A DNA stretch of 64,000 nucleotides from Bradyrhizobium sp. WBAH42 (GTDB lineage Bacteria; Pseudomonadota; Alphaproteobacteria; Rhizobiales; Xanthobacteraceae). Position 1 is the first letter of the stretch. Each line of letters begins with the position of its first letter. Position numbers and translations under genes: made by a program. The notes below the pieces were generated by a model. The model had not been told where the DNA came from. It saw nothing but the letters and a program-made list of their open reading frames with translations, and made no database searches. The DNA is taken from positions 7,201,001 to 7,265,000 of the forward strand of contig NZ_CP036533.1 of assembly GCF_024585265.1 (NCBI RefSeq), written 5' to 3'. Shown piece after piece: positions 1 through 64,000 of this stretch.

Positions 1-1127
1 GCCGACGGCAGCAGCCCTGCGACGAACAGGCCGCCGATCGACAGGTTGGCAACGAAGCCGAGAATGATCAGGTTGATGCAGGGCGGGATCGTCTCCGCCA
101 TCACCGCCGAGGCCGCAAGCAGCGCCACCGCGCCGCCCGGGTTCTGCTTGGAGCGCCGCGCAGCCGGGATCAGCACCGAGCCGACCGCGGCGACGTCGGC
201 CATCTTCGAGCCGGAGATACCCGAGAACAGCACCATCGAGGCCACCATCACGACATTGAGGCCGCCGCGCATGCGGCCCACGGCACGCTGCAACAGCTCG
301 ATCAGCCGCACCGACATGCCGTTGGCTTCCATCAGATAGCCGACAAGGATGAAGAAGGGGATCGCGAGCAGGACGAAATTGTCGATGCCGCGCGCCATCT
401 GCTGGGCAAAGATCACGCCGGGCAGTGCGCCCTCGACCCAGATGAAGATCAGCGCGGCCAGAGCCAGCGCAAAGCCGATCGGCAATCCGCCGAACAGGGT
501 GGCGAAGAAGCCGATCATCATCAGGGTGCCCGCCGACGGCACCGAGGATGGCGACAGATAATCCCAGGCGAGGTAGAGGCCCGTCACGACGAGGATCGCG
601 ATGAGTCCCCTCGCGATATCGGGCAGCGGCCTCGCGCAGAGATGATCGATTGCGAACACCGTCATGAACAGCGCGCCGATCCCCATGGGATAGAAGGTCA
701 GCTCCAGCGGCAGACCGGAGCCGGTGGTCTGGCCGGCGGTGAGCGAGCCCAGCTTGATCGCGTTGTAGGCGACGTAGCCGGAAATCAGCACGATCAGCAG
801 CGCGCTTGCGGCATCGACCAGCGAACGCAGCCGCACCGGCAAGAGATCGCGGAAGAAGGAGACGCCGACATTCTCGCCGCGCGCGAGCGCGCTCGCCGCG
901 CCGAAGAAGGCCGAGCCGACCATCAGGCCGCGCGCGACGTCGTCGGACCATTCGACCGGCGCGTTGAAGAAGAAGCGCAGCAGCACGGAGGCGCAGACCA
1001 CCACGAGATCGGCGGCGAGCAGGACGGCCGCGATCGCGTCGCTGACGCGAAGCAGCAAGGTGATGCTGCCATGGCGGCCGGCCGAGAGGGGCACGGCGGC
1101 TGACATGGCCACGTCAGATTTGGTCAT
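1..1127 (-). CDS. TRAP transporter fused permease (DctQ-DctM), 3' part cut by window edge
   Basis: This inner-membrane protein would be the permease of a tripartite (TRAP) transporter, importing an organic acid delivered by the neighbouring binding protein. I translated the frame by hand from ATG at 1127; it stays open to base 1 (about 375 residues visible). The first ~190 residues are DctQ-like with several hydrophobic segments, then the same frame runs without a stop into DctM-like sequence rich in glycine and membrane helices, so the two subunits are fused. The start lies one base after the stop of the dctP gene (TGA-T-ATG), indicating translational coupling. Frame was checked at four places (near 60, 420, 600 and 720). 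The substrate cannot be read from the sequence. Confidence 0.85.
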   Translation of the reverse strand, partial: MTKSDVAMSAAVPLSAGRHGSITLLLRVSDAIAAVLLAADLVVVCASVLLRFFFNAPVEWSDDVARGLMVGSAFFGAASALARGENVGVSFFRDLLPVRLRSLVDAASALLIVLISGYVAYNAIKLGSLTAGQTTGSGLPLELTFYPMGIGALFMTVFAIDHLCARPLPDIARGLIAILVVTGLYLAWDYLSPSSVPSAGTLMMIGFFATLFGGLPIGFALALAALIFIWVEGALPGVIFAQQMARGIDNFVLLAIPFFILVGYLMEANGMSVRLIELLQRAVGRMRGGLNVVMVASMVLFSGISGSKMADVAAVGSVLIPAARRSKQNPGGAVALLAASAVMAETIPPCINLIILGFVANLSIGGLFVAGLLPS

Positions 1128-1128
1128 A

Positions 1129-2160
1129 TCAAGCTTGGGTCGCGCGGATGACGTCGATGACGGCCTTGGACTCCGGCCGCGCCTTGATGAAGTTCTCGTG
1201 TTGCGGCGCGACGCGCTTCTTGAACGCCTCGCGGTCGCATTCGGCCACGGTCACGCCCTTCTCGGTCAAGGCGGCCAGCGCCTCCTTCTCGACCGCGAGC
1301 CCATGGGCCCGGGTGTCGGCCGCGGCCTTCTTGGCGGCGTCGAGGAAACCCTCGCGCAGCTTCGGATCCATGCGGTTGTACGTCATGTCGCTGAAATAGA
1401 TCGCGAGCGGTGAGAAATTGTGCTGCGTCAGCGCGTAGAATTTCGACGTTTCGAAGAACTTGCTGGCGAGGATCGTCGGCGGGTCATGCTCCAGGCCATC
1501 CAGCACGCCAGCCTGCAAGGCCGTGTAGATTTCGCCGAACGCCAGCGGCGTTGCGGCGGCGCCCATCAGGCGCAGGCATTCGGTGATGACGGGATTGGGC
1601 AGCGTCCTGATCTTGAGGCCGGCGAGATCCTCCGGCGTCTTCACCGGCTTCTTCGCCAGCACGCTGCGCGAGCCGAAATTATAGGCCCAGGCGATGATGC
1701 GGATGTTGCCGCCCTTGAGCAGCGCGTCCTCGATCGGCTTGGCGGCGCCGGCCTCAAACGCTTTGGTCTGCTGCGGGAAGCTCGAGAACAGGAAGCCGAG
1801 ATCGAAGGTGCCGACCAGCGGCACCAGATTGGCCGAGATCGACGAGCCCGACACCATGAGGTCGATGACGCCGAGCTTCACCGAATTGATGACGTCGATC
1901 TCCTGACCGAGCTGGTTGTCGGGGAAGAAAGCGACCTCGATCTGCTCGCCGAGGCCGTTGCCCTTCAGGTTCTTGACCAGGTTGTCGTAGTAGACGCGGC
2001 CATTGGCGTATTTGGGATCGTTCGGCAGCGAGGAGGAGCATTTCAGCTTCAGCGTCGCAGCTTCGGCGCGGCCGATGATGGCGGGAGAGAGCACAATGCC
2101 GGCGGTGACCGCCGCCGATGACTTGATGAACGCGCGACGGTTCACGGGCACGATGGTCAT
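1129..2160 (-). CDS. TRAP transporter substrate-binding protein (DctP family)
   Basis: A periplasmic solute receptor of 343 residues for the TRAP permease encoded directly downstream. The chosen ATG is preceded by GGGAGAAG at a good distance and opens a twin-arginine type leader: RRAFIKS at residues 8-14, then a hydrophobic stretch and an AEA cleavage site near residue 35. The mature part has the DctP signature region (KIRTLPNP, followed by GEIYTALQAGVLDG). The frame stays open far upstream of this start, but that extension is low-complexity and lacks a signal peptide, so I ignore it. The TAT leader suggests export in folded form. Ligand unknown, probably a carboxylate. Confidence 0.9.
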   Translation of the reverse strand: MTIVPVNRRAFIKSSAAVTAGIVLSPAIIGRAEAATLKLKCSSSLPNDPKYANGRVYYDNLVKNLKGNGLGEQIEVAFFPDNQLGQEIDVINSVKLGVIDLMVSGSSISANLVPLVGTFDLGFLFSSFPQQTKAFEAGAAKPIEDALLKGGNIRIIAWAYNFGSRSVLAKKPVKTPEDLAGLKIRTLPNPVITECLRLMGAAATPLAFGEIYTALQAGVLDGLEHDPPTILASKFFETSKFYALTQHNFSPLAIYFSDMTYNRMDPKLREGFLDAAKKAAADTRAHGLAVEKEALAALTEKGVTVAECDREAFKKRVAPQHENFIKARPESKAVIDVIRATQA

Positions 2161-2583
2161 GGTGCGGCTTCTCCCTGGTCTTTTTCTTCGCCACGGTCGT
2201 TGCCGCAGCCGTTGCGCGGACTGTATGGCCAAAGCGACGACACAGGCAAGGTAGCCTGCTGCGGTCACGGAGCGTCGCGGCGCGCATACCGCCGTCACCA
2301 GCCAAGCGAAATCACTGCCATTTCCCGGAGATTTGCCGCGAGGATCGGCCTGCCGCCCGATCTGCGCAAGGAACGCCGTCGCCCATTGCACCGGATCAAT
2401 CCAATTGGAGCATGGATCAATGCGCAGTTGACATGGATGATGCCCTGACCAATTCCCCGTGCTCCGGCAGACGGACTGCCCCATTTTGCCGCGGCCCATG
2501 CGTGATCCAGAGCACAGACGGCCGCGTGGCGCGGGCTTAGAAAAAGTGACATCATCGTGCGCATTGCCGTTGGAGGTGACATC
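2161..2583. other. 423-base divergent intergenic region without a gene
   Basis: This gap separates the divergent dctP and caspase-like genes and must hold both promoters. No convincing ORF, RNA or strong sigma-70 hexamer pair was found. A short direct repeat of GTGACATCAT (2547-2556 and 2576-2585) flanks the caspase gene's ribosome site, and ATGGATCAAT-like words recur near 2411-2420; neither can be assigned a role. Confidence 0.5.
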
Positions 2584-4059
2584 ATGCGCCGTCCAGTGTT
2601 TTCGAATTTGCTTCTTGCGTCCGGTCTTCTCGCACTCAGTCAGTTGATGACGCCGACGGAAGCGGCCGCCGAAGCGCGGCTCGCGCTGGTGATCGGCCAA
2701 TCGGCCTATCGCACCGTGCCGGAGCTGCCCAACGCCGCCAACGACGCCAAGGGTATGACGGAGCTGCTCGGGAGTGCCGGCTTCACCGTCACCACGGCGG
2801 CCAATCTGGCGCAGACCGAGATGCGCGCGGCGATCTCGGACTTCGCCGGCAAGGTCAGTGCCAGCGGCGCCGACACCGTCGCGCTGGTGTTCTATGCCGG
2901 CCACGGCCTGCAGATCGACGGCGAGAACTATCTGGTGCCCGTCGATCTCGACCCCAAGCGCGAGGCCGACATCCCGCTGCAGGGCGTGCGGCTGAACGAC
3001 CTGCTCAACACGCTCGGCGCGCTGCCGACGCGGGCCCGCATCTTCATGCTCGACGCCTGCCGCAACAACCCGTTCCCCGCGCTCAGCGGCGCCGGCCACG
3101 GTCTTGCGATCGTCGACACCAAGGCCGGCGCGCCCGGCTCCTTCATCTCCTACTCGACCTCGCCCGGCGCCGAGGCCGAGGACGGCAACGGCATCGACAG
3201 CCCCTACACAACCGCCGCGCTGACCATTGCCAAGCAGCCGAACCTGCCGATCGAGGAAGTGTTCAAGCGCATCCGCGTCGCCGTGGCGCAATCGACCGAC
3301 GGGCGGCAGATCCCATGGGAAAGCTCCTCGCTGACCACCGACTTCAAGTTCTTCGGCGAGAGCAGCGGCAGCACGCCCGCGCTTCCCGGCGCGAACGCGA
3401 TGGCGCTCGCCAGCGGCACGCGCAGCGTCGAAGACTGGCGCAAGACGTTGCAGGGCAAGCCGGCCATGGTGGCCTATGAGCTCGTGATCACCGAGGACAC
3501 GGTGGAGGCATATCAGGCCTATATCGAGCTGTATGCCCAGGACACCCGCACCCCGCGCCTGCGCACGGTGCTGGAGCGGCGTCGCCAGATGCTGGCGTGG
3601 GAGCGTGCCACCGCCATCAACACCCGCGCCTCGTTCGAAGCTTATCTAGCGAACTGGGACAACAGCGATCTCGCGGCAACCGCGCGCCGGCTGCTGCTGC
3701 GCGTGCAGAATCGCAATTACGCCGTGCCCGTCGCCGCCGCGGTGACGCCCGTCGCGGTCGCGATGGCGCCGACCTGCCCGTGCTCGACGCCCGCGACCCC
3801 GGCAACGCCGGTCAACCCCTCGGTTCCGCCCGTGATCAAGAAGCGCGTCGACGAGACCCCGCCGAAGCGCAAGCTGGTCGAGACGCCGCCCAAGCGACGG
3901 CCGTCCGAGCAAGTGGTCTACGAGCGCGCGCCGCCGCCGGATCGCGGCCCGCCGCCGGAGGCTGTGATGCAAGGCATCGGCATCGGCGTAGGGATCGGCC
4001 TCGGCATGGGAATGGGCGGCCGCGGCGGAGACCACAATGGCGGGTACCGCAGATACTGA
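2584..4059 (+). CDS. secreted caspase-like (peptidase C14) protein
   Basis: A 491-residue protein with a signal peptide (residues 1-29, ending AAA) followed by a caspase/metacaspase domain. The catalytic dyad is intact: His107 in FYAGHGLQ and Cys159 in DACRNNPF. Residues ~265-380 form a second alpha-helical region with WERA and YLANW-type motifs resembling Sel1/TPR-like spacers. The tail is Lys/Pro-rich and ends in a Gly/Met run. The ATG at 2584 is chosen because GGAGGT (2572-2577) sits six bases upstream; an in-frame earlier start at 2557 lacks this. Family knowledge: bacterial caspase homologues are Arg/Lys-specific proteases in several known cases; substrate and trigger here are unknown. 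It stands alone, divergent from the TRAP genes. Confidence 0.85.
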   Translation: MRRPVFSNLLLASGLLALSQLMTPTEAAAEARLALVIGQSAYRTVPELPNAANDAKGMTELLGSAGFTVTTAANLAQTEMRAAISDFAGKVSASGADTVALVFYAGHGLQIDGENYLVPVDLDPKREADIPLQGVRLNDLLNTLGALPTRARIFMLDACRNNPFPALSGAGHGLAIVDTKAGAPGSFISYSTSPGAEAEDGNGIDSPYTTAALTIAKQPNLPIEEVFKRIRVAVAQSTDGRQIPWESSSLTTDFKFFGESSGSTPALPGANAMALASGTRSVEDWRKTLQGKPAMVAYELVITEDTVEAYQAYIELYAQDTRTPRLRTVLERRRQMLAWERATAINTRASFEAYLANWDNSDLAATARRLLLRVQNRNYAVPVAAAVTPVAVAMAPTCPCSTPATPATPVNPSVPPVIKKRVDETPPKRKLVETPPKRRPSEQVVYERAPPPDRGPPPEAVMQGIGIGVGIGLGMGMGGRGGDHNGGYRRY

Positions 4060-4110
4060 GCCGGTCCGGCACAAGCAGCATTCGGCTCGCGCCAATCGCG
4101 CGAGCCGAAC

Positions 4111-4476
4111 TTATTGCGACAGCGTCGGGTAGTCCCGGAGCACGGCTTCCCGAATCCAGCCTGCCTGGATCGCGCGCGACAGGATCTGCGCCGTCTTGAT
4201 GTCCTCAGCCTTCATGCAGAGATCCACGATGCGGCGCACCGCATCGTCGCGCATCAGATCGTCGGAGATCTTCATCGCGATCTCCATCGCGGTGCGGGCC
4301 GCGCGTTCATAGCGCTCGCGCGTGCTGGCCGGCGCTGAAGCTCCGGCGGCCTCGGCGATCGTTCGCGCCGCCTGGCAGATGTTGCGGATCCGGTCGGCGG
4401 CCTCGATATCGCCGATCGGCCTCCCGACTGGCTCGTCCCAGACGTCTGCCGGCTCTCGCCTCGCGAACCACTTCAT
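4111..4476 (-). CDS. conserved hypothetical protein, 121 residues
   Basis: I do not recognise a named family. The protein begins MKWFARREP, has no signal peptide or membrane helix, and is predicted largely helical with many Ala, Arg, Asp and Glu residues (ERYERAARTAMEIAMKI, then DDLMRDDAVRRIVDL). The ATG at 4476 follows GGGTGGGG and was preferred to an upstream in-frame start that would overlap the LTxxQ gene. It lies 34 bases after that gene's stop and probably shares its transcript. A cytoplasmic helical-repeat or adaptor-like protein is possible, but that is only a guess from composition. Confidence 0.7.
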   Translation of the reverse strand: MKWFARREPADVWDEPVGRPIGDIEAADRIRNICQAARTIAEAAGASAPASTRERYERAARTAMEIAMKISDDLMRDDAVRRIVDLCMKAEDIKTAQILSRAIQAGWIREAVLRDYPTLSQ

Positions 4477-4510
4477 TGCCCCACCCGTGGTCTTCAATTG
4501 CTCGCGGCGT

Positions 4511-5839
4511 TCAGGACATGCGGCGCGGGCCGATCGCCTCGAACTGCGCCTTCTGCTCGTCGTTGAGCGTGGCGTAGAAATCATCGAGCGCCGCCCGCAC
4601 CGACTTGATCCCGTCCAGCATGACGTCGAGGCGCTTGCGAATCGCGGCCATGCGGGCCGGCGGCGTCATCACCTCATTGGGCTCGCAGGCCGCCTTGAGC
4701 GATGCGCTGACTTTGGCGCTGGTGTCCTGGAGCACCTGGAGCGCCGCGCGCTGGGTGTCGTTGGGACGAAGTCTTTCTTCGATCGTAGCGCCGGGCCAAT
4801 CGAACGCGGCAGACGCGCCGCAGGTCTGCACCGAGGATCCGCCCGCATTGTTCGATGCCGCGGCACGACGCTGATCGTCGGCGAGCGCGTTGAAGCGCGC
4901 CTTCTGCTCGTCGTTGAGTGAACCATAGAATGTGTCGAGCGCGGGCTGGACCAGCTCGACGGCCTTCTGCATCGCCTCGACACGCTGCTGCATGGCGGCG
5001 AGCCGGCCGGGCGCCGTGGCTGCGGCCTGCATCGGACAGGATGTGCGGATCAATGCCGCCGCGTCGACCGAGGCGTTGCCGAGCGCATCGAGAGCCGCGC
5101 CCTGCGCATCCGTCGGCTGCACCGTGGCCGCGATCTGATCGATCGGCAGGCCGACGATGGCGCGGCGGTCGCTGCCGCAGAGCTCATCCAGCGGCGCGCT
5201 GCGCGCCCGCCGCCGTCCCTGCGGCTGCTGCGGCAGATAGGCCGACAGCCGATCATAACCGTAGGGGCCGAAAATGCCGGCATAGATGTCCGGATAGCCG
5301 TAGCCCCAGAAGCCGAGCCCGTCGCCCCAGATCGCGTAATCGTAGAGGTCGTTATAGGCGAACGGCCAGAACAGCGGCCCGACCCAGCCATAGCCGCCAC
5401 CCGGATGTTGCCACCACCCGCTGCTTGCGCCGCCCCAGCCGGCGAGTGCTGCCGCCGCGGCGATCTGCGCGCGGGCCGCCGGATTGCTGATCAGCCGGCC
5501 GTTGCGGAATGCGCTGGCGTTCCAGGCGTTGCGGAAGTTCGCCGGCCGTATCGCGGCATTGCGGATCTGACCGAAGCTCGGGCCGCCGCGTCGGGCACCG
5601 GTTGTGAACCGCATCCCGCGATGATGCCCGCCGCCATGCGCGTGCCCGCCGCCGTGCCCACGGAAATGGCCGCCGCCGTGATGACCACCACCATGGTGAC
5701 CACCGCCGTGATGGCCATGGCCATGCCCGCCTCCGTGGCCGCCGCCATGTCCACCTCCATGTCCGCCCTTCGCCAGCGCCGCACCCGCCAGCAGGCAGGC
5801 GAAGGCCATTGCGGCAATTCCAACGACCGGTCGCACCAT
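4511..5839 (-). CDS. His/Gly-rich envelope protein with two LTxxQ (Spy/CpxP-like) domains
   Basis: A 442-residue exported protein. After a signal peptide (about residues 1-23, ending ALA) comes a striking HGGGH/HHGGG repeat tract over roughly residues 25-75, likely able to bind metal. A Trp/Tyr/Gly-rich middle follows, then two related helical domains each with the LNDEQKA form of the LTxxQ motif (near residues 310 and 430), as in periplasmic Spy/CpxP chaperones. GGGAGGG lies just before the ATG at 5839. A GGAAC-N16-GGTT site on this strand (5920 to 5896) may be an EcfG-type stress promoter. Inferred role: metal or envelope-stress response in the periplasm. Confidence 0.8.
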   Translation of the reverse strand: MVRPVVGIAAMAFACLLAGAALAKGGHGGGHGGGHGGGHGHGHHGGGHHGGGHHGGGHFRGHGGGHAHGGGHHRGMRFTTGARRGGPSFGQIRNAAIRPANFRNAWNASAFRNGRLISNPAARAQIAAAAALAGWGGASSGWWQHPGGGYGWVGPLFWPFAYNDLYDYAIWGDGLGFWGYGYPDIYAGIFGPYGYDRLSAYLPQQPQGRRRARSAPLDELCGSDRRAIVGLPIDQIAATVQPTDAQGAALDALGNASVDAAALIRTSCPMQAAATAPGRLAAMQQRVEAMQKAVELVQPALDTFYGSLNDEQKARFNALADDQRRAAASNNAGGSSVQTCGASAAFDWPGATIEERLRPNDTQRAALQVLQDTSAKVSASLKAACEPNEVMTPPARMAAIRKRLDVMLDGIKSVRAALDDFYATLNDEQKAQFEAIGPRRMS

Positions 5840-5895
5840 CGCACCCTCCCGCGCACAGCCCTGCCATTGAGGCATCGGAACTTGGCGGGAATTGG

Positions 5896-5920
5896 AACCG
5901 GCAACATTACCGAAAGTTCC
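5896..5920 (-). promoter_or_regulatory. candidate EcfG-type promoter of the LTxxQ gene
   Basis: On the minus strand GGAAC (5920-5916) is followed after 16 bases by GGTT (5899-5896), one mismatch from the GGAAC-N16/17-CGTT consensus of the alphaproteobacterial general-stress sigma factor EcfG. It would give a leader of about 50 bases before the ATG at 5839. Confidence 0.35.
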
Positions 5921-5938
5921 CGGACTGGGGCGCGGGCC

Positions 5939-7363
5939 TTATGCCTCCGGCACGATCTTGCCGGGGTTGAAGATATTGAGCGGATCGAGCGCCTTCTTCA
6001 GGGCCCGCATCGCATCGAGCGCCTCGGGGCCGAGCTCGGCCTTCAGATATTTCTGCTTGCCCTGGCCGATGCCGTGCTCGCCGGTACAGGTGCCGTCCAT
6101 CGCCTGCGCACGCTCGACCAGGCGGTGCATGAACTCCTCGCCGCGCGCCATCTCGTCGGCATCGTTGGTGTCGCAGACCAGCGAGCAGTGGAAATTGCCG
6201 TCACCGACATGGCCGACGATCGGCGACAGCAAATTGAGGCGCTTGAGGTCTTCCTCGGTCTCGCTGACGCAGTCGGCGAGCCGCGAGATCGGTACGCAGA
6301 CGTCGGTTGCGACCACGCCGATGCTGTCGCCGGGCCGCAGCGCCTTCACCGACCAATAGGCGTCGTGCCGCGCCTGCCACAGCTTGGTGCGATCCTCCGG
6401 CTTGGTGGTCCAGGAGAAATCGCCGCCGCCGCAGTCCTTTGCGATCTCGCCGAAGGCCTTCGACTGCTCGGCGACCTCGACCTCGCTGCCGTGGAATTCC
6501 ATCAGCAGCAGCGGCGTCTCGGGCAGAGTCAGCTTGGAATAGGCGTTGCAGGCCTTCACCTGCGCGGCGTTGAGCAGCTCGATGCGCGCCACGGGAATGC
6601 CGGTCTGGATCGCCAGGATCACGGCCTGGCAGGCGCCGTGCACGGTCTCGAACGACACCGCGCCGGCCGCGATCGTCTCGGGGATGCCGCGCAGGCGGAT
6701 GGTCAATTCCGAGATGATGCCGAGCGTGCCTTCGGCGCCGACGAACAGATGCGTCAGGTCATAGCCCGCGGAGGATTTCTTGGCGCGCGTGCCCGTGGTG
6801 ATGATCTCGCCGTCGCCGCGCACCACTTTCAGCGCCAGCACGCTGTCGCGCATGGTGCCGTAGCGCACCGCATTGGTGCCGGAGGCGCGGGTCGAGGCCA
6901 TGCCGCCGAGCGAAGCATCCGCGCCCGGATCGATCGGGAAGAACAGGCCCTGGTCGCGCAGATGCTCGTTCAGCGCCTTGCGGGTGACGCCGGGCTGGAT
7001 CACGCAGTCGAGGTCCTCGGCATGCACCGCGAGCACCTTGTTCATGTCGCGCAGGTCGATCGAGATGCCGCCGGCAGGCGCGTTGACCTGGCCCTCCAGC
7101 GAGGTGCCGGTGCCGAAGGCAATGACGGGCACGCGATGTTTCGCGCAGATCCGCACCACGTCCTGGATGTCGGCGGTCTCCTGCGCCATCACCACGCCGT
7201 CCGGCGGCTGATTGACGATCCACGTGGTGGTATGGCCGTGCTGCTCGCGCACGGCCTGCGAGGTGATGAGGCGGTTGCCGAAGCGTGCGGCAAGCTGCTC
7301 CAGCGCGCTTGCGAGGGCTTTCGGCTCCGGCCGCGGCGGATTATTGGTGATGGTCGTACCCAC
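5939..7363 (-). CDS. FAD-binding D-lactate dehydrogenase (cytochrome)-type oxidase
   Basis: A 474-residue soluble or peripheral flavoprotein of the vanillyl-alcohol-oxidase/Dld family, which oxidises D-2-hydroxy acids and passes electrons to cytochrome or quinone. The FAD-binding half shows FGTGTSLEGQ and the family pattern PGADASLGGMASTRASGTN; the C-terminal half ends with the signature GEHGIGQGK and FNPGKIVP. I chose the GTG at 7363 because GGGAGG lies six bases upstream. Divergent from the thioesterase gene. The exact substrate (D-lactate, glycolate or another 2-hydroxyacid) cannot be separated by eye; a glycolate oxidase GlcD would normally have GlcE/GlcF neighbours, which are absent. Confidence 0.88.
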   Translation of the reverse strand: MGTTITNNPPRPEPKALASALEQLAARFGNRLITSQAVREQHGHTTTWIVNQPPDGVVMAQETADIQDVVRICAKHRVPVIAFGTGTSLEGQVNAPAGGISIDLRDMNKVLAVHAEDLDCVIQPGVTRKALNEHLRDQGLFFPIDPGADASLGGMASTRASGTNAVRYGTMRDSVLALKVVRGDGEIITTGTRAKKSSAGYDLTHLFVGAEGTLGIISELTIRLRGIPETIAAGAVSFETVHGACQAVILAIQTGIPVARIELLNAAQVKACNAYSKLTLPETPLLLMEFHGSEVEVAEQSKAFGEIAKDCGGGDFSWTTKPEDRTKLWQARHDAYWSVKALRPGDSIGVVATDVCVPISRLADCVSETEEDLKRLNLLSPIVGHVGDGNFHCSLVCDTNDADEMARGEEFMHRLVERAQAMDGTCTGEHGIGQGKQKYLKAELGPEALDAMRALKKALDPLNIFNPGKIVPEA

Positions 7364-7450
7364 GGAATTCCTCCCGACGAGAAGAGACCGTGGCAAAGGA
7401 CATATAACCGGTCAAGTCAAGGGACCGGACGCATAGCTTGGGAAGGACAC

Positions 7451-7957
7451 ATGCCGGAGACCGCCGCCACAGCGCCGAACGCAGAGCCGTTTCGCTCCTC
7501 GATCATGCAGATCGAGCCGCAATGGATCGACTATAACGGCCATCTCAACATGGCCTATTACAACGTGATGTTCGACCGGGCGATCGACGAGTTCTGGCTC
7601 GAACTCGGGATTGGCCCGGTCTACAAGAAAGAGCGCCACGGCTCGACCTTCACCGCCGAGTGCCACGTGCGCTATTTGCGCGAGATCCATCTCGGCGATC
7701 CCGTGCAAATCCTGGTGTGGCTGCTGGAGGCCGACGACAAGCGGCTGCACACATTCGAGGAGCTGCGGCACGGCACCGAGGGCTGGCTGTCGGCAACGTC
7801 CGAGAACATGTCGCTGCACATGGACATGAAGGCGCGGCGCGTTGCGCCGTTTCCGCCCGACATCCGGCAGCGTATTGCCGGGGTCGCCAAGTCCCACAGC
7901 GCCTTGACGCGACCCGAGGGCATCGGCCGGAATGTGGCGATGCCCTCGAAGCGCTAG
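7451..7957 (+). CDS. hot-dog fold acyl-CoA thioesterase
   Basis: A 168-residue cytoplasmic protein of the 4-hydroxybenzoyl-CoA thioesterase/YbgC class, hydrolysing acyl-CoA thioesters. The diagnostic N-terminal motif WIDYNGHLNMAYY (residues 25-37) carries the expected Asp27 and His31, followed by an FDRAIDEF helix and HVRYLREI strand. GGAAGGA precedes the ATG. The frame is open upstream for a long way, but codons there are antisense to the flavoprotein gene and not part of this protein. Some family members in Rhizobiales belong to carnitine metabolism; nothing nearby supports that here. Confidence 0.85.
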   Translation: MPETAATAPNAEPFRSSIMQIEPQWIDYNGHLNMAYYNVMFDRAIDEFWLELGIGPVYKKERHGSTFTAECHVRYLREIHLGDPVQILVWLLEADDKRLHTFEELRHGTEGWLSATSENMSLHMDMKARRVAPFPPDIRQRIAGVAKSHSALTRPEGIGRNVAMPSKR

Positions 7958-7973
7958 TGCGCGATCCGCCGCG

Positions 7974-8147
7974 CTATATCCTATTGCGGCCGCGCGCCAG
8001 ACCGACGACGGCCGAGACCAGGAACAGAACGACTGCGATGAAGAAGATGATCTTGGCGATCTCGATCGAAGCGCCGGCGACGCCGCCGAAGCCCAGGATG
8101 CCGGCGATCAGTGCGATAACCAGAAACGTCACAACCCAGCCTAGCAT
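7974..8147 (-). CDS. DUF1328 small membrane protein
   Basis: A 57-residue two-helix membrane peptide (MLGWVVTFLVIALIAG start, then an IIFFIAVVLFLVSAVVGL helix and a basic GRNRI end), matching the YtjA/DUF1328 family. I translated it by hand; it is easily missed because of its size. GAGGG sits upstream of the ATG. On its strand GGAAC (8236-8232) and GATT (8214-8211) are 17 bases apart, a partial match to the EcfG stress-promoter motif. Family members are often stress-induced, but their molecular role is unknown. Confidence 0.85.
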   Translation of the reverse strand: MLGWVVTFLVIALIAGILGFGGVAGASIEIAKIIFFIAVVLFLVSAVVGLARGRNRI

Positions 8148-8210
8148 GGTCAAACCCTCGTCTTGATGTTGTCTGCGATCGACGCGGCTGGCCGCGCCAC
8201 CTGCCCTGAC

Positions 8211-8236
8211 AATCTCGACGCGGGAACGATAGTTCC
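8211..8236 (-). promoter_or_regulatory. candidate EcfG-like promoter of the DUF1328 gene
   Basis: Minus-strand GGAAC, 17-base spacer, then GATT (two mismatches to CGTT). The -35 element is itself part of a perfect palindrome, GGAACGATAGTTCC at 8223-8236. The predicted leader is about 56 bases. Confidence 0.3.
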
Positions 8237-8393
8237 GGCCCCGGCGGGAGCGAAATTCGCTGGCTCAGCTGGAACAAATCGGCGCGCCGCGCACGTGGAA
8301 AACCCTGCCCGGCGCCCCCATATAGGCACCAATCCCTGTTAAGAAGGCTCCCTTCCACCACCCCGCGGTGCCATCGTGGGGCCGATGATTCGC

Positions 8394-10952
8394 ATGACCG
8401 AGCCGAGCAAGATCACAGCCGTACCCGACCACCAGCCCGCAGCCGGCGGCATCGCCGCGCGTGCGCGCGCCTCGGTGGGCCCGAAATACCTCGCCGGGCT
8501 CAATCCGGAGCAGCGCGAGGCGGTGGAGACGCTGGACGGCCCGGTCCTGGTGCTGGCCGGCGCCGGCACCGGCAAGACGCGCGTCCTGACCACGCGCATC
8601 GCCCACATCCTGAGCCAGGGCCGCGCCCGCCCGGCCGAGATCCTGTCGGTGACCTTCACCAACAAGGCCGCGCGCGAGATGAAGCACCGGCTCGGCCAGA
8701 TGCTCGGCCACGCCGTGGAGGGCATGCCGTGGCTCGGCACCTTCCACTCCATCGGCGGCCGCATCCTGCGCGTCCATGCCGAGCTGGCGCAGCTCAAGTC
8801 GAACTTCACCGTGCTCGACGTCGACGACCAGGTCCGGCTGCTCAAGCAGTTGCTCCAGGCCGACAACATCGACGAGAAACGCTGGCCGGCACGGATGCTG
8901 GCCGGCCTGATCGACGGCTGGAAGAACCGCGGCCTGATGCCCTCGCAGGTCCCGTCGGGCGAGGCCGCGATGTTCGCCAACGGCAAGGGCGGCAAGCTCT
9001 ATGCGAGCTATCAGGAGCGGCTGAAGATCCTGAACGCGGCCGATTTCGGCGATCTCCTGCTGGAGAACATCCGCATCTTCCGCGAGCACCCGGATATCCT
9101 CAAGCAGTACCAGCAGCGCTTCAAGTTCATCCTGGTCGACGAGTACCAGGATACGAACGTCGCGCAATATCTGTGGCTGCGGCTCCTGTCGCAGGCGCCT
9201 TCTTCCTTCGCCTCTCCACGCTTGCGGGGAGAGGTCGCATCGCGCAGCGATGCGGGTGAGGGGGACTCTCCGCAGACCGAGCTCGCGGAGACAGCCCCTC
9301 ATCCCGACCTTCTCCCCGCAAGCGGGGAGAGGGAGAAGACCAAAAACATCTGCTGCGTCGGTGACGACGACCAGTCGATCTACGGCTGGCGCGGCGCCGA
9401 GGTCGACAACATCCTGCGCTTCGAGCACGATTTCCCGGGCGCCAAGGTGATCCGCCTCGAGCGCAACTATCGCTCGACGGGTCACATCCTCGCCGCCGCC
9501 TCGCATCTGATCGCACACAATGAAGGCCGGCTCGGCAAGACGCTGCGCACTGAGGATCAGGACGGCGAGAAGGTCACCGTCACGGGCTCCTGGGACTCGG
9601 AAGAGGAAGCCCGCGGCATCGGCGAGGAGATCGAGCAGCTGCAGCGCCAGGGCGACAAGCTCAACGAGATCGCCATTCTCGTGCGCGCCTCCTACCAGAT
9701 GCGCGAATTCGAAGACCGCTTCGTCACGCTCGGCCTGCCCTATCGCGTCATCGGCGGCCCGCGCTTCTATGAGCGCGCGGAGATCCGCGACGCGCTGGCG
9801 TACTTGCGCGTCATCAATTCGCCGGCCGACGATCTCGCCTTCGAGCGCATCGTCAATACGCCGAAGCGCGGGCTTGGCGACGCCACCGTGCAGATGCTGC
9901 ACGACCACGCCCGCAAGCGCCGCATTCCCCTGTTCGAGGCGGCGCGCGCCGTGGTCGAGACCGACGAGCTGAAGCCGAAGGCGCGCGGCTCGCTGCGCGA
10001 CCTCATCGCGCAGTTCGACCGCTGGCGCGCCCAGCGCGAGGTCACCGCGCACACCGATCTCGCCCAGATCGTGCTCGACGAGAGCGGCTATACCGAGATG
10101 TGGCAGAAGGACCGCTCGGCCGACGCCGCGGGCCGGCTGGAGAACCTGAAAGAGCTCGTGCGCTCGATGGAGGAGTTCGAGAACCTGCAAGGGTTCTTGG
10201 AGCACATCTCGCTGGTGATGGACCGCGAGGGCGGCGCCGAGGACGACGCGGTGTCGCTGATGACGCTGCATTCGGCCAAGGGCCTCGAATTCGACAACGT
10301 ATTCCTGCCGGGCTGGGAGGAAGGCCTGTTCCCGAGCCAGCGCACCCTGGACGAACAGGGCCGAGCCGGCCTGGAAGAAGAGCGCCGGCTCGGCCATGTC
10401 GGCCTGACCCGCGCCCGCCGCCGCGCAAAGATCTATTTCGCGACCAATCGCCGGATCCACGGCACCTGGTCGACCACGATCCCGTCGCGCTTCCTCGACG
10501 AATTACCGGCGGCCAATGTCGAGATCACGGAATCCAAGGGCGGCTCTGGATGGGGCGGCAGCGGCGGCTACGGCGCCTCTCGCTTCGACGACATGGAGGC
10601 GTTCGGCTCCAGCTATTCGACGCCGGGCTGGCAGCGCGCGCAGGCGAACCGGAATCGCGGCGGCGGCCGCACCGGCGGCTTCGAGGAAGACGCCGCAACG
10701 TTCTCGTCCTCCTCGTCATCGGGCCCCGATTTCGGCAGCTTCTCCTCGCGCCGCCGCGGACCCCTGACCATCGAGGGCGAGCTGGTCGCCAAATCCACCG
10801 GCACAACGTCCGAATTCTCGCTGGAAGACCGCGTCTTCCACCAGAAATTCGGCTATGGCCGTGTCACCAAGATCGACGGCAACAAGCTCACCATCGCCTT
10901 CGACAAGGCCGGCGAGAAGAAGGTCGTGGACAGTTTCGTCCAGCGGGCGTGA
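8394..10952 (+). CDS. uvrD: UvrD/PcrA-type superfamily 1 DNA helicase with an in-frame repeat-derived insertion
   Basis: An ATP-dependent 3'-5' helicase for nucleotide excision and mismatch repair, about 852 residues. Walker A GAGTGKT is at residues 56-62, motif II DEYQDT at 249-254, motif III GDDDQSIYGWRGA from 323. Between II and III, residues ~268-315 are encoded by a palindromic intergenic-type repeat that has inserted without breaking the frame. C-terminal motifs (TLHSAKGLEF, VGLTRARRRA) and the Gly/Ser-rich tail with a terminal domain (FGYGRVTKIDGNKLTIAF) are intact. Start chosen at the ATG at 8394; GTG 8376 and ATG 8385 are alternatives and no ribosome site decides. Likely functional because the reading frame is conserved throughout. 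Confidence 0.92.
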   Translation: MTEPSKITAVPDHQPAAGGIAARARASVGPKYLAGLNPEQREAVETLDGPVLVLAGAGTGKTRVLTTRIAHILSQGRARPAEILSVTFTNKAAREMKHRLGQMLGHAVEGMPWLGTFHSIGGRILRVHAELAQLKSNFTVLDVDDQVRLLKQLLQADNIDEKRWPARMLAGLIDGWKNRGLMPSQVPSGEAAMFANGKGGKLYASYQERLKILNAADFGDLLLENIRIFREHPDILKQYQQRFKFILVDEYQDTNVAQYLWLRLLSQAPSSFASPRLRGEVASRSDAGEGDSPQTELAETAPHPDLLPASGEREKTKNICCVGDDDQSIYGWRGAEVDNILRFEHDFPGAKVIRLERNYRSTGHILAAASHLIAHNEGRLGKTLRTEDQDGEKVTVTGSWDSEEEARGIGEEIEQLQRQGDKLNEIAILVRASYQMREFEDRFVTLGLPYRVIGGPRFYERAEIRDALAYLRVINSPADDLAFERIVNTPKRGLGDATVQMLHDHARKRRIPLFEAARAVVETDELKPKARGSLRDLIAQFDRWRAQREVTAHTDLAQIVLDESGYTEMWQKDRSADAAGRLENLKELVRSMEEFENLQGFLEHISLVMDREGGAEDDAVSLMTLHSAKGLEFDNVFLPGWEEGLFPSQRTLDEQGRAGLEEERRLGHVGLTRARRRAKIYFATNRRIHGTWSTTIPSRFLDELPAANVEITESKGGSGWGGSGGYGASRFDDMEAFGSSYSTPGWQRAQANRNRGGGRTGGFEEDAATFSSSSSSGPDFGSFSSRRRGPLTIEGELVAKSTGTTSEFSLEDRVFHQKFGYGRVTKIDGNKLTIAFDKAGEKKVVDSFVQRA
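9200..9338 (+). repeat. palindromic repeat element inserted in uvrD
   Basis: A ~138-base imperfect hairpin: CTTGCGGGGAGAGG (9221-9234) pairs with CTCCCCGCAAGCGGGGAG-type sequence near 9312-9330; the next inner arms GGGTGAGGGG and CCCCTCATCCC also pair, and TCTCCGC/GCGGAGA form the tip. The same style of element usually lies between genes in these genomes. A shorter related hairpin follows ttuC at 19748-19783. Confidence 0.85.
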
Positions 10953-10960
10953 GGCCCGAG

Positions 10961-11248
10961 ATGGCTCGGTACGTTGCCATCATTGAGAACGCCGACCCGG
11001 ACGAGGCCGTCGGCGTGTGGTTTCCGGACCTGCCCGGCTGCTTCTCCGGGGGCGACGATGTCGACGAAGCCCTCGAGAATGCGCCCGAGGCGCTCGCATT
11101 CTATGCGCAGGAACTGATCGCGGACGGTCGCCAGCTGCCCCCGCCTCGAACGCTGGACGAGCTCAAGGCCGATCCGGAGTTTGCCGAGGACCTGGGGAAA
11201 CACACGGCCGTCCTGATCGAATGGCCACCCGCCGCGGACGCGGAGTGA
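10961..11248 (+). CDS. lone HicB-like protein
   Basis: A 95-residue protein with the HicB antitoxin partial RNase-H fold: YVAIIENADPDEAVGVWFPDLPGC, then a DVDEALENAPEALA helix. It starts eight bases after the uvrD stop and is probably co-transcribed. HicB normally pairs with the ~60-residue HicA toxin; I looked on both sides and both strands and see no HicA-like ORF. There is no obvious C-terminal ribbon-helix-helix or HTH domain. It may be an orphan antitoxin or a HicB-fold protein with another job. Confidence 0.75.
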   Translation: MARYVAIIENADPDEAVGVWFPDLPGCFSGGDDVDEALENAPEALAFYAQELIADGRQLPPPRTLDELKADPEFAEDLGKHTAVLIEWPPAADAE

Positions 11249-11336
11249 GGACTGTTCGCCGCACCAAGCGGACTCTCGACAGTTCTCGCCCGAACGCCCC
11301 TTGACCACCGCGAACTTCCCCGTATCAGATAAACCC

Positions 11337-11753
11337 ATGGCCCGGGGCTCCATCACATTGATCGTGCTTGCATTGGGGATGCCGTCGCTTGCGGCGGCGG
11401 AGACCATGAGCTTTGGCGATTCGATCGGGAAGCTGGCGGCGAGCTGCGGTGCGGAAATCGTCGCCAATTGCCGCGGCGTCAACCCGGACTCGACCCGCCT
11501 GAAGGAGTGCCTGTCGCGCAACCGCGACGTGCTCACGCCGCAATGCGCGAGCGACTATCTCGGCGTGTTCGACGCCATCCAGAAGCGCGTCGCCGCGCGC
11601 GTCACGGTGGCGAACGCCTGCCAGCGCGAGATCGTCAAGGTCTGCGGCGGCTCGACCAAGGAGACCAGCAAGTCGGTCCCCTGCCTGGTCTCGACCCCCA
11701 AGGGCATCAGCAACAACTGCCTGAAGGCCGTCGACGACGCGGGGTATCGCTGA
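11337..11753 (+). CDS. secreted cysteine-rich repeat protein
   Basis: A 138-residue exported protein: signal peptide (MARGSITLIVLALG..., cleavage after AAA near residue 19) followed by a domain with about eight regularly spaced cysteines (SCGAEIVANC, KECLSRN, PQCASDY, NACQREIVKVC, PCL, NNC). The pattern resembles the bacterial cysteine-rich/GLG1-like repeat, normally disulfide-bonded in the periplasm. ATG 11337 is preferred because it begins a clean signal peptide; 11301 is an upstream in-frame alternative. Its stop overlaps the next gene's start (TGATG), so the two are coupled. Function unknown. Confidence 0.7.
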   Translation: MARGSITLIVLALGMPSLAAAETMSFGDSIGKLAASCGAEIVANCRGVNPDSTRLKECLSRNRDVLTPQCASDYLGVFDAIQKRVAARVTVANACQREIVKVCGGSTKETSKSVPCLVSTPKGISNNCLKAVDDAGYR

Positions 11754-12421
11754 TGCGCGCGAAGGGGCTCGCCACCGCAGGGCTGGGCTTGGCGCTGGGC
11801 CTCGCTTTGCTCGCGGGCACCGCCGGCGCGCAGACGGCGGCACCGACCCGCGACGACATCGTCGGCAAGCTGAACCATTTCGAGGAGGCCGCCGAGGTCG
11901 ACCTGCCCGCGCTGAAGCAGCAGGTGATGGAGCGCGCCAAGACCAGGATCAAGAACGATCCGGGTCCGGTGAACCGGCCGCTGATCGCGCCGGAGCTTGC
12001 CAAGCTGCCCGCCTTCAATGCGCAGATCCAGTTCGACGCAGACACGCCGATCATCCAGCCGGCGTCCTACCAGACCGTCGGCCGCATTGCGGACGCGCTG
12101 GTTCACTCCTCGCTGCTGCCCTACACCTTCCTGATCGTCGGCCACGTCGAATCCAATTCGAAGACGCGCGAGGCCAATGCGATCCTGAGCCAGCGCCGGG
12201 CCGATGCGATCCGCGACGTGCTGGTGAACACCTTCAAGATCTCGACCAAGCGGCTGCATCCGATCGGCCTCGGCGAGGAGCAATTCCTCGACCGGGCCAA
12301 GCCGACCTCCGCCGTCAACGGCCAGTTGCAGATCCTGACCTATGCCAAGCTGCCGGAGGAGGCGCCGCATCCGGCCGCAGCCCCTGCGCCTGCGGCGAAA
12401 AAGCCCGCCAAGAAGCGCTGA
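11753..12421 (+). CDS. OmpA-family outer-membrane/peptidoglycan-associated protein
   Basis: A 222-residue exported protein with a signal peptide (to about residue 26, AGA) and a C-terminal OmpA-like domain from ~95 to 205, with IQFDADTPII, the LSQRRADAIRDVLV helix and a GLGEEQFLD segment. The usual GHTD is replaced by GHVES, so peptidoglycan binding may be altered. The tail is Ala/Pro/Lys-rich (AAPAPAAKKPAKKR). The start overlaps the stop of the cysteine-rich protein by one base, so they are a two-gene unit working in the same compartment. Confidence 0.8.
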   Translation: MRAKGLATAGLGLALGLALLAGTAGAQTAAPTRDDIVGKLNHFEEAAEVDLPALKQQVMERAKTRIKNDPGPVNRPLIAPELAKLPAFNAQIQFDADTPIIQPASYQTVGRIADALVHSSLLPYTFLIVGHVESNSKTREANAILSQRRADAIRDVLVNTFKISTKRLHPIGLGEEQFLDRAKPTSAVNGQLQILTYAKLPEEAPHPAAAPAPAAKKPAKKR

Positions 12422-12444
12422 GCGAAGGCGGCTCCGCGGTTGAC

Positions 12445-12469
12445 GGAACCCCTTGAAGTGCGGGCTGTT
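12445..12469 (+). promoter_or_regulatory. weak EcfG-like site upstream of the DUF962 gene
   Basis: GGAAC (12445-12449), 16 bases, then TGTT (12466-12469), one mismatch to CGTT. The predicted leader (about 117 bases) is long, so this is a low-confidence site. Confidence 0.2.
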
Positions 12470-12592
12470 TTGCAGCCTGTCCCGGGCGCGCGCGCACGGT
12501 TTTGCGCGACAAAAGTGCCGGTTTGTGCACCGCCCGGTCCAGTGCTATAGCCTCTGTTCGCCCTTCCCGACCCCGTGCTGCATGAGACCGAA

Positions 12593-13111
12593 ATGGGTGG
12601 CTTTTTCCAGCGCCAACTTGCCGTGTATGTCGAGTATCATCGCGATCCCCGGAACACGGCGATGCATGTGGTCGGCATCCTGCTGCTGTTCACCGGCGCC
12701 GTGCTGCCGCTGACGCTGGTCAAGCTTCCGCTGTTCGGATTCAACGTGAGCCTGGCGGTGGTCCTGGCCGTGCCGGTCTTGATTTACTGGCTGCTGCTCG
12801 ACGCGGCGCTCGGGCTCGGCATTCTGGCCGTCTCGGTCGTGCTGTTTTCGGTCGCGACGACCATTGCGGCGCAGGTCGGCACCGCGACGATGTGGGCGAT
12901 TTTCGCGACGCTGGTGGCGCTCGGCCTCGCCGCGCAGGCCATCGGCCACAAGGTTTTTGAGGGGCGCGAGGCCTCCTTGTTCACTTTTCCCTCGCATCTT
13001 TTGCTTGGACCGATGTTCGTCATGGCAAAATTATTCATTGCATTGGGCTTCCGTCGCGACCTTGCCGCGATTCTGGCGCCTCTTCCGGCCAATTCCCTTT
13101 CAACCCGATAA
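12593..13111 (+). CDS. DUF962/Mpo1-like integral membrane protein
   Basis: A 172-residue protein with four or so membrane helices. The family signature is present: YVEYHRDPRNTAMHVVG near the N-terminus and GHKVFEG in the last third, giving the conserved histidines. In yeast the homologue Mpo1 is an iron-dependent dioxygenase that shortens 2-hydroxy fatty acids; bacterial members are uncharacterised. I place the start at the ATG at 12593; ATG 12575 is possible and neither has a clear ribosome site. It is followed 28 bases later by the epimerase gene. Confidence 0.8.
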   Translation: MGGFFQRQLAVYVEYHRDPRNTAMHVVGILLLFTGAVLPLTLVKLPLFGFNVSLAVVLAVPVLIYWLLLDAALGLGILAVSVVLFSVATTIAAQVGTATMWAIFATLVALGLAAQAIGHKVFEGREASLFTFPSHLLLGPMFVMAKLFIALGFRRDLAAILAPLPANSLSTR

Positions 13112-13139
13112 CGCTCGAAGCAAAACAGCAACCTTCTGC

Positions 13140-14171
13140 ATGGCTCTCGTCCTGGTTACCGGTGGCAGTGGCTTCATCGGACATCACCTCGTAGAAGCGC
13201 TCCGCGCCCGTGGGCAGCGGGTCCGCGTTCTCGATGTCCGTGCGCCGACCGCGGCGAACGCGGACGTCGAGCACGTCCTCGGCTCGGTGCTGGACCGCGC
13301 CGCGGTCGATGCGGCGATCGCCGGTGTCGATCAGGTCTATCACCTCGCCGGCCTGCCCGGCATGTGGGTCGCCAACAAGCAGGACTTCCACGAGGTCAAT
13401 TGCCGCGGCACCGAAATCGTGCTCGCAGCGGCAATGAAGCGGGGCGTCTCGCGCTTCCTGCACTGCTCGACGGAATCGATCCTGTTCCCCTATTCCGACC
13501 TCAAGGGCGTTCCCGCCGAAGAGGCGCTGCAGCCGGCCGAGGCGATGCCCGGCGCCTACACGCGCTCGAAATCGCTCGCCGAGCATCATGCCGCCAAGGC
13601 GGCAGAAGCGGGCTTTCCGCTGGTGATCGGCACGCCGACCATGCCGATCGGCGCTGCCGACCATAATCTGACACCGCCGACCGCGATGCTCTGGTACTTC
13701 CTGCAGAAGAAGGTGCAGCCGCATCTCAACTTCCTGGTCAACCTGGTCGACGTCCGCGACGTCGCCATGGGCCTCGTGCTGACCATGGAACGCGGCCGCC
13801 TCGGGCAGCGCTACATCCTCGGCGGCGACTGCGTCCCGCTCGGCGACATCCTGCGCATGATGTCGGCGATGAGCGGCCGCCGGCAGTTTCCGATCGTCTT
13901 ACCCGGCAAGATCGCCGAGCTCTCTGCGATCATGCTCGAATCCATCGCCGACCACATCACGCGCCGGCCGCCCAACGGCACCGCCGAGGGCGTGCGGATC
14001 GCGCTCGCCGCGAGCGACCTCTCGATCGGCAAGGCCCGTAACGAGCTCGGCTATTCGCCGCGTCCGATCGAGCCGGTCTTGCGCGAAACCATCACCCATC
14101 TGCTCGCCCGCGGCGGCCAGCAGCCCTCCGGGGCCCTCAAGCATCACGCGCTCTCCTCGCGCGCGAGCTGA
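13140..14171 (+). CDS. HpnA-like NAD-dependent epimerase/dehydratase
   Basis: A 343-residue extended short-chain dehydrogenase. The Rossmann motif TGGSGFIG is at residues 7-14 and the catalytic YTRSK (YxxxK) near 140. The stretch NLVDVRDVAMG and RYILGGDC resemble the hopanoid-associated sugar epimerase HpnA and dihydroflavonol-reductase-like proteins. Predicted cytoplasmic, possibly membrane-peripheral. It lies between the DUF962 and ICMT-like genes in one direction with gaps under 30 bases, so probably an operon handling a lipid or lipid-linked sugar. The hopanoid link is inference from similarity only; no hpn genes are adjacent. Confidence 0.78.
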   Translation: MALVLVTGGSGFIGHHLVEALRARGQRVRVLDVRAPTAANADVEHVLGSVLDRAAVDAAIAGVDQVYHLAGLPGMWVANKQDFHEVNCRGTEIVLAAAMKRGVSRFLHCSTESILFPYSDLKGVPAEEALQPAEAMPGAYTRSKSLAEHHAAKAAEAGFPLVIGTPTMPIGAADHNLTPPTAMLWYFLQKKVQPHLNFLVNLVDVRDVAMGLVLTMERGRLGQRYILGGDCVPLGDILRMMSAMSGRRQFPIVLPGKIAELSAIMLESIADHITRRPPNGTAEGVRIALAASDLSIGKARNELGYSPRPIEPVLRETITHLLARGGQQPSGALKHHALSSRAS

Positions 14172-14199
14172 AGCCGCCGCCCAAACGCAAAGAACCTTC

Positions 14200-14826
14200 A
14201 TGTCTTTCGATTTCAGCAAGCTTCTGTCGGTCGCCTGGGGTGGCTGGACCACGACCTGGCCGACCGAACTCCTTGCCCTGATCTGGCTCGCCTTTCTCGC
14301 GAGCTGGGTGGGCGCCTCGTTCTGGCAGGGGCAGACCAAGAAGCAGGTCATGACGCTGGAGTCGCAGCGCTATAGCCTGCCGATCCTCGTCGGCGGCATC
14401 CTGTACACGCCATTCATTGCGGAGGTCATGGGCTCGAAGCCGCTTTGGGTGCTCGGCAACGCCGGCATCACCATCGCAGCGGTCCTCTCGGTCGCCGGCA
14501 TTGCTTTCGCATGGTGGGGGCGGCTGCATCTCGGAAAATTCTGGTCCAACACCATCACCCACAAGGAAGACCACCGCGTCATCGACACCGGCCCCTATGG
14601 CATCGTCCGTCACCCGATCTACACCGGCCTGATCTTCGGCATGCTGGTGACCGGCGTTGCGATCGGCCTGGTGACGACGATCCTCGGCGCGATCCTGATC
14701 TCGCTCGGCATGTGGCAGAAGGGACGGATGGAAGAGGTGTTCCTCTCGAAGGAGCTCGGTGAGGACGCCTATGGCGCCTATTGCCGCCGCGTTCCAATGA
14801 TCATTCCGTTCACGTCGCCACGGTAA
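14200..14826 (+). CDS. isoprenylcysteine carboxyl methyltransferase-family membrane protein
   Basis: A 208-residue membrane protein with about five helices and the ICMT/PEMT hallmark: VIDTGPYGIVRHPIYTG (S-adenosylmethionine pocket) and a C-terminal EVFLSKELGEDAYGAYCRRVP. Such bacterial proteins methylate small lipids or phospholipid head groups; a protein substrate is unlikely in a bacterium. It is the last gene of the DUF962-epimerase-ICMT run and is followed by a palindromic repeat. Confidence 0.82.
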   Translation: MSFDFSKLLSVAWGGWTTTWPTELLALIWLAFLASWVGASFWQGQTKKQVMTLESQRYSLPILVGGILYTPFIAEVMGSKPLWVLGNAGITIAAVLSVAGIAFAWWGRLHLGKFWSNTITHKEDHRVIDTGPYGIVRHPIYTGLIFGMLVTGVAIGLVTTILGAILISLGMWQKGRMEEVFLSKELGEDAYGAYCRRVPMIIPFTSPR

Positions 14827-14836
14827 AGGCGTCACT

Positions 14837-14996
14837 CTCGTGTCCCCGGACGCGCTGCAGCGTGCAACGCTGCTGCGCAGAGCCGGGACCCAGACGGCTA
14901 TTCATGCATGGGGCGAGATGGGCCCCGGCTCTGCAGCGCATCGCACCGGACGATGCTTCGCATCGCCGGGGCGCTGCGCTGCGTCCGGGGCACGAG
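14837..14996. repeat. intergenic palindromic repeat, type A copy 1
   Basis: About 160 bases. Outer arms CTCGTGTCCCCGGACGC and GCGTCCGGGGCACGAG are complementary; inside, CGCTGCAGCG/CGCTGCTGCGCAGAGCC and GGCTCTGCAGCGCA pair again and GATGCTTCGCATC makes a small inner hairpin. Related copies lie at 31220-31360 and 52021-52147. Confidence 0.85.
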
Positions 14997-15016
14997 CACA
15001 CGATCTTAGTCCCCAA

Positions 15017-15041
15017 GGAACCAGCCCTCCGCTCGCTCGTT
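15017..15041 (+). promoter_or_regulatory. EcfG-consensus promoter of the 69-residue gene
   Basis: GGAAC at 15017-15021, a 16-base spacer, and CGTT at 15038-15041: an exact match to the GGAAC-N16/17-CGTT motif of the general-stress sigma factor EcfG. Transcription would begin near 15048, giving a 33-base leader before the ATG at 15081. Confidence 0.6.
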
Positions 15042-15080
15042 GCCCCTCGACATCTGCCACCGACCGCAGAGCATCGAGCC

Positions 15081-15290
15081 ATGTCGGACGCCTACGATTA
15101 TTTTCGCGCGCACGCGATCGCCGCCGTCCGCAAGGCGCGGGCGCTGCCGCCCGGGCGGACGAAGCAGAAGCAGCGCACGGTGGCGCGGGTCTATCATCTG
15201 CTGTCCAGGGAAGCCGCGCTGGCGCCGAACATCCGTCACCTGGACGATTTTCGCGCGGCACGGCGGCTGGAGCGACAGATCGGTCGTTGA
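15081..15290 (+). CDS. 69-residue basic hypothetical protein, stress-regulon candidate
   Basis: Not recognised as a named family. The sequence is soluble and basic (about 16 Arg/Lys), with an ALPPGRTKQKQR turn in the middle and a C-terminal DDFRAARRLERQIGR helix. No signal peptide or membrane helix. It follows a type A palindromic repeat and a perfect EcfG-type promoter (15017-15041), which supports it being a real gene. A role under stress is inferred from the promoter only. Confidence 0.65.
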   Translation: MSDAYDYFRAHAIAAVRKARALPPGRTKQKQRTVARVYHLLSREAALAPNIRHLDDFRAARRLERQIGR

Positions 15291-15428
15291 TCTCCGGGCC
15301 GACGCCGGGACTGTCCCATGCAAATTCGATCGGCTGCCATTCCACGGGAATAGGCCTCTGCGGAGCGCCACACAGGTTGACGTCTGCCCCGTCAGCCAGT
15401 TGGATGCGCGCGCAACCGGGGGCCTGTT

Positions 15429-16733
15429 ATGACGTTTTCCAGTATCTTCGCGCAGTTCGTCGCGTTCATCGGCGGCATCGCGCTGCAATGGCGCAAGATG
15501 ACGGGCACCGAGCCCGCGCCGGCCTGGGGCGAGAAGCCCGCCATTCCCGAGGCGAAGCCGCAAGGCGCGATCCCCACCTTGAAGATGCCGACCGCACGCG
15601 GCTGGCACGAGGGCCAGAAGCCGATCGCTGCGCCCGGACTCGAGGTCAACGCGTTCGCGACCGGTCTCGATCATCCGCGCTGGATCGAGGTGCTGCCCAA
15701 TGGCGACGTGCTGATCGCGGAAGCAACGCAGATCGCGGGCGCCCCGCGCAGCGTTTTCCACTATGCGATGCAGGCGACGATGCGCCGCGCCGCGGCGCTC
15801 GGCGACTCCGCCAACCGCATCACGCTGTTGCGCGACAAGGACGGCGACGGCGTTGCGGAACATCGCGGCGCCTTCATGGAGAACCTCAACCAGCCGTTCG
15901 GCATGGCGCTGGTCGGTGATACTTTCTACGTCGGCAACACCGACGGCGTGATGGCCTTTCCTTACGTCCCCAACGCCGACCGCATCACCGCAGCAGGCAA
16001 GCGGCTCACGACGTTCAAGCCCGCCGGCCACTGGACGCGCAGCCTGCTCGCCAGCCCCGATGGCAAGAAGCTCTATGCCGGCGTCGGCTCGCTCAGCAAC
16101 ATCGCCGAGATGGGCATGGAGGTCGAGCAAGGCCGCGCCGCCGTCTACGAGCTCGATCTCGCTGCCGGCACGCATCGCATTTTCGGCGCCGGCCTGCGCA
16201 ATCCCGTCGGCCTTGCCTGGGAGCCGACGACGGGCGTGCTCTGGACCGTCGTCAACGAGCGCGACGGCCTCGGCGACGAGACGCCGCCCGACTATCTGAC
16301 CTCGGTGCGCGACGGAGGCTTCTATGGCTGGCCCTATTGCTACTGGGGCAAGACGGTGGACGACCGTGTGCCGCAGGATCCGGCGATGGTCGCCAAGGCG
16401 ATTCAACCGGACTACGCGCTCGGCGGCCACACCGCGTCGCTCGGCCTGTGCTGGATGCCCGCAGGCACCCTGCCCGGCTTCGGCGACGGCATGGTGATCG
16501 GCCAGCACGGCTCATGGAATCGCAGCAAGCTGTCCGGCTACAAGCTGGTGTTCATCCCGTTCGCGAACGGCAAGCCCTCCGGCCCCTCGCGCGACATCCT
16601 GTCGGGATTCCTGTCCCCGGACGAGAAGGAATCCTACGGCCGCCCGGTCGGCGTCGCGATCGGTCCCGACAAGACGTCGCTGCTGATGGCCGACGACGTC
16701 GGCAACGTGATCTGGCGCGTGACGGGGGCGTAG
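15429..16733 (+). CDS. sorbosone-dehydrogenase-like (PQQ sugar dehydrogenase-fold) protein
   Basis: A 434-residue protein with an N-terminal hydrophobic segment (~residues 1-20, export or anchor) and a six-bladed beta-propeller of the L-sorbosone dehydrogenase/YliI class. Typical patterns are LDHPRWIEVLPNGDVLIAE, the Ca-like loop DKDGDGVAEHR, GLRNPVGLAW and QHGSWNRS. Family members oxidise aldose sugars using PQQ in the periplasm; no PQQ synthesis genes are in view. It converges on the aspartate dehydrogenase gene with only four bases between the stops. Confidence 0.85.
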   Translation: MTFSSIFAQFVAFIGGIALQWRKMTGTEPAPAWGEKPAIPEAKPQGAIPTLKMPTARGWHEGQKPIAAPGLEVNAFATGLDHPRWIEVLPNGDVLIAEATQIAGAPRSVFHYAMQATMRRAAALGDSANRITLLRDKDGDGVAEHRGAFMENLNQPFGMALVGDTFYVGNTDGVMAFPYVPNADRITAAGKRLTTFKPAGHWTRSLLASPDGKKLYAGVGSLSNIAEMGMEVEQGRAAVYELDLAAGTHRIFGAGLRNPVGLAWEPTTGVLWTVVNERDGLGDETPPDYLTSVRDGGFYGWPYCYWGKTVDDRVPQDPAMVAKAIQPDYALGGHTASLGLCWMPAGTLPGFGDGMVIGQHGSWNRSKLSGYKLVFIPFANGKPSGPSRDILSGFLSPDEKESYGRPVGVAIGPDKTSLLMADDVGNVIWRVTGA

Positions 16734-16737
16734 GCGT

Positions 16738-17562
16738 TCACGTCCCCACACACAACGTCGCGCGCTGCTTGCGGAGGAGCGCGATCACCGACAGCGCTGT
16801 GATCAGGCCGGTCTTGGGATTCTCGGACGGGATGTTCTCGATTCCCATCGAGAAGCGCGCCGAATCCGCCTCGACCTCGATGCGGTGAACGTTGCGGCTC
16901 ACGGTCGGGTCGGCCCAAACCTGGATCTGGGTGCGATCGGGCCCGATGCCCGCCAGCGACAGCGCAACGGCGACGTTGACATTCGCCGGAAAGCCCTTTG
17001 CGGCTTCGCGCGCGCTGCCCTCGAACAATTTCAGCGGTTCGCGCAGATTGTCGATGTCGATGTTGTTCTGAACGATGAACGGCGCACCCTTCAAGCCGTC
17101 GATCGGCTTGCGCGTGACCATCTTCACCGAATGAATGGTGCCGATTGCGGCGGCGTTGACGGCATCGAGGCCGATCAGCGCGCCGGTCGGCACCAGAATG
17201 CGGCCGCCATTGGCGCGGGCAAGATCGACGAGATCGAAATTGTCGAGCAAGCCGCCGACGCTGACCACGACAGCGGCCCTGCCGCGCTTCACTGCCGGCT
17301 CGACGATCGCACGCAGCTGGCTTGTCGGCGCGCATTCGACCACGATGTCGGCGGCTTCGCCGAGCTGGTCGAGCGGCAGGATTGTCGGTGGGCGACGCAA
17401 GCTGTCGATGAAGGGTTGATGCTTGGCGGGGTCTCGCACTGCCACGGCCGTGAGCGACAGGCCCTCGATGCCCTGATCGAGCGCGGTGGCAATCTTGACG
17501 CCGATCGAGCCCAGCCCGGCAATGGCCACCCGCAATTCGCTCGAAGCCTTCTGATCCGTCAT
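16738..17562 (-). CDS. nadX: L-aspartate dehydrogenase (DUF108 family)
   Basis: A 274-residue NAD(P)-dependent enzyme that converts L-aspartate to iminoaspartate/oxaloacetate, feeding NAD synthesis or aspartate catabolism. The Rossmann motif is VAIAGLGSIG near the N-terminus; VPTGALIGLDAV and QNNIDIDNL mark the catalytic domain, and the conserved histidine is in SRNVHRIEV. Three nearby starts exist; the ATG at 17562 has AGAGGG six bases upstream. It lies 47 bases downstream of the LysR gene on the same strand, so the regulator and enzyme are likely co-transcribed. Confidence 0.85.
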   Translation of the reverse strand: MTDQKASSELRVAIAGLGSIGVKIATALDQGIEGLSLTAVAVRDPAKHQPFIDSLRRPPTILPLDQLGEAADIVVECAPTSQLRAIVEPAVKRGRAAVVVSVGGLLDNFDLVDLARANGGRILVPTGALIGLDAVNAAAIGTIHSVKMVTRKPIDGLKGAPFIVQNNIDIDNLREPLKLFEGSAREAAKGFPANVNVAVALSLAGIGPDRTQIQVWADPTVSRNVHRIEVEADSARFSMGIENIPSENPKTGLITALSVIALLRKQRATLCVGT

Positions 17563-17609
17563 CACCATCCCTCTGTCTTGGCCTCTGTTTTGGCCGATGT
17601 CATAGCCGC

Positions 17610-18527
17610 TCACGCCTCCCGCGCATAGCTGCGCAGGCGGGCTTCCAGAACCGCCAGCATGGCATCGCGGGCCGGATCGCGCGAGCCGCGCAGCCAGGCG
17701 GCGGCAAGCGGCAGGCGGCCGACCGGCCCGCTCTGCCTCGGTCGAAGCGGCACGAAGCGCACGCCGGTCACCGCCATCCGAGCGGTCCAGCGCGGCACGA
17801 TTGCGACCCCGAGCTTCGTTGCCACGAGGTTGATGATGGTCTGCTTCTCGTCGGCGACCTGCACGATGCGCGGCGTCAGGCCGGCCTGCTCGAACAGCTT
17901 GACCGTGAGATCGTGGCTGTGCGGCCGCGAGCGGCGGTCCGGCACCAGCATCGCCTCCTCGGCGATATCCGTCAGCATGATCGCTTTGCGCCCCGCCAGC
18001 GCGTGCCGGCGCGGGAACGCAACGATCGCGCTCTCCTGGAGCAGGTCGCGGAATTCAAGCCGCTTGTCCGGCCGGTCAGGCGGACGCACGAAGGCGAGAT
18101 CGAGCGCGCCGGTCAAGATCTTCGGCAGCAGCCGGACAGTCTTGTCTTCGAGGAGCTGCACCGCGATGTCGGGATGCCTGGCGCGGAAATCGCGCAGAAG
18201 CGGCGGCAACAATCCGGCCGCGGCGCTGTCGATGGCACCGACCCGCAGCCGCCGCGCAGCGCCCGCACGCGAGCGATTGCGCAGGTTGCTCTCGACCGCC
18301 TCGACCTTGGCGAGGATGGCGCGGGCATCGCGCAGCAGCGTCGTGCCGTCCTCGGTGAGCGACACCGCGCGCGTCGTCCGCGCAAACAGCCGCGTTCCCA
18401 GATCCTCCTCCAGCAGCCTGATCTGCCGGCCGAGCGCAGAAGGCAGCATCTGGAGCTGCTGTGCCGCGCGGCCGAAATGCAGCTGCTCGGCCGTCGCCAC
18501 GAAGCATCGGAGCTGATGCAATTCCAT
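17610..18527 (-). CDS. LysR-family transcriptional regulator
   Basis: A 305-residue regulator. The winged HTH spans about residues 1-60 (LHQLRCFVATAEQLHFGRAA, then PSALGRQIRLLEEDLG), followed by a substrate-binding domain (RVGAIDSAAAGLLPPLL onward). It is transcribed away from the tartrate/D-malate dehydrogenase gene, the classic LysR arrangement, and the 145-base gap holds a perfect inverted repeat (18555-18575). It probably controls both that gene and the aspartate dehydrogenase behind it. Confidence 0.92.
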   Translation of the reverse strand: MELHQLRCFVATAEQLHFGRAAQQLQMLPSALGRQIRLLEEDLGTRLFARTTRAVSLTEDGTTLLRDARAILAKVEAVESNLRNRSRAGAARRLRVGAIDSAAAGLLPPLLRDFRARHPDIAVQLLEDKTVRLLPKILTGALDLAFVRPPDRPDKRLEFRDLLQESAIVAFPRRHALAGRKAIMLTDIAEEAMLVPDRRSRPHSHDLTVKLFEQAGLTPRIVQVADEKQTIINLVATKLGVAIVPRWTARMAVTGVRFVPLRPRQSGPVGRLPLAAAWLRGSRDPARDAMLAVLEARLRSYAREA

Positions 18528-18554
18528 TTGCCGGTCCTCTCGTCTCAGCGAGGA

Positions 18555-18575
18555 TTATATCATTTTTTTGTATAA
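18555..18575. promoter_or_regulatory. candidate LysR operator (TTATA-N11-TATAA)
   Basis: TTATA (18555-18559) and TATAA (18571-18575) are perfectly inverted around 11 bases, matching the T-N11-A layout of LysR-type boxes. The site lies 28 bases before the LysR start codon and about 98 bases before the divergent dehydrogenase start. The AT-rich core stands out from the GC-rich surroundings. Confidence 0.55.
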
Positions 18576-18672
18576 ACCAGCGCCGATTGAGTTTGCCCTG
18601 CACTGCCGTCTAGATTCGCCGGCGATGCCGACCGCCGAATATGTCGGCACGATCTCTCCCACGGAGCTTTCC

Positions 18673-19746
18673 ATGCGCACCCATTCGATCGCAGCCATTC
18701 CCGCCGACGGCATCGGCCCCGAGGTGATCTCGGCCGGTGTCCGCGTGCTGGAGGCCCTGGCCAAGCGCAGCGGCGACCTCTCCTTCAACGTCAAGACGTT
18801 CGACTGGGGCTCGGATTATTACAAGAAGCACGGCGTGATGATGCCGGCGGACGGTCTCGGCGAGCTGAAGAAGTTCGACGCGATCTATTTCGGCGCGGTC
18901 GGCGCCCCCGACGTGCCCGACCACATCACGCTATGGGGCCTACGCCTGCCGATCTGCCAGGGGTTTGATCAATACGCCAATGTGCGGCCGACCAAGATCC
19001 TGCCGGGCGTCGCCTCGCCGCTGCGCAATGTCGGCGTCGGCGATCTCGACTGGGTGATCGTGCGCGAGAACTCGGAAGGCGAATATGCCGGCATGGGCGG
19101 GCGCGCCCACAAGGGCCTGCCGGAAGAGGTTGGCACCGAGGTCGCGGTGTTCACCCGCCTCGGCGTCACCCGCATCATGCGCTATGCATTCCAGCTCGCG
19201 CAGTCGCGCCCGCGCAAATTCCTGACCGTCGTAACCAAGTCGAACGCACAGCGCCACGGCATGGTGATGTGGGACGAGATCGCGGCCGAGGTCGCCGGCG
19301 AATTCCCTGATGTGACCTGGGACAAGATGCTGGTCGACGCCATGACGGTGCGGATGACGCTGCATCCGAAGAGCCTCGATACCATCGTCGCGACCAACCT
19401 CCACGCCGACATCCTCTCCGATCTCGCCGGCGCGCTGGCGGGAAGCCTCGGCGTCGCGCCGACCGGCAACATCGATCCGCAGCGCCGCTTCCCCTCGATG
19501 TTCGAGCCGATTCACGGCTCGGCCTTCGATATCACCGGTAAGGGCATCGCCAACCCGGTCGCGACGTTCTGGACCGGCGCGCAGATGCTCGAGCATCTCG
19601 GCGAGAAGGAGGCCGCCTCGAGGCTGATGGCCGCCGTCGAGCGCGTCTGCGCCGCGGGCGTGCTGACGCCGGATGTCGGGGGCAAGGCAACGACGAAGGA
19701 GGTCACGGACGCCGTGATCGAAGCGATCCACGGATCGAATGTGTAG
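18673..19746 (+). CDS. ttuC: tartrate dehydrogenase / D-malate decarboxylating dehydrogenase
   Basis: A 357-residue cytoplasmic enzyme of the isocitrate/isopropylmalate dehydrogenase superfamily. Features of the tartrate/D-malate branch are PADGIGPEVI at the start, VGAPDVPDHITLWGLRLPICQ, VRENSEGEYAG, and the metal-binding VDAMTVRMTLHP and TNLHADILSDL motifs; GSAFDITGKGIANP follows. The ATG at 18673 has GGAG nine bases upstream. LeuB would show a different substrate loop. Divergent from a LysR gene that probably regulates it. Substrate preference (tartrate, D-malate) cannot be settled by eye. Confidence 0.85.
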   Translation: MRTHSIAAIPADGIGPEVISAGVRVLEALAKRSGDLSFNVKTFDWGSDYYKKHGVMMPADGLGELKKFDAIYFGAVGAPDVPDHITLWGLRLPICQGFDQYANVRPTKILPGVASPLRNVGVGDLDWVIVRENSEGEYAGMGGRAHKGLPEEVGTEVAVFTRLGVTRIMRYAFQLAQSRPRKFLTVVTKSNAQRHGMVMWDEIAAEVAGEFPDVTWDKMLVDAMTVRMTLHPKSLDTIVATNLHADILSDLAGALAGSLGVAPTGNIDPQRRFPSMFEPIHGSAFDITGKGIANPVATFWTGAQMLEHLGEKEAASRLMAAVERVCAAGVLTPDVGGKATTKEVTDAVIEAIHGSNV

Positions 19747-19747
19747 T

Positions 19748-19783
19748 CTTCGTCCTCTCTCCGCTTCCGGGCAGAGGCGAAGA
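19748..19783. repeat. short hairpin after ttuC, related to the uvrD insertion
   Basis: CTTCGTCCTCTCTCC...GGGCAGAGGCGAAG: arms CTTCG/CGAAG and CTCT/AGAG pair. The wording resembles one half of the element inside uvrD. It could act as a terminator-like structure between ttuC and the convergent hydrolase. Confidence 0.45.
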
Positions 19784-19788
19784 ACGTG

Positions 19789-20730
19789 CTATCTCCGCCC
19801 CGCCGGTGCCGCCGGCGGCGTGGCCATCGCGGCGGCCGGCTCTGGCGGTGTCAGATGGCGGGGGACGATGATGGTCTGGCCCGGCGTCAGCTGCGCGTTC
19901 TCGGGCAACGAGTTGCTCTGCGCCAGCGTCCACAGCGGCACGCGGTTGGCTGCGGCGATGCTCTCCATGGTGTCGCCGCGGCGCACCGGCACCCGCACGC
20001 CGCTGTCCCACAATTCGACCAGCGTATCCGCCGGCACCAGATAGCGCAGCGGCACGGCATCGGCCTGCGTCTGCGGCGGAATGCGCGGCAGCTGCGTCAC
20101 CATCCCGACGATCTGACGATGGATGTCGTCGGACTTCTCGATGTTGATGTGGCTGACGCGCGCGTTTTCCTTGAGGTCATAGCTGGCGTAATGGCCGCGA
20201 AAGCCGGGGACAGCCACGACGTCGCCGCCGCCGAGCACGCTGTCGGACAGGAAGATGTTGATGAAGCGCTCGACGTTGAGGGGAACATCGCCGGTCGCGT
20301 GCGCGGGATCGATGGCAATGACGAGGCTGATCGGGATGTTCTCCTTGGCCGCCATCTCGGAGATGACGATCGAGCACAGCCCGCCCATGGAATGGCCGAT
20401 CAGCACGATCGGCGCCGCCTTCTCCCTGTAGCTGGCGATGGCGCGGTTGCCGATCAGCCGGCACAGGGTGAATTCGTAGACGTCGGCCGAGAAGCCGGCC
20501 TGCGTCAGCTTCTCGCCGAGCCGATCCATGCCGGTCGAGAAGATCGGGCCCATGGCGCCGCGAAACAGATAGACCTTCGGCGGCGGCAACGGCTCGAACG
20601 GCGGGGGCGGCGGCGCGGCGGGGACCGCCGCAATGGTCTTGGACTTGGGCGGAGAAGCCGCGGCCGGGCCCGTGCCGAGGGCGAGCAGCACAATTGCTGC
20701 CAGCACGATCAGGCGCCTTGGATCAACCAT
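19789..20730 (-). CDS. exported alpha/beta-hydrolase with C-terminal LysM domain
   Basis: A 313-residue exported protein: signal peptide (about 1-25), Pro-rich linker, an alpha/beta-hydrolase-like domain and a LysM domain (from VPVRRGDTMESIAAANRVP to LTPGQTIIVPR). The nucleophile elbow is GHSMGGL; AIDPAH supplies a candidate Asp and VSHINIEKSDDIH a candidate His. LysM suggests attachment to peptidoglycan. It is a paralogue of the next gene, with matching order of motifs (VYLFRGAM/VYLLRGVL, ERFINIF/ERYINIY). GGTAGGA precedes the start. Substrate unknown. Confidence 0.75.
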   Translation of the reverse strand: MVDPRRLIVLAAIVLLALGTGPAAASPPKSKTIAAVPAAPPPPPFEPLPPPKVYLFRGAMGPIFSTGMDRLGEKLTQAGFSADVYEFTLCRLIGNRAIASYREKAAPIVLIGHSMGGLCSIVISEMAAKENIPISLVIAIDPAHATGDVPLNVERFINIFLSDSVLGGGDVVAVPGFRGHYASYDLKENARVSHINIEKSDDIHRQIVGMVTQLPRIPPQTQADAVPLRYLVPADTLVELWDSGVRVPVRRGDTMESIAAANRVPLWTLAQSNSLPENAQLTPGQTIIVPRHLTPPEPAAAMATPPAAPAGRR

Positions 20731-20830
20731 CCGTTCAGAAGTCCTACCACCGGAGGCGGCGCCTCCCCTTGCGGTACTTCTTGACCGCGGAATTGGCAGA
20801 TTTTGCGGCGCCGAAGCGTAGCGTTCCGGA

Positions 20831-21547
20831 CTAGTTCCTCGCCGGAGCCGCCGCCGCCGCCCGCGCGGGCCGCGGTGCGCCGGGCTCCGCAACGGGGGCA
20901 GCCGGGGCGCGCGAGCGCATGATCGCGGCGTCGATCTCGGCGATGACGCGGCGCTGGATCGCCTCGTTCTTGTCGATCGAGATGTGGCCGACTCCGGTGC
21001 CGCGGACATCGACATTGTCGAGCTTGCCGCGAAGGCCGGCCGCGGCCCGCACCGGCTCGCCGGGGCCGTCACCGATATAGATGTTGATGTAGCGCTCCGC
21101 GCCGGTCGAGAGCTTGGTCTTGAACACGGAATCGAGGCCGATCGCGAGCTTCACGGGCACGCCGAGCTGGTTGAGCTTGGCAATCATGTCGGGCAGCGCG
21201 GTCGCACCGGAGGAATGGCCGACCAGGATGATGGTCTTGAGCCGCCCGGCCTTGTAGGCAGCCGCCGCTTCATCGGCGAGCGAGGACCAAGACACGAAAT
21301 TGGCGACGGTCACCGGGACGCCCTGCGCCTGGAGGCGGGCACCGATCGTGTCGAGGCCGAGCGAGAAGATGTTGAGCACGCCGCGGAGCAGATAGACATG
21401 CGTGGTCGCCGCCGCGGCCTGGCTCGGTGCGGCCTTGGCGGTGGTCGGGCTGATGGCAACAGCTGACAGCAGGAGCAGGCCCATCGCCCACGCACGGAGG
21501 GCGGACAGCTGGCTGGCGCCGGCGGTGTGACGGCCGTTCGGTCTCAT
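20831..21547 (-). CDS. exported alpha/beta-hydrolase-like protein, paralogue of its neighbour
   Basis: A 238-residue exported protein related to the downstream LysM-bearing gene but lacking LysM. After a signal peptide (about residues 1-40) it shows VYLLRGVLNIFSLGLD, elbow GHSSGAT, GLDSVF and VGHISIDKNEAIQ, so Ser, Asp and His positions line up with the paralogue. The C-terminus is Ala/Pro-rich. The ATG at 21547 has GGGGAAAAG upstream. The pair probably arose by tandem duplication; a shared periplasmic role is likely but unknown. Confidence 0.72.
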   Translation of the reverse strand: MRPNGRHTAGASQLSALRAWAMGLLLLSAVAISPTTAKAAPSQAAAATTHVYLLRGVLNIFSLGLDTIGARLQAQGVPVTVANFVSWSSLADEAAAAYKAGRLKTIILVGHSSGATALPDMIAKLNQLGVPVKLAIGLDSVFKTKLSTGAERYINIYIGDGPGEPVRAAAGLRGKLDNVDVRGTGVGHISIDKNEAIQRRVIAEIDAAIMRSRAPAAPVAEPGAPRPARAAAAAPARN

Positions 21548-21680
21548 CGATCTTTTCCCCGGAGACAATACGCTTTGCGATTGGCCGGAATCGTAGCCAC
21601 GGCGCGCTCGCAGACGCAACAAAGAGCCGCGTGAGCGCCAATCTTAGCAGCAAGCCGTGACCATCGCGCAACACTTGCCG

Positions 21681-21705
21681 GGAACATGCCACTGAAGCGC
21701 CTGTT
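21681..21705 (+). promoter_or_regulatory. weak EcfG-like site before the ABC exporter
   Basis: GGAAC (21681-21685), 16 bases, TGTT (21702-21705), one mismatch to the consensus; the implied leader is about 116 bases long, so confidence is low. Confidence 0.2.
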
Positions 21706-21827
21706 TTGAGACCATTTTTCTCCGGGGAATTGCGGAGGGACAACAGCGTTCCTATTTCAGGGCTCCGCCGACCTTCCTGGATGGTCCGGCCCCTCCCCAG
21801 CCTTTGCTCCTCAGCCTTACGGCCATC

Positions 21828-22747
<920 letters not shown>

Positions 22748-22751
<4 letters not shown>

Positions 22752-23509
22752 ACCACCGCGCCATCCGCGCCATCTATCTGTTCGAAATGGCGCGCACCTG
22801 GCGAACGCTGCTGCAAAGCATCGTCTCGCCGGTGGTCTCGACCTCGCTCTATTTCGTGGTGTTCGGCGCCGCGATCGGCTCGCGCATCAGCCAGGTCGAG
22901 GGCGTCAGCTACGGCACCTTCATCGTCCCGGGCCTGATCATGCTCTCGGTGCTGACGCAGAGCATCGCCAACGCCTCGTTCGGCATCTACTTCCCGAAAT
23001 TCACCGGCACGATCTACGAGATCCTGTCGGCACCGATCTCCTATTTCGAGATCGTGCTCGGCTATGTCGGCGCCGCCGCGACCAAGTCGATTATCCTCGG
23101 CCTGATCATCCTGGCGACCGCCGGACTGTTCGTGCCGCTGCACATCCATCATCCGATCTGGATGCTGGCCTTCCTGGTGCTGACGGCGGTAACGTTCAGC
23201 CTGTTCGGCTTCATCATCGGCATCTGGGCCGACGGCTTCGAGAAGCTGCAGATGATCCCGATGCTGGTGGTGACGCCGCTGACCTTCCTCGGCGGCAGCT
23301 TCTATTCCATCGACATGCTGCCGCCCACCTGGCGCACGGTGGCGCTGCTCAACCCAGTCGTCTACCTGATCTCGGGCTTCCGCTGGAGCTTTTACGAGAT
23401 CGCCGACGTCAGCGTATCCGTCAGCATCGGCATGACGCTGGCCTTCCTGGTGATCTGCCTGGTCGTGATCTGGTGGATTTTCCGAACTGGATACCGGCTC
23501 AAGACCTGA
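22748..23509 (+). CDS. ABC-2 family transporter permease
   Basis: A 253-residue inner-membrane protein with six hydrophobic segments and the ABC-2 motif region ([17 protein letters not shown] followed by [12 protein letters not shown]). It overlaps the ATPase gene by four bases and forms a simple two-gene exporter similar in layout to NodIJ or YadGH. Substrate unknown; no nod genes nearby argue against a Nod-factor role. Confidence 0.92.
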
Positions 23510-23698
23510 CCGCGCGGCGCTCGCGAAAATGTCAGCGCCGCCGGCCGGCGCGGCACAAAGCGGCCTTGCTTACGCCCGGCATCACGTTAACGATGGACAG
23601 GCTGGCCGCTGGAACCAACGCCGGGCCGCAGGCATAATGCACGCCGGGGGACGGAGAGCCGCGGCGCGAGCATGAACAGGCCGGAGGCCAGAAGTCAG

Positions 23699-24478
23699 AT
23701 GCGTTCGTTTTTAATTGCTTTTGCATCCCTGATGCTTTTGAGCGTAAGCACCGCGCAGGCCAAGGTCGAGATCACCGTCGACAAGGACAATCAGCAGTTG
23801 ACCGTCGCCGTCGACGGGGTCGCGCGCTACCGCTGGCCGGTGTCGACCGGCATCCCCTCGCGCGAGACGCCGAATGGCGCCTTCCGCGCCTTCCGGATGG
23901 AAGAGGACCACTATTCCAAGGAATTCGACGACGCGCCGATGCCTCACGCGATCTTCTTCACCAAGGTCGGGCACGCCATCCACGGCACGGACTCGGTCGG
24001 CCGGCTCGGCTCGCCGGCATCCCATGGCTGCGTGCGCCTGTCGCGCCAGAACGCCTCGACGCTCTATGCGCTGGTGCAGCAGCAGGGCGTGCTCAACACG
24101 ACGGTGACGCTGACCGGCTCGGCGCAGGTGGCGCTGGCGCGCAATCCGCGCGGCCGCAATGCCAATGCGGTGGCCCGCGCCCCGCAGCCTGCTGAAGAGC
24201 AATACGCCACCACAGGCGCCCCGGCGAACCTGATGCCGCCGGCGCAGCCCGAGCGGCGCTACATGCCGCAGGACGACAACTACATCTACCCGGCCGACGG
24301 CAGCGACACCGGCGCGCGCTATCCGGCGCCGCGCCCGATCACCCGCCCCTATGGCACGCAGGCCTATCAACAGCTGCCGCAACCAACATACGACCAGGGC
24401 TACGGCCAGCAGGGCTACTATCATCAGCCGCAGGCCCGGCAATATTATCAGCCGCGCAGCTATTATTATCAGAACTGA
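23699..24478 (+). CDS. L,D-transpeptidase (YkuD) with Tyr/Gln-rich tail
   Basis: A 259-residue exported enzyme that cross-links peptidoglycan through 3-3 bonds or anchors proteins. Signal peptide residues 1-21 (AQA), YkuD domain ~22-140 with HAIHGT and the active site SHGCVRL (Cys111). The last ~100 residues are low-complexity, rich in Tyr, Gln and Pro (QQGYYHQP, PRSYYYQ), perhaps a wall-binding or disordered region. ATG 23699 is preferred since it begins the signal peptide; 23672 is an alternative. No PG-binding domain is present. Confidence 0.87.
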   Translation: MRSFLIAFASLMLLSVSTAQAKVEITVDKDNQQLTVAVDGVARYRWPVSTGIPSRETPNGAFRAFRMEEDHYSKEFDDAPMPHAIFFTKVGHAIHGTDSVGRLGSPASHGCVRLSRQNASTLYALVQQQGVLNTTVTLTGSAQVALARNPRGRNANAVARAPQPAEEQYATTGAPANLMPPAQPERRYMPQDDNYIYPADGSDTGARYPAPRPITRPYGTQAYQQLPQPTYDQGYGQQGYYHQPQARQYYQPRSYYYQN

Positions 24479-24643
24479 CGCAGCCTGAACGCGACGCCGG
24501 GCGCTGCAGCGAATCAAATCGTGCTGACGCGCCGGCGCCGCGGTGGCCGCACAGATTCAGGCCGGCCTAGGTAAGGATCAGCAGCTCCCCGACGCAGGAA
24601 GGCAACAGTCCCCAACCTTCGACGCCGCGGCGCCCCGGCCAAA

Positions 24644-24671
24644 TTGACAAGCTTGGGGTCGCCCGTATTGT
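24644..24671 (+). promoter_or_regulatory. sigma-70-type promoter of the ACP-ligase operon
   Basis: A perfect TTGACA (24644-24649) and TATTGT (24666-24671) are separated by 16 bases; transcription would start near 24678, 20 bases before the ACP start codon. It is the clearest housekeeping-type promoter I found in the window. Confidence 0.6.
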
Positions 24672-24697
24672 CGTTCCCATTGTTTCTGGGAAATGAC

Positions 24698-24952
24698 ATG
24701 ACACGCGAGCAGATTTCGGATTTCTGCGTTACCGCGCTGGCCAATATCCTGCGCATCTCGAGGGATCGGGTCGACACCGGCACCAAATTCAACCGCCTCG
24801 GTCTCGATTCGGCGATGCTGGTCTACCTGATGATGGAGCTCGAGGAGAAGCTCGACATCGAACTGTCGACCGACGACTTTTACGACCATCCGACCGTTGA
24901 GGCCTTGTCCCGGTTTCTTGCCGACAAGCGCGCGATCCGACCGGCCGCCTGA
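24698..24952 (+). CDS. acyl carrier protein
   Basis: An 84-residue acidic carrier protein. The phosphopantetheine serine is Ser38 in LGLDSAML (a DSA variant of the common DSL), followed by MMELEEKLDIELSTDDFYDHPTV, the helix III region. It is not the fatty-acid-synthase AcpP, whose sequence and fab neighbours differ. It lies 24 bases before the acyl-AMP ligase, its likely loading partner, behind a clear promoter at 24644. It would carry an activated acyl (or possibly aminoacyl) group to the membrane enzymes encoded by the converging operon. Confidence 0.88.
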   Translation: MTREQISDFCVTALANILRISRDRVDTGTKFNRLGLDSAMLVYLMMELEEKLDIELSTDDFYDHPTVEALSRFLADKRAIRPAA

Positions 24953-24976
24953 CACGGCCTGAACCGGCGCAATCCG

Positions 24977-26677
24977 ATGGACACTCCCCGCTCGCTCGTG
25001 GCGCTCCTGGCCCGGCGCGCGGCGGAGCAGGCCAATGACCGCGCCTATGTCTTCGTCTCCGACCGCGGGACTGAAGAAGCTGCCCTTACCTTCCGCCAGT
25101 TGCGCGATTGCGCAAGTGCGCTCGCGGCGCGCCTGACCGCGGTCGCGCGCCCTGGCGACCGCGCCATCCTGGTATTTCCACCCGGTCTCGAATTTCTGGT
25201 GGCGTTCTTCGGCTGCCTGATGGCCGGCATCATCGCCGTGCCGATGATGATGCCGCGGCGAAACGGTGCGCGCGATGCCAGCGCCGCAATTCTCGCCAAC
25301 TGTACGCCAGCGGTGGCGCTGACCAGTTCGGCCCTCTCGCTTCGCGGCGATCTGCAAACGCGCTTCGCACACGAGAACGTCCGATGGATCGAGGTCGATC
25401 TCGGTCCGGCGACCCTGGCACCGGTCGCGCTGGCGGATCCGGCGGCGGATGACATCGCCTTCCTGCAATACACCTCCGGCTCGACCTCCGAGCCGAAGGG
25501 GGTGATGGTCAGCCACGCCAATCTGCTCGCAAATCTCGAGATGATCCGGATCGCGCTCGGCAACACCAGGCGATCGACCTACGTCAATTGGGTGCCGCTC
25601 TACCACGATATGGGGCTGATCCTGAACGCGCTGCAGACGCTCTATGTCGGGGCGACCTGCGTGCTGATGGCGCCGAACGCGTTCATGCAGCGGCCGCTCG
25701 GATGGCTGCGCGCGATCTCGCACTATCGCGCCGAGGTGGCGTGCAGCCCCAATTTCGGCTTCGACCTCTGCGTAAGCCGCCACCGCGCCGACCAGATGGA
25801 CGGCATCGACCTGTCCTCGCTGAGGATCGCCCTGAACGGCGCCGAGCCGGTGCGCGCAGAAACCATCGAGCGGTTCGCCGCGACCTTCGCGCCGCATGGC
25901 TTCGATCCGCGCGCGATGTATCCGGCCTACGGCATGGCGGAAGCGACGCTGCTCATTTCAGGGGGAACGCGCGGCGGCGGTCATCTGACGCGTCGCGTCA
26001 GTCGCGCGGCGCTTCAGGCGCATAGAGCAGAGACGGCCTCGGAAGCTGACGATGCGCAGATCGTGGTCGGCTGCGGGCGCGCGCTCGAGGGTGAGCAGAT
26101 CGCCATCGTCGATCCCGGGAAATGCACACGCCTGCCCCCCGACTGCGTCGGAGAGATCTGGGTCAGCGGCGCCAACATCGCCGGCGCCTATTGGCGCAAC
26201 GATGACGCGACGAACGAGCTGCTCAACGCGGAGATCGCCGGCGAGCACGGCGCATGGCTGCGCACCGGCGATCTCGGCTTCCTCGATGCAAGCGGCGAGC
26301 TGTTCGTCAGCGGCCGGATCAAGGACCTCATCATCATCCGCGGCATCAACCATTATCCGCAGGACATCGAGCGCACGGTGCAGTCGCTGGACGAGGGCTT
26401 GCGCGCAAACTGCGGCGCGGCATTCTCGGTGCCGGACGAGGGCGGTGAAGAAACGCTCGTCATCGTGCAGGAGGTGGAGCGCACGGCTCGTCACAAGATC
26501 GACAGGGACGAGATCAAGGACCGGATCCGAGAGTCCATTGCCGACTGTCACGAATTATCCGCGCGCCACATTGCGCTGATCCGGCCCGGCGCCCTGCCGA
26601 AAACCACCAGCGGAAAGATCCAGCGCAGGCTGGCGCGCAAGCTCTGGCTCGATGCGGCCTTCGACGAAATCGGCTGA
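24977..26677 (+). CDS. fatty-acyl-AMP ligase (AMP-binding enzyme)
   Basis: A 566-residue adenylating enzyme predicted to convert a fatty acid plus ATP to acyl-AMP and load it on the adjacent ACP. Core motifs: P-loop YTSGSTSEPKGV (residues 165-176), NWVPLYHDMG, YGMAEATL, the LRTGDLGFL hinge and C-terminal catalytic Lys in TTSGKIQRR (~547). The AVP-PRRN region and overall pattern resemble FAALs rather than CoA ligases or DltA-type amino-acid ligases; the distinction needs structural comparison. Its stop lies five bases from that of the converging SGNH gene. Confidence 0.85.
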   Translation: MDTPRSLVALLARRAAEQANDRAYVFVSDRGTEEAALTFRQLRDCASALAARLTAVARPGDRAILVFPPGLEFLVAFFGCLMAGIIAVPMMMPRRNGARDASAAILANCTPAVALTSSALSLRGDLQTRFAHENVRWIEVDLGPATLAPVALADPAADDIAFLQYTSGSTSEPKGVMVSHANLLANLEMIRIALGNTRRSTYVNWVPLYHDMGLILNALQTLYVGATCVLMAPNAFMQRPLGWLRAISHYRAEVACSPNFGFDLCVSRHRADQMDGIDLSSLRIALNGAEPVRAETIERFAATFAPHGFDPRAMYPAYGMAEATLLISGGTRGGGHLTRRVSRAALQAHRAETASEADDAQIVVGCGRALEGEQIAIVDPGKCTRLPPDCVGEIWVSGANIAGAYWRNDDATNELLNAEIAGEHGAWLRTGDLGFLDASGELFVSGRIKDLIIIRGINHYPQDIERTVQSLDEGLRANCGAAFSVPDEGGEETLVIVQEVERTARHKIDRDEIKDRIRESIADCHELSARHIALIRPGALPKTTSGKIQRRLARKLWLDAAFDEIG

Positions 26678-26682
26678 CCTGC

Positions 26683-27693
26683 TCAGAAATCGATTCTCGC
26701 TTTCTCGCCGTCGCGCAGGCTCGCGACAATCCCCTGCTCGATCTTGCGCGCCAGCACCGGGCGGTAGTGGATATAGTCCACGAAACTGGCGCGATCGCGC
26801 GTGAGCTCGTTGTCGACGCGATAGCTGACGAAGTTGCTGCGCGGCCGCCCGGCCACGACCTGTGCGAGCGCGGCATCGCAGGCGTTGCGCTCCAGCTCAG
26901 CTTGCGTGCCGGGCTTTGCCACGGTGGCAGCGAAGGTCGGCGGCACGATGATGACGACGGGCACGTCGACCGGCAATTTGCGGACGACGTCCTTGAGGGT
27001 CGCGATCTCGGGGAACACCGCTCGCGCCTCCGCAGAGGCCACGGGCGCGGGGTCTCTCGGAGCATTGGTCTCCTTGAATTGGCCGGGCGGCCAGATGTCC
27101 TCGTAGCTGACAAAGCCGTCACGGTTCATGCGCGGTCGCAGGCCCAGCCCGATGCCGATGCGTTGGAAGACCTGCTCGATCGCCTGCCAGGAAATCAGCC
27201 GCACCGCATAGGTGACCACGCTTGCGTCATAGAGCCAGTAGGGGAACGGAACGCCCTCCTCCTTCGGCCGGGCATGCACGCACCAGCCGGGATCGGCGGC
27301 GATGACCAGCGCGCCGACCTTCCGGTGTTTGCGCAGGAAGAAATCGAGCACGGCGAGCTGCTCGCGTGGGCTCGCACCGGTCATGTAGAGCTGGACGAAG
27401 CGGAATTCGCTCGCGCGGGACAATTCCGCCGGCTGGATCAATTGCCCGGTCGAATTGCCGAGGATGACGGAGTCGAAGCTCGCATCGCGTGCGCGGCTCG
27501 CTGCCGTGATTTGCGTCAGACGATTGTCAACCCCCTCGATGCCCAGCAGGCCGAGCTTGCCGCTGTCATAGGGATCGACCGCGACCATCAGTGCGACCAC
27601 CAACAAAGCGGCGCCCGAGAGCGTGCCGAGGCACGCCAGCAGGCTCCGTCCCCAGCCGGGATCGGTCTCAGAACTTGAAGTAGACGAATTCAT
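26683..27693 (-). CDS. membrane-anchored SGNH-hydrolase-like protein
   Basis: A 336-residue protein with one N-terminal membrane helix (about residues 17-39) and an extracytoplasmic domain. The SGNH features are a nucleophile in ILGNSTGQ (Ser81) and a C-terminal Asp306/His309 pair in DYIHY, as in AlgX/AlgJ, DltD-like and other O-acylation accessory proteins. It overlaps the 3' end of the MBOAT gene by 26 bases, so the two are tightly coupled. Inferred role: transfer of, or specificity for, the acyl group moved by the MBOAT. The ribosome site is weak; the start could be the GTG at 27708. Confidence 0.72.
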   Translation of the reverse strand: MNSSTSSSETDPGWGRSLLACLGTLSGAALLVVALMVAVDPYDSGKLGLLGIEGVDNRLTQITAASRARDASFDSVILGNSTGQLIQPAELSRASEFRFVQLYMTGASPREQLAVLDFFLRKHRKVGALVIAADPGWCVHARPKEEGVPFPYWLYDASVVTYAVRLISWQAIEQVFQRIGIGLGLRPRMNRDGFVSYEDIWPPGQFKETNAPRDPAPVASAEARAVFPEIATLKDVVRKLPVDVPVVIIVPPTFAATVAKPGTQAELERNACDAALAQVVAGRPRSNFVSYRVDNELTRDRASFVDYIHYRPVLARKIEQGIVASLRDGEKARIDF

Positions 27694-29050
27694 GCAGATC
27701 CCGACCACCCATGTGGAGCAGCAATGCGAACAATCCGATGCCGAGCAGACCGGCGAGCCACGGTTTGGGACGGCGCGTGAGCATCGCGACGATGTCCTGG
27801 CTCGCCGGCAGCAGGAAAGCGAACAGCGGCGCTGCGATCAGCGGCCATAGATGCTTGCCGCGCTCGAGCGGCAGCGGTGAGATCAGTCCCGAAAAGACAT
27901 GCCAGGCCGCCTCCAACGATCCGGCGCGAAAGATCACGCCGGTCGCCAGCACGAACAAGACGGTGAGCGCCCAGCCGAGCCATGACGGAAACTCCGGCCC
28001 ATAGCGGCGCCACAGCGCGCAGGCCACCAGCGCGAAGCCATGCAGCACGCCCCACAGCACGAAGGTCCAGCTCGCGCCGTGCCAGAGGCCGCACAGCGCC
28101 ATCGTGATCATCATCGCGCCGAAGAACTGGACCGGCAAGAAGCGGCGCGGCAACAGGCGCAGATTGACCAGGGGATAGAAGACATAGTCGCGCAGGAACA
28201 ACATCAGCGTGATGTGCCAGCGCTGCCAGAAATCCTGGATATTGGTCGAGCGCAACGGCGCATTGAAATTGTAGGGCAGCTGCACGCCGAACAAGCGGCC
28301 GAGGCCGATCGCGATGTCCGAATAGCCGGAGAAATCGAACAGGATCTGGAACGAAAAGCAGAAGGCGAGCCAGGCGTCGCCGCTTCGCAACGGTCCGCTT
28401 GCCGCCTGCGCATAGATGGGATCGAGCAGATGCGCGAGGCCGTCGGCGATGACGACCTTCTCGAACAAGCCGAACGCGATGAAGCACATGGCGATGCAGA
28501 ATTGCCGCTGCCAGCCCGGCACGTAGACCTGCCGGCCGAACTGATGCATCACCTCCGACCAGCGCGCCAGCGGGCCCGCGATCGCCTGCGGAAAGAAGGC
28601 GATGTAGAGCGCGTAACGGTCGAGCGCATAGAGCGGCGCCTTGCCGCGCTTCAGATCGACCAGATACATGATGTGGTGAAAAGTGAAGAAGGAGATCCCG
28701 AGCGGCAGCCCGATGTCGAGTGCCGGAAACTTCGTATCCAGCACGAGTGCAAGATTGGCGAGCAGGAAATTGGCGTATTTGAACAGCGCCAGAACCGCGA
28801 GATCGAGCACCATCACCAGCGTCAGCACCGCCGGCCATTTCACCCGTCCGTAGGCCACCGAAGCGAGCCAGTTGATCGTGATGGAGGCGATCAGGAGCAG
28901 GATGAACGATGGGCTGCCCCAGGCATAGAAGGCGAGCGACAGCGCGACCTGCACGCCGATCCGCAGATTCGGATAAGGGTCTGCCAGGCGGTAGATCAGC
29001 AAGGCCGCAGGCAGGAAGACCAGGAGAAAGGGATAGTCGTTGAAGAGCAT
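27668..29050 (-). CDS. MBOAT-family membrane O-acyltransferase
   Basis: A 460-residue integral membrane protein of the AlgI/DltB type with about ten to twelve helices. The invariant motifs FWQRWHITL and GLWHGASW (catalytic His) are present, preceded by FFTFHHIMYLVD and YFPQAIAGPLAR-like signatures. Family members take an acyl group from a carrier and move it across the membrane to an envelope polymer or lipid. It sits between a desaturase and an SGNH gene and faces the ACP-ligase operon. Confidence 0.92.
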   Translation of the reverse strand: MLFNDYPFLLVFLPAALLIYRLADPYPNLRIGVQVALSLAFYAWGSPSFILLLIASITINWLASVAYGRVKWPAVLTLVMVLDLAVLALFKYANFLLANLALVLDTKFPALDIGLPLGISFFTFHHIMYLVDLKRGKAPLYALDRYALYIAFFPQAIAGPLARWSEVMHQFGRQVYVPGWQRQFCIAMCFIAFGLFEKVVIADGLAHLLDPIYAQAASGPLRSGDAWLAFCFSFQILFDFSGYSDIAIGLGRLFGVQLPYNFNAPLRSTNIQDFWQRWHITLMLFLRDYVFYPLVNLRLLPRRFLPVQFFGAMMITMALCGLWHGASWTFVLWGVLHGFALVACALWRRYGPEFPSWLGWALTVLFVLATGVIFRAGSLEAAWHVFSGLISPLPLERGKHLWPLIAAPLFAFLLPASQDIVAMLTRRPKPWLAGLLGIGLFALLLHMGGRDLHEFVYFKF

Positions 29051-29097
29051 CGGATCAAAGCTGCGCCATCACCGGCCCTCGCGCCGGCCGGTGATGC

Positions 29098-30081
29098 TCA
29101 GCCCGCCTCCAGATCGGGGGCGGCATCGCCCGGCTGCCGCTGCATGCGCCGAGCGATCTTTTCCTCGCTCGGCACCTTGACGTCCCAGGCGAGCCCGAGC
29201 GCTTCCAGCGCGCGGATGAAGATGAAGCCGGGATCGAACTCGAACCAGCGCAGGCCGAAGGCCGCCGAATACGGGAAGGCGTGATGGTTGTTGTGCCAGC
29301 CCTCGCCCCAGGCGAGCCAGGCCATCACGCCGAGATTGCGGCTGTTGTCGTCGCGGGTGACGAAGGGCTGTGCGCCGAAGCTGTGCATGACCGAGTTGAT
29401 GGCAGACATGGTCTGCTCGACCACGAACATCCGCACCACGCCGCCCCAGAGAAAGCCGGTCAGCGCACCCCACAGGCTCATCGTCGCCAAGCCGCCGATC
29501 AGCGCGGGCAGCAGCAGGCCAAGGCCGACCCAGGTGTAGTAATGGCTGTTGATCGCAACCAGCCTGCGGTCCGCCATCAGGTCCGGCACGTAGTGGGCGA
29601 CGTTGGGATAATCATGCGCGATCATCCAGGTCAGGTGCGCGTGCAGGAAGCCGCGCAGGCGGCCGAGCAGACCCTCGCCATGCAGTCGCGGCGAGTGCAG
29701 GTCGCCGTCATGATCGGACAGCTCGTGATGCCGCCGGTGCATCGCGGCCCAGGACAGCATGGGGCCGCGGCCGGCCATCGAGCCCATGACGATCAGGATC
29801 GCGCTCATCGTCGTGGAGGTCGCGAAGGCGCGGTGCGTGAACAGGCGGTGATAGCCGACGGTGAGGCCGAGACCCGTGATCAGCCAGAAGCCGAACAACA
29901 GTCCGAGCTCCATCGCGCCGATCGGGCCGACAATCAACAGGCCCAGCGCAACCAGCGTGCCGATGAACGGCAGCACGTCGAAAATAATGAAATGCCGCCG
30001 CTGCATCCTGTGGAAGTGCCGGCTGCGGATGATGCGGTGATCGCGTTTCTGTTGCACGGTCGGGCTTCCAGGTCGGCTCAT
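29098..30081 (-). CDS. membrane fatty-acyl (delta-9-type) desaturase
   Basis: A 327-residue di-iron membrane desaturase with the three histidine boxes HRLFTH, HRRHH and HNNHH in the expected order, and four hydrophobic segments. Such enzymes insert a double bond into acyl-CoA, acyl-ACP or phospholipid chains. ATG 30081 is the likely start; the frame extends upstream without homology. It ends 48 bases before the MBOAT gene on the same strand and may supply or modify the acyl chain used there, though a general membrane-lipid role is equally possible. Confidence 0.85.
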   Translation of the reverse strand: MSRPGSPTVQQKRDHRIIRSRHFHRMQRRHFIIFDVLPFIGTLVALGLLIVGPIGAMELGLLFGFWLITGLGLTVGYHRLFTHRAFATSTTMSAILIVMGSMAGRGPMLSWAAMHRRHHELSDHDGDLHSPRLHGEGLLGRLRGFLHAHLTWMIAHDYPNVAHYVPDLMADRRLVAINSHYYTWVGLGLLLPALIGGLATMSLWGALTGFLWGGVVRMFVVEQTMSAINSVMHSFGAQPFVTRDDNSRNLGVMAWLAWGEGWHNNHHAFPYSAAFGLRWFEFDPGFIFIRALEALGLAWDVKVPSEEKIARRMQRQPGDAAPDLEAG

Positions 30082-30218
30082 ATGACTACATACAAGCCTG
30101 GCGGGCGCAACCCAAGCCGCGGCACCCAGGGTTTCAACAGCCGCGAAAGCCCATAGAATAGGCGAGCGACGCAAAATGCGTTCAAATCCGGTCCTTTCCG
30201 CTTGCCCCTCGAGGCCCC

Positions 30219-31214
30219 ATGCCGTCACCTGTTGCAACCATTCTGACTGTGATCTCGATTGTGATGGCGGGACAGGCCATGGGATCCGATCTGGCCTTCG
30301 ACCTCGAGGCGCATCGCGGCGGGCGGGCGCTGTTGCCGGAAAACACCCTGCCCGCCTTCGCCCATTCGCTGACGATGGGCGTGGACACGCTGGAGCTCGA
30401 CGTCGGCGTCACCGCGGACGGCGAAGTGATCGTCTCGCATGAGCGCGGGCTCAATCCCGATCTCGCACGGCGGCCCGACGGGACCTACATCGCTCCGCCC
30501 GGCACCCCTTTCGTCAAGCTGCGGCTCGACGAGGTCAGGACCTATGACGTCGGCCAGATCCGCCCCGAGAGTGCCTACTCACGACAATTCCCCGACCAGC
30601 GTGCGCTGCCGGGGACGCGCATTCCCAGCTTGCGCGAGCTGTTCGCGCTGGTGCGCAAGTCCGGCAACACGCGGGTGCGCTTCAACATCGAGACCAAGAT
30701 CGATCCGAATCATCCGGATGAAACGCTGGATCCGCAGGCCTTCGTCGCGAAGCTGCTCGGGGTAATCGAGACCGAAGGATTCTCCGACCGCGTCATGATC
30801 CAGTCGTTCGACTGGCGGACCCTGCTTCTCGTGCAGCAGCAGGCGCCGAAGATCCCGACCGTGTACCTGACGCTCCAGCGCGGCTCGGCCCCGACGGTGG
30901 CGCTCGACAAGGCGACGAGCTGGACGGCGGGGTTCAGCCCGGCCGATCACGCCGGCTCGTTGCCGCGGACGATCAAGGCCGCGGGCGGCGCGATCTGGTC
31001 GCCCAATTTCGGCGACGTGACCGCGGCGCTGGTTTCCGAGGCCCATGCACAGGGACTCCGCGTCGTGGTCTGGACGGTCAACAAGCGTGAAGACATGGCG
31101 CGGATGATCGAGATCGGCGTCGACGGCATCATCTCGGACAGGCCGGACCTGCTGCGGCAAGTCGCCGGGGAGAAGGGGATCGCGCTGCCGGCGGGGACGC
31201 CGGTGGCGCCGTAA
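30219..31214 (+). CDS. glycerophosphodiester phosphodiesterase
   Basis: A 331-residue exported enzyme that hydrolyses glycerophosphodiesters to glycerol-3-phosphate and an alcohol. A signal peptide (about residues 1-23) is followed by the GDPD core: EAHRGGRALLPENTLPAF (catalytic His) and ELDVGVTADGEVIVSHE, with the C-terminal VVWTVNKREDM and GVDGIISDRP strands. The start follows GAGG closely. Divergent from the desaturase gene. Confidence 0.88.
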   Translation: MPSPVATILTVISIVMAGQAMGSDLAFDLEAHRGGRALLPENTLPAFAHSLTMGVDTLELDVGVTADGEVIVSHERGLNPDLARRPDGTYIAPPGTPFVKLRLDEVRTYDVGQIRPESAYSRQFPDQRALPGTRIPSLRELFALVRKSGNTRVRFNIETKIDPNHPDETLDPQAFVAKLLGVIETEGFSDRVMIQSFDWRTLLLVQQQAPKIPTVYLTLQRGSAPTVALDKATSWTAGFSPADHAGSLPRTIKAAGGAIWSPNFGDVTAALVSEAHAQGLRVVVWTVNKREDMARMIEIGVDGIISDRPDLLRQVAGEKGIALPAGTPVAP

Positions 31215-31219
31215 TCAAT

Positions 31220-31360
31220 CTCGTGTCCCGGACGCGGAGCGGCATGCAATGACGCGACGCAGAGCCGGCACTCAGAATTGTGGGCCCCGGCTCTGCAGCG
31301 CACCGCACCGGACGTTGCTTCGCATCGCCGGGGAAGCGCTGCGCTGCGTCCGGGGCACCA
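31220..31360. repeat. intergenic palindromic repeat, type A copy 2
   Basis: Outer arms TCGTGTCCCGGACGC and GCGTCCGGGGCACCA; inner GGCCCCGGCTCTGCAGCG with GTTGCTTCGCATCGCCGGGG as in the other two copies. It sits between two converging gene ends. Confidence 0.8.
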
Positions 31361-31380
31361 GACCATTCGTGGCGCGCCCC

Positions 31381-33660
31381 CTACTCCCCGTCCTTCCAAC
31401 GCCGATATAGCGCGCCCAGGATGTTGGAATAATCGTCGGTCCAGACCCGCGCCCTGTCGTCGGCCTCGGTCAGCTCCCATTGCTTGGAGGACGCGAGCCT
31501 GCCGACATCGGCCTCCTCGCGCGCGGAGATGACGACGTCGGTGGAGAAGATGTAGTCACCATCGCGGCCCGAATCCTCGTTGAAGACCCAGCTCTTGAGA
31601 TCGTTGGCATCCGCAATGCCGACCACGACGGTCTCGAGATCCAGATGCCGGTTGGAGACGTGCATCACCACGGCACCGTGCGGTGCGAGCTTGTCCTTGT
31701 AGATCTTCATCGCCTCTTCGGTCGCAAGATGGATCGGGATCGCATCGGACGAATAGGCATCGACGATGATGAGATCATAGGCGCCATCGGGCTCCTTGGC
31801 GAAGGTGAGGCGCGCATCGCCGATGACGGGCTTCATGTCCGGCATGCAGCTCGATATGTAGCGGAAATTCCTGGGGTCACGCGCCGCGTCGACCATGGAC
31901 TGGTCGATCTCGAAAAAGGTCCAGTTCTCCCCTGGCTCGGCGGCGCAGGCGAGCGTGCCGGAGCCGACGCCGATCGCGGCGACCTTCAGCGGCGCGCCCT
32001 TGCGCTCGCGGATCGCGCTGACGGCCTGACCGATGCCGCCGTCCTTGTGATAATAGGTGATCGGCTCGGGCTTGCCTGCGACCGGCGTGCCGTCGTTGTT
32101 GCGGAAGCGCTCGGCGCCATGAATGGTGGTGCCGTGCATCAGCACGTGGAAATAGCCGCCCGGCGTCACCACGATCTTGTGCACGCCGAAGAAGCTGCGC
32201 ACGGTCGTGACGCGGCCCTCGTCTGCGGGATAAACGCGGATCAACGCCAGCGCCAGCGCGACGGTGGCAAAGATCTTCCAGCGCCCGGCATTGAGGATCA
32301 GCGCGAGCAGCGCGGCGAGCACGCCGACGGCGCCGGCGACCCAGACGCGATGATCCTCGAACCAGGTCGAGAGGCCGCCCGTCGTGTATGACGGCGCGAT
32401 GAGCGCCAGTGCGAGCGCGGCGAGCGCCAGCCAGTACCATTTGACGACGCCACCCAGCCGCTCGTTCGCGGACGGACGGCACAGCGCGGCAAGCGCGATC
32501 AGGATCGGATATTCGGCGATCCACGAGAAGGTGAAGGGCGCAACGAGCCCCGCGAACAAGCCACCGACCATGCCGCCGAACGACAGCGCAACATAGAAGC
32601 CGGTGAGATATCTGGCGGCAGGCCGCGTCCGCGCCAGCTCGCCGTGGCAGGCCATGGCAATGACGAAGAAGCAGAGTTGATGCCCGCCGAGCGTCAGCAG
32701 CAGGTTCTGCTCGCCGCCGAAAGCCAGCAGGACGACGACGCCGGCGATCGCGACGGGCTGGAGCATCAGCATCCATTTGTGCGGCAGCAGCGGCCGCGAC
32801 TGGAACACGACGACCCAGGTCAGCAGGTACAGAGACAGCGGCAGCACCCACAAGAGCGGCGCCGCTGCGACGTCGGTCGAGATGTGGGCGGTGACGGCGA
32901 TGAGCAGGCCCGAGGGCACGGCGGCGAGGAAGATCCAGCGCAGCCGCGTCAAGAGGCCTGGCGCGGGTGCATTCACGTCCTCGGCCCGCGCGCCGGCCAC
33001 GGCCAGCTTCGGCGAACGCAACAACAGCACGCCGCAGGCGCCGATGAGGAGGATCAGCAGGCCATAGCCACCGGTCCAGAACCGGTTCTGCATCTGCAGC
33101 GTGAACATCGGCTCCAGCAGGAACGGATAGGACAACAGTGCAAGGAAGCTGCCGATATTGGAGGAGGCGTAGAGGAAATAGGGATCATGGCCGGCCGGAT
33201 GGCCGGTGCGGACGAACCAGGCCTGCAGCAGCGGATTGTTGGCGGCGAGCGCGAAGAACGGCAGCCCGATCGAGACCGCGAACAGGCCGAGCAGCCAGAT
33301 CGCGTAGCCCGAAGCCGGCGGCTCGCCATAGGCAGAGGCGATGCCGAGCGGCAGCGTGGCGAAGGCGGCGAGCAGCAGCAGCAGATGCACCGCCACGGGG
33401 ACGATCCGGTTCCGCGCCTGCATCAACAGATGCGCATAGGCATAGCCGGCCAGCAGCAGCGACTGGAAGAACACCATCGCGACCGACCACACCGCCGGCG
33501 AGCCGCCGAGCCGCGGCAGCACCATCTTGGTGAACAGCGGCTGCACCGAGAACAGCAGCAGCGCGCTGACGAAGATCGCAGCGGTGTAGACCGTCAGCAG
33601 CAGCCGGTTGCGCGACGACGACGGCTGCTCCGTGGCGGCGGGTTGCACGATCGAATCCAT
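31381..33660 (-). CDS. fused membrane (MFS-like)-spermidine synthase-like protein
   Basis: A 759-residue protein. Residues ~20-480 contain about twelve membrane helices (SVQPLFTKMVLPRLGG, then YFLYASSNIGSFLALL); residues ~520-759 form a Rossmann methyltransferase-like domain of spermidine-synthase type with IGVGSGTLAC and IIVDAYSSDAIPIHLAT. Fused proteins of this layout are widespread in Proteobacteria but uncharacterised; the aminopropyltransferase residues differ from true SpeE, so polyamine synthesis is uncertain. Stands alone between a repeat and a type C repeat. Confidence 0.82.
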   Translation of the reverse strand: MDSIVQPAATEQPSSSRNRLLLTVYTAAIFVSALLLFSVQPLFTKMVLPRLGGSPAVWSVAMVFFQSLLLAGYAYAHLLMQARNRIVPVAVHLLLLLAAFATLPLGIASAYGEPPASGYAIWLLGLFAVSIGLPFFALAANNPLLQAWFVRTGHPAGHDPYFLYASSNIGSFLALLSYPFLLEPMFTLQMQNRFWTGGYGLLILLIGACGVLLLRSPKLAVAGARAEDVNAPAPGLLTRLRWIFLAAVPSGLLIAVTAHISTDVAAAPLLWVLPLSLYLLTWVVVFQSRPLLPHKWMLMLQPVAIAGVVVLLAFGGEQNLLLTLGGHQLCFFVIAMACHGELARTRPAARYLTGFYVALSFGGMVGGLFAGLVAPFTFSWIAEYPILIALAALCRPSANERLGGVVKWYWLALAALALALIAPSYTTGGLSTWFEDHRVWVAGAVGVLAALLALILNAGRWKIFATVALALALIRVYPADEGRVTTVRSFFGVHKIVVTPGGYFHVLMHGTTIHGAERFRNNDGTPVAGKPEPITYYHKDGGIGQAVSAIRERKGAPLKVAAIGVGSGTLACAAEPGENWTFFEIDQSMVDAARDPRNFRYISSCMPDMKPVIGDARLTFAKEPDGAYDLIIVDAYSSDAIPIHLATEEAMKIYKDKLAPHGAVVMHVSNRHLDLETVVVGIADANDLKSWVFNEDSGRDGDYIFSTDVVISAREEADVGRLASSKQWELTEADDRARVWTDDYSNILGALYRRWKDGE

Positions 33661-33775
33661 GAATGCTCCGGCTCAAACCCGGCGGGCGCCGGACCGCGCG
33701 CAATGGAGCACAAGGCGCCTGCACGGGCAATAAAGTGTGGCGTGATGTTGCAGCAAGGAATGCTTGATATAGAGA

Positions 33776-33854
33776 TGTCATTCCGGGGCGCCTCGGAGGC
33801 GAACCCGGAATCTCGAGATTCCGGGTCTGGTCCTTCGGACCATCCCGGAATAAC
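33776..33854. repeat. intergenic palindromic repeat, type C copy 1
   Basis: About 79 bases starting GTCATTCCGGGG and ending ATCCCGGAATAAC, with inner palindrome CCCGGAATCTCGAGATTCCGGG. It ends only ~22 bases before the following flavoprotein's ATG. Copies at 44886-44983 and 48138-48240. Confidence 0.8.
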
Positions 33855-33876
33855 AGTGGAACAACTTGAATCCCTC

Positions 33877-35487
33877 ATGACGGAAACCGACGTCGTCATC
33901 ATCGGCGCAGGCCATAACGGCCTCACCTGCGCGGCCTATCTCGCGATGGCGGGTCTGCGCGTGCGCGTGGTCGAGCGGCGCAAAGTGGTCGGCGGTGCGG
34001 CGGCGACGGAGGAGTTTCACCCCGGCTTTCGCAATTCGGTCGCGGCCTACACCGTGAGCCTGCTCAACCCGCAGGTGATCCGTGATCTCAGGCTCGCCGA
34101 GCAAGGCCTGCGCATCGTCGAGCGGCGTGCGCAGAATTTTCTGCCCGCGCCGGATGGCAGCTATCTCCTCACCGGCGAGGGGCGGACGAAAGCTTCGGTG
34201 GCGCGGCTCAGCGCGCATGATGCGGAAGCCCTCGACGGCTTCACGCGCGAGCTGGAAGACATCGCCGACGTGCTCAGGCGGTTCGTGCTGCGCGCGCCGC
34301 CGAACCTGCTCGACGGCTTCGGCACAAATGCGATCCGCGAGGCCGTGAACGCTTTACAGAGCGCCAACATTCTGCGCGGCCTGACGCTGGAACAAAGCCG
34401 CAGCCTGCTCGATCTGTTCACGCGCTCGGCCGGCGAGATGCTGGACGAACGTTTCGAGCACGATCTGGTCAAGGCGCTGTTCGGCTTCGACGCCATCGTC
34501 GGCAACTATGCCAGCCCCTACGCCGCCGGCTCGGCCTATGTGATGCTGCATCACGCGTTCGGCGAGGTGAACGGCAAGAAGGGCGTCTGGGGCCACGCCA
34601 TCGGCGGCATGGGCGCGATCACGCAGGCCATGGCACGCGCGGCACGCGACCGTGGCGTCGTGATCGACACGGATGCCGGCGTCCGCGAGGTCATCGTCGA
34701 GCGCGACCGCGCCGTCGGCGTCGTGCTGGAGAACGGCTCTGCGATCCGCGCGAAATATGTCGCGGCCAATGTCAATCCAAAGCTGCTCTACACGCGCCTG
34801 ATCGCGGCCGAGGCTCTTCCGGCGGACTTCCTCGCCCGCATCCGGCACTGGAAGAACGGCTCCGGCACGTTCCGCATGAATGTGGCGCTGGATCGCCTGC
34901 CCTCCTTCACGGCGCTATCGGGCGAGGGCGATCACCTCACCTCCGGCATCATCCTGGCACCGAGTCTCGGCTACATGGACCGCGCCTGGGGCGACGCGCG
35001 CGCCCACGGCTGGAGCCGCGAGCCGGTGGTGGAAATGCTGATCCCCTCAACGCTCGACGACACGCTGGCTCCGGCCGGCAAGCATGTCGCGAGCCTGTTC
35101 TGCCAGCATGTCGCACCAAGCCTTCCCGATGGCAGGTCCTGGGACGACCATCGCGAAGAGGTCGCCGATCTGATGATCGCGACGGTGGACAAATATGCCC
35201 CGGGTTTTGCGGCGAGCGTGCTCGGCCGCCAGATCCTGTCTCCGCTCGATCTCGAGCGCCAATTCGGGCTGCTCGGCGGCGACATCTTCCACGGTGCGCT
35301 GACGCTGAACCAGCTGTTCTCGGCGCGGCCGATGCTGGGCCACGCCGATTATCGCGGGCCGCTGAGAGGCCTCTACCATTGCGGCTCCGGCGCCCATCCC
35401 GGCGGCGGCGTCACCGGCGCCCCCGGCCACAACGCGGCGCAGGCGATCCTGCGGGATCACCGCTCGCTGTTCGGAAGCCGTGGATAG
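33877..35487 (+). CDS. PYROXD2/phytoene-desaturase-like FAD oxidoreductase
   Basis: A 536-residue flavoprotein. The N-terminal dinucleotide motif VIIGAGHNGLTCAAYLA and ERRKVVGGAA are typical of amine-oxidase-fold dehydrogenases; GHAIGGMGAITQAMARAA is the family second FAD region and GAHPGGGVTGAPGHNAA closes the protein. The closest named relative is PYROXD2; carotenoid synthesis is unlikely because crt genes are absent. Start at ATG 33877; GTG 33856 in frame is possible. A type C repeat immediately upstream leaves little room for a classical promoter. Confidence 0.8.
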   Translation: MTETDVVIIGAGHNGLTCAAYLAMAGLRVRVVERRKVVGGAAATEEFHPGFRNSVAAYTVSLLNPQVIRDLRLAEQGLRIVERRAQNFLPAPDGSYLLTGEGRTKASVARLSAHDAEALDGFTRELEDIADVLRRFVLRAPPNLLDGFGTNAIREAVNALQSANILRGLTLEQSRSLLDLFTRSAGEMLDERFEHDLVKALFGFDAIVGNYASPYAAGSAYVMLHHAFGEVNGKKGVWGHAIGGMGAITQAMARAARDRGVVIDTDAGVREVIVERDRAVGVVLENGSAIRAKYVAANVNPKLLYTRLIAAEALPADFLARIRHWKNGSGTFRMNVALDRLPSFTALSGEGDHLTSGIILAPSLGYMDRAWGDARAHGWSREPVVEMLIPSTLDDTLAPAGKHVASLFCQHVAPSLPDGRSWDDHREEVADLMIATVDKYAPGFAASVLGRQILSPLDLERQFGLLGGDIFHGALTLNQLFSARPMLGHADYRGPLRGLYHCGSGAHPGGGVTGAPGHNAAQAILRDHRSLFGSRG

Positions 35488-35772
35488 GCCTGTGGATGGG
35501 TTGTGGACAGGCTGTCGAAAGGTCTGTGACCGGCCAGAGGATGTCCGGGCGAGACGGTCGGGAGCGAGCCTGGGGAAAGCCGGTGGAAAATCGGCGGGGC
35601 AATCGCGGGAAAAGTGGCGGACAGGGCCCTGACAAGCAGGCGGATAAGCTGTGCAGCCCTTCGAAGACCGCGAGCCCCAAAAGACCTCGCCCACCAGGGG
35701 AAACCCCTAGCGGGCGGTGATCAGGAATAGCCTTTGAAGAAAATAGCCCCCGCTTTGAAATGGCGGCGGAAA
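35488..35772. other. 285-base gap without a coding gene
   Basis: The region begins with three TGTGGA-type words (35479-35510) and contains a hairpin near 35688-35716 (CGCCC...GGGCG around AGGGG/CCCCT) that could end the pilin transcript. No ORF with convincing codon usage is present. Confidence 0.5.
35688..35716. terminator. candidate hairpin between two converging genes
   Basis: Outer arms CGCCC (35688-35692) and GGGCG (35712-35716), inner arms AGGGG/CCCCT around an AAA loop. No long T-run follows on either strand, so this is a weak terminator call. Confidence 0.3.
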
Positions 35773-35937
35773 TTACTTCAAGGAGGTGCTAATCGAAGTG
35801 AACTTCTCGTTCATGGTGGTGCCCAGCCCGTTCACCACGGTAATGATCGCCAGGGCGATGCCCGCGGCGATCAGGCCGTATTCGATCGCGGTTGCACCGG
35901 ACTCGTCCGACCAGAACTTTTGAATCATGCGCTTCAA
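35773..35937 (-). CDS. Flp/Fap-type type IVb pilin, TTG start
   Basis: A 54-residue pilin precursor. The Flp signature SGATAIEYGLIAAGIALAII holds the prepilin-peptidase site (Gly14, Glu at +5, Tyr at +6) and a single hydrophobic helix. I chose TTG at 35937 because GGAGG (35948-35944) lies six bases upstream; an ATG at 35928 would be 15 bases from it. No cpa/tad assembly genes are in the window, so assembly would rely on a locus elsewhere. It could alternatively serve in DNA uptake or adhesion like other Flp pilins. Confidence 0.82.
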   Translation of the reverse strand: MKRMIQKFWSDESGATAIEYGLIAAGIALAIITVVNGLGTTMNEKFTSISTSLK

Positions 35938-36091
35938 GACTCGCCTCCGTTTCAATTCCAAGCTGTGTTGGTTCGATTCCACATCCGGGAATGTACGGGG
36001 AACCCACTTCAGGCGGGTTAACCTGCGAACCGCAACTTGTCCGGAAACTCACCCGCAAAAGTTCCAAAAATTGAACTCAACGGAACCCTTA

Positions 36092-36979
36092 ATGCAGTCT
36101 TCCCCCACCCATCGCGCCAGTTTTTCGATCGGCAGCGAAGCCGACGCCAAGCGGGTCGTCGATGTGCTCACCGAGGTGTTTTTCGACGGTGATGCGGCGG
36201 TCGCCGCCTTCGAACGGCCCGACGGACAATGGGACGTGACGCTGCATTTCGCCGATGCGCCGGATCAGGAATGGCTAGCCGAACTCGTTGCAACTTCAGC
36301 AGGAAATGAGATTGCGGCGACGCTCGTCTTCGACACGGTCGAAGCCAAGGACTGGGTCAAGGCCAGCCTTGAAGATCTCGTCCCGGTGCCGGCCGGGCGC
36401 TTCGTGGTGCACGGCAGCCACGATCGCGACCGTGTGACGCCGAACAAGCTCGCCATCGAGATCGAGGCGGCGCTCGCCTTCGGCACCGGTCACCATGGCA
36501 CGACGCGCGGCTGTTTACTTCTGCTTGACCATGTCCTGAAGAGTTCCCGCCCGAGGAACCTGCTCGACCTCGGCACCGGCACGGGCGTGCTGGCGATCGC
36601 GGCCGCGAAGGCGCTGCATCGCGTGGTGCTGGCCTCCGACATCGACCCGCCCTCGGTGCGGGTGGCGGCTGAGAATGCCGCGCTCAATGAAGTGGGCAAC
36701 CATGTGCGGGTGATCCGCGCCACCGGCTTTGCCGCGCCGGATTTTGCGCGTGCGGGGCCGTTCGACCTGGTGCTCGCCAATATCCTTGCCAATCCGTTGC
36801 GGCAATTGGCGGGCCCGATGGTGCGGCACCTTGCGCCTGGCGCCCGCGTCATCCTCTCCGGCCTCTTGACGCACCAGGCGCCCGCCGTGATCGCCGCCTA
36901 CCGCGCGCGCGGCCTCGTGCCGGTGAAGCATCTCAGGATCGAGGGATGGAGCAGTCTGTTGTTGCGGAAGCTCTCGTAG
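36092..36979 (+). CDS. prmA: ribosomal protein L11 methyltransferase
   Basis: A 295-residue AdoMet-dependent methyltransferase that modifies ribosomal protein L11. Diagnostic motifs are the substrate region AFGTGHHGTTRGCL, the AdoMet loop DLGTGTGVLAIAAAK and the acceptor motif LANILANPL. Divergent from the pilin gene. A palindromic repeat begins at the stop codon itself (36976), so the 3' end of the mRNA may be set by that structure. Confidence 0.92.
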   Translation: MQSSPTHRASFSIGSEADAKRVVDVLTEVFFDGDAAVAAFERPDGQWDVTLHFADAPDQEWLAELVATSAGNEIAATLVFDTVEAKDWVKASLEDLVPVPAGRFVVHGSHDRDRVTPNKLAIEIEAALAFGTGHHGTTRGCLLLLDHVLKSSRPRNLLDLGTGTGVLAIAAAKALHRVVLASDIDPPSVRVAAENAALNEVGNHVRVIRATGFAAPDFARAGPFDLVLANILANPLRQLAGPMVRHLAPGARVILSGLLTHQAPAVIAAYRARGLVPVKHLRIEGWSSLLLRKLS

Positions 36980-37115
36980 GGCGGGCAATGCGACTTGCCC
37001 GCCGTAGCTCGAAGAGCGAAGGCTGAAGCGTGCCCACCATTCTTTCTACAATCGCGTCATTTTACAATCGCGGAATGACGGTGGGCACGGCGCTCTGCGC
37101 CTTTGCCCACCCTAC
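36976..37115. repeat. intergenic palindromic repeat, type D copy 1, overlapping prmA stop
   Basis: About 140 bases: CGTAGGGCGGGCAATGCG at one end and CGCCTTTGCCCACCCTAC at the other, with GTGCCCACCAT/ATGACGGTGGGCAC arms inside. The first arm includes the prmA stop codon TAG (36977-36979). A second copy lies at 55579-55677. Confidence 0.8.
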
Positions 37116-37126
37116 AAAATCTCGCG

Positions 37127-37306
37127 CTACTCCGCCGGCTTCTCGTCGCGGCGTGACGCGCGCTGCCCCTGCAAGGCACGCCTCGCGCGGCGCTCTGCGA
37201 AACGGTCGATCATCTGGCTGATGAGGCCGCGCGGCTTCTTGGGTGTCGGAGTTGTCGGGGCGCGGCGCGCCGGCGGCGAAATCTTCTCAAAGGTGAACGC
37301 TGGCAT
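37127..37306 (-). CDS. 59-residue basic hypothetical protein
   Basis: Hand-translated. It starts MPAFTFEKISPPARRAP, has a Pro/Thr/Lys middle and an Arg-rich helical C-terminus (DRFAERRARRALQG). No signal or membrane helix. GAGGGG lies eight bases before the ATG. I do not recognise a family; composition suggests nucleic-acid or membrane-surface binding, but that is only an impression. Codon usage is normal for the window. Confidence 0.6.
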   Translation of the reverse strand: MPAFTFEKISPPARRAPTTPTPKKPRGLISQMIDRFAERRARRALQGQRASRRDEKPAE

Positions 37307-37492
37307 CGTGTGTCCCCTCGCCGTTGAGATGAACCACCTGCTCGAATTTCCCTGTCATCCGGACGAAGCGCAACTGCCGCATCCTTTACTCCACTCAACT
37401 CGAATGGAACTATTCAAGCACAGTCCATGCCAGATGCGCCGCAAATGCGTCTACATTGCGGACTGATCCCCATGATCCTAAAGTGATCCACC

Positions 37493-39322
37493 ATGTTCGA
37501 AGCGCACTTCCAGACATTCGAGGAGCCGCAGGCCGGCATCGCGTTGGCGGCACGGCTGGCCGCACTTCGCGAAGAACTTGCCCGTCGCAAGCTGACCGGC
37601 TTCGTCGTGCCACGTGCCGATCAGCAGCAGAACGAATATGTGCCACCATCGGAAGAGCGGCTCGCCTGGTTGACCGGCTTCACGGGCTCGGCGGGGCTAG
37701 CCGTGGTTCTGCCGCATGAGGCAGCACTGTTCGTCGACGGCCGCTACACGCTGCAGGCCGCCAAGCAGGTCGACGCCAAGGCGTGGGTGGTGGAATCGCT
37801 GATCGACCCGCCGCCCGAGAGCTGGGTGGCGGCGCATCTGAAAGCCGGCGACCGCCTCGGATTTGATCCGTGGCTGCACACTTTTTCGGCAGCCGAACGA
37901 CTGTCCGCAGCCTGCGCCAAGGCCGGCGCCGAGCTGGTCGCCGTCGACAGCAATCCGATCGACGCAGTCTGGCAGGACCGGCCGCAGCCGCCGCTCGCCC
38001 CCGTCGCCGTGCACAGCCTCCAGCATGCCGGTGTCCCTGAAGCGGAGAAGCTGGCGCAGATCAGGGCCGAGATCGCCAAGCTCGGCACCGATGCGCTGGT
38101 GCTGTCGGACAGCCACGCAGTGGCCTGGACCTTCAACATCCGCGGCGCCGACGTCGCCCATACCCCGCTGCCGCTGTCCTACGCCTTGGTGCCGAAAGAG
38201 GGCCGTCCCACCATCTTCATCGACCACCGCAAGCTCTCCAACCTCACACGCGACCATCTCGAGCAGTCCGCCGACGTGCGCGAACCGGACGCCATGGCGC
38301 CGACGCTGATGGCGCTGGCCAAGAGTGGTGGATCGATCGCGCTCGACAACGCCACCGCCGCCGACGCACTCAGCCGGCTGATCACGGGCGCCGGCGGCAA
38401 GCCGGTGCGCGGCAGCGATCCGGTTGCACTGCTCAAGGCGGTCAAGAACGCGACCGAGATCAAGGGCACCAAGACGGCTCATTTGCGCGACGCTGTGGCG
38501 CTGGCGCGCTTCCTCGCATGGATCGATCGCGAGGCGCCAAGCGGCAAGCTCACCGAGATCGACGCGGTCGAGGCGCTGGAAACCTTCCGCCGCGACACCG
38601 GCGCGCTCAAGGACGTCTCGTTTCCCACCATCTCCGGCACCGGCCCGAACGGCGCCATCGTGCATTACCGCGTCACCCGCAAGAGCAACCGGCGGATCGC
38701 GTCCGGCGATCTCCTGCTGATCGATTCCGGCGCACAATATGAAGACGGCACTACCGACGTCACGCGCACCATGGCGGTGGGCGAGCCGACGGATGAGATG
38801 CGCGACCGCTTCACCCGCGTGCTGCGCGGTCACATCGCGATCGCGCGCGCCGTCTTTCCGGACGGCACCACGGGCGCGCAACTCGACACGCTGGCGCGGC
38901 AATATCTCTGGGCCGCCGGGCTCGATTTCGAGCACGGCACCGGCCACGGCGTCGGCAGCTATCTCTCGGTGCACGAAGGACCGGCGCGAATTTCGAAGCT
39001 CGGCACCACGCCGCTGAAGCGCGGCATGATCCTGTCCAACGAGCCCGGCTACTACAAGACCGACGGCTTCGGCATCCGCATCGAAAACCTCGAGCTGGTC
39101 GTTGCCGCCGAGGTCAAGGGCGCCGAGAAGCCGATGAACGCGTTCGAGACGCTGACCCTGGCGCCGATCGACCGCCGCCTGATCGATGTCGCGATGCTGA
39201 GCCGCGACGAGCTCGATTGGCTTAACGCCTATCATGCCCGCGTGAGGGATGACGTGCGGCCGGCGCTGGACGAGGCGACGAAGGCCTGGCTCGATCAGGC
39301 CACGGCCGAGCTGAAGGCGTAG
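37493..39322 (+). CDS. pepP: Xaa-Pro aminopeptidase (M24B)
   Basis: A 609-residue cytoplasmic metallopeptidase removing N-terminal residues before proline. It has the three-domain layout of long aminopeptidase P: a creatinase N-domain (LTGFVVPRADQQQNEYVPP, FVDGRYTLQA), a middle domain, and the C-terminal catalytic pita-bread fold with metal ligands in LIDSGAQYEDGTTDVTRT, GTGHGVGSYLSVHE, NEPGYY and IRIENLEL. Complete and full length. Confidence 0.92.
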   Translation: MFEAHFQTFEEPQAGIALAARLAALREELARRKLTGFVVPRADQQQNEYVPPSEERLAWLTGFTGSAGLAVVLPHEAALFVDGRYTLQAAKQVDAKAWVVESLIDPPPESWVAAHLKAGDRLGFDPWLHTFSAAERLSAACAKAGAELVAVDSNPIDAVWQDRPQPPLAPVAVHSLQHAGVPEAEKLAQIRAEIAKLGTDALVLSDSHAVAWTFNIRGADVAHTPLPLSYALVPKEGRPTIFIDHRKLSNLTRDHLEQSADVREPDAMAPTLMALAKSGGSIALDNATAADALSRLITGAGGKPVRGSDPVALLKAVKNATEIKGTKTAHLRDAVALARFLAWIDREAPSGKLTEIDAVEALETFRRDTGALKDVSFPTISGTGPNGAIVHYRVTRKSNRRIASGDLLLIDSGAQYEDGTTDVTRTMAVGEPTDEMRDRFTRVLRGHIAIARAVFPDGTTGAQLDTLARQYLWAAGLDFEHGTGHGVGSYLSVHEGPARISKLGTTPLKRGMILSNEPGYYKTDGFGIRIENLELVVAAEVKGAEKPMNAFETLTLAPIDRRLIDVAMLSRDELDWLNAYHARVRDDVRPALDEATKAWLDQATAELKA

Positions 39323-39371
39323 TGCGCATAGCGCCACGCGGATTGTGCAAGGCTGTTACGACACGATAGGT

Positions 39372-39468
39372 GTCATGCCCGCGAAGGCGGGCATCCAGTA
39401 CGCCGCAGCCCCTCGATCAATCATTGCCGTCTCTGGAATACTGATTCCCCGCCTTCGCGGGGAATGAC
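39372..39468. repeat. intergenic palindromic repeat, type E
   Basis: About 97 bases from GTCATGCCCGCGAAGGCGGGCATCC to GATTCCCCGCCTTCGCGGGGAATGAC; each end is also a self-complementary hairpin. Located between the aminopeptidase and the efflux gene. Confidence 0.75.
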
Positions 39469-39621
39469 CCCGAACTTTCAGCACGAGCGAAGCGCCCAAA
39501 CGATCGCCATCGTGCCCTCATCATAACCGTCCCGAAATCCGAATAGCCGCATTCCGAATCGCCGATATCGGTCTTGCGTGGGCACGCTACAGTCGATTCG
39601 AATTCGGACGACGGACGACAT

Positions 39622-40899
39622 ATGCACGGCATGATCAGCAGGCCGCCGGACGCGGCGACGAAAAACATCGCGACTTCGCGCCTGGTGTTGCTGCTGCTGG
39701 TCGTGATGACCGGGGTCGCGCCGATCTCGCTCTACATCCTGGTTCCGGCACTGCCGGTGCTGGCGACGAATTTCGGCAGCGACATCTCGATCGCGCAGAT
39801 GACGGTGTCGCTCTACATGGTCGGCATCGCGCTGTCGCAGCTGATCATGGGGCCGCTGTCGGACCGGTTCGGGCGGCGGCCGGTGCTGCTGGGAGGGCTG
39901 GCGCTGATGGTGGTTGCCAGCATCGGCTGTATTTTTGCCGAGACCCTGCCGCAATTGATCGCCGCACGCTTCTTCCAGGCGCTCGGCGGCGCATCCGGCA
40001 TGGTGATTAGCCGAGCCATCATCCGCGACATCTACGAGCGCGACCGCGTCGCCTCGATGATCAGCCTCGTGGTCGCGGCGTTGATGATCGGGCAGATGGT
40101 CTCGCCGCTCACCGGCGGCCTGATCGAGACCGCGTTCGGCTGGCGCGCGATCTTCTACGCCATCACCATCGCCGCCATCGTCGTTGCCGTCGGTATCGCC
40201 TTCGCGCTGCCCGAGACCCGCCGCAGCCGCAGCGCCGGCAGCGGCTTCCGCGCCGATATCGGCACGCTGATCCGGAGCCGCGCCTTCGTCGGCTATGTGA
40301 TGTGCCAGGTGCTCGCGTCCCAGATCATCTTCACCTTCGCCGGCGGCGGGCCCTACATCGTGGTGACGCAGATGGGCCGCAGCAGCGCCGAATACGGCGC
40401 CTGGTTCGCGACGACGGGCTTTGCGTTTCTGGTCGGCAACCTGCTCTGCGTGCGCTTTGCGCCGCGCCATTCGTTGGAGAAGCTGATCTGGTTCGGGCTC
40501 GCCCTGCAGCTCTGCGGCAGCTTTGCGAACCTCTTCTGGAGCTTCGCCGGCTGGAACGAGGCGCCCGCCTGGCTGTTCGGCACCCAGATGATCGTGATGG
40601 CCGGCAACGCCTTCGTGATGGCGAATTCCGCCGCCGGCGCCATCAGCATCCGTCCCGAAGCAGCCGGCACCGCCTCGGGCGCGATGGGCTTCCTGCAGCA
40701 AGGCATTGGCGCGCTGATGTCGCAATTCGGCGCCTATCTCGGCGGCCATTCCGCGACGACGCTGCCGCTGACATCAGCGGTTCTCGCGATCTCCCTGCTC
40801 TGCGCCTGCGTGATGATGTTCGTCGTGCCCCGCCGCGAGATGGTGCCGAGCGAAGCGCTGATCGAGCAGGCCGAGGAGGACGAGACGGGGATGATGTGA
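39622..40899 (+). CDS. Bcr/CflA-type MFS drug-efflux transporter
   Basis: A 425-residue inner-membrane protein with twelve predicted helices and the Bcr/CflA features LYILVPALPVLATNFG in the first helix, GPLSDRFGRRPVLLGG (motif A) and QALGGASGMVISRAIIRDIY (motif C-like). It likely exports drugs or small sulfur compounds by proton antiport. Start at ATG 39622; 39631 is also possible. Converges on ppdK across a strong hairpin at 40948. Confidence 0.88.
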   Translation: MHGMISRPPDAATKNIATSRLVLLLLVVMTGVAPISLYILVPALPVLATNFGSDISIAQMTVSLYMVGIALSQLIMGPLSDRFGRRPVLLGGLALMVVASIGCIFAETLPQLIAARFFQALGGASGMVISRAIIRDIYERDRVASMISLVVAALMIGQMVSPLTGGLIETAFGWRAIFYAITIAAIVVAVGIAFALPETRRSRSAGSGFRADIGTLIRSRAFVGYVMCQVLASQIIFTFAGGGPYIVVTQMGRSSAEYGAWFATTGFAFLVGNLLCVRFAPRHSLEKLIWFGLALQLCGSFANLFWSFAGWNEAPAWLFGTQMIVMAGNAFVMANSAAGAISIRPEAAGTASGAMGFLQQGIGALMSQFGAYLGGHSATTLPLTSAVLAISLLCACVMMFVVPRREMVPSEALIEQAEEDETGMM

Positions 40900-40947
40900 G
40901 GGGCGCTGCGCGCGCCGCACCCGTCTTTGCGAAGAGTCTGAAACGAA

Positions 40948-40972
40948 AGAGGCGGGGCTGGGCCCCGCCTCT
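40948..40972. terminator. bidirectional hairpin terminator between the MFS gene and ppdK
   Basis: An 11-bp perfect stem AGAGGCGGGGC / GCCCCGCCTCT with a three-base TGG loop, in the 98-base gap between converging stops. On the minus strand it is followed by TTTCGTTT, so it may mainly end the ppdK transcript. Confidence 0.7.
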
Positions 40973-40997
40973 CTCAAACTCATATCTGCGCTTTGGC

Positions 40998-43925
<2,928 letters not shown>

Positions 43926-44021
43926 AGCTTGCACACAACCTGCGAGAGGAATGGGAAATCGCGGGCCTTACACCACTTTGGGCGGGCCCGCGCAAGACGG
44001 ACAGTTCCGAAAAGTGAACGC

Positions 44022-44177
44022 CTAGAAGCGGAGCCACTTCAGGAGCCCGAGCCCGATCGCGCCGTTGACGATGAGGAAGATCGCGACGATGAGGTTGAGA
44101 AGCCGCGGCATGATCAGGATGAGCACGCCCGCAATCAACGACAGGATCGGCGAAATGTGGGCGACGGTGATGTGCAT
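44022..44177 (-). CDS. DUF3096 small membrane protein
   Basis: A 51-residue, two-helix hydrophobic peptide (ISPILSLIAGVLILIMPRLLN, then LIVAIFLIVNGAIGLGLLKWLRF), matching DUF3096. Hand-translated; its size hides it from most gene finders. Spacing and strand place it alone between ppdK and the divergent DUF1236 gene. Function unknown. I checked for an EcfG-type site upstream and did not find one with the right spacing. Confidence 0.82.
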   Translation of the reverse strand: MHITVAHISPILSLIAGVLILIMPRLLNLIVAIFLIVNGAIGLGLLKWLRF

Positions 44178-44320
44178 GAACTATCTTTCTGTGAGGTGAG
44201 GCGAATCGCGCGGATGATACCCGGCTAGGTTCCGGGAGTAGAGATGCGCAAGCGAGCTTGCGAGTTCCCGGCCTCACGAAAACTGCCCGAAATTGCCGCG
44301 AATGCGGCAGGCCTTTTCCC

Positions 44321-44345
44321 GGAACATTGGCTTTAGGCACGCATT
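44321..44345 (+). promoter_or_regulatory. candidate EcfG-like promoter of the DUF1236 gene
   Basis: GGAAC (44321-44325), 16 bases, CATT (44342-44345), one mismatch to CGTT; the leader would be about 48 bases. Confidence 0.35.
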
Positions 44346-44399
44346 GGCAACCGGTCGCGCCGCTGGCGCGCCCGAAGAATCACGTCGAAGGAGTTGTCC

Positions 44400-44753
44400 A
44401 TGCGGAACAGGATTCTTGCTCTCGCAGCGCTTGCGGCCGCGACCAGTGCGCCCCTTGCCGCGCAGGCGCAAAGCGATGTCACGATCGGACGCGCGCCCGC
44501 CGTGGTCGACAGCGCGCCGACGATTGCGGTCGAACAGCGGCCGGCCTTCCGCGAATATGTCGTCGAGCAACGTGTGCCGGCCTTTCGCATTCCGGATCGC
44601 GTGGTGGTCGGCACCACCTTACCCGAGGCAGGCGTCACTTATTATGACGTGCCGCAACGTTTCGGCGCCACGACCTATCGCTACACCGTCGTGAACGGCG
44701 AAACCGTGCTGGTCGAGCCGCGCTCGCGCCGCATCGTCGAGGTGCTGGACTAA
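44400..44753 (+). CDS. DUF1236 exported protein
   Basis: A 117-residue exported protein with a signal peptide (residues 1-23, AQA) and the DUF1236 domain (FREYVVEQRVPAFRIPDRVVVG, then LPEAGVTYYDVP and VEPRSRRIVEVL). AAGGAG sits six bases before the ATG. A strong terminator follows at 44827-44865. Family members are common and often multicopy in Bradyrhizobium; function unknown, periplasmic. Confidence 0.85.
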   Translation: MRNRILALAALAAATSAPLAAQAQSDVTIGRAPAVVDSAPTIAVEQRPAFREYVVEQRVPAFRIPDRVVVGTTLPEAGVTYYDVPQRFGATTYRYTVVNGETVLVEPRSRRIVEVLD

Positions 44754-44826
44754 CAACGCTGCCGCTCCGTTCGATGTCCGGCGCGTCACATCAGGCTGGC
44801 GCGAGCAGTGTTAGATCGGACATCAG

Positions 44827-44865
44827 GCCCCGCCCGGTCCTCCCCCCGCCGGGCGGGGCTTTTTT
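44827..44865 (+). terminator. intrinsic terminator after the DUF1236 gene
   Basis: Stem GCCCCGCCCGG (44827-44837) / CCGGGCGGGGC (44849-44859), 11-base loop, followed by six T residues (44860-44865). The best Rho-independent terminator in the window. Confidence 0.85.
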
Positions 44866-44885
44866 GGACAAGCCACATCAGCAGC

Positions 44886-44983
44886 CGTCATTCCGGGACA
44901 CGCCGGAGGCGTGGGCCCGGAATCCATACTCACGATCGTGGTTATGGATTCCGGGCTCGCGCTCCGCGCGCCCCGGAATGACA
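44886..44983. repeat. intergenic palindromic repeat, type C copy 2
   Basis: CGTCATTCCGGG...CCCCGGAATGAC outer arms, inner CCCGGAATCCAT/ATGGATTCCGGG arms. About 98 bases. Confidence 0.85.
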
Positions 44984-45008
44984 GCGGTGTTTGCGGCGCG
45001 GCCGCGTC

Positions 45009-47108
45009 TCAATCCTGGATCTTCGAGAAATCCGCCACCGCACGCGTGGCGCTGCGGATCTCGTTGAGGAGCTTCAGGCGGTTCTCGCGCACCTTCGGAT
45101 CGTCATCGTTGACGCGCACCTTGTCGAAGAAGGCATCCACCGGCGGACGCAGCTTTGCCATCGCGCTCATCGCGGCGGCGAAGTCTTCCTTGGCCACCGC
45201 AGCGCTGGCTTCCGCCTTGACCTCACCGATCGCCTTGGCCAGCGCCTTCTCCTCAGCAAGGCTGTAGAGAGCGGCATCGGGCGCACCGTCGAAGCTGCGC
45301 TTGTCCTTCTTCTCCTCGATCGAGAGGATGTTGCTGGCGCGCTTGGTGCCAGCGAGCAGGTTCTTGCCGTCGTCAGAGTCGAGGAATTTGCCGAGCGCCT
45401 CGACGCGGCGGACGATCATCAGGAGATCGTCCTGGCCGCCGAGCGCGAACACGGCGTCGACGAGATCGTGACGTGCGCCCTGCTCGCGGAGCTGGACTTT
45501 CAGGCGGTCGGCGAAGAAGGCGAGCAGGTCGCTCGGAAGCTTCGAGGCATCGGCCGGCTTCACCGACAAGCCGGCGAGCGCGGATCCCGCCACCTTCATG
45601 AGCGACAGACGCAACGCGTTCTCGGCAATCAGTCGGATCACACCCAGCGCCGCGCGACGCAACGCATAGGGGTCCTTGCTGCCCGTCGGCTTTTCGTCGA
45701 TCGCCCAGAACCCAACCAAGGTATCGATCTTGTCGGCGAGCGCCACGGCAACGCTGACCGGATCGGTCGGAACGCGATCCGCAGGACCTTGCGGCTTGTA
45801 GTGTTCCTCGCTAGCCGAAGCGACGGAGACATCCTCGCCCTGTGCGAGCGCGTAATACTTGCCCATCAGCCCCTGCACTTCAGGGAATTCGCCAACGACT
45901 TCCGTCAGCAGATCCGCCTTCGCCAGATGCGCAGCGCGCGTCGACTTGCCGACATCGGCGCCAACGAGCGGCGCGATCTCCGCGGTCAGACGCTCGATGC
46001 GCTTGATGCGCGCAGCCTGGGTGCCGAGCTTCTCGTGAAACACGATCTGCTCGAACTTCGGCAGCCGGTCCTCGAGCTTGGTCTTCAGATCCGTCTCGTA
46101 GAAGAACTTCGCATCCGACAGCCGCGCGCGGATCACGCGCTCGTTGCCGGCGATGATGGTATTGCCACCGTCAGTCGCCTCGATATTGGCGACCAGGATG
46201 AACTTGCTGGCGAGCTTGCCCGTCTTGGGGTCGCGCACCACGAAGCACTTCTGGTTGTTGCGGATGGTGGCGCGGATGACTTCGTCGGGGGTCTTCAAGA
46301 ATTCCGGTTCGAACGAGCCCATCAGCACGACCGGCCATTCGACGAGGCCGGCGACCTCGTCGAGCAGGTTCTGGTCCTCGACCAGCTCAAAACCTTGCGC
46401 GAAGGCAAGCTGCTTGGCGTCGGTGAGGATGGCGTCCTTGCGGCGCTCGGGATCGAGCACGACTTTCGCGGCAAGAAGCTTGGCCTCGTAGTCCTCGAAG
46501 CGGCGCACCTGGACTGGCGCCGGCGCGAGGAAGCGGTGGCCGTAGGTGGTCTGGCCGCTCTCGATGCCGTCGACCTCGAACTTCACGACATCGGGCTCTT
46601 CGGTCTCGAGGCCGAAGGTCGCCGTGATCGCGTGCAGCGGGCGCACCCAGTTCAGCGAGCCGGGCTTGCCGGAGCGCGCGCCCCAGCGCATCGATTTCGG
46701 CCAGGGGAAGGTGCGGAAGATGACGGGCAGGATTTCCGCAAGCACGTCGATCGCGTCGCGGCCGGGCTTCTCGATCAAGCCGATGTAGAAATCACCCTTG
46801 GGGTCGCGCTGGATTTTTGCTTCCTCCAGCGACTTCAGACCGGTCGCCTTGAGAAAGCCCTGCACAGCCGCCTCGGGGGCGCCGACTTTGGGGCCGCGCC
46901 GCTCGGTCTTCAGGTCAGGCTGGCGCGCAGGGATGCCGTGCACGGTGAGCGCAAGGCGCCGCGGCGTCGCAAACGCCTTCGCGCCCTCGTAGACCAGGCC
47001 TTCGGCAACCAGCTTGTCGGTGACCATGCGGCGGAGATCGTCGGCCGCCTTCGCCTGCATGCGCGCGGGGATTTCTTCCGAGAACAGTTCAAGCAAAAGT
47101 TCGGGCAT
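45009..47108 (-). CDS. glyS: glycyl-tRNA synthetase beta subunit
   Basis: A 699-residue subunit that recognises and helps charge tRNA-Gly. It begins [18 protein letters not shown], the family hallmark, and has the [14 protein letters not shown] region and the C-terminal tRNA-binding domain. Its start codon overlaps the glyQ stop (TGATG on the minus strand), so the two subunits are made together in an alpha2-beta2 enzyme. Confidence 0.95.
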
Positions 47109-48046
47109 CAGGCCGCTCCGCCCGCTTCAGTGTGGATCCAGGCCTCACCGCAGGCCTTGGCCAGCTCGCGCACGCGCAGAATGTAGCTCTGCCGCTCGGT
47201 CACGGAGATCACGCCACGCGCGTCGAGCAGGTTGAAGACGTGGCTCGCCTTGATGCACTGGTCGTAGGCCGGCAGCGCCATCAGATGCTGCTTCTTGTTG
47301 CCGCCGTCGCGCCAGCCGGCATCGAGATATTTCCGGCAGGCCGCCTCGGCCATCTTGAACTGCTCGAACAGCATCGCGGTGTCGGCGTATTCAAAGTTGT
47401 GCCGGGAATATTCCTGCTCGGCCTGCAGGAACACGTCGCCATAGGTGACCTTGGCATCGCCCTCGCGGCCGTTGAAGTTGAGGTCGTAGACGCGGTCGAC
47501 GCCCTGCACATACATCGCGAGGCGCTCGAGCCCGTAGGTGAGCTCGCCCGCGACCGGCGCGCATTCGAAGCCCGCGACCTGCTGAAAGTAAGTGAACTGG
47601 CTGACTTCCATGCCGTCACACCAGCATTCCCAGCCGAGGCCCCAGGCGCCCAGCGTCGGGCTCTCCCAATCGTCCTCGACGAAGCGGATGTCGTGCACGG
47701 CGGAATCGATGCCGATCGCGGCGAGCGACTTCAGGTACAGCTCCTGAAGGTTCGGCGGCGACGGCTTCATGATCACCTGGAACTGGTAATAGTGCTGCAT
47801 CCGGTTCGGGTTCTCGCCATAGCGGCCGTCCTTGGGCCGCCGCGAGGGCTGCACATAGGCGGCGTTCCAGGGTTTTGGCCCGAGCGCGCGCAGCGTGGTC
47901 GCCGGATGGAAGGTGCCCGCACCCATTTCCATGTCGTAGGGCTGCAGGATCACGCAGCCCTGCTCGGCCCAGAACCGCTGGAGCGCGAGGATGAAGCCCT
48001 GGAACGAGCGTTCCGGGCGCATATGGGCGGGCAATGAGGCGTCCAT
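47108..48046 (-). CDS. glyQ: glycyl-tRNA synthetase alpha subunit
   Basis: A 312-residue class II synthetase catalytic subunit. The start region [36 protein letters not shown] and [18 protein letters not shown] are diagnostic. Overlaps glyS by three bases. ATG 48046 is taken as the start; a second in-frame ATG at 48022 also gives a good protein. Confidence 0.95.
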
Positions 48047-48137
48047 CGTCAGATCGGGCTCTCGCGGGGGGTTTTGAATCGCGCGGGACCGTATCGACGG
48101 CGGGGATGGGAATCAAGGCGAAGGGGGTGGAAATGGC

Positions 48138-48240
48138 CGTCATTCCGGGGCGCCCGCAGGGCGAGCCCGGAATCCATTGCGCCGCTCGCTCTGTGGTTCG
48201 ATGGATTCCGGGTTCTCGCTTCGCGAGCCCCGGAATGACG
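48138..48240. repeat. intergenic palindromic repeat, type C copy 3
   Basis: Outer arms CGTCATTCCGGGGC / GCCCCGGAATGACG, inner GAGCCCGGAATCCAT / ATGGATTCCGGG. About 103 bases, between glyQ and a small membrane gene. Confidence 0.85.
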
Positions 48241-48256
48241 ATCGAGCGGAAGGTCC

Positions 48257-48448
48257 CTAACCCGGCCGGTAAGCTCCGGTTACGGGGTCACGCTTCAGCG
48301 TCTGGATATCCCCCATGCGGGCGGCCTCAGCGACGCGCGACAGGCGCATCTCCTCCAGTTCCTGGTTGATCCGGACAGCGGTCTTGTAGGCCCAGCGGAC
48401 CACGGCAAGCCCGCCCAGGACGCCCGCGAAAGCGACGAACGGCGGCAT
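48257..48448 (-). CDS. 63-residue hypothetical membrane protein
   Basis: One N-terminal hydrophobic helix (MPPFVAFAGVLGGLAVVRWAY) followed by a charged helix (NQELEEMRLSRVAEAARMG) and the ending DPVTGAYRPG. Not recognised by name. It is close to the protease gene upstream on the same strand (gap ~100 bases). Topology suggests a small bitopic inner-membrane protein. Confidence 0.7.
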   Translation of the reverse strand: MPPFVAFAGVLGGLAVVRWAYKTAVRINQELEEMRLSRVAEAARMGDIQTLKRDPVTGAYRPG

Positions 48449-48552
48449 CGATCGATCCTCGTCTCATGCTCAGCCCCCACTTGCATTGTTGCGCAGATGG
48501 ACCTGCGCCGCAATTGGTGCCGTCCGGGCGAAATGGCGCGGGAGCGCGAGCC

Positions 48553-49461
48553 CTAGAACCCGAATTTCGCCCAAATCGCCCGCGTTTCGACCGCCGAGAT
48601 CAGCTCGTCCGGCAGGCCGGCCATTGATTCCAGGGCCGAAAGCTGCCCCGCGCCGGGCGATTTCCGGCCCAAAAAGCCGGAGAGCAGCCCGGTCGGCTGC
48701 GCGATCACGGGGGTGAGAACCTTCTCGCCATAGCGGGCACGAAGAGTTGAGCGGAGATCGCCGATGCTGTCGGCGAGCCCCAGCGCGATCGCGCTTTCGC
48801 CCGCCCAGTATTCGCCCGTGAACAGCGTGTCGTCGGCTCCCTTCAGCCGGGCGCCGCGGCTTTCCTTCACCAGCGAGATGAAGATCTGGTGGATCTCGCG
48901 CTGGATCGCCTTCAGTCGCATGACGTCATCGGGGTTTTCCGGAAGGAACGGGTCGAGCATCGCCTTGTGCTCGCCTGACGTGTAGAGGCGCCGCTCGATG
49001 CCGAGCCGCCTGATCGCCTCCTGGAAACCGAAACTGCCGCCGACCACGCCGATCGAGCCGAGGATCGAAGAGGGATCGCAGATGATCTCGTCGCCGGCGC
49101 AGGCGATCATGTAGCCGCCGGAGGCCGCGACGTCCTCGACGAACACGAGCACCGGCAGCTTCTTCTCCGCGGCAAGCTGCTTGATGCGCAAGAAGATCTG
49201 GCGCGACTGCACCGGCGAGCCGCCGGGCGAGTTGATCACCAGCGCCACCGCCTTGGCGTGCCGGTAGGAAAACGCGCGCTCGAGCACCCGCGCGACGCCG
49301 GCAAGCGTCAGGCCCGGACGCAGCGGCGTCACCGCACCGATTACACCCGACAGCCGCACCACCGGCACGACCGCCGTGCCGGGACGAAAGCGCGCCGGCA
49401 GATATTGCATGAGCTTGTCGGCCAGGCCGGAACTCTCACGATCGTTCAATTGTTCGTCCAT
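48553..49461 (-). CDS. signal peptide peptidase SppA-like S49 protease
   Basis: A 302-residue serine protease of family S49 that degrades leader peptides or membrane fragments. The Ser/Lys dyad is visible: Ser114 in VAASGGYM and Lys166 in SGEHKAML, with LVINSPGGSPVQSR and GSIGVVGGS between. It is the shorter SohB/SppA-36K form and lacks an evident N-terminal membrane helix, so it may act in the cytoplasm. Confidence 0.9.
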   Translation of the reverse strand: MDEQLNDRESSGLADKLMQYLPARFRPGTAVVPVVRLSGVIGAVTPLRPGLTLAGVARVLERAFSYRHAKAVALVINSPGGSPVQSRQIFLRIKQLAAEKKLPVLVFVEDVAASGGYMIACAGDEIICDPSSILGSIGVVGGSFGFQEAIRRLGIERRLYTSGEHKAMLDPFLPENPDDVMRLKAIQREIHQIFISLVKESRGARLKGADDTLFTGEYWAGESAIALGLADSIGDLRSTLRARYGEKVLTPVIAQPTGLLSGFLGRKSPGAGQLSALESMAGLPDELISAVETRAIWAKFGF

Positions 49462-49515
49462 GGCCTTACCTCTGATTAACCATTTCTTATCACGCGAGTG
49501 TCATTGAAAGTGCCT

Positions 49516-49541
49516 GGAACGTGTTTTGCAGAATCCCCGTT
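49516..49541 (+). promoter_or_regulatory. EcfG-consensus promoter of the 32-residue gene
   Basis: GGAAC at 49516-49520, a 17-base spacer, CGTT at 49538-49541: an exact match to the general-stress EcfG motif. Transcription would begin near 49548, 26 bases before the ATG at 49574. Confidence 0.65.
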
Positions 49542-49573
49542 GGGAAGCTGCAATAGGCAGCGGAGGAAACGCC

Positions 49574-49672
49574 ATGAAGATCTATCTGCTGTTGCTGCTG
49601 ATCGGTGCGCTTTTCACGGCGATTCGCTTTACGTCCCCGCAAGAGCAGCAGACGGAATCGCTGCCGCAGTAA
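49574..49672 (+). CDS. 32-residue membrane peptide, stress-regulon candidate
   Basis: Hand-translated from ATG 49574, which has an excellent GGAGG 12 to 8 bases upstream. The peptide is one hydrophobic helix (MKIYLLLLLIGALFTAI) followed by a polar tail (TSPQEQQTESLPQ). A perfect EcfG-type promoter lies just upstream, so this is probably a real small stress-induced inner-membrane protein. Nothing is known about it; it stands alone between sppA and the convergent methyltransferase. Confidence 0.65.
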   Translation: MKIYLLLLLIGALFTAIRFTSPQEQQTESLPQ

Positions 49673-49676
49673 GCCG

Positions 49677-50441
49677 TCACGGCTCCGCCAGCGGCAACGC
49701 CGCCCTCCCCTCCAGAATATCCCGCACCTCTTTTTTAGGCACGTTTGACTCTTCGTTAAGCATGAGCCCGGGCAGCAATCGCGTCGGTGCCCGGCCGCCT
49801 TTGACTGCGCGCACCAGCACGCGGATCGCGGGCTTTCCCGCTTCGCCATGAACCGGTAGAATCGCAAGGCTGCCGAAGCCGCGTGACAGCGCTGCCATGA
49901 CGTCGCCGAGTCCGTCCGCGCGCCAGATCAGAGTCAGCACGCCGCTCGATCGGAGAATACGCCGGGCCGCATGCACCCACGCATGCAGCGTCTCCTCTGT
50001 CGCCACATGCGCGATGTGGCGCGCCTGATCCGGTGAGCCGCGATGGCGTGCGGAATCGTTGAAGGGCGGGTTCATCAGCACGGCGTCGGCGCTGTCGGGC
50101 AGAAGTCCGTTCGCTGCAAACGCCCGCGCATCGGCGGTGACGTCGAGCACGATGACCTCGGCGGCGATCGCGTTCGCCGCGGCGTTGGCCCGCGCGAGCT
50201 CCGCCAGTTCCGGATCGATCTCGACCAGGCTGAGCCTGATCCCCGCGACGCGCCGCGCAAGCGCAAGGCCCGCCGTGCCAATGCCAGCGCCAAAGTCGAC
50301 CACGCGGTCCCCCGCCTTAGCGTCAATCGCCGCTGCGAGCAGGACGGCGTCGTGCCCGGCGCGATGGCCCGACCGCTTCTGCATCAAGCGCAACTGCCCG
50401 CCGAGAAAGGCGTCCTCGGTAATATCCGCGGCCTCAATCAT
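49677..50441 (-). CDS. tRNA1(Val) A37 N6-methyltransferase-like protein
   Basis: A 254-residue class I methyltransferase. AdoMet loop DFGAGIGTAGLALARR, acidic strand IRLSLVEIDPELAE and the N6-adenine-type acceptor motif NPPFNDSARH are present; the N-terminal DITEDAFLGGQLRLMQKRSGHRAG matches the TrmN6/YfiC family. Its first codons overlap the DUF2007 gene end by eight bases, so they are coupled. Substrate assignment rests on family resemblance. Confidence 0.82.
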   Translation of the reverse strand: MIEAADITEDAFLGGQLRLMQKRSGHRAGHDAVLLAAAIDAKAGDRVVDFGAGIGTAGLALARRVAGIRLSLVEIDPELAELARANAAANAIAAEVIVLDVTADARAFAANGLLPDSADAVLMNPPFNDSARHRGSPDQARHIAHVATEETLHAWVHAARRILRSSGVLTLIWRADGLGDVMAALSRGFGSLAILPVHGEAGKPAIRVLVRAVKGGRAPTRLLPGLMLNEESNVPKKEVRDILEGRAALPLAEP

Positions 50442-50661
50442 CGCCGCGCAATTCGTGGCTGAGGCCGGCCTCGGTGAGGAGCGCCCTGGCCTCCTCGGCG
50501 TCGTCCTCATGAACCAGGATCCGCCGCGGCAATATGCCGAGGGAGCCTTCGATGATGCTCATGTTCTGGTCGAGCACCAGATGGTGGATGTTGGCACCGT
50601 CGAGCAGCGCGCCGATCGCCGACACCAGCACCATATCGTTGGTCCGAACCAGTTCACGCAA
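50434..50661 (-). CDS. DUF2007 protein, TTG start
   Basis: A 75-residue protein of the DUF2007 'signal-transducing' family: starts RELVRTND, then LDGANIHHLVLDQNMS and EGSLGILPRRILV. I chose the TTG at 50661 because GGAG lies nine bases upstream and family members begin just before RELVRTND; no better ATG exists. It overlaps the following methyltransferase. A GGAAC-N15-CGTT element on this strand (50713 to 50690) is one base too short for a classic EcfG promoter. Function unknown. Confidence 0.8.
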   Translation of the reverse strand: MRELVRTNDMVLVSAIGALLDGANIHHLVLDQNMSIIEGSLGILPRRILVHEDDAEEARALLTEAGLSHELRGDD

Positions 50662-50794
50662 AACGCAGATCTCCTGCCTGAAAGTGGCTAACGCGGCAAA
50701 TGTCAATGGTTCCGCGGGCCTTGCCGCATTCGCCGCCAGTTTCTATTGTATTTCCATCAGAATAGCCCTTCCGGGGCAAATATTGGAGACCGGC

Positions 50795-51802
50795 GTGGCC
50801 GTCATCGTACCTTTCGAAACTCCCGGCGCGTCGATCGAAGAGCTGGTTGCCCTTGTCGCCCCCGATATGGAGCGCGTCAATGCCACGATCCTGTCGCGGA
50901 CTGGCTCCGACGTAACCATGATCCCGGAAGTGGCCAACCACCTGATCTCCTCCGGGGGAAAACGCCTGCGGCCGATGCTGACGCTCGCCATGGCCAACCT
51001 CGCCGGCTACAACGGCGATGGCCATATCAAGTTAGCTGCCTCCGTCGAGTTCATGCATACCGCGACGCTCCTGCACGACGACGTCGTCGACGAGAGCGAG
51101 ATGCGCCGCGGCAAGCTGTCGGCGCGCATGCTTTGGGGCAATGAGGCGAGCGTGCTGGTCGGCGACTTCCTGCTGGGCCAGGCCTTCCGCATGATGGTCG
51201 AGGTCGGCTCGCTACGCGCGCTCGACATCCTCTCCGCGGCCGCCGCCACCATCGCCGAGGGCGAGGTTATGCAGCTCGCGGCTGCCAAGAACACCGCGAC
51301 CACCGAGGACGAATATCTCGCCGTGATCCGCGGCAAGACGGCCGAATTGTTCGCCGCCGCCTGCGAGGTCGGCCCGGTGATCGCCAACCGCCCGAAGGCG
51401 GAGCAGACCGCGTGCCGCTCGGTCGGCATGAATCTCGGCATCGCCTTCCAGCTCGTCGACGACGTGCTCGACTACGGCGGCAAGAGCGCCAAGCTCGGCA
51501 AGAACACCGGCGACGATTTCCGCGAAGGCAAGATCACGCTGCCCGTCGTGCTCGCCTTCCGCCGCGGCAACGACACCGAGCGCGCCTTCTGGATCCGTGC
51601 GCTGGAGCGCGGCGAGATCGGCGATTCCGATCTCGATCACGCCCTCGGCCTGATGAACAAGCACCGCGCGCTCGAGGATACGCTGAGCCGCGCCCAGCAC
51701 TACGGCGCGATGGCCGTGGATGCGCTGGCGCTGTTCCCGCCCTCGCCGATGAAGAGCGCGCTGGAGCAGGTCGTGGCGTTTTGCTTGGCACGGTCGCATT
51801 AG
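50795..51802 (+). CDS. ispB: polyprenyl (octaprenyl-type) diphosphate synthase
   Basis: A 335-residue trans-prenyltransferase making the long isoprenoid side chain of ubiquinone. The two Asp-rich motifs are in HDDVVDES (first) and LVDDVLDYG (second); SSGGKRLRPML and EGEVMQL are typical. GTG start chosen because GGAG precedes it by six bases. Divergent from DUF2007. Confidence 0.9.
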   Translation: MAVIVPFETPGASIEELVALVAPDMERVNATILSRTGSDVTMIPEVANHLISSGGKRLRPMLTLAMANLAGYNGDGHIKLAASVEFMHTATLLHDDVVDESEMRRGKLSARMLWGNEASVLVGDFLLGQAFRMMVEVGSLRALDILSAAAATIAEGEVMQLAAAKNTATTEDEYLAVIRGKTAELFAAACEVGPVIANRPKAEQTACRSVGMNLGIAFQLVDDVLDYGGKSAKLGKNTGDDFREGKITLPVVLAFRRGNDTERAFWIRALERGEIGDSDLDHALGLMNKHRALEDTLSRAQHYGAMAVDALALFPPSPMKSALEQVVAFCLARSH

Positions 51803-51882
51803 GCCTGATGCCTTTCGTGGCCTCAGCTACGCTCCGGCACCTCAGGGTGACGGTGACGGATAAGTGCGCGCTGCTTCCACAG

Positions 51883-51992
51883 CGTCATTGCGAGCGCAGC
51901 GAATTGTCCGCCGAAGCCTTGGCGAAGGCGGAAGCAATCCAGAATCCCGCCCCGGAGACGACCTGGATTGCTTCGCTTCGCTCGCAATGACG
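51883..51992. repeat. intergenic palindromic repeat, type B copy 1
   Basis: CGTCATTGCGAGCGCAGCGAA...TTCGCTTCGCTCGCAATGACG outer arms with inner GCAATCCAG/CTGGATTGC. About 110 bases. Copies at 55707-55786 and 61472-61557. Confidence 0.9.
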
Positions 51993-52020
51993 AGGTCTGG
52001 CGCCACCGGCATCGCTCGCT

Positions 52021-52147
52021 CTCATGTCCCGGACGCGCTGCAGCGTGAAACGCTGCTGCGCAGAGCCGGGACCCATGCGACGTCCAGCGATGAGCAGTAC
52101 TCTGCAGCGCACCGCCAAGAGGCGCTGCGCTGCGTCCGGGGTACGAG
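52021..52147. repeat. intergenic palindromic repeat, type A copy 3
   Basis: CTCATGTCCCGGACGCGCTGCAGCG at one end and GCGCTGCGCTGCGTCCGGGG at the other, with the AGAGCC/TCTGCAGCGC inner arms shared by copies at 14837 and 31220. The preceding ~80 bases (51807-51882) carry no gene. Confidence 0.85.
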
Positions 52148-52206
52148 AGCGCGCTTTATCTCACCAGCAGAACCCTCATTCGCTCCACATGCGTCGCCCA
52201 CCAGTT

Positions 52207-52223
52207 ACTTGCATTTTGCAAGT
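52207..52223. promoter_or_regulatory. palindromic operator candidate before hxlR-like gene
   Basis: ACTTGCA-TTT-TGCAAGT, a perfect 7-bp inverted repeat with three-base spacer, 21 bases before the regulator's ATG. Placement suggests autoregulation by the HxlR protein. Confidence 0.5.
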
Positions 52224-52244
52224 GACTGCCCTACCTTCCCCGCC

Positions 52245-52760
52245 ATGCAGCCCAAATCCCCTTCCAAGCTGGAATGCCCGGTCGGCCGCGCGGTGGAGAC
52301 GGTCGGCGAATGGTGGAGCATCCTGATTCTGCGCGATGCGTTTCAGGGTGCGACGAAGTTCGACGAGTTCTCGCAAAGCCTCGGCATTGCGCCGAACATC
52401 CTGTCGCGGCGGCTTGCGCATCTGACCGAAAGCGGCATGTTCGTGCGTCGCCGCTATCAGGAGCGCCCGCCGCGCTACGAATATGTGCTGACCGACAAGG
52501 CGCGGGATTTCTTCCCCGTGATCGCTACGCTGCTGGCCTGGGGCAACAAGCATCTCGCGCCGAAGGGCGCATCCATTCTGCTGGCGAACCGGGGCGACGT
52601 CCGCCCGTTCGAGCCGGTCGTGGTCGATGCCGTCGACAAGCGCCCGATCACGCTCGCCAATGCGGTCGTCGTCGCGGGTCCCCGCGCCAGTCGCGGCATG
52701 CGCGCGCGGCTCGCTTCGCTCAAAGCCATGAACCCGGCCGTCGCGCCGGCCGGAGACTGA
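52245..52760 (+). CDS. HxlR-family transcriptional regulator
   Basis: A 171-residue regulator with the HxlR-type winged helix in its first ~100 residues (ECPVGRAVETVGEWWSILILRDAF, then LGIAPNILSRRLAHLTESGMFVRR). The extra C-terminal ~60 residues are unusual for the ~110-residue family norm. It lies one base before a KAS-II-like gene and directly behind a palindrome at 52207, so it probably regulates itself and the following gene(s). Confidence 0.88.
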   Translation: MQPKSPSKLECPVGRAVETVGEWWSILILRDAFQGATKFDEFSQSLGIAPNILSRRLAHLTESGMFVRRRYQERPPRYEYVLTDKARDFFPVIATLLAWGNKHLAPKGASILLANRGDVRPFEPVVVDAVDKRPITLANAVVVAGPRASRGMRARLASLKAMNPAVAPAGD

Positions 52761-52761
52761 C

Positions 52762-54024
52762 ATGCGTCGTATCGTCGTGACGGGAATCGGCGCGGTGTCG
52801 CCGCTCGGCTGCGGTGTCGAACTGGCCTGGCGCCGGCTGCTCGCCGGCCAAAGCGGATTGCGCCCGTTGCCGGAATGGGCAAAGGCGCTGCCGGCGCGCA
52901 TCGCAGGTCTCGTGCCCGACAAGGCCGATGATGCCGAAGGCGGTTTTGATCCGGCGCACGCCGCCGCGCCCAAGGATCAGCGCAAGATGGACCGCTTCAT
53001 CCTGTTTGCGCTGCTCGCCACGGCGGAAGCCGTCGCGCAGTCCAAATGGACGCCGCAGGATGCAGGCGCGCTGGAACGCACCGCGACGATCATCGCATCC
53101 GGCGTCGGCGGCTTTCCGGCCATGGCGGAGGCGGTGCGCATCACCGAGCAGCGCGGCGCGCGCCGGCTGTCGCCGTTCACGATCCCTTCGTTCCTCGCCA
53201 ATCTCGCCGCCGGCCACGTTTCGATCAAATACGGCTACAAGGGCGCGCTGGGCACGCCCGTCACGGCCTGCGCCGCCGGCGTGCAGGCGATCGGCGATGC
53301 CGCGCGCATGATCCGATCAGGCGAAGCAGACGTTGCGATCTGTGGCGGCGCGGAGGCCTGCATCGACATCGTCAGCCTCGGCGGCTTTGCGGCGGCGCGT
53401 GCACTATCGAGCGGCTTCAACGACGAGCCCGCGCGCGCCTCGCGTCCGTTCGATCGCAACCGCGACGGTTTCGTCATGGGCGAAGGCGCCGGCATCCTGG
53501 TGATCGAGGCGCTGGAGCATGCGCAAGCCCGCGGCGCCACCCCGATCGCCGAGATCGTCGGCTACGGCACGACCGCGGACGCCTATCACATGACGTCGGG
53601 GCCGCCGGATGGCGACGGTGCGCGCCGCGCCATGGAGATCGCGCTCCGGCAGGCCAAGCTTGCGCCTGCCGATGTGCAGCACCTCAACGCGCATGCGACC
53701 TCGACACCGGCCGGCGACGAGAGCGAGCTTGGCGCCATCGGCGCGCTGTTCGGCCGCAACCGCGGCATTGCCGTCAGCGCGACCAAATCGGCAACGGGTC
53801 ACCTGCTCGGCGCCGCCGGCGGGCTGGAAGCGATCTTCACCGTGCTCGCGCTGCGCGACCAGATCGCGCCGCCCACGCTCAATCTCGAAAACCCCGATGC
53901 GGGCGCTGACGGCATCGACATCGTCGCAGGTCACGCGCGGCCGATGCCGATGCGGCATGCCATCTCCAACGGCTTCGGCTTCGGCGGGGTGAATGCCAGC
54001 GTGATCTTCCGCCGGATGGGCTGA
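52762..54024 (+). CDS. beta-ketoacyl-ACP synthase II-like (FabF-like) enzyme
   Basis: A 420-residue condensing enzyme with the complete Cys-His-His site: Cys170 in VTACAAG, His311 in NAHATSTPAGD and His347 in KSATGHLLG, plus Lys342. It sits one base after the HxlR gene and is separate from any fab cluster or ACP gene. It may elongate or initiate a specialised acyl chain, or be a second copy of housekeeping FabF; sequence alone does not decide. Confidence 0.87.
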   Translation: MRRIVVTGIGAVSPLGCGVELAWRRLLAGQSGLRPLPEWAKALPARIAGLVPDKADDAEGGFDPAHAAAPKDQRKMDRFILFALLATAEAVAQSKWTPQDAGALERTATIIASGVGGFPAMAEAVRITEQRGARRLSPFTIPSFLANLAAGHVSIKYGYKGALGTPVTACAAGVQAIGDAARMIRSGEADVAICGGAEACIDIVSLGGFAAARALSSGFNDEPARASRPFDRNRDGFVMGEGAGILVIEALEHAQARGATPIAEIVGYGTTADAYHMTSGPPDGDGARRAMEIALRQAKLAPADVQHLNAHATSTPAGDESELGAIGALFGRNRGIAVSATKSATGHLLGAAGGLEAIFTVLALRDQIAPPTLNLENPDAGADGIDIVAGHARPMPMRHAISNGFGFGGVNASVIFRRMG

Positions 54025-54068
54025 ACGAGAGGTATTGCAATCGCCGCCCGCTCCGCTACGAAAACGGG

Positions 54069-54701
54069 ATGATCGAAACGAATTTTGGGCTGTTCCTGGC
54101 CGCAGCTCTCCTCATTGCCGCAATTCCAGGCCCCGGCATTTTTTACGTCGCGGCACGAACCTTGTCGGAGGGGCGTGCCAGCGGCTTTGCCTCGACCGCG
54201 GGCACGGCGCTGGGCGGATTGGTCCATGTGGTCGCGGGCAGCCTCGGCATCTCCGCCATCCTCCTGGCCAGCGCGGAGCTGTTTGCTGCCGTGAAATTCG
54301 TCGGCGCGCTCTATCTGGTCTGGCTCGGCATCAAGACGTTTCGCAGCGCCGGCAGCAACCTGTCGCTTGGGAGCGAGCCCATCGGTGACAAGCGCGCGTT
54401 CCGCGACGGCGTGCTGGTCGAGGCGCTCAATCCGAAGACTGCCGCGTTCTTCCTCGCCTTCATTCCGCAGTTTCTCGATCCCGCTGGATCGAACCCGACG
54501 CTGCAATTCATCCTGCTGGGTGCGATCTCGGTGGCGTTGAACACGCTCGCCGATGTCGTGGTAGTGCTGATGGCCTCGGCGACGCGCGCGCAGCTGATCG
54601 GACGGCCGCTTCTGATGCGGCGCCTCACGCAAGGCTCCGGCGTTTTCATCGCGAGCCTCGGCCTCTCGCTCGCCCTGGCGCGGCGGCCGGCAAATGGCTA
54701 G
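54069..54701 (+). CDS. LysE/RhtB-family exporter
   Basis: A 210-residue inner-membrane protein with six helices. The family motif PGPGIFYVAARTLSEG is near the start and EALNPKTAAFFLAFIPQFLDP lies in the middle. It probably exports an amino acid or related metabolite. Its end overlaps the next gene by eight bases. Confidence 0.9.
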   Translation: MIETNFGLFLAAALLIAAIPGPGIFYVAARTLSEGRASGFASTAGTALGGLVHVVAGSLGISAILLASAELFAAVKFVGALYLVWLGIKTFRSAGSNLSLGSEPIGDKRAFRDGVLVEALNPKTAAFFLAFIPQFLDPAGSNPTLQFILLGAISVALNTLADVVVVLMASATRAQLIGRPLLMRRLTQGSGVFIASLGLSLALARRPANG

Positions 54702-55572
54702 CGCCCCGCAAGACTGCTTCTATGAATCGCACGGCCTGCGGCTGCATTACGCCGACTGGGGCAACGAGGGCGCACCCGTCGCCATCCTGGTCCACGGCGG
54801 TCGCGATCATTGCCGCAGCTGGGATCACATCGCGCGCTCGCTGCAACCGCATTTTCGTGTCGTCGCGCCCGATCTGCGTGGTCATGGCGATTCCGACTGG
54901 ACGAAAGGCGGCAGCTACGCGCTGACAGAATATGTCTACGATCTCGCGCAGCTGGTTCGCAGCATCGCAGCGCCTCAGGTCACTCTGATCGGCCATTCGA
55001 TGGGCGGCATGGTGAGCCTGATCTTTTCGGGCGCATTCCCCGAACGGGTCACCAAGCTCGTCGTCCTCGACGGCGTGACCATGTTGCCGGATGCAGCAAA
55101 GCCGCCGGTCCATGAGCGCATCGGCAAATGGGTCGGCCAGCTCGACAGACTGCACGACCGCACACCGCGCCGCTATGCGACGCTCGAAGACGCCGCCGCG
55201 CAGATGATGCTGCATAACAGGCGCCTCGCCCGCGACCTCGCGCTGGATCTCGCCATGCATGGCGCGCGGCAGAACGAGGACGGCAGCTATAGCTGGAAGT
55301 TCGATCCCTACCAGCGCGCCGCTGCGCCGCACCGGCTCTGGCCCGACGATCACATCGAGCTATGGTCGCGCATTACGTGCCCGACATTGCTGCTCAATGC
55401 CGGCGAAAGCTTTCTGGCGGGCGCCAGAGCGGCGGGCCTGGAGCGCTATTTCCAGAACGCGCGCGTTAAGACCATCGCCGGGGCGGGACACTGGCTGCAG
55501 CACGACAAGCCGCAAGAGGTGTTGGGCGAGATTCGGCGGTTTCTGGGATTGGCTGAGGAAAGCGGCGACTAG
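54694..55572 (+). CDS. alpha/beta-hydrolase
   Basis: A 292-residue cytoplasmic hydrolase with oxyanion region VHGGRDHCRSW, nucleophile elbow GHSMGGMVS, Asp region LLNAGESF and catalytic His in GAGHWLQHD. It overlaps the LysE gene by eight bases and is translated with it. Substrate unknown (esterase, epoxide or similar). Confidence 0.88.
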   Translation: MASAPQDCFYESHGLRLHYADWGNEGAPVAILVHGGRDHCRSWDHIARSLQPHFRVVAPDLRGHGDSDWTKGGSYALTEYVYDLAQLVRSIAAPQVTLIGHSMGGMVSLIFSGAFPERVTKLVVLDGVTMLPDAAKPPVHERIGKWVGQLDRLHDRTPRRYATLEDAAAQMMLHNRRLARDLALDLAMHGARQNEDGSYSWKFDPYQRAAAPHRLWPDDHIELWSRITCPTLLLNAGESFLAGARAAGLERYFQNARVKTIAGAGHWLQHDKPQEVLGEIRRFLGLAEESGD

Positions 55573-55578
55573 CTCGCT

Positions 55579-55677
55579 GCCGTAGGGTAGGCAAAGGCGC
55601 AACGGCGCCGTGCCCACCACGCATCCAGATTGCGCGAATGGATTGGTGGGCACGCTGCGCTTTGCCCACCCTACGGC
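55579..55677. repeat. intergenic palindromic repeat, type D copy 2
   Basis: GCCGTAGGGTAGGCAAAGGCG and CGCTTTGCCCACCCTACGGC with inner GTGCCCACCA/TGGTGGGCAC arms. About 99 bases. Confidence 0.85.
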
Positions 55678-55706
55678 AGTGTGCACGCATCACGCAGCTA
55701 CATCCA

Positions 55707-55786
55707 CGTCATTGCGAGCGTAGCGAAGCAATCCAGGCTGCCACCGCGGAGGGATTCTGGATTGCTTCGCTGCGCTCGCAATGACG
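55707..55786. repeat. intergenic palindromic repeat, type B copy 2
   Basis: CGTCATTGCGAGCGTAGCGAAGCAATCC and GGATTGCTTCGCTGCGCTCGCAATGACG pair along nearly their full length. Eighty bases, 29 bases from the type D copy and eight bases from the ispE stop. Confidence 0.9.
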
Positions 55787-55793
55787 GATAGAG

Positions 55794-56678
55794 CTAGCTC
55801 AACGTGCCCGCATGCACCCACCAGCCGGGGTGATCGCGGCGGATCTTTTCAGCGGCGGCATGCGCCTCGGCAGGCGCGCCGTAGATCGCAAAGCACGTCG
55901 CCCCGGAGCCGGACATGCGGGCGAGCTTGACGCTGGCGGAGGAGCGCAAGGCTTCCAGCACCTCGCCGATCACAGGCTCGATGCGCAGCGCAGGCGCCTC
56001 GAGGTCGTTGCCGACGGTGTCGAGAACCTCGACCCAATCGGAAATCGAGCCGCCCTCCTCCGGCCAGGCCGGCGCGCGGATGACGTCGGTGACGCCAACG
56101 CGGAGTTCGCCGTTGCGCAGGCCCAGCGCCTGGAACACGTCCTTGGTGGCAACCGGCACGCGCGGATTGACCATGACGCAGGGCATGCTCGGCAGCGCGA
56201 GCGGCAGCAGCTGCTCGCCGACGCCGGTCATGTCGCAGGCGCGCGAGAGCAGGCACACCGGCACGTCGGCGCCGGTCGCGAGCGCGACCTTCTGAATGCG
56301 GGGATCGTCGAGCGACAGATCGTTGAGACGCGCCAGGAGCCGCAGCGCGGCCGCGGCATCCGCCGAGCCGCCGCCGATGCCGGCCGCAACGGGGAGCACC
56401 TTGTCGAGCGCGAAGGCGCCCAGCTTCAGCCCAGGGACGGCTTCGGCCAGCAGCTTGGCCGCCTTGAGCACCAAATTGTCGGCGGTATCGCCGCAGGCGG
56501 CAGCCAGCGGCCCCGTCGTGGTCAGCTTCAGCTCGTCGCCCGGCTCCAGCATCAGCCGGTCGGCGCAGTCGGCGAACGCGACCACGCTTTCGAGATCATG
56601 ATAGCCATCGGCACGACGGCCGACGACGCGAAGGCTCAAATTGACCTTCGCCCGCCCCTCTTCAATCAACGCCGACAT
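55794..56678 (-). CDS. ispE: 4-diphosphocytidyl-2-C-methyl-D-erythritol kinase
   Basis: A 294-residue GHMP kinase of the MEP isoprenoid pathway. Hallmarks: RAKVNLSLRVVGRRADGYHDLESV at the start and the ATP loop PVAAGIGGGSADAAAALR. Its ATG at 56678 is 85 bases from the TPR gene upstream, with a palindromic repeat in the gap. Confidence 0.94.
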   Translation of the reverse strand: MSALIEEGRAKVNLSLRVVGRRADGYHDLESVVAFADCADRLMLEPGDELKLTTTGPLAAACGDTADNLVLKAAKLLAEAVPGLKLGAFALDKVLPVAAGIGGGSADAAAALRLLARLNDLSLDDPRIQKVALATGADVPVCLLSRACDMTGVGEQLLPLALPSMPCVMVNPRVPVATKDVFQALGLRNGELRVGVTDVIRAPAWPEEGGSISDWVEVLDTVGNDLEAPALRIEPVIGEVLEALRSSASVKLARMSGSGATCFAIYGAPAEAHAAAEKIRRDHPGWWVHAGTLS

Positions 56679-56709
56679 TGGCGATCAGCCCCCAAAGACT
56701 CACTTGTCT

Positions 56710-56758
56710 GCGCATGATCTTATCGGAAAACCGCTACACACTTTTCCGGATCATGCGC
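56710..56758. repeat. intergenic palindromic repeat, type F
   Basis: GCGCATGATC (56710-56719) / GATCATGCGC (56749-56758) with inner GGAAAA/TTTTCC. A 49-base hairpin of a kind common in Bradyrhizobium/Rhodopseudomonas genomes. Confidence 0.75.
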
Positions 56759-56763
56759 GTAGC

Positions 56764-58560
56764 TTAACCGCCCTTGCCGTCGTCCTTCTTCTTCTCGGCC
56801 TGCGCCGCAGAAGAGTTCGAATTGTCGTCGGGAAGGCCACCAGCGATCTTGGCCTCGATCTTCGGCAGCTCTTCCGGCTCGGGCTTGAGATCGCGCGCAT
56901 GCGACCACTGGAATTTGGCCTCCAGCGTGCGGCCGACGCGCCAATAGGCATCGCCGAGATGGTCGTTGATGGTGGGATCCTCGGGCTTGAGATCGATCGC
57001 GCGCTCGAGGTTCTTCACCGCCTCCTCGTAATTGCCGATGCGGTAATAGGCCCAGCCGAGGGAGTCGACGATGTAGCCGTCGTCGGGACGTTGCTCGACG
57101 GCACGCTTGATCATCTTCATGCCTTCGTCGAGATTCACGCCCTGGTCGATCCAGGAATAACCGAGATAGTTGAGAACGTGCGGCTGGTCGGGCTGCAGCT
57201 CCAGCGCCTTCTTCATGTCGGCCTCGGCCTTGGCCCATTGCTTGGAGCGCTCCTCGCAGATGCCGCGATAATAGTACCAGACGCTGTTGGCCTTGTCGTT
57301 GCCGGCCGGAAGCACGTCGATGCCTTTCGAATAGGTCGCGCCGCACTCGCCAAAGCGCTTGCGGCCGCGCTCGATATTGCCGAGCGCCATGATGGCTTCG
57401 AGGTCCTTGGCATCCTCCGTCGTGACGCCCTTGAGGATCTTGATCGCGTCGTCGGTGCGGTCGGCGGAATCGAGATCGATGGCGAGCTGGATCTGCGCGT
57501 TGCGCTTGAGCGGCGAGTTCGCGGGCACGCGCTCATAGACCTTGATCGCCATCTGCGGCCGCTTCACCGATTCATAAAGATCGGCGAGCGAGAGCAGCGC
57601 CAGCGGATGGCTCGGCTGCAGGTAGAGCGAGAGCTGGAGATAGACCAGCGCCAGATCCTCGCCGCCGCGGCGGGTCAGCGTCGCGCCGATGCCGTAGAGG
57701 GCTTCGGCAGCGCCAGCCTGCGCGGAATCGACCAGCGGCGGCATCTTCTTGCCGGCCTTGGTGTCGCGCAGGCCTTCCTGGATCAGCGGATGGCGTGCGA
57801 GCTTCTTGTCGAAAGCCTGATAGACATTGGTGGCCGCGGCGGAATCCTTGTTGCGCGACAGCCAGCGCGCATAGGCCTCGGTGACGCGCAGCATGGAATC
57901 GTCGAGCTTGTAGGCGCGCTCGAAGCGGGTGCCGGCGTCCTTCTCCTTGCCGGAGAGCTCCAGGATCATGCCGGTGTGAAGGTCCTTGAACAGCGGGTAC
58001 CATTCCGGACCTGCCAGCTTGTCGATGGTGGCGACACCGCCCTTGGCATCGCCCGCACCATAGGCGGCCCAGCCCGACAGCAGCGTGGCGACGAGATCGG
58101 TGATGGGACCGCGGATCGACTGGTTGATGTTGGTCTGCGCGGCCGCGTACTTCTTCACCTTGAGATCATGCACGCCGACGACGAGGCGCGCGACGCGGTT
58201 GGTCTTGTCGATGGTGAGGATGCGCTCGGCGAGCTTGACCGCCTCCTCGATGTCGCCGTCGGCGACCGACGAGATGAAGGCACGATCGAGCAGCTCGTTG
58301 TTCTTGGGATCGGTGCGGAGCGCCGAACGGTAGAATGCTGCGGCCGATGCCGCGTCGCGCTCGACGCTGGCGTGGCGGGCGGCGAGATAGCTGCCGGCGC
58401 CGGTGAGCGACTTCAGATCGTTTCGCGTCGGGAATTGCGCCGCCGTGTTCTCCGGATGATCCGGCGTCTGCGCCAGGACTGCGCCGGGGACCGTCGCGAT
58501 CGCAGTGCCCATGAGGGCGATGGCGGCAGCAGTCCAGCGGTTGAAACGATTTGAAAACAT
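56764..58560 (-). CDS. exported TPR-repeat protein
   Basis: A 598-residue protein with a signal peptide (about residues 1-30) and many tetratricopeptide repeats, e.g. WAKAEADMKKALELQPDQPH and YEEAVKNLERAIDLKPEDP in the second half. No membrane helices beyond the leader. Likely a periplasmic or lipoprotein-type scaffold. Its start at 58560 gives a clean leader; the frame's upstream extension is low-complexity. Located between ispE and the ETF-QO gene. Confidence 0.87.
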   Translation of the reverse strand: MFSNRFNRWTAAAIALMGTAIATVPGAVLAQTPDHPENTAAQFPTRNDLKSLTGAGSYLAARHASVERDAASAAAFYRSALRTDPKNNELLDRAFISSVADGDIEEAVKLAERILTIDKTNRVARLVVGVHDLKVKKYAAAQTNINQSIRGPITDLVATLLSGWAAYGAGDAKGGVATIDKLAGPEWYPLFKDLHTGMILELSGKEKDAGTRFERAYKLDDSMLRVTEAYARWLSRNKDSAAATNVYQAFDKKLARHPLIQEGLRDTKAGKKMPPLVDSAQAGAAEALYGIGATLTRRGGEDLALVYLQLSLYLQPSHPLALLSLADLYESVKRPQMAIKVYERVPANSPLKRNAQIQLAIDLDSADRTDDAIKILKGVTTEDAKDLEAIMALGNIERGRKRFGECGATYSKGIDVLPAGNDKANSVWYYYRGICEERSKQWAKAEADMKKALELQPDQPHVLNYLGYSWIDQGVNLDEGMKMIKRAVEQRPDDGYIVDSLGWAYYRIGNYEEAVKNLERAIDLKPEDPTINDHLGDAYWRVGRTLEAKFQWSHARDLKPEPEELPKIEAKIAGGLPDDNSNSSAAQAEKKKDDGKGG

Positions 58561-58849
58561 CAGGGCTCGCCTTGAGTTGGTGGTGCCTGGGTTTGCAGCA
58601 GACGGCTGTATCGCAAGCGAACGCAGCCGGTGACATCCGGGCCCGGAACCGTCAGGCCGACAATGCCGCTTTTGGCGCTTCGCCGCAAGGATTCGGACCG
58701 GCCGCTCCCCTCCGCACGCCCCCAAATCGGCCAAGTTCGATCAGGAGCAGCCCCAAGACGCCGCCACTATGGCCTTATCGTGGCCGCGGCGGCTCGCCGC
58801 AGCCTCGTCCTCACGGTAACGTGCGCCAGGTCACCCTTGCGATGCGCCC
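58561..58849. other. 289-base gap without a gene
   Basis: Between the TPR gene and the ETF-QO stop. Contains a short hairpin near 58783-58800 (GCCGCGGCGGC region) and nothing else I can assign. Confidence 0.4.
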
Positions 58850-60511
58850 TCACATCGCCTCGTAGTTCGGGCCGCCACCACCTTCCGGGGGAACCCAGGT
58901 GATGTTGCCGTTGGGGTCCTTCACGTCGCAGGTCTTGCAGTGGACGCAGTTCTGGGCGTTGATCTGGAAGCGCGGACCGGAGCCCTCCTCGATCCATTCA
59001 TAGACGCCAGCCGGGCAATAGCGATTCGAGGGACCGGCGTAGACGTCGTGCTCTGAGGTCTTCTGAAGGTTCATGTCGGTGACCTTCAGATGGATCGGCT
59101 GATCCTCCTCGTGATTGGTGTTGGACAGGAACACCGAGGACAGCTTGTCGAACGTGATCTTGCCGTCGGGCTTCGGGTAGGTCCTGGGCGCGTAGCTCTT
59201 GGCCGGATCGAGCGTGGCGCGGTCGGGCTTGACGTGCGACTGCGTGCCAAACAGCGAGGCGCCGAACAGCGTATTGCACCACATGTCGAAGCCGCCCAGC
59301 GCGACGCCGAGCACGGTGCCGAATTTCGACCACAATGGCTTGACGTTGCGGACCACGAACAGGTCCTTGCCGACCGATGAGGAGCGCCAGGCGTTCTCGT
59401 ATTCGACGAGCTCGTCATTGGCGCGGTCGGCGGCGAGCGCGGCCGCAACATGTTCGGCAGCCAGCATGCCGGTGCCCATCGCATTGTGCACGCCCTTGAT
59501 GCGCGGCACGTTGACGAACCCGGCCGCGCAGCCGATCAGCGCGCCGCCGGGGAAGCTCAGCTTCGGCACCGACTGATAGCCGCCCTCGGTGATCGCGCGC
59601 GCGCCGTAGGCGAGCCGTTTGGCGCCTTCGAACGTGCCGCGGATCGAGGGATGGGTCTTGAAGCGCTGGAATTCGTCGAACGGCGATAGATAGGGATCGT
59701 CGTAGTTCAGATGCACGACGAAGCCGACCGCGACGAGATTGTCGTCGTAGTGATAAAGGAACGAGCCGCCACCGGTCTTGAGGTCAAGCGGCCAGCCGAA
59801 TGAATGCTGGATCAAGCCCTTCTGGTGCTTGGCGGGATCAATCTGCCAGACCTCCTTGAGGCCGATGCCGAACTTCGGCGGCTCGCTCTTGGCATCGAGG
59901 GCGAATTTGTTGATGAGCTGCTTGGTCAGGCTGCCTCGGGCGCCTTCGGCGAACAGCGTGTACTTGCCGAGCAATTCCATGCCGCGGGTGTAGGAATCCT
60001 TCGGCTTGCCGTCGCGGCCGATGCCCATGTCGCCGGTGGCGATGCCCTTGACCTTGCCCTCCTCGTCATAGAGCACCTCGGCCGCCGCAAAGCCCGGATA
60101 GATCTCGACGCCGAGCGCTTCGGCCTTGCGCGCCAGCCAGCGGCAGACATTGCCGAGCGAGCCGATGTAGCAGTGATGATTGTCCATCAGCGGCGGCATC
60201 ATGAAATTCGGCAGCTTGATCGCGCCGCCGCCGGTCATCCAGTAGAAGCGATCGTCCTTGACCTGCGTCTTCAGCGGGCAGTCGGCATCCTCGCGCCAGT
60301 CCGGGATCAGCTTGTCGAGGCCCGCGGGATCAATGACGGCGCCCGAGAGGATGTGCGCACCAACCTCGGAGCCCTTCTCCACCACGACCACATTGACATC
60401 AGCATTGAGCTGCTTCAGCCGGATCGCGGCCGCCAGACCCGACGGGCCGGCGCCGACGATGACGACGTCGAATTCCATGGATTCGCGCGGGGGAAGTTCT
60501 TCGGTGCTCAT
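58850..60511 (-). CDS. electron transfer flavoprotein-ubiquinone oxidoreductase
   Basis: A 553-residue membrane-associated flavoprotein that passes electrons from ETF (fatty-acid and amino-acid oxidation) to ubiquinone. FAD motif VGAGPSGLAAAIRLKQ at the start; the 4Fe-4S cluster cysteines are in YCPAGVYEW and NCVHCKTCDVKDP near the end. Complete. Confidence 0.95.
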   Translation of the reverse strand: MSTEELPPRESMEFDVVIVGAGPSGLAAAIRLKQLNADVNVVVVEKGSEVGAHILSGAVIDPAGLDKLIPDWREDADCPLKTQVKDDRFYWMTGGGAIKLPNFMMPPLMDNHHCYIGSLGNVCRWLARKAEALGVEIYPGFAAAEVLYDEEGKVKGIATGDMGIGRDGKPKDSYTRGMELLGKYTLFAEGARGSLTKQLINKFALDAKSEPPKFGIGLKEVWQIDPAKHQKGLIQHSFGWPLDLKTGGGSFLYHYDDNLVAVGFVVHLNYDDPYLSPFDEFQRFKTHPSIRGTFEGAKRLAYGARAITEGGYQSVPKLSFPGGALIGCAAGFVNVPRIKGVHNAMGTGMLAAEHVAAALAADRANDELVEYENAWRSSSVGKDLFVVRNVKPLWSKFGTVLGVALGGFDMWCNTLFGASLFGTQSHVKPDRATLDPAKSYAPRTYPKPDGKITFDKLSSVFLSNTNHEEDQPIHLKVTDMNLQKTSEHDVYAGPSNRYCPAGVYEWIEEGSGPRFQINAQNCVHCKTCDVKDPNGNITWVPPEGGGGPNYEAM

Positions 60512-60646
60512 CTGATCTCAGCCCTTGAGACGGTCCTCGGTCGTTTGCGCCCCCTTGTTTCCGATTTTTCCGGGTAGGACAACCTCGGAATCGCGTTCCG
60601 CCGGGATGCAAGGCCGCTCAAGGTGATATAAAAGTCAGACTTTCCC

Positions 60647-61456
60647 ATGATCCCCGAACCCGCACCCACCGTCCGAGAGCTGCTCGCCTTCTATCTGGAG
60701 GCCGGTGTCGACTGCGCGCTTGCGGAGGAGCCGATAGACCGCCTGGCGGAAATCGATACGCCGCCACCCAGTCCGCGCGCGGCCCCGCCAGCCGAGGCGC
60801 CGCGCCCGGTCGCTGCGCCCGCGGTCATGCGCGGGGAAGCTGCGCCTGCACCGGAGGTCGCCATCGCCTCGGCACGCGAGGCCGCCCGCACCGCGCCGAC
60901 CCTGGAGGCGCTGCGCGAGCTGATGCAGAATTTCGAGGGCTGCGCGTTGAAGCACACGGCGACGCGGCTGGTGTTCGCCGACGGCAATCCGCAGGCGCGC
61001 ATCATGTTCGTCGGCGAGGCGCCCGGCCGCGACGAGGACATCGAGGGACTGCCTTTCGTCGGGCGCAGCGGCAAGCTGCTCGATCTGATGATCGGAGCCA
61101 TCGGCCTCAACCGCACCACCGCCTACATCGCCAACGTCATTCCCTGGCGGCCGCCCGGCAACCGCACGCCGACGCCGCAGGAGACGCAAATCTGCCTGCC
61201 CTTCATCGAGCGCCAGATCGAGTTGGTGAACCCCGACGTGCTGGTGACGCTCGGCAATCCCTCGACGCAGACGTTGCTGGGAACGCGCGAAGGCATCATG
61301 CGGACGCGCGGGCGCTGGTTCGACTACGACACCGGCCAGCGGGTGATCCGCGCGCTGCCGACGTTCCACCCGGCCTATCTCTTGCGCTCGCCGGCCTACA
61401 AGCGGCTGGCCTGGCAGGACCTGCGATCGATCGCGAAGGCACTGGCGGGGGCGTGA
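60647..61456 (+). CDS. family-4-like uracil-DNA glycosylase with too few cysteines for the usual Fe-S cluster
   Basis: A 269-residue DNA-repair glycosylase. The active-site motif GEAPGRDED is at residues 123-131 and the second motif HPAYLLRSP at 241-249; [17 protein letters not shown] is typical of the SPO1/family-4 branch. The protein has only three cysteines (23, 99, 183), whereas family 4 enzymes ligate a 4Fe-4S cluster with four. It has a Pro/Ala-rich insert (~35-80). Divergent from ETF-QO. Confidence 0.85.
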
Positions 61457-61471
61457 GGGGCCGGTCCCTTC

Positions 61472-61557
61472 CGTCATTGCGAGGAGCGAAGCGACGAAGC
61501 AATCCAGAATCCCTCTGCGGAAAGATTCTGGATTGCTTCGCTACGCTCGCAATGACG
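61472..61557. repeat. intergenic palindromic repeat, type B copy 3
   Basis: CGTCATTGCGAGGAGCGAAGCGA...GATTGCTTCGCTACGCTCGCAATGACG with inner CAATCCAGAATC/GATTCTGGATTG arms. About 86 bases, between two converging genes. Confidence 0.9.
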
Positions 61558-61579
61558 ACGGAGAGAGCATACGCGGGCG

Positions 61580-63088
61580 TCACGTCCCCTTCGGCCGCAC
61601 GATGGCCCAGCCGATGCGCAGGAGCTGCTGGCGGCCGGTCACCAGCCATTCGAAGGCGCGCGGCACTTCCGGCACGATGCCGGGGAAGCGCTTGAGGATC
61701 TCCGGCGGCGGGGTGCCGGCGGTGTCGGAGGCGCGCCAGACCACGACGCCGCCGGTCTCGCTGAACTTGGTCGGGTTCATCCACGGCGTACGCGCGGGGT
61801 CGGCGTCGATGAACAGATGCGGCCGGCCGGAATGCAGCGCGATCAGGCTGGCGAGCTGGGTTTCGCCGGCGACGGCCCGCAGGCGATGGTTGGTGCGGCG
61901 GGCGAAGCTCTCGTCGAAGAAATCAGAGATCGCGCGCGCCGGCATCGAGGTCGCAATTTCGTTGGCGCCCGTCCAGGGCAGGAACAGGATGGCGAGCACG
62001 ACGCCGGCGGCGGGCGCGGCGACGGCGGCGGCCCAGACCATGCGCAGCATCCGCGCGCGACGCATCGCGATGAGATCGCCGGCCGCGACGACCACGGCAA
62101 GCCCCGACATGATCAGCACGACGCCGGGGCCGCCGACCACGGACTCGAGCCCCAGCAGGCCGGAGATCAGCACCGCACCGAGCGGCAGAGCGAACGCGAA
62201 GAAATAGACGAAGTTGCGCGCGAGCGGCTCGACCGGCGGGCGGTAGATGATCGGCGGCTCCTCGCCCTTGCCGGCGACCACCCCGGTGTTGAGAAAGGTC
62301 AGCGCCGGGATCGCTGCCGCCCCGAGCACCAGCCCGCCGAACAGCCAGGCCGCATGCAGCGCGCGCGCGTTGAGCTCGGCGACTTGCGGCAAGGCCGGCA
62401 GCGTCAGCGTCTCCGCACGCATCAGCCAGACCGCATAGGGCAGCGCCAGCACGGCGACCACGATCAGCGCGAACAGCGGATCGAGCCCGCGCAGCGTCCG
62501 ACGACCGCCGGCGGTCGAGACCGCGAAGACGACGATCAGCAGCAGCAGGAAGATCGCGGCGGGCGTCGTCAGCAGCAGCAGGCCGGCTTCGATCGACCAG
62601 GCGAACCAGGCATTGCCGCGGCGCTGGCCGATGATCTGCCAGGAGTGCAGCAGCAAGAGCGCCCAGAGCGGCCGCGCCAGGATCAGCGGGCCGAAGTCCA
62701 GCGCCGAGGAGGAGAACGCCAGCACCGTCATGGTCAGGAGCACGGCGAGCACCGCCTGCTGCGAGCCGACCACGGCGCGGGAGAGATGATAGAGCGCGAT
62801 GAATGTCGCGATCTCGCAGAGCTCGGCGAGTACGTAAACACCGAACATGTGGCCGCCGGCGGCGCGATAGGCGATGTCGGCGAGCCAGATTGGCAGCGGC
62901 GGGCCGAGATCAGTGCCGACCTGGTATTCCCTGCCGAAGGCCAAGAGGGCCGCGAGGGTGCCGGGCGGGCTGCGGTAGAACACCAGCGCCACGAACAGCC
63001 ACATGGCGGCCTGCAGCAGCACGGCGATCCACACGATCAGCCGCGGCCGGGCGCGAATGAGCTCGATGACCAGGGAGGTAAACCGCAT
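61580..63088 (-). CDS. ArnT/GT39-like multi-pass membrane glycosyltransferase
   Basis: A 502-residue protein with about eleven membrane helices and a short C-terminal periplasmic domain. The first extracytoplasmic loop has VGTDLGPPLPIWLADIAY, the position of the catalytic Asp in ArnT-type lipid-linked sugar transferases. It probably glycosylates an envelope lipid or polymer; donor and acceptor are unknown. Confidence 0.7.
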   Translation of the reverse strand: MRFTSLVIELIRARPRLIVWIAVLLQAAMWLFVALVFYRSPPGTLAALLAFGREYQVGTDLGPPLPIWLADIAYRAAGGHMFGVYVLAELCEIATFIALYHLSRAVVGSQQAVLAVLLTMTVLAFSSSALDFGPLILARPLWALLLLHSWQIIGQRRGNAWFAWSIEAGLLLLTTPAAIFLLLLIVVFAVSTAGGRRTLRGLDPLFALIVVAVLALPYAVWLMRAETLTLPALPQVAELNARALHAAWLFGGLVLGAAAIPALTFLNTGVVAGKGEEPPIIYRPPVEPLARNFVYFFAFALPLGAVLISGLLGLESVVGGPGVVLIMSGLAVVVAAGDLIAMRRARMLRMVWAAAVAAPAAGVVLAILFLPWTGANEIATSMPARAISDFFDESFARRTNHRLRAVAGETQLASLIALHSGRPHLFIDADPARTPWMNPTKFSETGGVVVWRASDTAGTPPPEILKRFPGIVPEVPRAFEWLVTGRQQLLRIGWAIVRPKGT

Positions 63089-63186
63089 ACAACGTCCGAA
63101 GGTGCAGCCAACCCGTCCAGCCGGCCCTATTCGCTCACCTCTGTTTTGATAATGGGCGTCACGGGTTGTGGCAACCGCCGCGGATC

Positions 63187-63223
63187 GTCATGCCCGGGCT
63201 TGTCCCGCCTGCGCGGCCATGAC
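63187..63223. repeat. short 37-base hairpin, possible remnant of a type E repeat
   Basis: GTCATGCCCG / CGGCCATGAC arms with one mismatch, between rnhB and the ArnT-like gene. Confidence 0.4.
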
Positions 63224-63247
63224 GCGCGGATGCCGTCGAAGGATCAG

Positions 63248-64000
63248 CTAGAGATTTACGGAGGCGTCGATCTCGACGCTCGCCTCGACGTGCACCTCGA
63301 CCTCGGTCACCGAGAACAGGTCCGGCACCGGCTCGACGGTCCAGGGCATGTGCTTGGCGCGGGCGGCGGCAACGGGGGCGAAGAAGCTGCGGTGGTGGAT
63401 GGAGGGGCCGAGGCGATCGAGCGCGTCGAGATGCTCGGGGACGGCGTAGCCCTTGTGCTGCTCGAAGCCGTAGCCGGGGCAGTCCTGCGCCAGCGCGCAC
63501 ATCAGCCGGTCACGGGTGACCTTGGCGACGATGGAGGCCGCGGCGATCGACAGCACGATACCGTCGCCGCCGATCACCGCCTCGCAATCGCATGCGGTAT
63601 CGAGCCGGTCGCGGCCGTCGACGAAGACGTGCCTGGGCGCCTCCGGCAGGGCCACCACGGCACGCTTCAGCGCCCACAGCGAGGCGCGCAGGATGTTGTC
63701 GCGGTCGATTCGCCCCCGCGACGCGACGGCGACCGAGACCTGCGCGGTGGCGCAGATCTTGTCGAACAGCTTTTCGCGCTCCTCGGCGGTCAGGCGCTTG
63801 GAATCGTCGATGCCGCGCGGAATGCGGTCGGGGTCGAGAATTACCGCGGCGGCCACCACGGGACCTGCCAGCGGGCCGCGGCCGGCCTCGTCGCAGCCCG
63901 CGACCGGCCAGACGCCGCGCTTGATCAGCGCGCGCTCGCGGCGGAAGCTGGGGGGAGCGACGGCGATGATGCCTTTCTTGCCGGCGGCGGCAACCTTCGC
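63248..64000 (-). CDS. rnhB: ribonuclease HII, 5' end beyond the window
   Basis: The frame is open to the right edge (about 250 residues seen); the start is outside. It removes ribonucleotides from DNA. The catalytic [15 protein letters not shown] motif (Asp, Glu) is readable by hand at 63880-63840, with further acidic residues in FVDGRD and [10 protein letters not shown]. The C-terminal ~30 residues ([19 protein letters not shown]) form an acidic/Val tail beyond the usual family end. Confidence 0.92.

What the first reader, a model, noticed from the sequence alone, without database searches (positions are those of the whole stretch)
24644..30081. Dlt-like four-part acyl-transfer locus built around a fatty-acyl-AMP ligase
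Seen: an ACP (DSA serine) and an acyl-AMP ligase behind a clear promoter (TTGACA-16-TATTGT) face, five bases apart, an operon of desaturase, MBOAT acyltransferase and a one-helix SGNH protein whose gene overlaps the MBOAT by 26 bases. Known: dlt systems use ligase DltA, carrier DltC, MBOAT DltB and membrane-bound DltD to D-alanylate teichoic acids. Inferred: this is the same logic with a fatty-acyl ligase, moving an activated (perhaps unsaturated) acyl chain via ACP and MBOAT to an envelope glycan or lipid. I know of no described alphaproteobacterial system with exactly this set.
Basis: partly seen in the sequence, partly recalled or inferred. Interest (0 to 1): 0.78.

Follow-up and report, generated by a model that had tools for sequence, protein, structure and literature searches.

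The report
Carrier-fed fatty-acyl envelope-modification gene cassette
Some Bradyrhizobium soil bacteria carry a five-gene cassette that probably loads a fatty acid onto a carrier protein, passes it through the membrane and attaches it to something on the cell surface, and the gene that likely chooses the target has been exchanged between strains while its neighbours stayed put.

Summary
ACP and FAAL (24698-26677, +) face SGNH, MBOAT and desaturase (26683-30081, -) across 5 bases, behind a conserved promoter. They behave as one inherited unit: FAAL, MBOAT, SGNH and desaturase orthologues occur in the same 5 of 36 same-genus genomes; all five genes keep one order in 29 of 39 FAAL loci from a genome scan; a distant MAG keeps four without the desaturase; 7 of 16 cassette-less genomes show the empty site. 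Best reading: a Dlt-like carrier route (FAAL, ACP, MBOAT) with a PatA/PatB-like output (FxYxxF shuttle on the MBOAT itself, then SGNH) that puts a fatty, perhaps desaturated, acyl group on an outward-facing acceptor. New: the SGNH gene was exchanged by recombination (A/B identity 49%, neighbours 84-94%); the only other near-fixed A/B differences are 8 in the MBOAT, 7 of them just before the shuttle. Against uniqueness: MBOATs beside a ligase and a carrier exist elsewhere with other ligase classes, and keep a loop lost here, so that loop does not prove carrier use. No chemistry is shown; acyl chain and acceptor are unknown. New variant of a known kind.

The parts
24644..24671 (+). promoter TTGACA-16-TATTGT
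   Evidence: -35 kept in 26 of 26, -10 in 24 of 26 aligned loci, L102 included
24698..24952 (+). acyl carrier protein, 84 aa, Ser38 (codon 24809-24811)
   Evidence: PF00550 1e-15; [LI]DSAM in 32 of 32 cassette loci
24977..26677 (+). fatty acyl-AMP ligase, 566 aa
   Evidence: PF00501 and PF23024; FAAL subfamily models 336-452 bits, below their cut-offs; best PDB sequences 7r7f/7r7e/7r7g, 3kxw, FadD32 group; FAAL-type A5-A7 spacing
26683..27693 (-). membrane-anchored SGNH acyltransferase; Ser81, Asp306, His309
27668..29050 (-). MBOAT acyltransferase, 460 aa, His324
27671..27688 (-). MBOAT C-terminal FVYFKF (FxYxxF acyl-shuttle motif, Tyr457)
   Evidence: FxYxxF in 32 of 32 cassette MBOATs; motif as described in PMC12148441; low confidence in the model
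28142..28192 (-). MBOAT stretch RDYVFYPLVNLRLLPRR, at the place of the DltC-docking helix HC of DltB
   Evidence: alignment to DltB, DltB-DltC contacts; GG[NS] turn absent in 32 of 32
27668..27693 (-). 26-base MBOAT/SGNH overlap
29098..30081 (-). membrane fatty-acid desaturase, three His boxes
   Evidence: PF00487; His boxes in 30 of 30 cassette desaturases longer than 100 aa; 44-45% identical to those of L182/L183, 28-34% to six same-genus desaturases

Best explanation
A carrier-fed envelope acylation cassette. The FAAL adenylates a free fatty acid and loads it on the phosphopantetheine of the dedicated ACP. The desaturase, where present, most likely acts on the acyl-ACP. The MBOAT takes the acyl group from acyl-ACP at the cytoplasmic face and passes it to Tyr457 of its own C-terminal FVYFKF tail. 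The tail hands it to Ser81 of the membrane-anchored SGNH protein, which esterifies an outward-facing acceptor, most likely a strain-variable surface glycan. Shown by sequence, predicted fold and comparative genomics: the components, their motifs, their co-inheritance and the exchange of the SGNH gene. Inferred: every chemical step, the acyl chain, the desaturase substrate and the acceptor.
Against: No biochemistry. ACP, FAAL and MBOAT scores are below NCBIfam cut-offs. Loss of the GG[NS] turn is not diagnostic of carrier use: MBOATs beside a ligase and a carrier in L256, L197 and L198 keep it, and L193 and L245 lack it with no carrier seen. L102 has no desaturase match. The halves lie on opposite strands and co-regulation is not shown. 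Of the DltB docking residues I306 corresponds to N296, and by offset from the Ser the ACP has Tyr43 where DltC has Glu40. SGNH fold scores are tied with hydrolases, so transferase action is inferred from context.
Confidence: 0.68

Rival explanations
1. Two neighbours, not one system: FAAL, ACP and desaturase make an unsaturated acyl-ACP for another pathway (as JamABC units do), while MBOAT-SGNH is an ordinary acyl-CoA-fed O-acetyltransferase that happens to lie beside them.
For: JamA/JamB/JamC are a known FAAL/desaturase/ACP trio (PMC8406139, passages). DES-ACP-FAAL without MBOAT exists (L182/L183). MBOAT-SGNH pairs without an orthologous FAAL occur in other Alphaproteobacteria.
Against: All-or-none presence in the same 5 of 36 genomes; 29 of 39 scanned loci keep all five genes; L102 keeps both halves in another neighbourhood and without the desaturase; the MBOAT turn is changed in 32 of 32 cassette members and in few others.
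Confidence: 0.2
2. Same machine, but the acceptor is a lipid (lipid A, hopanoid, ornithine lipid) rather than a polysaccharide.
For: Bradyrhizobium makes unusual lipid A with very-long-chain acyls and hopanoid (recalled, no call). The neighbours scanned (ABC permease, L,D-transpeptidase, GDPD) include no glycan-synthesis gene.
Against: The SGNH domain resembles PatB, OatA and DltD, which modify polymers (PMC12148441, passages), and it was exchanged between strains, as expected for a variable acceptor.
Confidence: 0.3
3. A true Dlt system that carries D-alanine or another amino acid.
For: Same four functional parts; DltB is the closest solved fold.
Against: FAAL models score 336-452 bits against 162 for amino-acid adenylation; FAAL-type spacing; the shuttle is fused to the MBOAT.
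Confidence: 0.03

Closest known systems
Dlt teichoic-acid D-alanylation (DltABCDX)
   Same: ligase + dedicated carrier + MBOAT + membrane-anchored SGNH; MBOAT fold nearest to DltB
   Different: FAAL in place of DltA; shuttle motif on the MBOAT in place of DltX; Gram-negative host; extra desaturase
PatA/PatB-type MBOAT-SGNH O-acetyltransferases
   Same: FxYxxF on C-terminal helices beyond the DltB core; PatB-like SGNH partner with TM anchor
   Different: the locus has its own carrier and ligase; [quoted passage not shown]
JamABC alkyne cassette (FAAL, desaturase, ACP)
   Same: same three enzyme classes (PMC8406139, passages; the review PMC11837247, passages, names the ACP differently)
   Different: output here is MBOAT-SGNH; alkyne formation and relation to JamB were not tested
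Ligase-carrier-MBOAT neighbourhoods L256 and L197/L198 in other proteobacteria
   Same: AMP ligase and small carrier beside an MBOAT with FxYxxF tail; SGNH-profile match in L197 and L198
   Different: ligase is amino-acid/DltA-like (L256) or acetate-CoA-ligase-like (L197, L198); the MBOAT keeps GG[NS]R; the fourth protein of L256 has no family match

Membership tests
Dlt system | D-alanine-type adenylation ligase DltA | tested here: not met
   FAAL models far above amino-acid adenylation models; FAAL-type spacing
Dlt system | dedicated carrier protein in the locus | tested here: met
   PF00550 ACP with conserved Ser
Dlt system | DltB-fold MBOAT | tested here: met
Dlt system | shuttle motif on a separate microprotein DltX, not on the MBOAT | tested here: not met
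   FxYxxF is the MBOAT C-terminus in 32 of 32; no separate search for a DltX gene was made
Dlt system | teichoic-acid acceptor | not testable with these tools
   no chemistry available
PatA/PatB-type MBOAT-SGNH | MBOAT C-terminal FxYxxF on helices absent from DltB | tested here: met
   helices 402-413, 417-424 and 430-447 and the tail 455-460 lie beyond the DltB-aligned part 1-384; the tail itself is modelled at pLDDT under 50
PatA/PatB-type MBOAT-SGNH | membrane-anchored SGNH partner with Ser-Asp-His | tested here: met
PatA/PatB-type MBOAT-SGNH | no carrier protein in the system, acyl-CoA donor | tested here: not met
   ACP and ligase are part of the inherited unit; the donor itself is not testable here
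FAAL | FAAL-specific insertion | tested here: met
   A5-A7 spacing 107-109 in 3 cassette FAALs, 95-109 in 16 other FAAL frames, 75-88 in 10 other AMP ligases of the own genome (10 of 30 held loci passed the motif filter and gave a value)
FAAL | loads fatty acid on ACP, not CoA | not testable with these tools
   no biochemistry
JamABC | FAAL + desaturase + ACP together | tested here: met
JamABC | desaturase of the JamB clade, alkyne product | not tested
   no JamB sequence was compared

The most novel reading that the evidence does not exclude
A third architecture of transmembrane acyl transfer: a Dlt-type carrier route (FAAL-ACP) feeds a PatA-type MBOAT with its own Tyr shuttle and puts long, unsaturated acyl chains on surface glycans, and strains retarget the chemistry by swapping only the SGNH gene together with the end of the last MBOAT helix that meets it, while the fatty-acyl supply stays constant.
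Probability: 0.4. Interest if true: 0.78.

Novelty: new variant of a known kind. Interest (0 to 1): 0.58.

Why it matters
The MBOAT-SGNH pathways described in the papers seen here move acetyl from CoA or D-alanine from a carrier. A fatty-acyl version would mean that bacteria can graft lipid chains onto surface polymers outside the membrane. The joint change of SGNH and a 12-residue stretch of the MBOAT tail marks, from natural recombination, where partner or acceptor specificity may sit; that can be tested by swaps in harmless laboratory rhizobia. It would also qualify the statement that, among such pathways, only Dlt uses a carrier.

Tried and rejected
Loop signature as a rule: I first took loss of the GG[NS] turn as a mark of carrier use (absent in 32 of 32 cassette MBOATs; present in 32 of 33 other distinct MBOATs in which one search found the loop, of 37; in 13 of 14 further distinct ones, the other being GGG). 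L256, L197 and L198 have a ligase and a carrier beside MBOATs that keep it, and L193 and L245 lack it with no carrier seen. So it is only a mark of this lineage. My ACP profile, built from cassettes, missed the carriers of L256, L197 and L198, so 'no ACP nearby' is weak; Pfam PF00550 over 16 chosen genomes put an ACP beside the pair in one, G386, and none on the contig of L251.

SGNH by sequence: no PDB match even with a profile; settled by fold. Compositional island: none, GC 62-68%. The Foldseek 'pdb' search did not run; the VIA re-alignments were used. FAAL pocket, ACP-MBOAT and MBOAT-SGNH complexes: not modelled. Paper searches for this set listed nothing that describes it (the last two showed 12 of 267 and 15 of 19); one search added nothing. 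One search had an offset error for N-termini and was replaced. Groups A, B and E were named after seeing identities, so the AU tests are post hoc, and the SGNH tree carries a long-branch warning (L102 with group B). In one search (quick trees, many weak forks) the well-supported branches alone force only 2 changes of B on FAAL, desaturase and YkuD, and 1 on each ABC gene, so more than one move of the B allele is likely, not proven.
Full report
WHAT IS THERE. The window lies at 7,201,001-7,265,000 of an 8.29 Mb single-contig genome, Bradyrhizobium by its nearest named SGNH relatives. ACP (24698-24952) and FAAL (24977-26677) read rightward; SGNH, MBOAT and desaturase (26683-30081) read leftward, with 5 bases between the converging genes and a 26-base MBOAT/SGNH overlap.

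ONE INHERITED UNIT. In 60 relatives (36 of the same genus), orthologues of SGNH (48% identity or more, full length), FAAL (79% or more), MBOAT (85% or more) and desaturase (87% or more) occur in exactly the same five genomes; the next best FAAL, MBOAT and desaturase matches are at most 40, 46 and 38% identical. The five loci have one gene order, ACP included. A scan of one genome for each of 84,980 species with two FAAL peptide patterns, so of limited reach, found 39 loci. In 29 all five genes stand in the same order (L090 is cut in the desaturase by its contig end). In a 30th, L102, an alphaproteobacterial MAG, the four-gene core is there (50-59% identity) without a desaturase match and with other neighbours: by eye, an ABC exporter upstream and a solute-binding protein between the halves. 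The other 9, from planctomycetes and others, have a 21-43% FAAL and no MBOAT or SGNH match. The left flank (ABC transporter, L,D-transpeptidase) was found in 28 of the 29 and the GDPD on the right in 20 of 29, not always directly adjacent. Of 16 same-genus genomes that have the GDPD but not the cassette, 7 show the L,D-transpeptidase directly beside it (about 60-300 bases apart; only 1.5 kb was viewed): the empty site.

TWO OLDER MODULES. In a sample of 337 genomes of the class, the SGNH profile matched 17 (own included) at E 1e-20 and the FAAL profile 23 at 1e-100. I fetched 12 SGNH loci, of 12 of the 16 other genomes: the MBOAT is adjacent in 11 (the twelfth starts at a contig end), and none has an orthologous FAAL nearby. 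The nearest pair found is L251 (MBOAT 460 bits, SGNH 266 bits, from a phylum sample of 349 genomes). Conversely, in L182 and L183 a desaturase 44-45% identical to ours (six same-genus desaturases: 28-34%) is followed by ACP and FAAL (in L182 with a CMAS-type methyltransferase, an acyl-CoA dehydrogenase and a hydratase-like protein), with no MBOAT match. So the desaturase seems to belong with FAAL and ACP, in line with JamABC, where FAAL, desaturase and ACP form a unit (PMC8406139, passages).

DONOR SIDE. In DltB the carrier DltC docks on helix HC, residues Met302, Val305, Ile306, Met309 and Lys312, plus Arg317 (PMC11035591, passage); I placed these in the PDB sequence by matching letters. The cassette MBOAT aligns there without a gap from 302 to 312, as RDYVFYPLVNLRLLPRR. 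All 32 cassette MBOATs lack the GG[NS] turn that 32 of 33 other MBOATs have there, L251 among the further ones that have it. This fits a change of donor but is no proof: MBOATs beside a ligase and a carrier in L256 (ligase amino-acid/DltA-like; carrier by size and place only) and in L197 and L198 (ligase acetate-CoA-ligase-like) keep the turn. These loci also show that MBOATs with a fused shuttle beside a carrier and a ligase are not unique to this cassette.

ACCEPTOR SIDE. Cassettes fall into SGNH types A (17, with the window), B (7) and E (7, elkanii-like loci and two MAGs), plus L102. Between A and B mean identity is ACP 94, FAAL 84, MBOAT 87, desaturase 89, but SGNH 49%; between A and the five elkanii-like loci it is 74, 73, 65, 76 and 61% (three duplicate rows still in). 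In four A/B pairs DNA identity in 150-base bins is mostly 75-94% (single bins down to 66%) outside the SGNH gene and mostly 53-64% within it. The SGNH tree joins A with E (100/99), the MBOAT tree joins A with B (100/99.9); each rejects the other grouping (p 0.035 and 0.00015, post hoc). B is one clade in the SGNH and MBOAT trees but scattered on quick trees of FAAL, desaturase and three flanking genes (4-6 changes; well-supported branches alone force 1-2). Near-fixed A/B differences: SGNH 72, MBOAT 8, FAAL, ACP and desaturase 0; none of 500 random splits reaches 72 or 8. Seven of the 8 MBOAT sites are residues 440-451, the end of the last helix and the linker to the shuttle. In the published PatAB model the SGNH anchor contacts that last helix of PatA, among others (PMC12148441, section 9). 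So SGNH travels with the part of the MBOAT that it should touch, by function or by mere linkage, while the fatty-acyl supply is kept. I read this as exchange of acceptor specificity; that is inference.

VERDICT. No step of the chemistry is shown. Searches of the open PMC library (listings only, some capped) listed no description of the set.

Noticed in passing
L256:5905-10638 (-): Operon in another proteobacterial class: DltA/amino-acid-adenylation-like ligase, 81-aa carrier-like protein without a family hit, MBOAT with FLYFQF tail, 403-aa protein with an N-terminal hydrophobic stretch and no family hit.
   Followed up: partly
L198:7422-12138 and L197:7422-13441: MBOAT-SGNH pair facing an ACP-like gene and an acetate-CoA-ligase-like gene: the same converging layout with another ligase class.
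   Followed up: partly
L182:6557-13106 (and L183): Desaturase, ACP, CMAS-type methyltransferase, FAAL, acyl-CoA dehydrogenase and a hydratase-like protein in a row: looks like a fatty-acyl-ACP remodelling pathway. L183 was checked for DES, ACP and FAAL only.
   Followed up: partly
L030-L034: Five same-genus genomes without the cassette have a 39-40% FAAL domain within open frames of about 3,300 codons, as in lipopeptide or polyketide synthases.
   Followed up: no
L081: A record named Frankia sp. RB7 carries a Bradyrhizobium-type cassette and flanks (79-95% identity): probably misnamed or contaminated.
   Followed up: no
L181:8881-11003: FAAL with the best score after the own one in the class sample (700 bits), followed by an ACP near a contig end; whether an MBOAT follows is unknown.
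   Followed up: no
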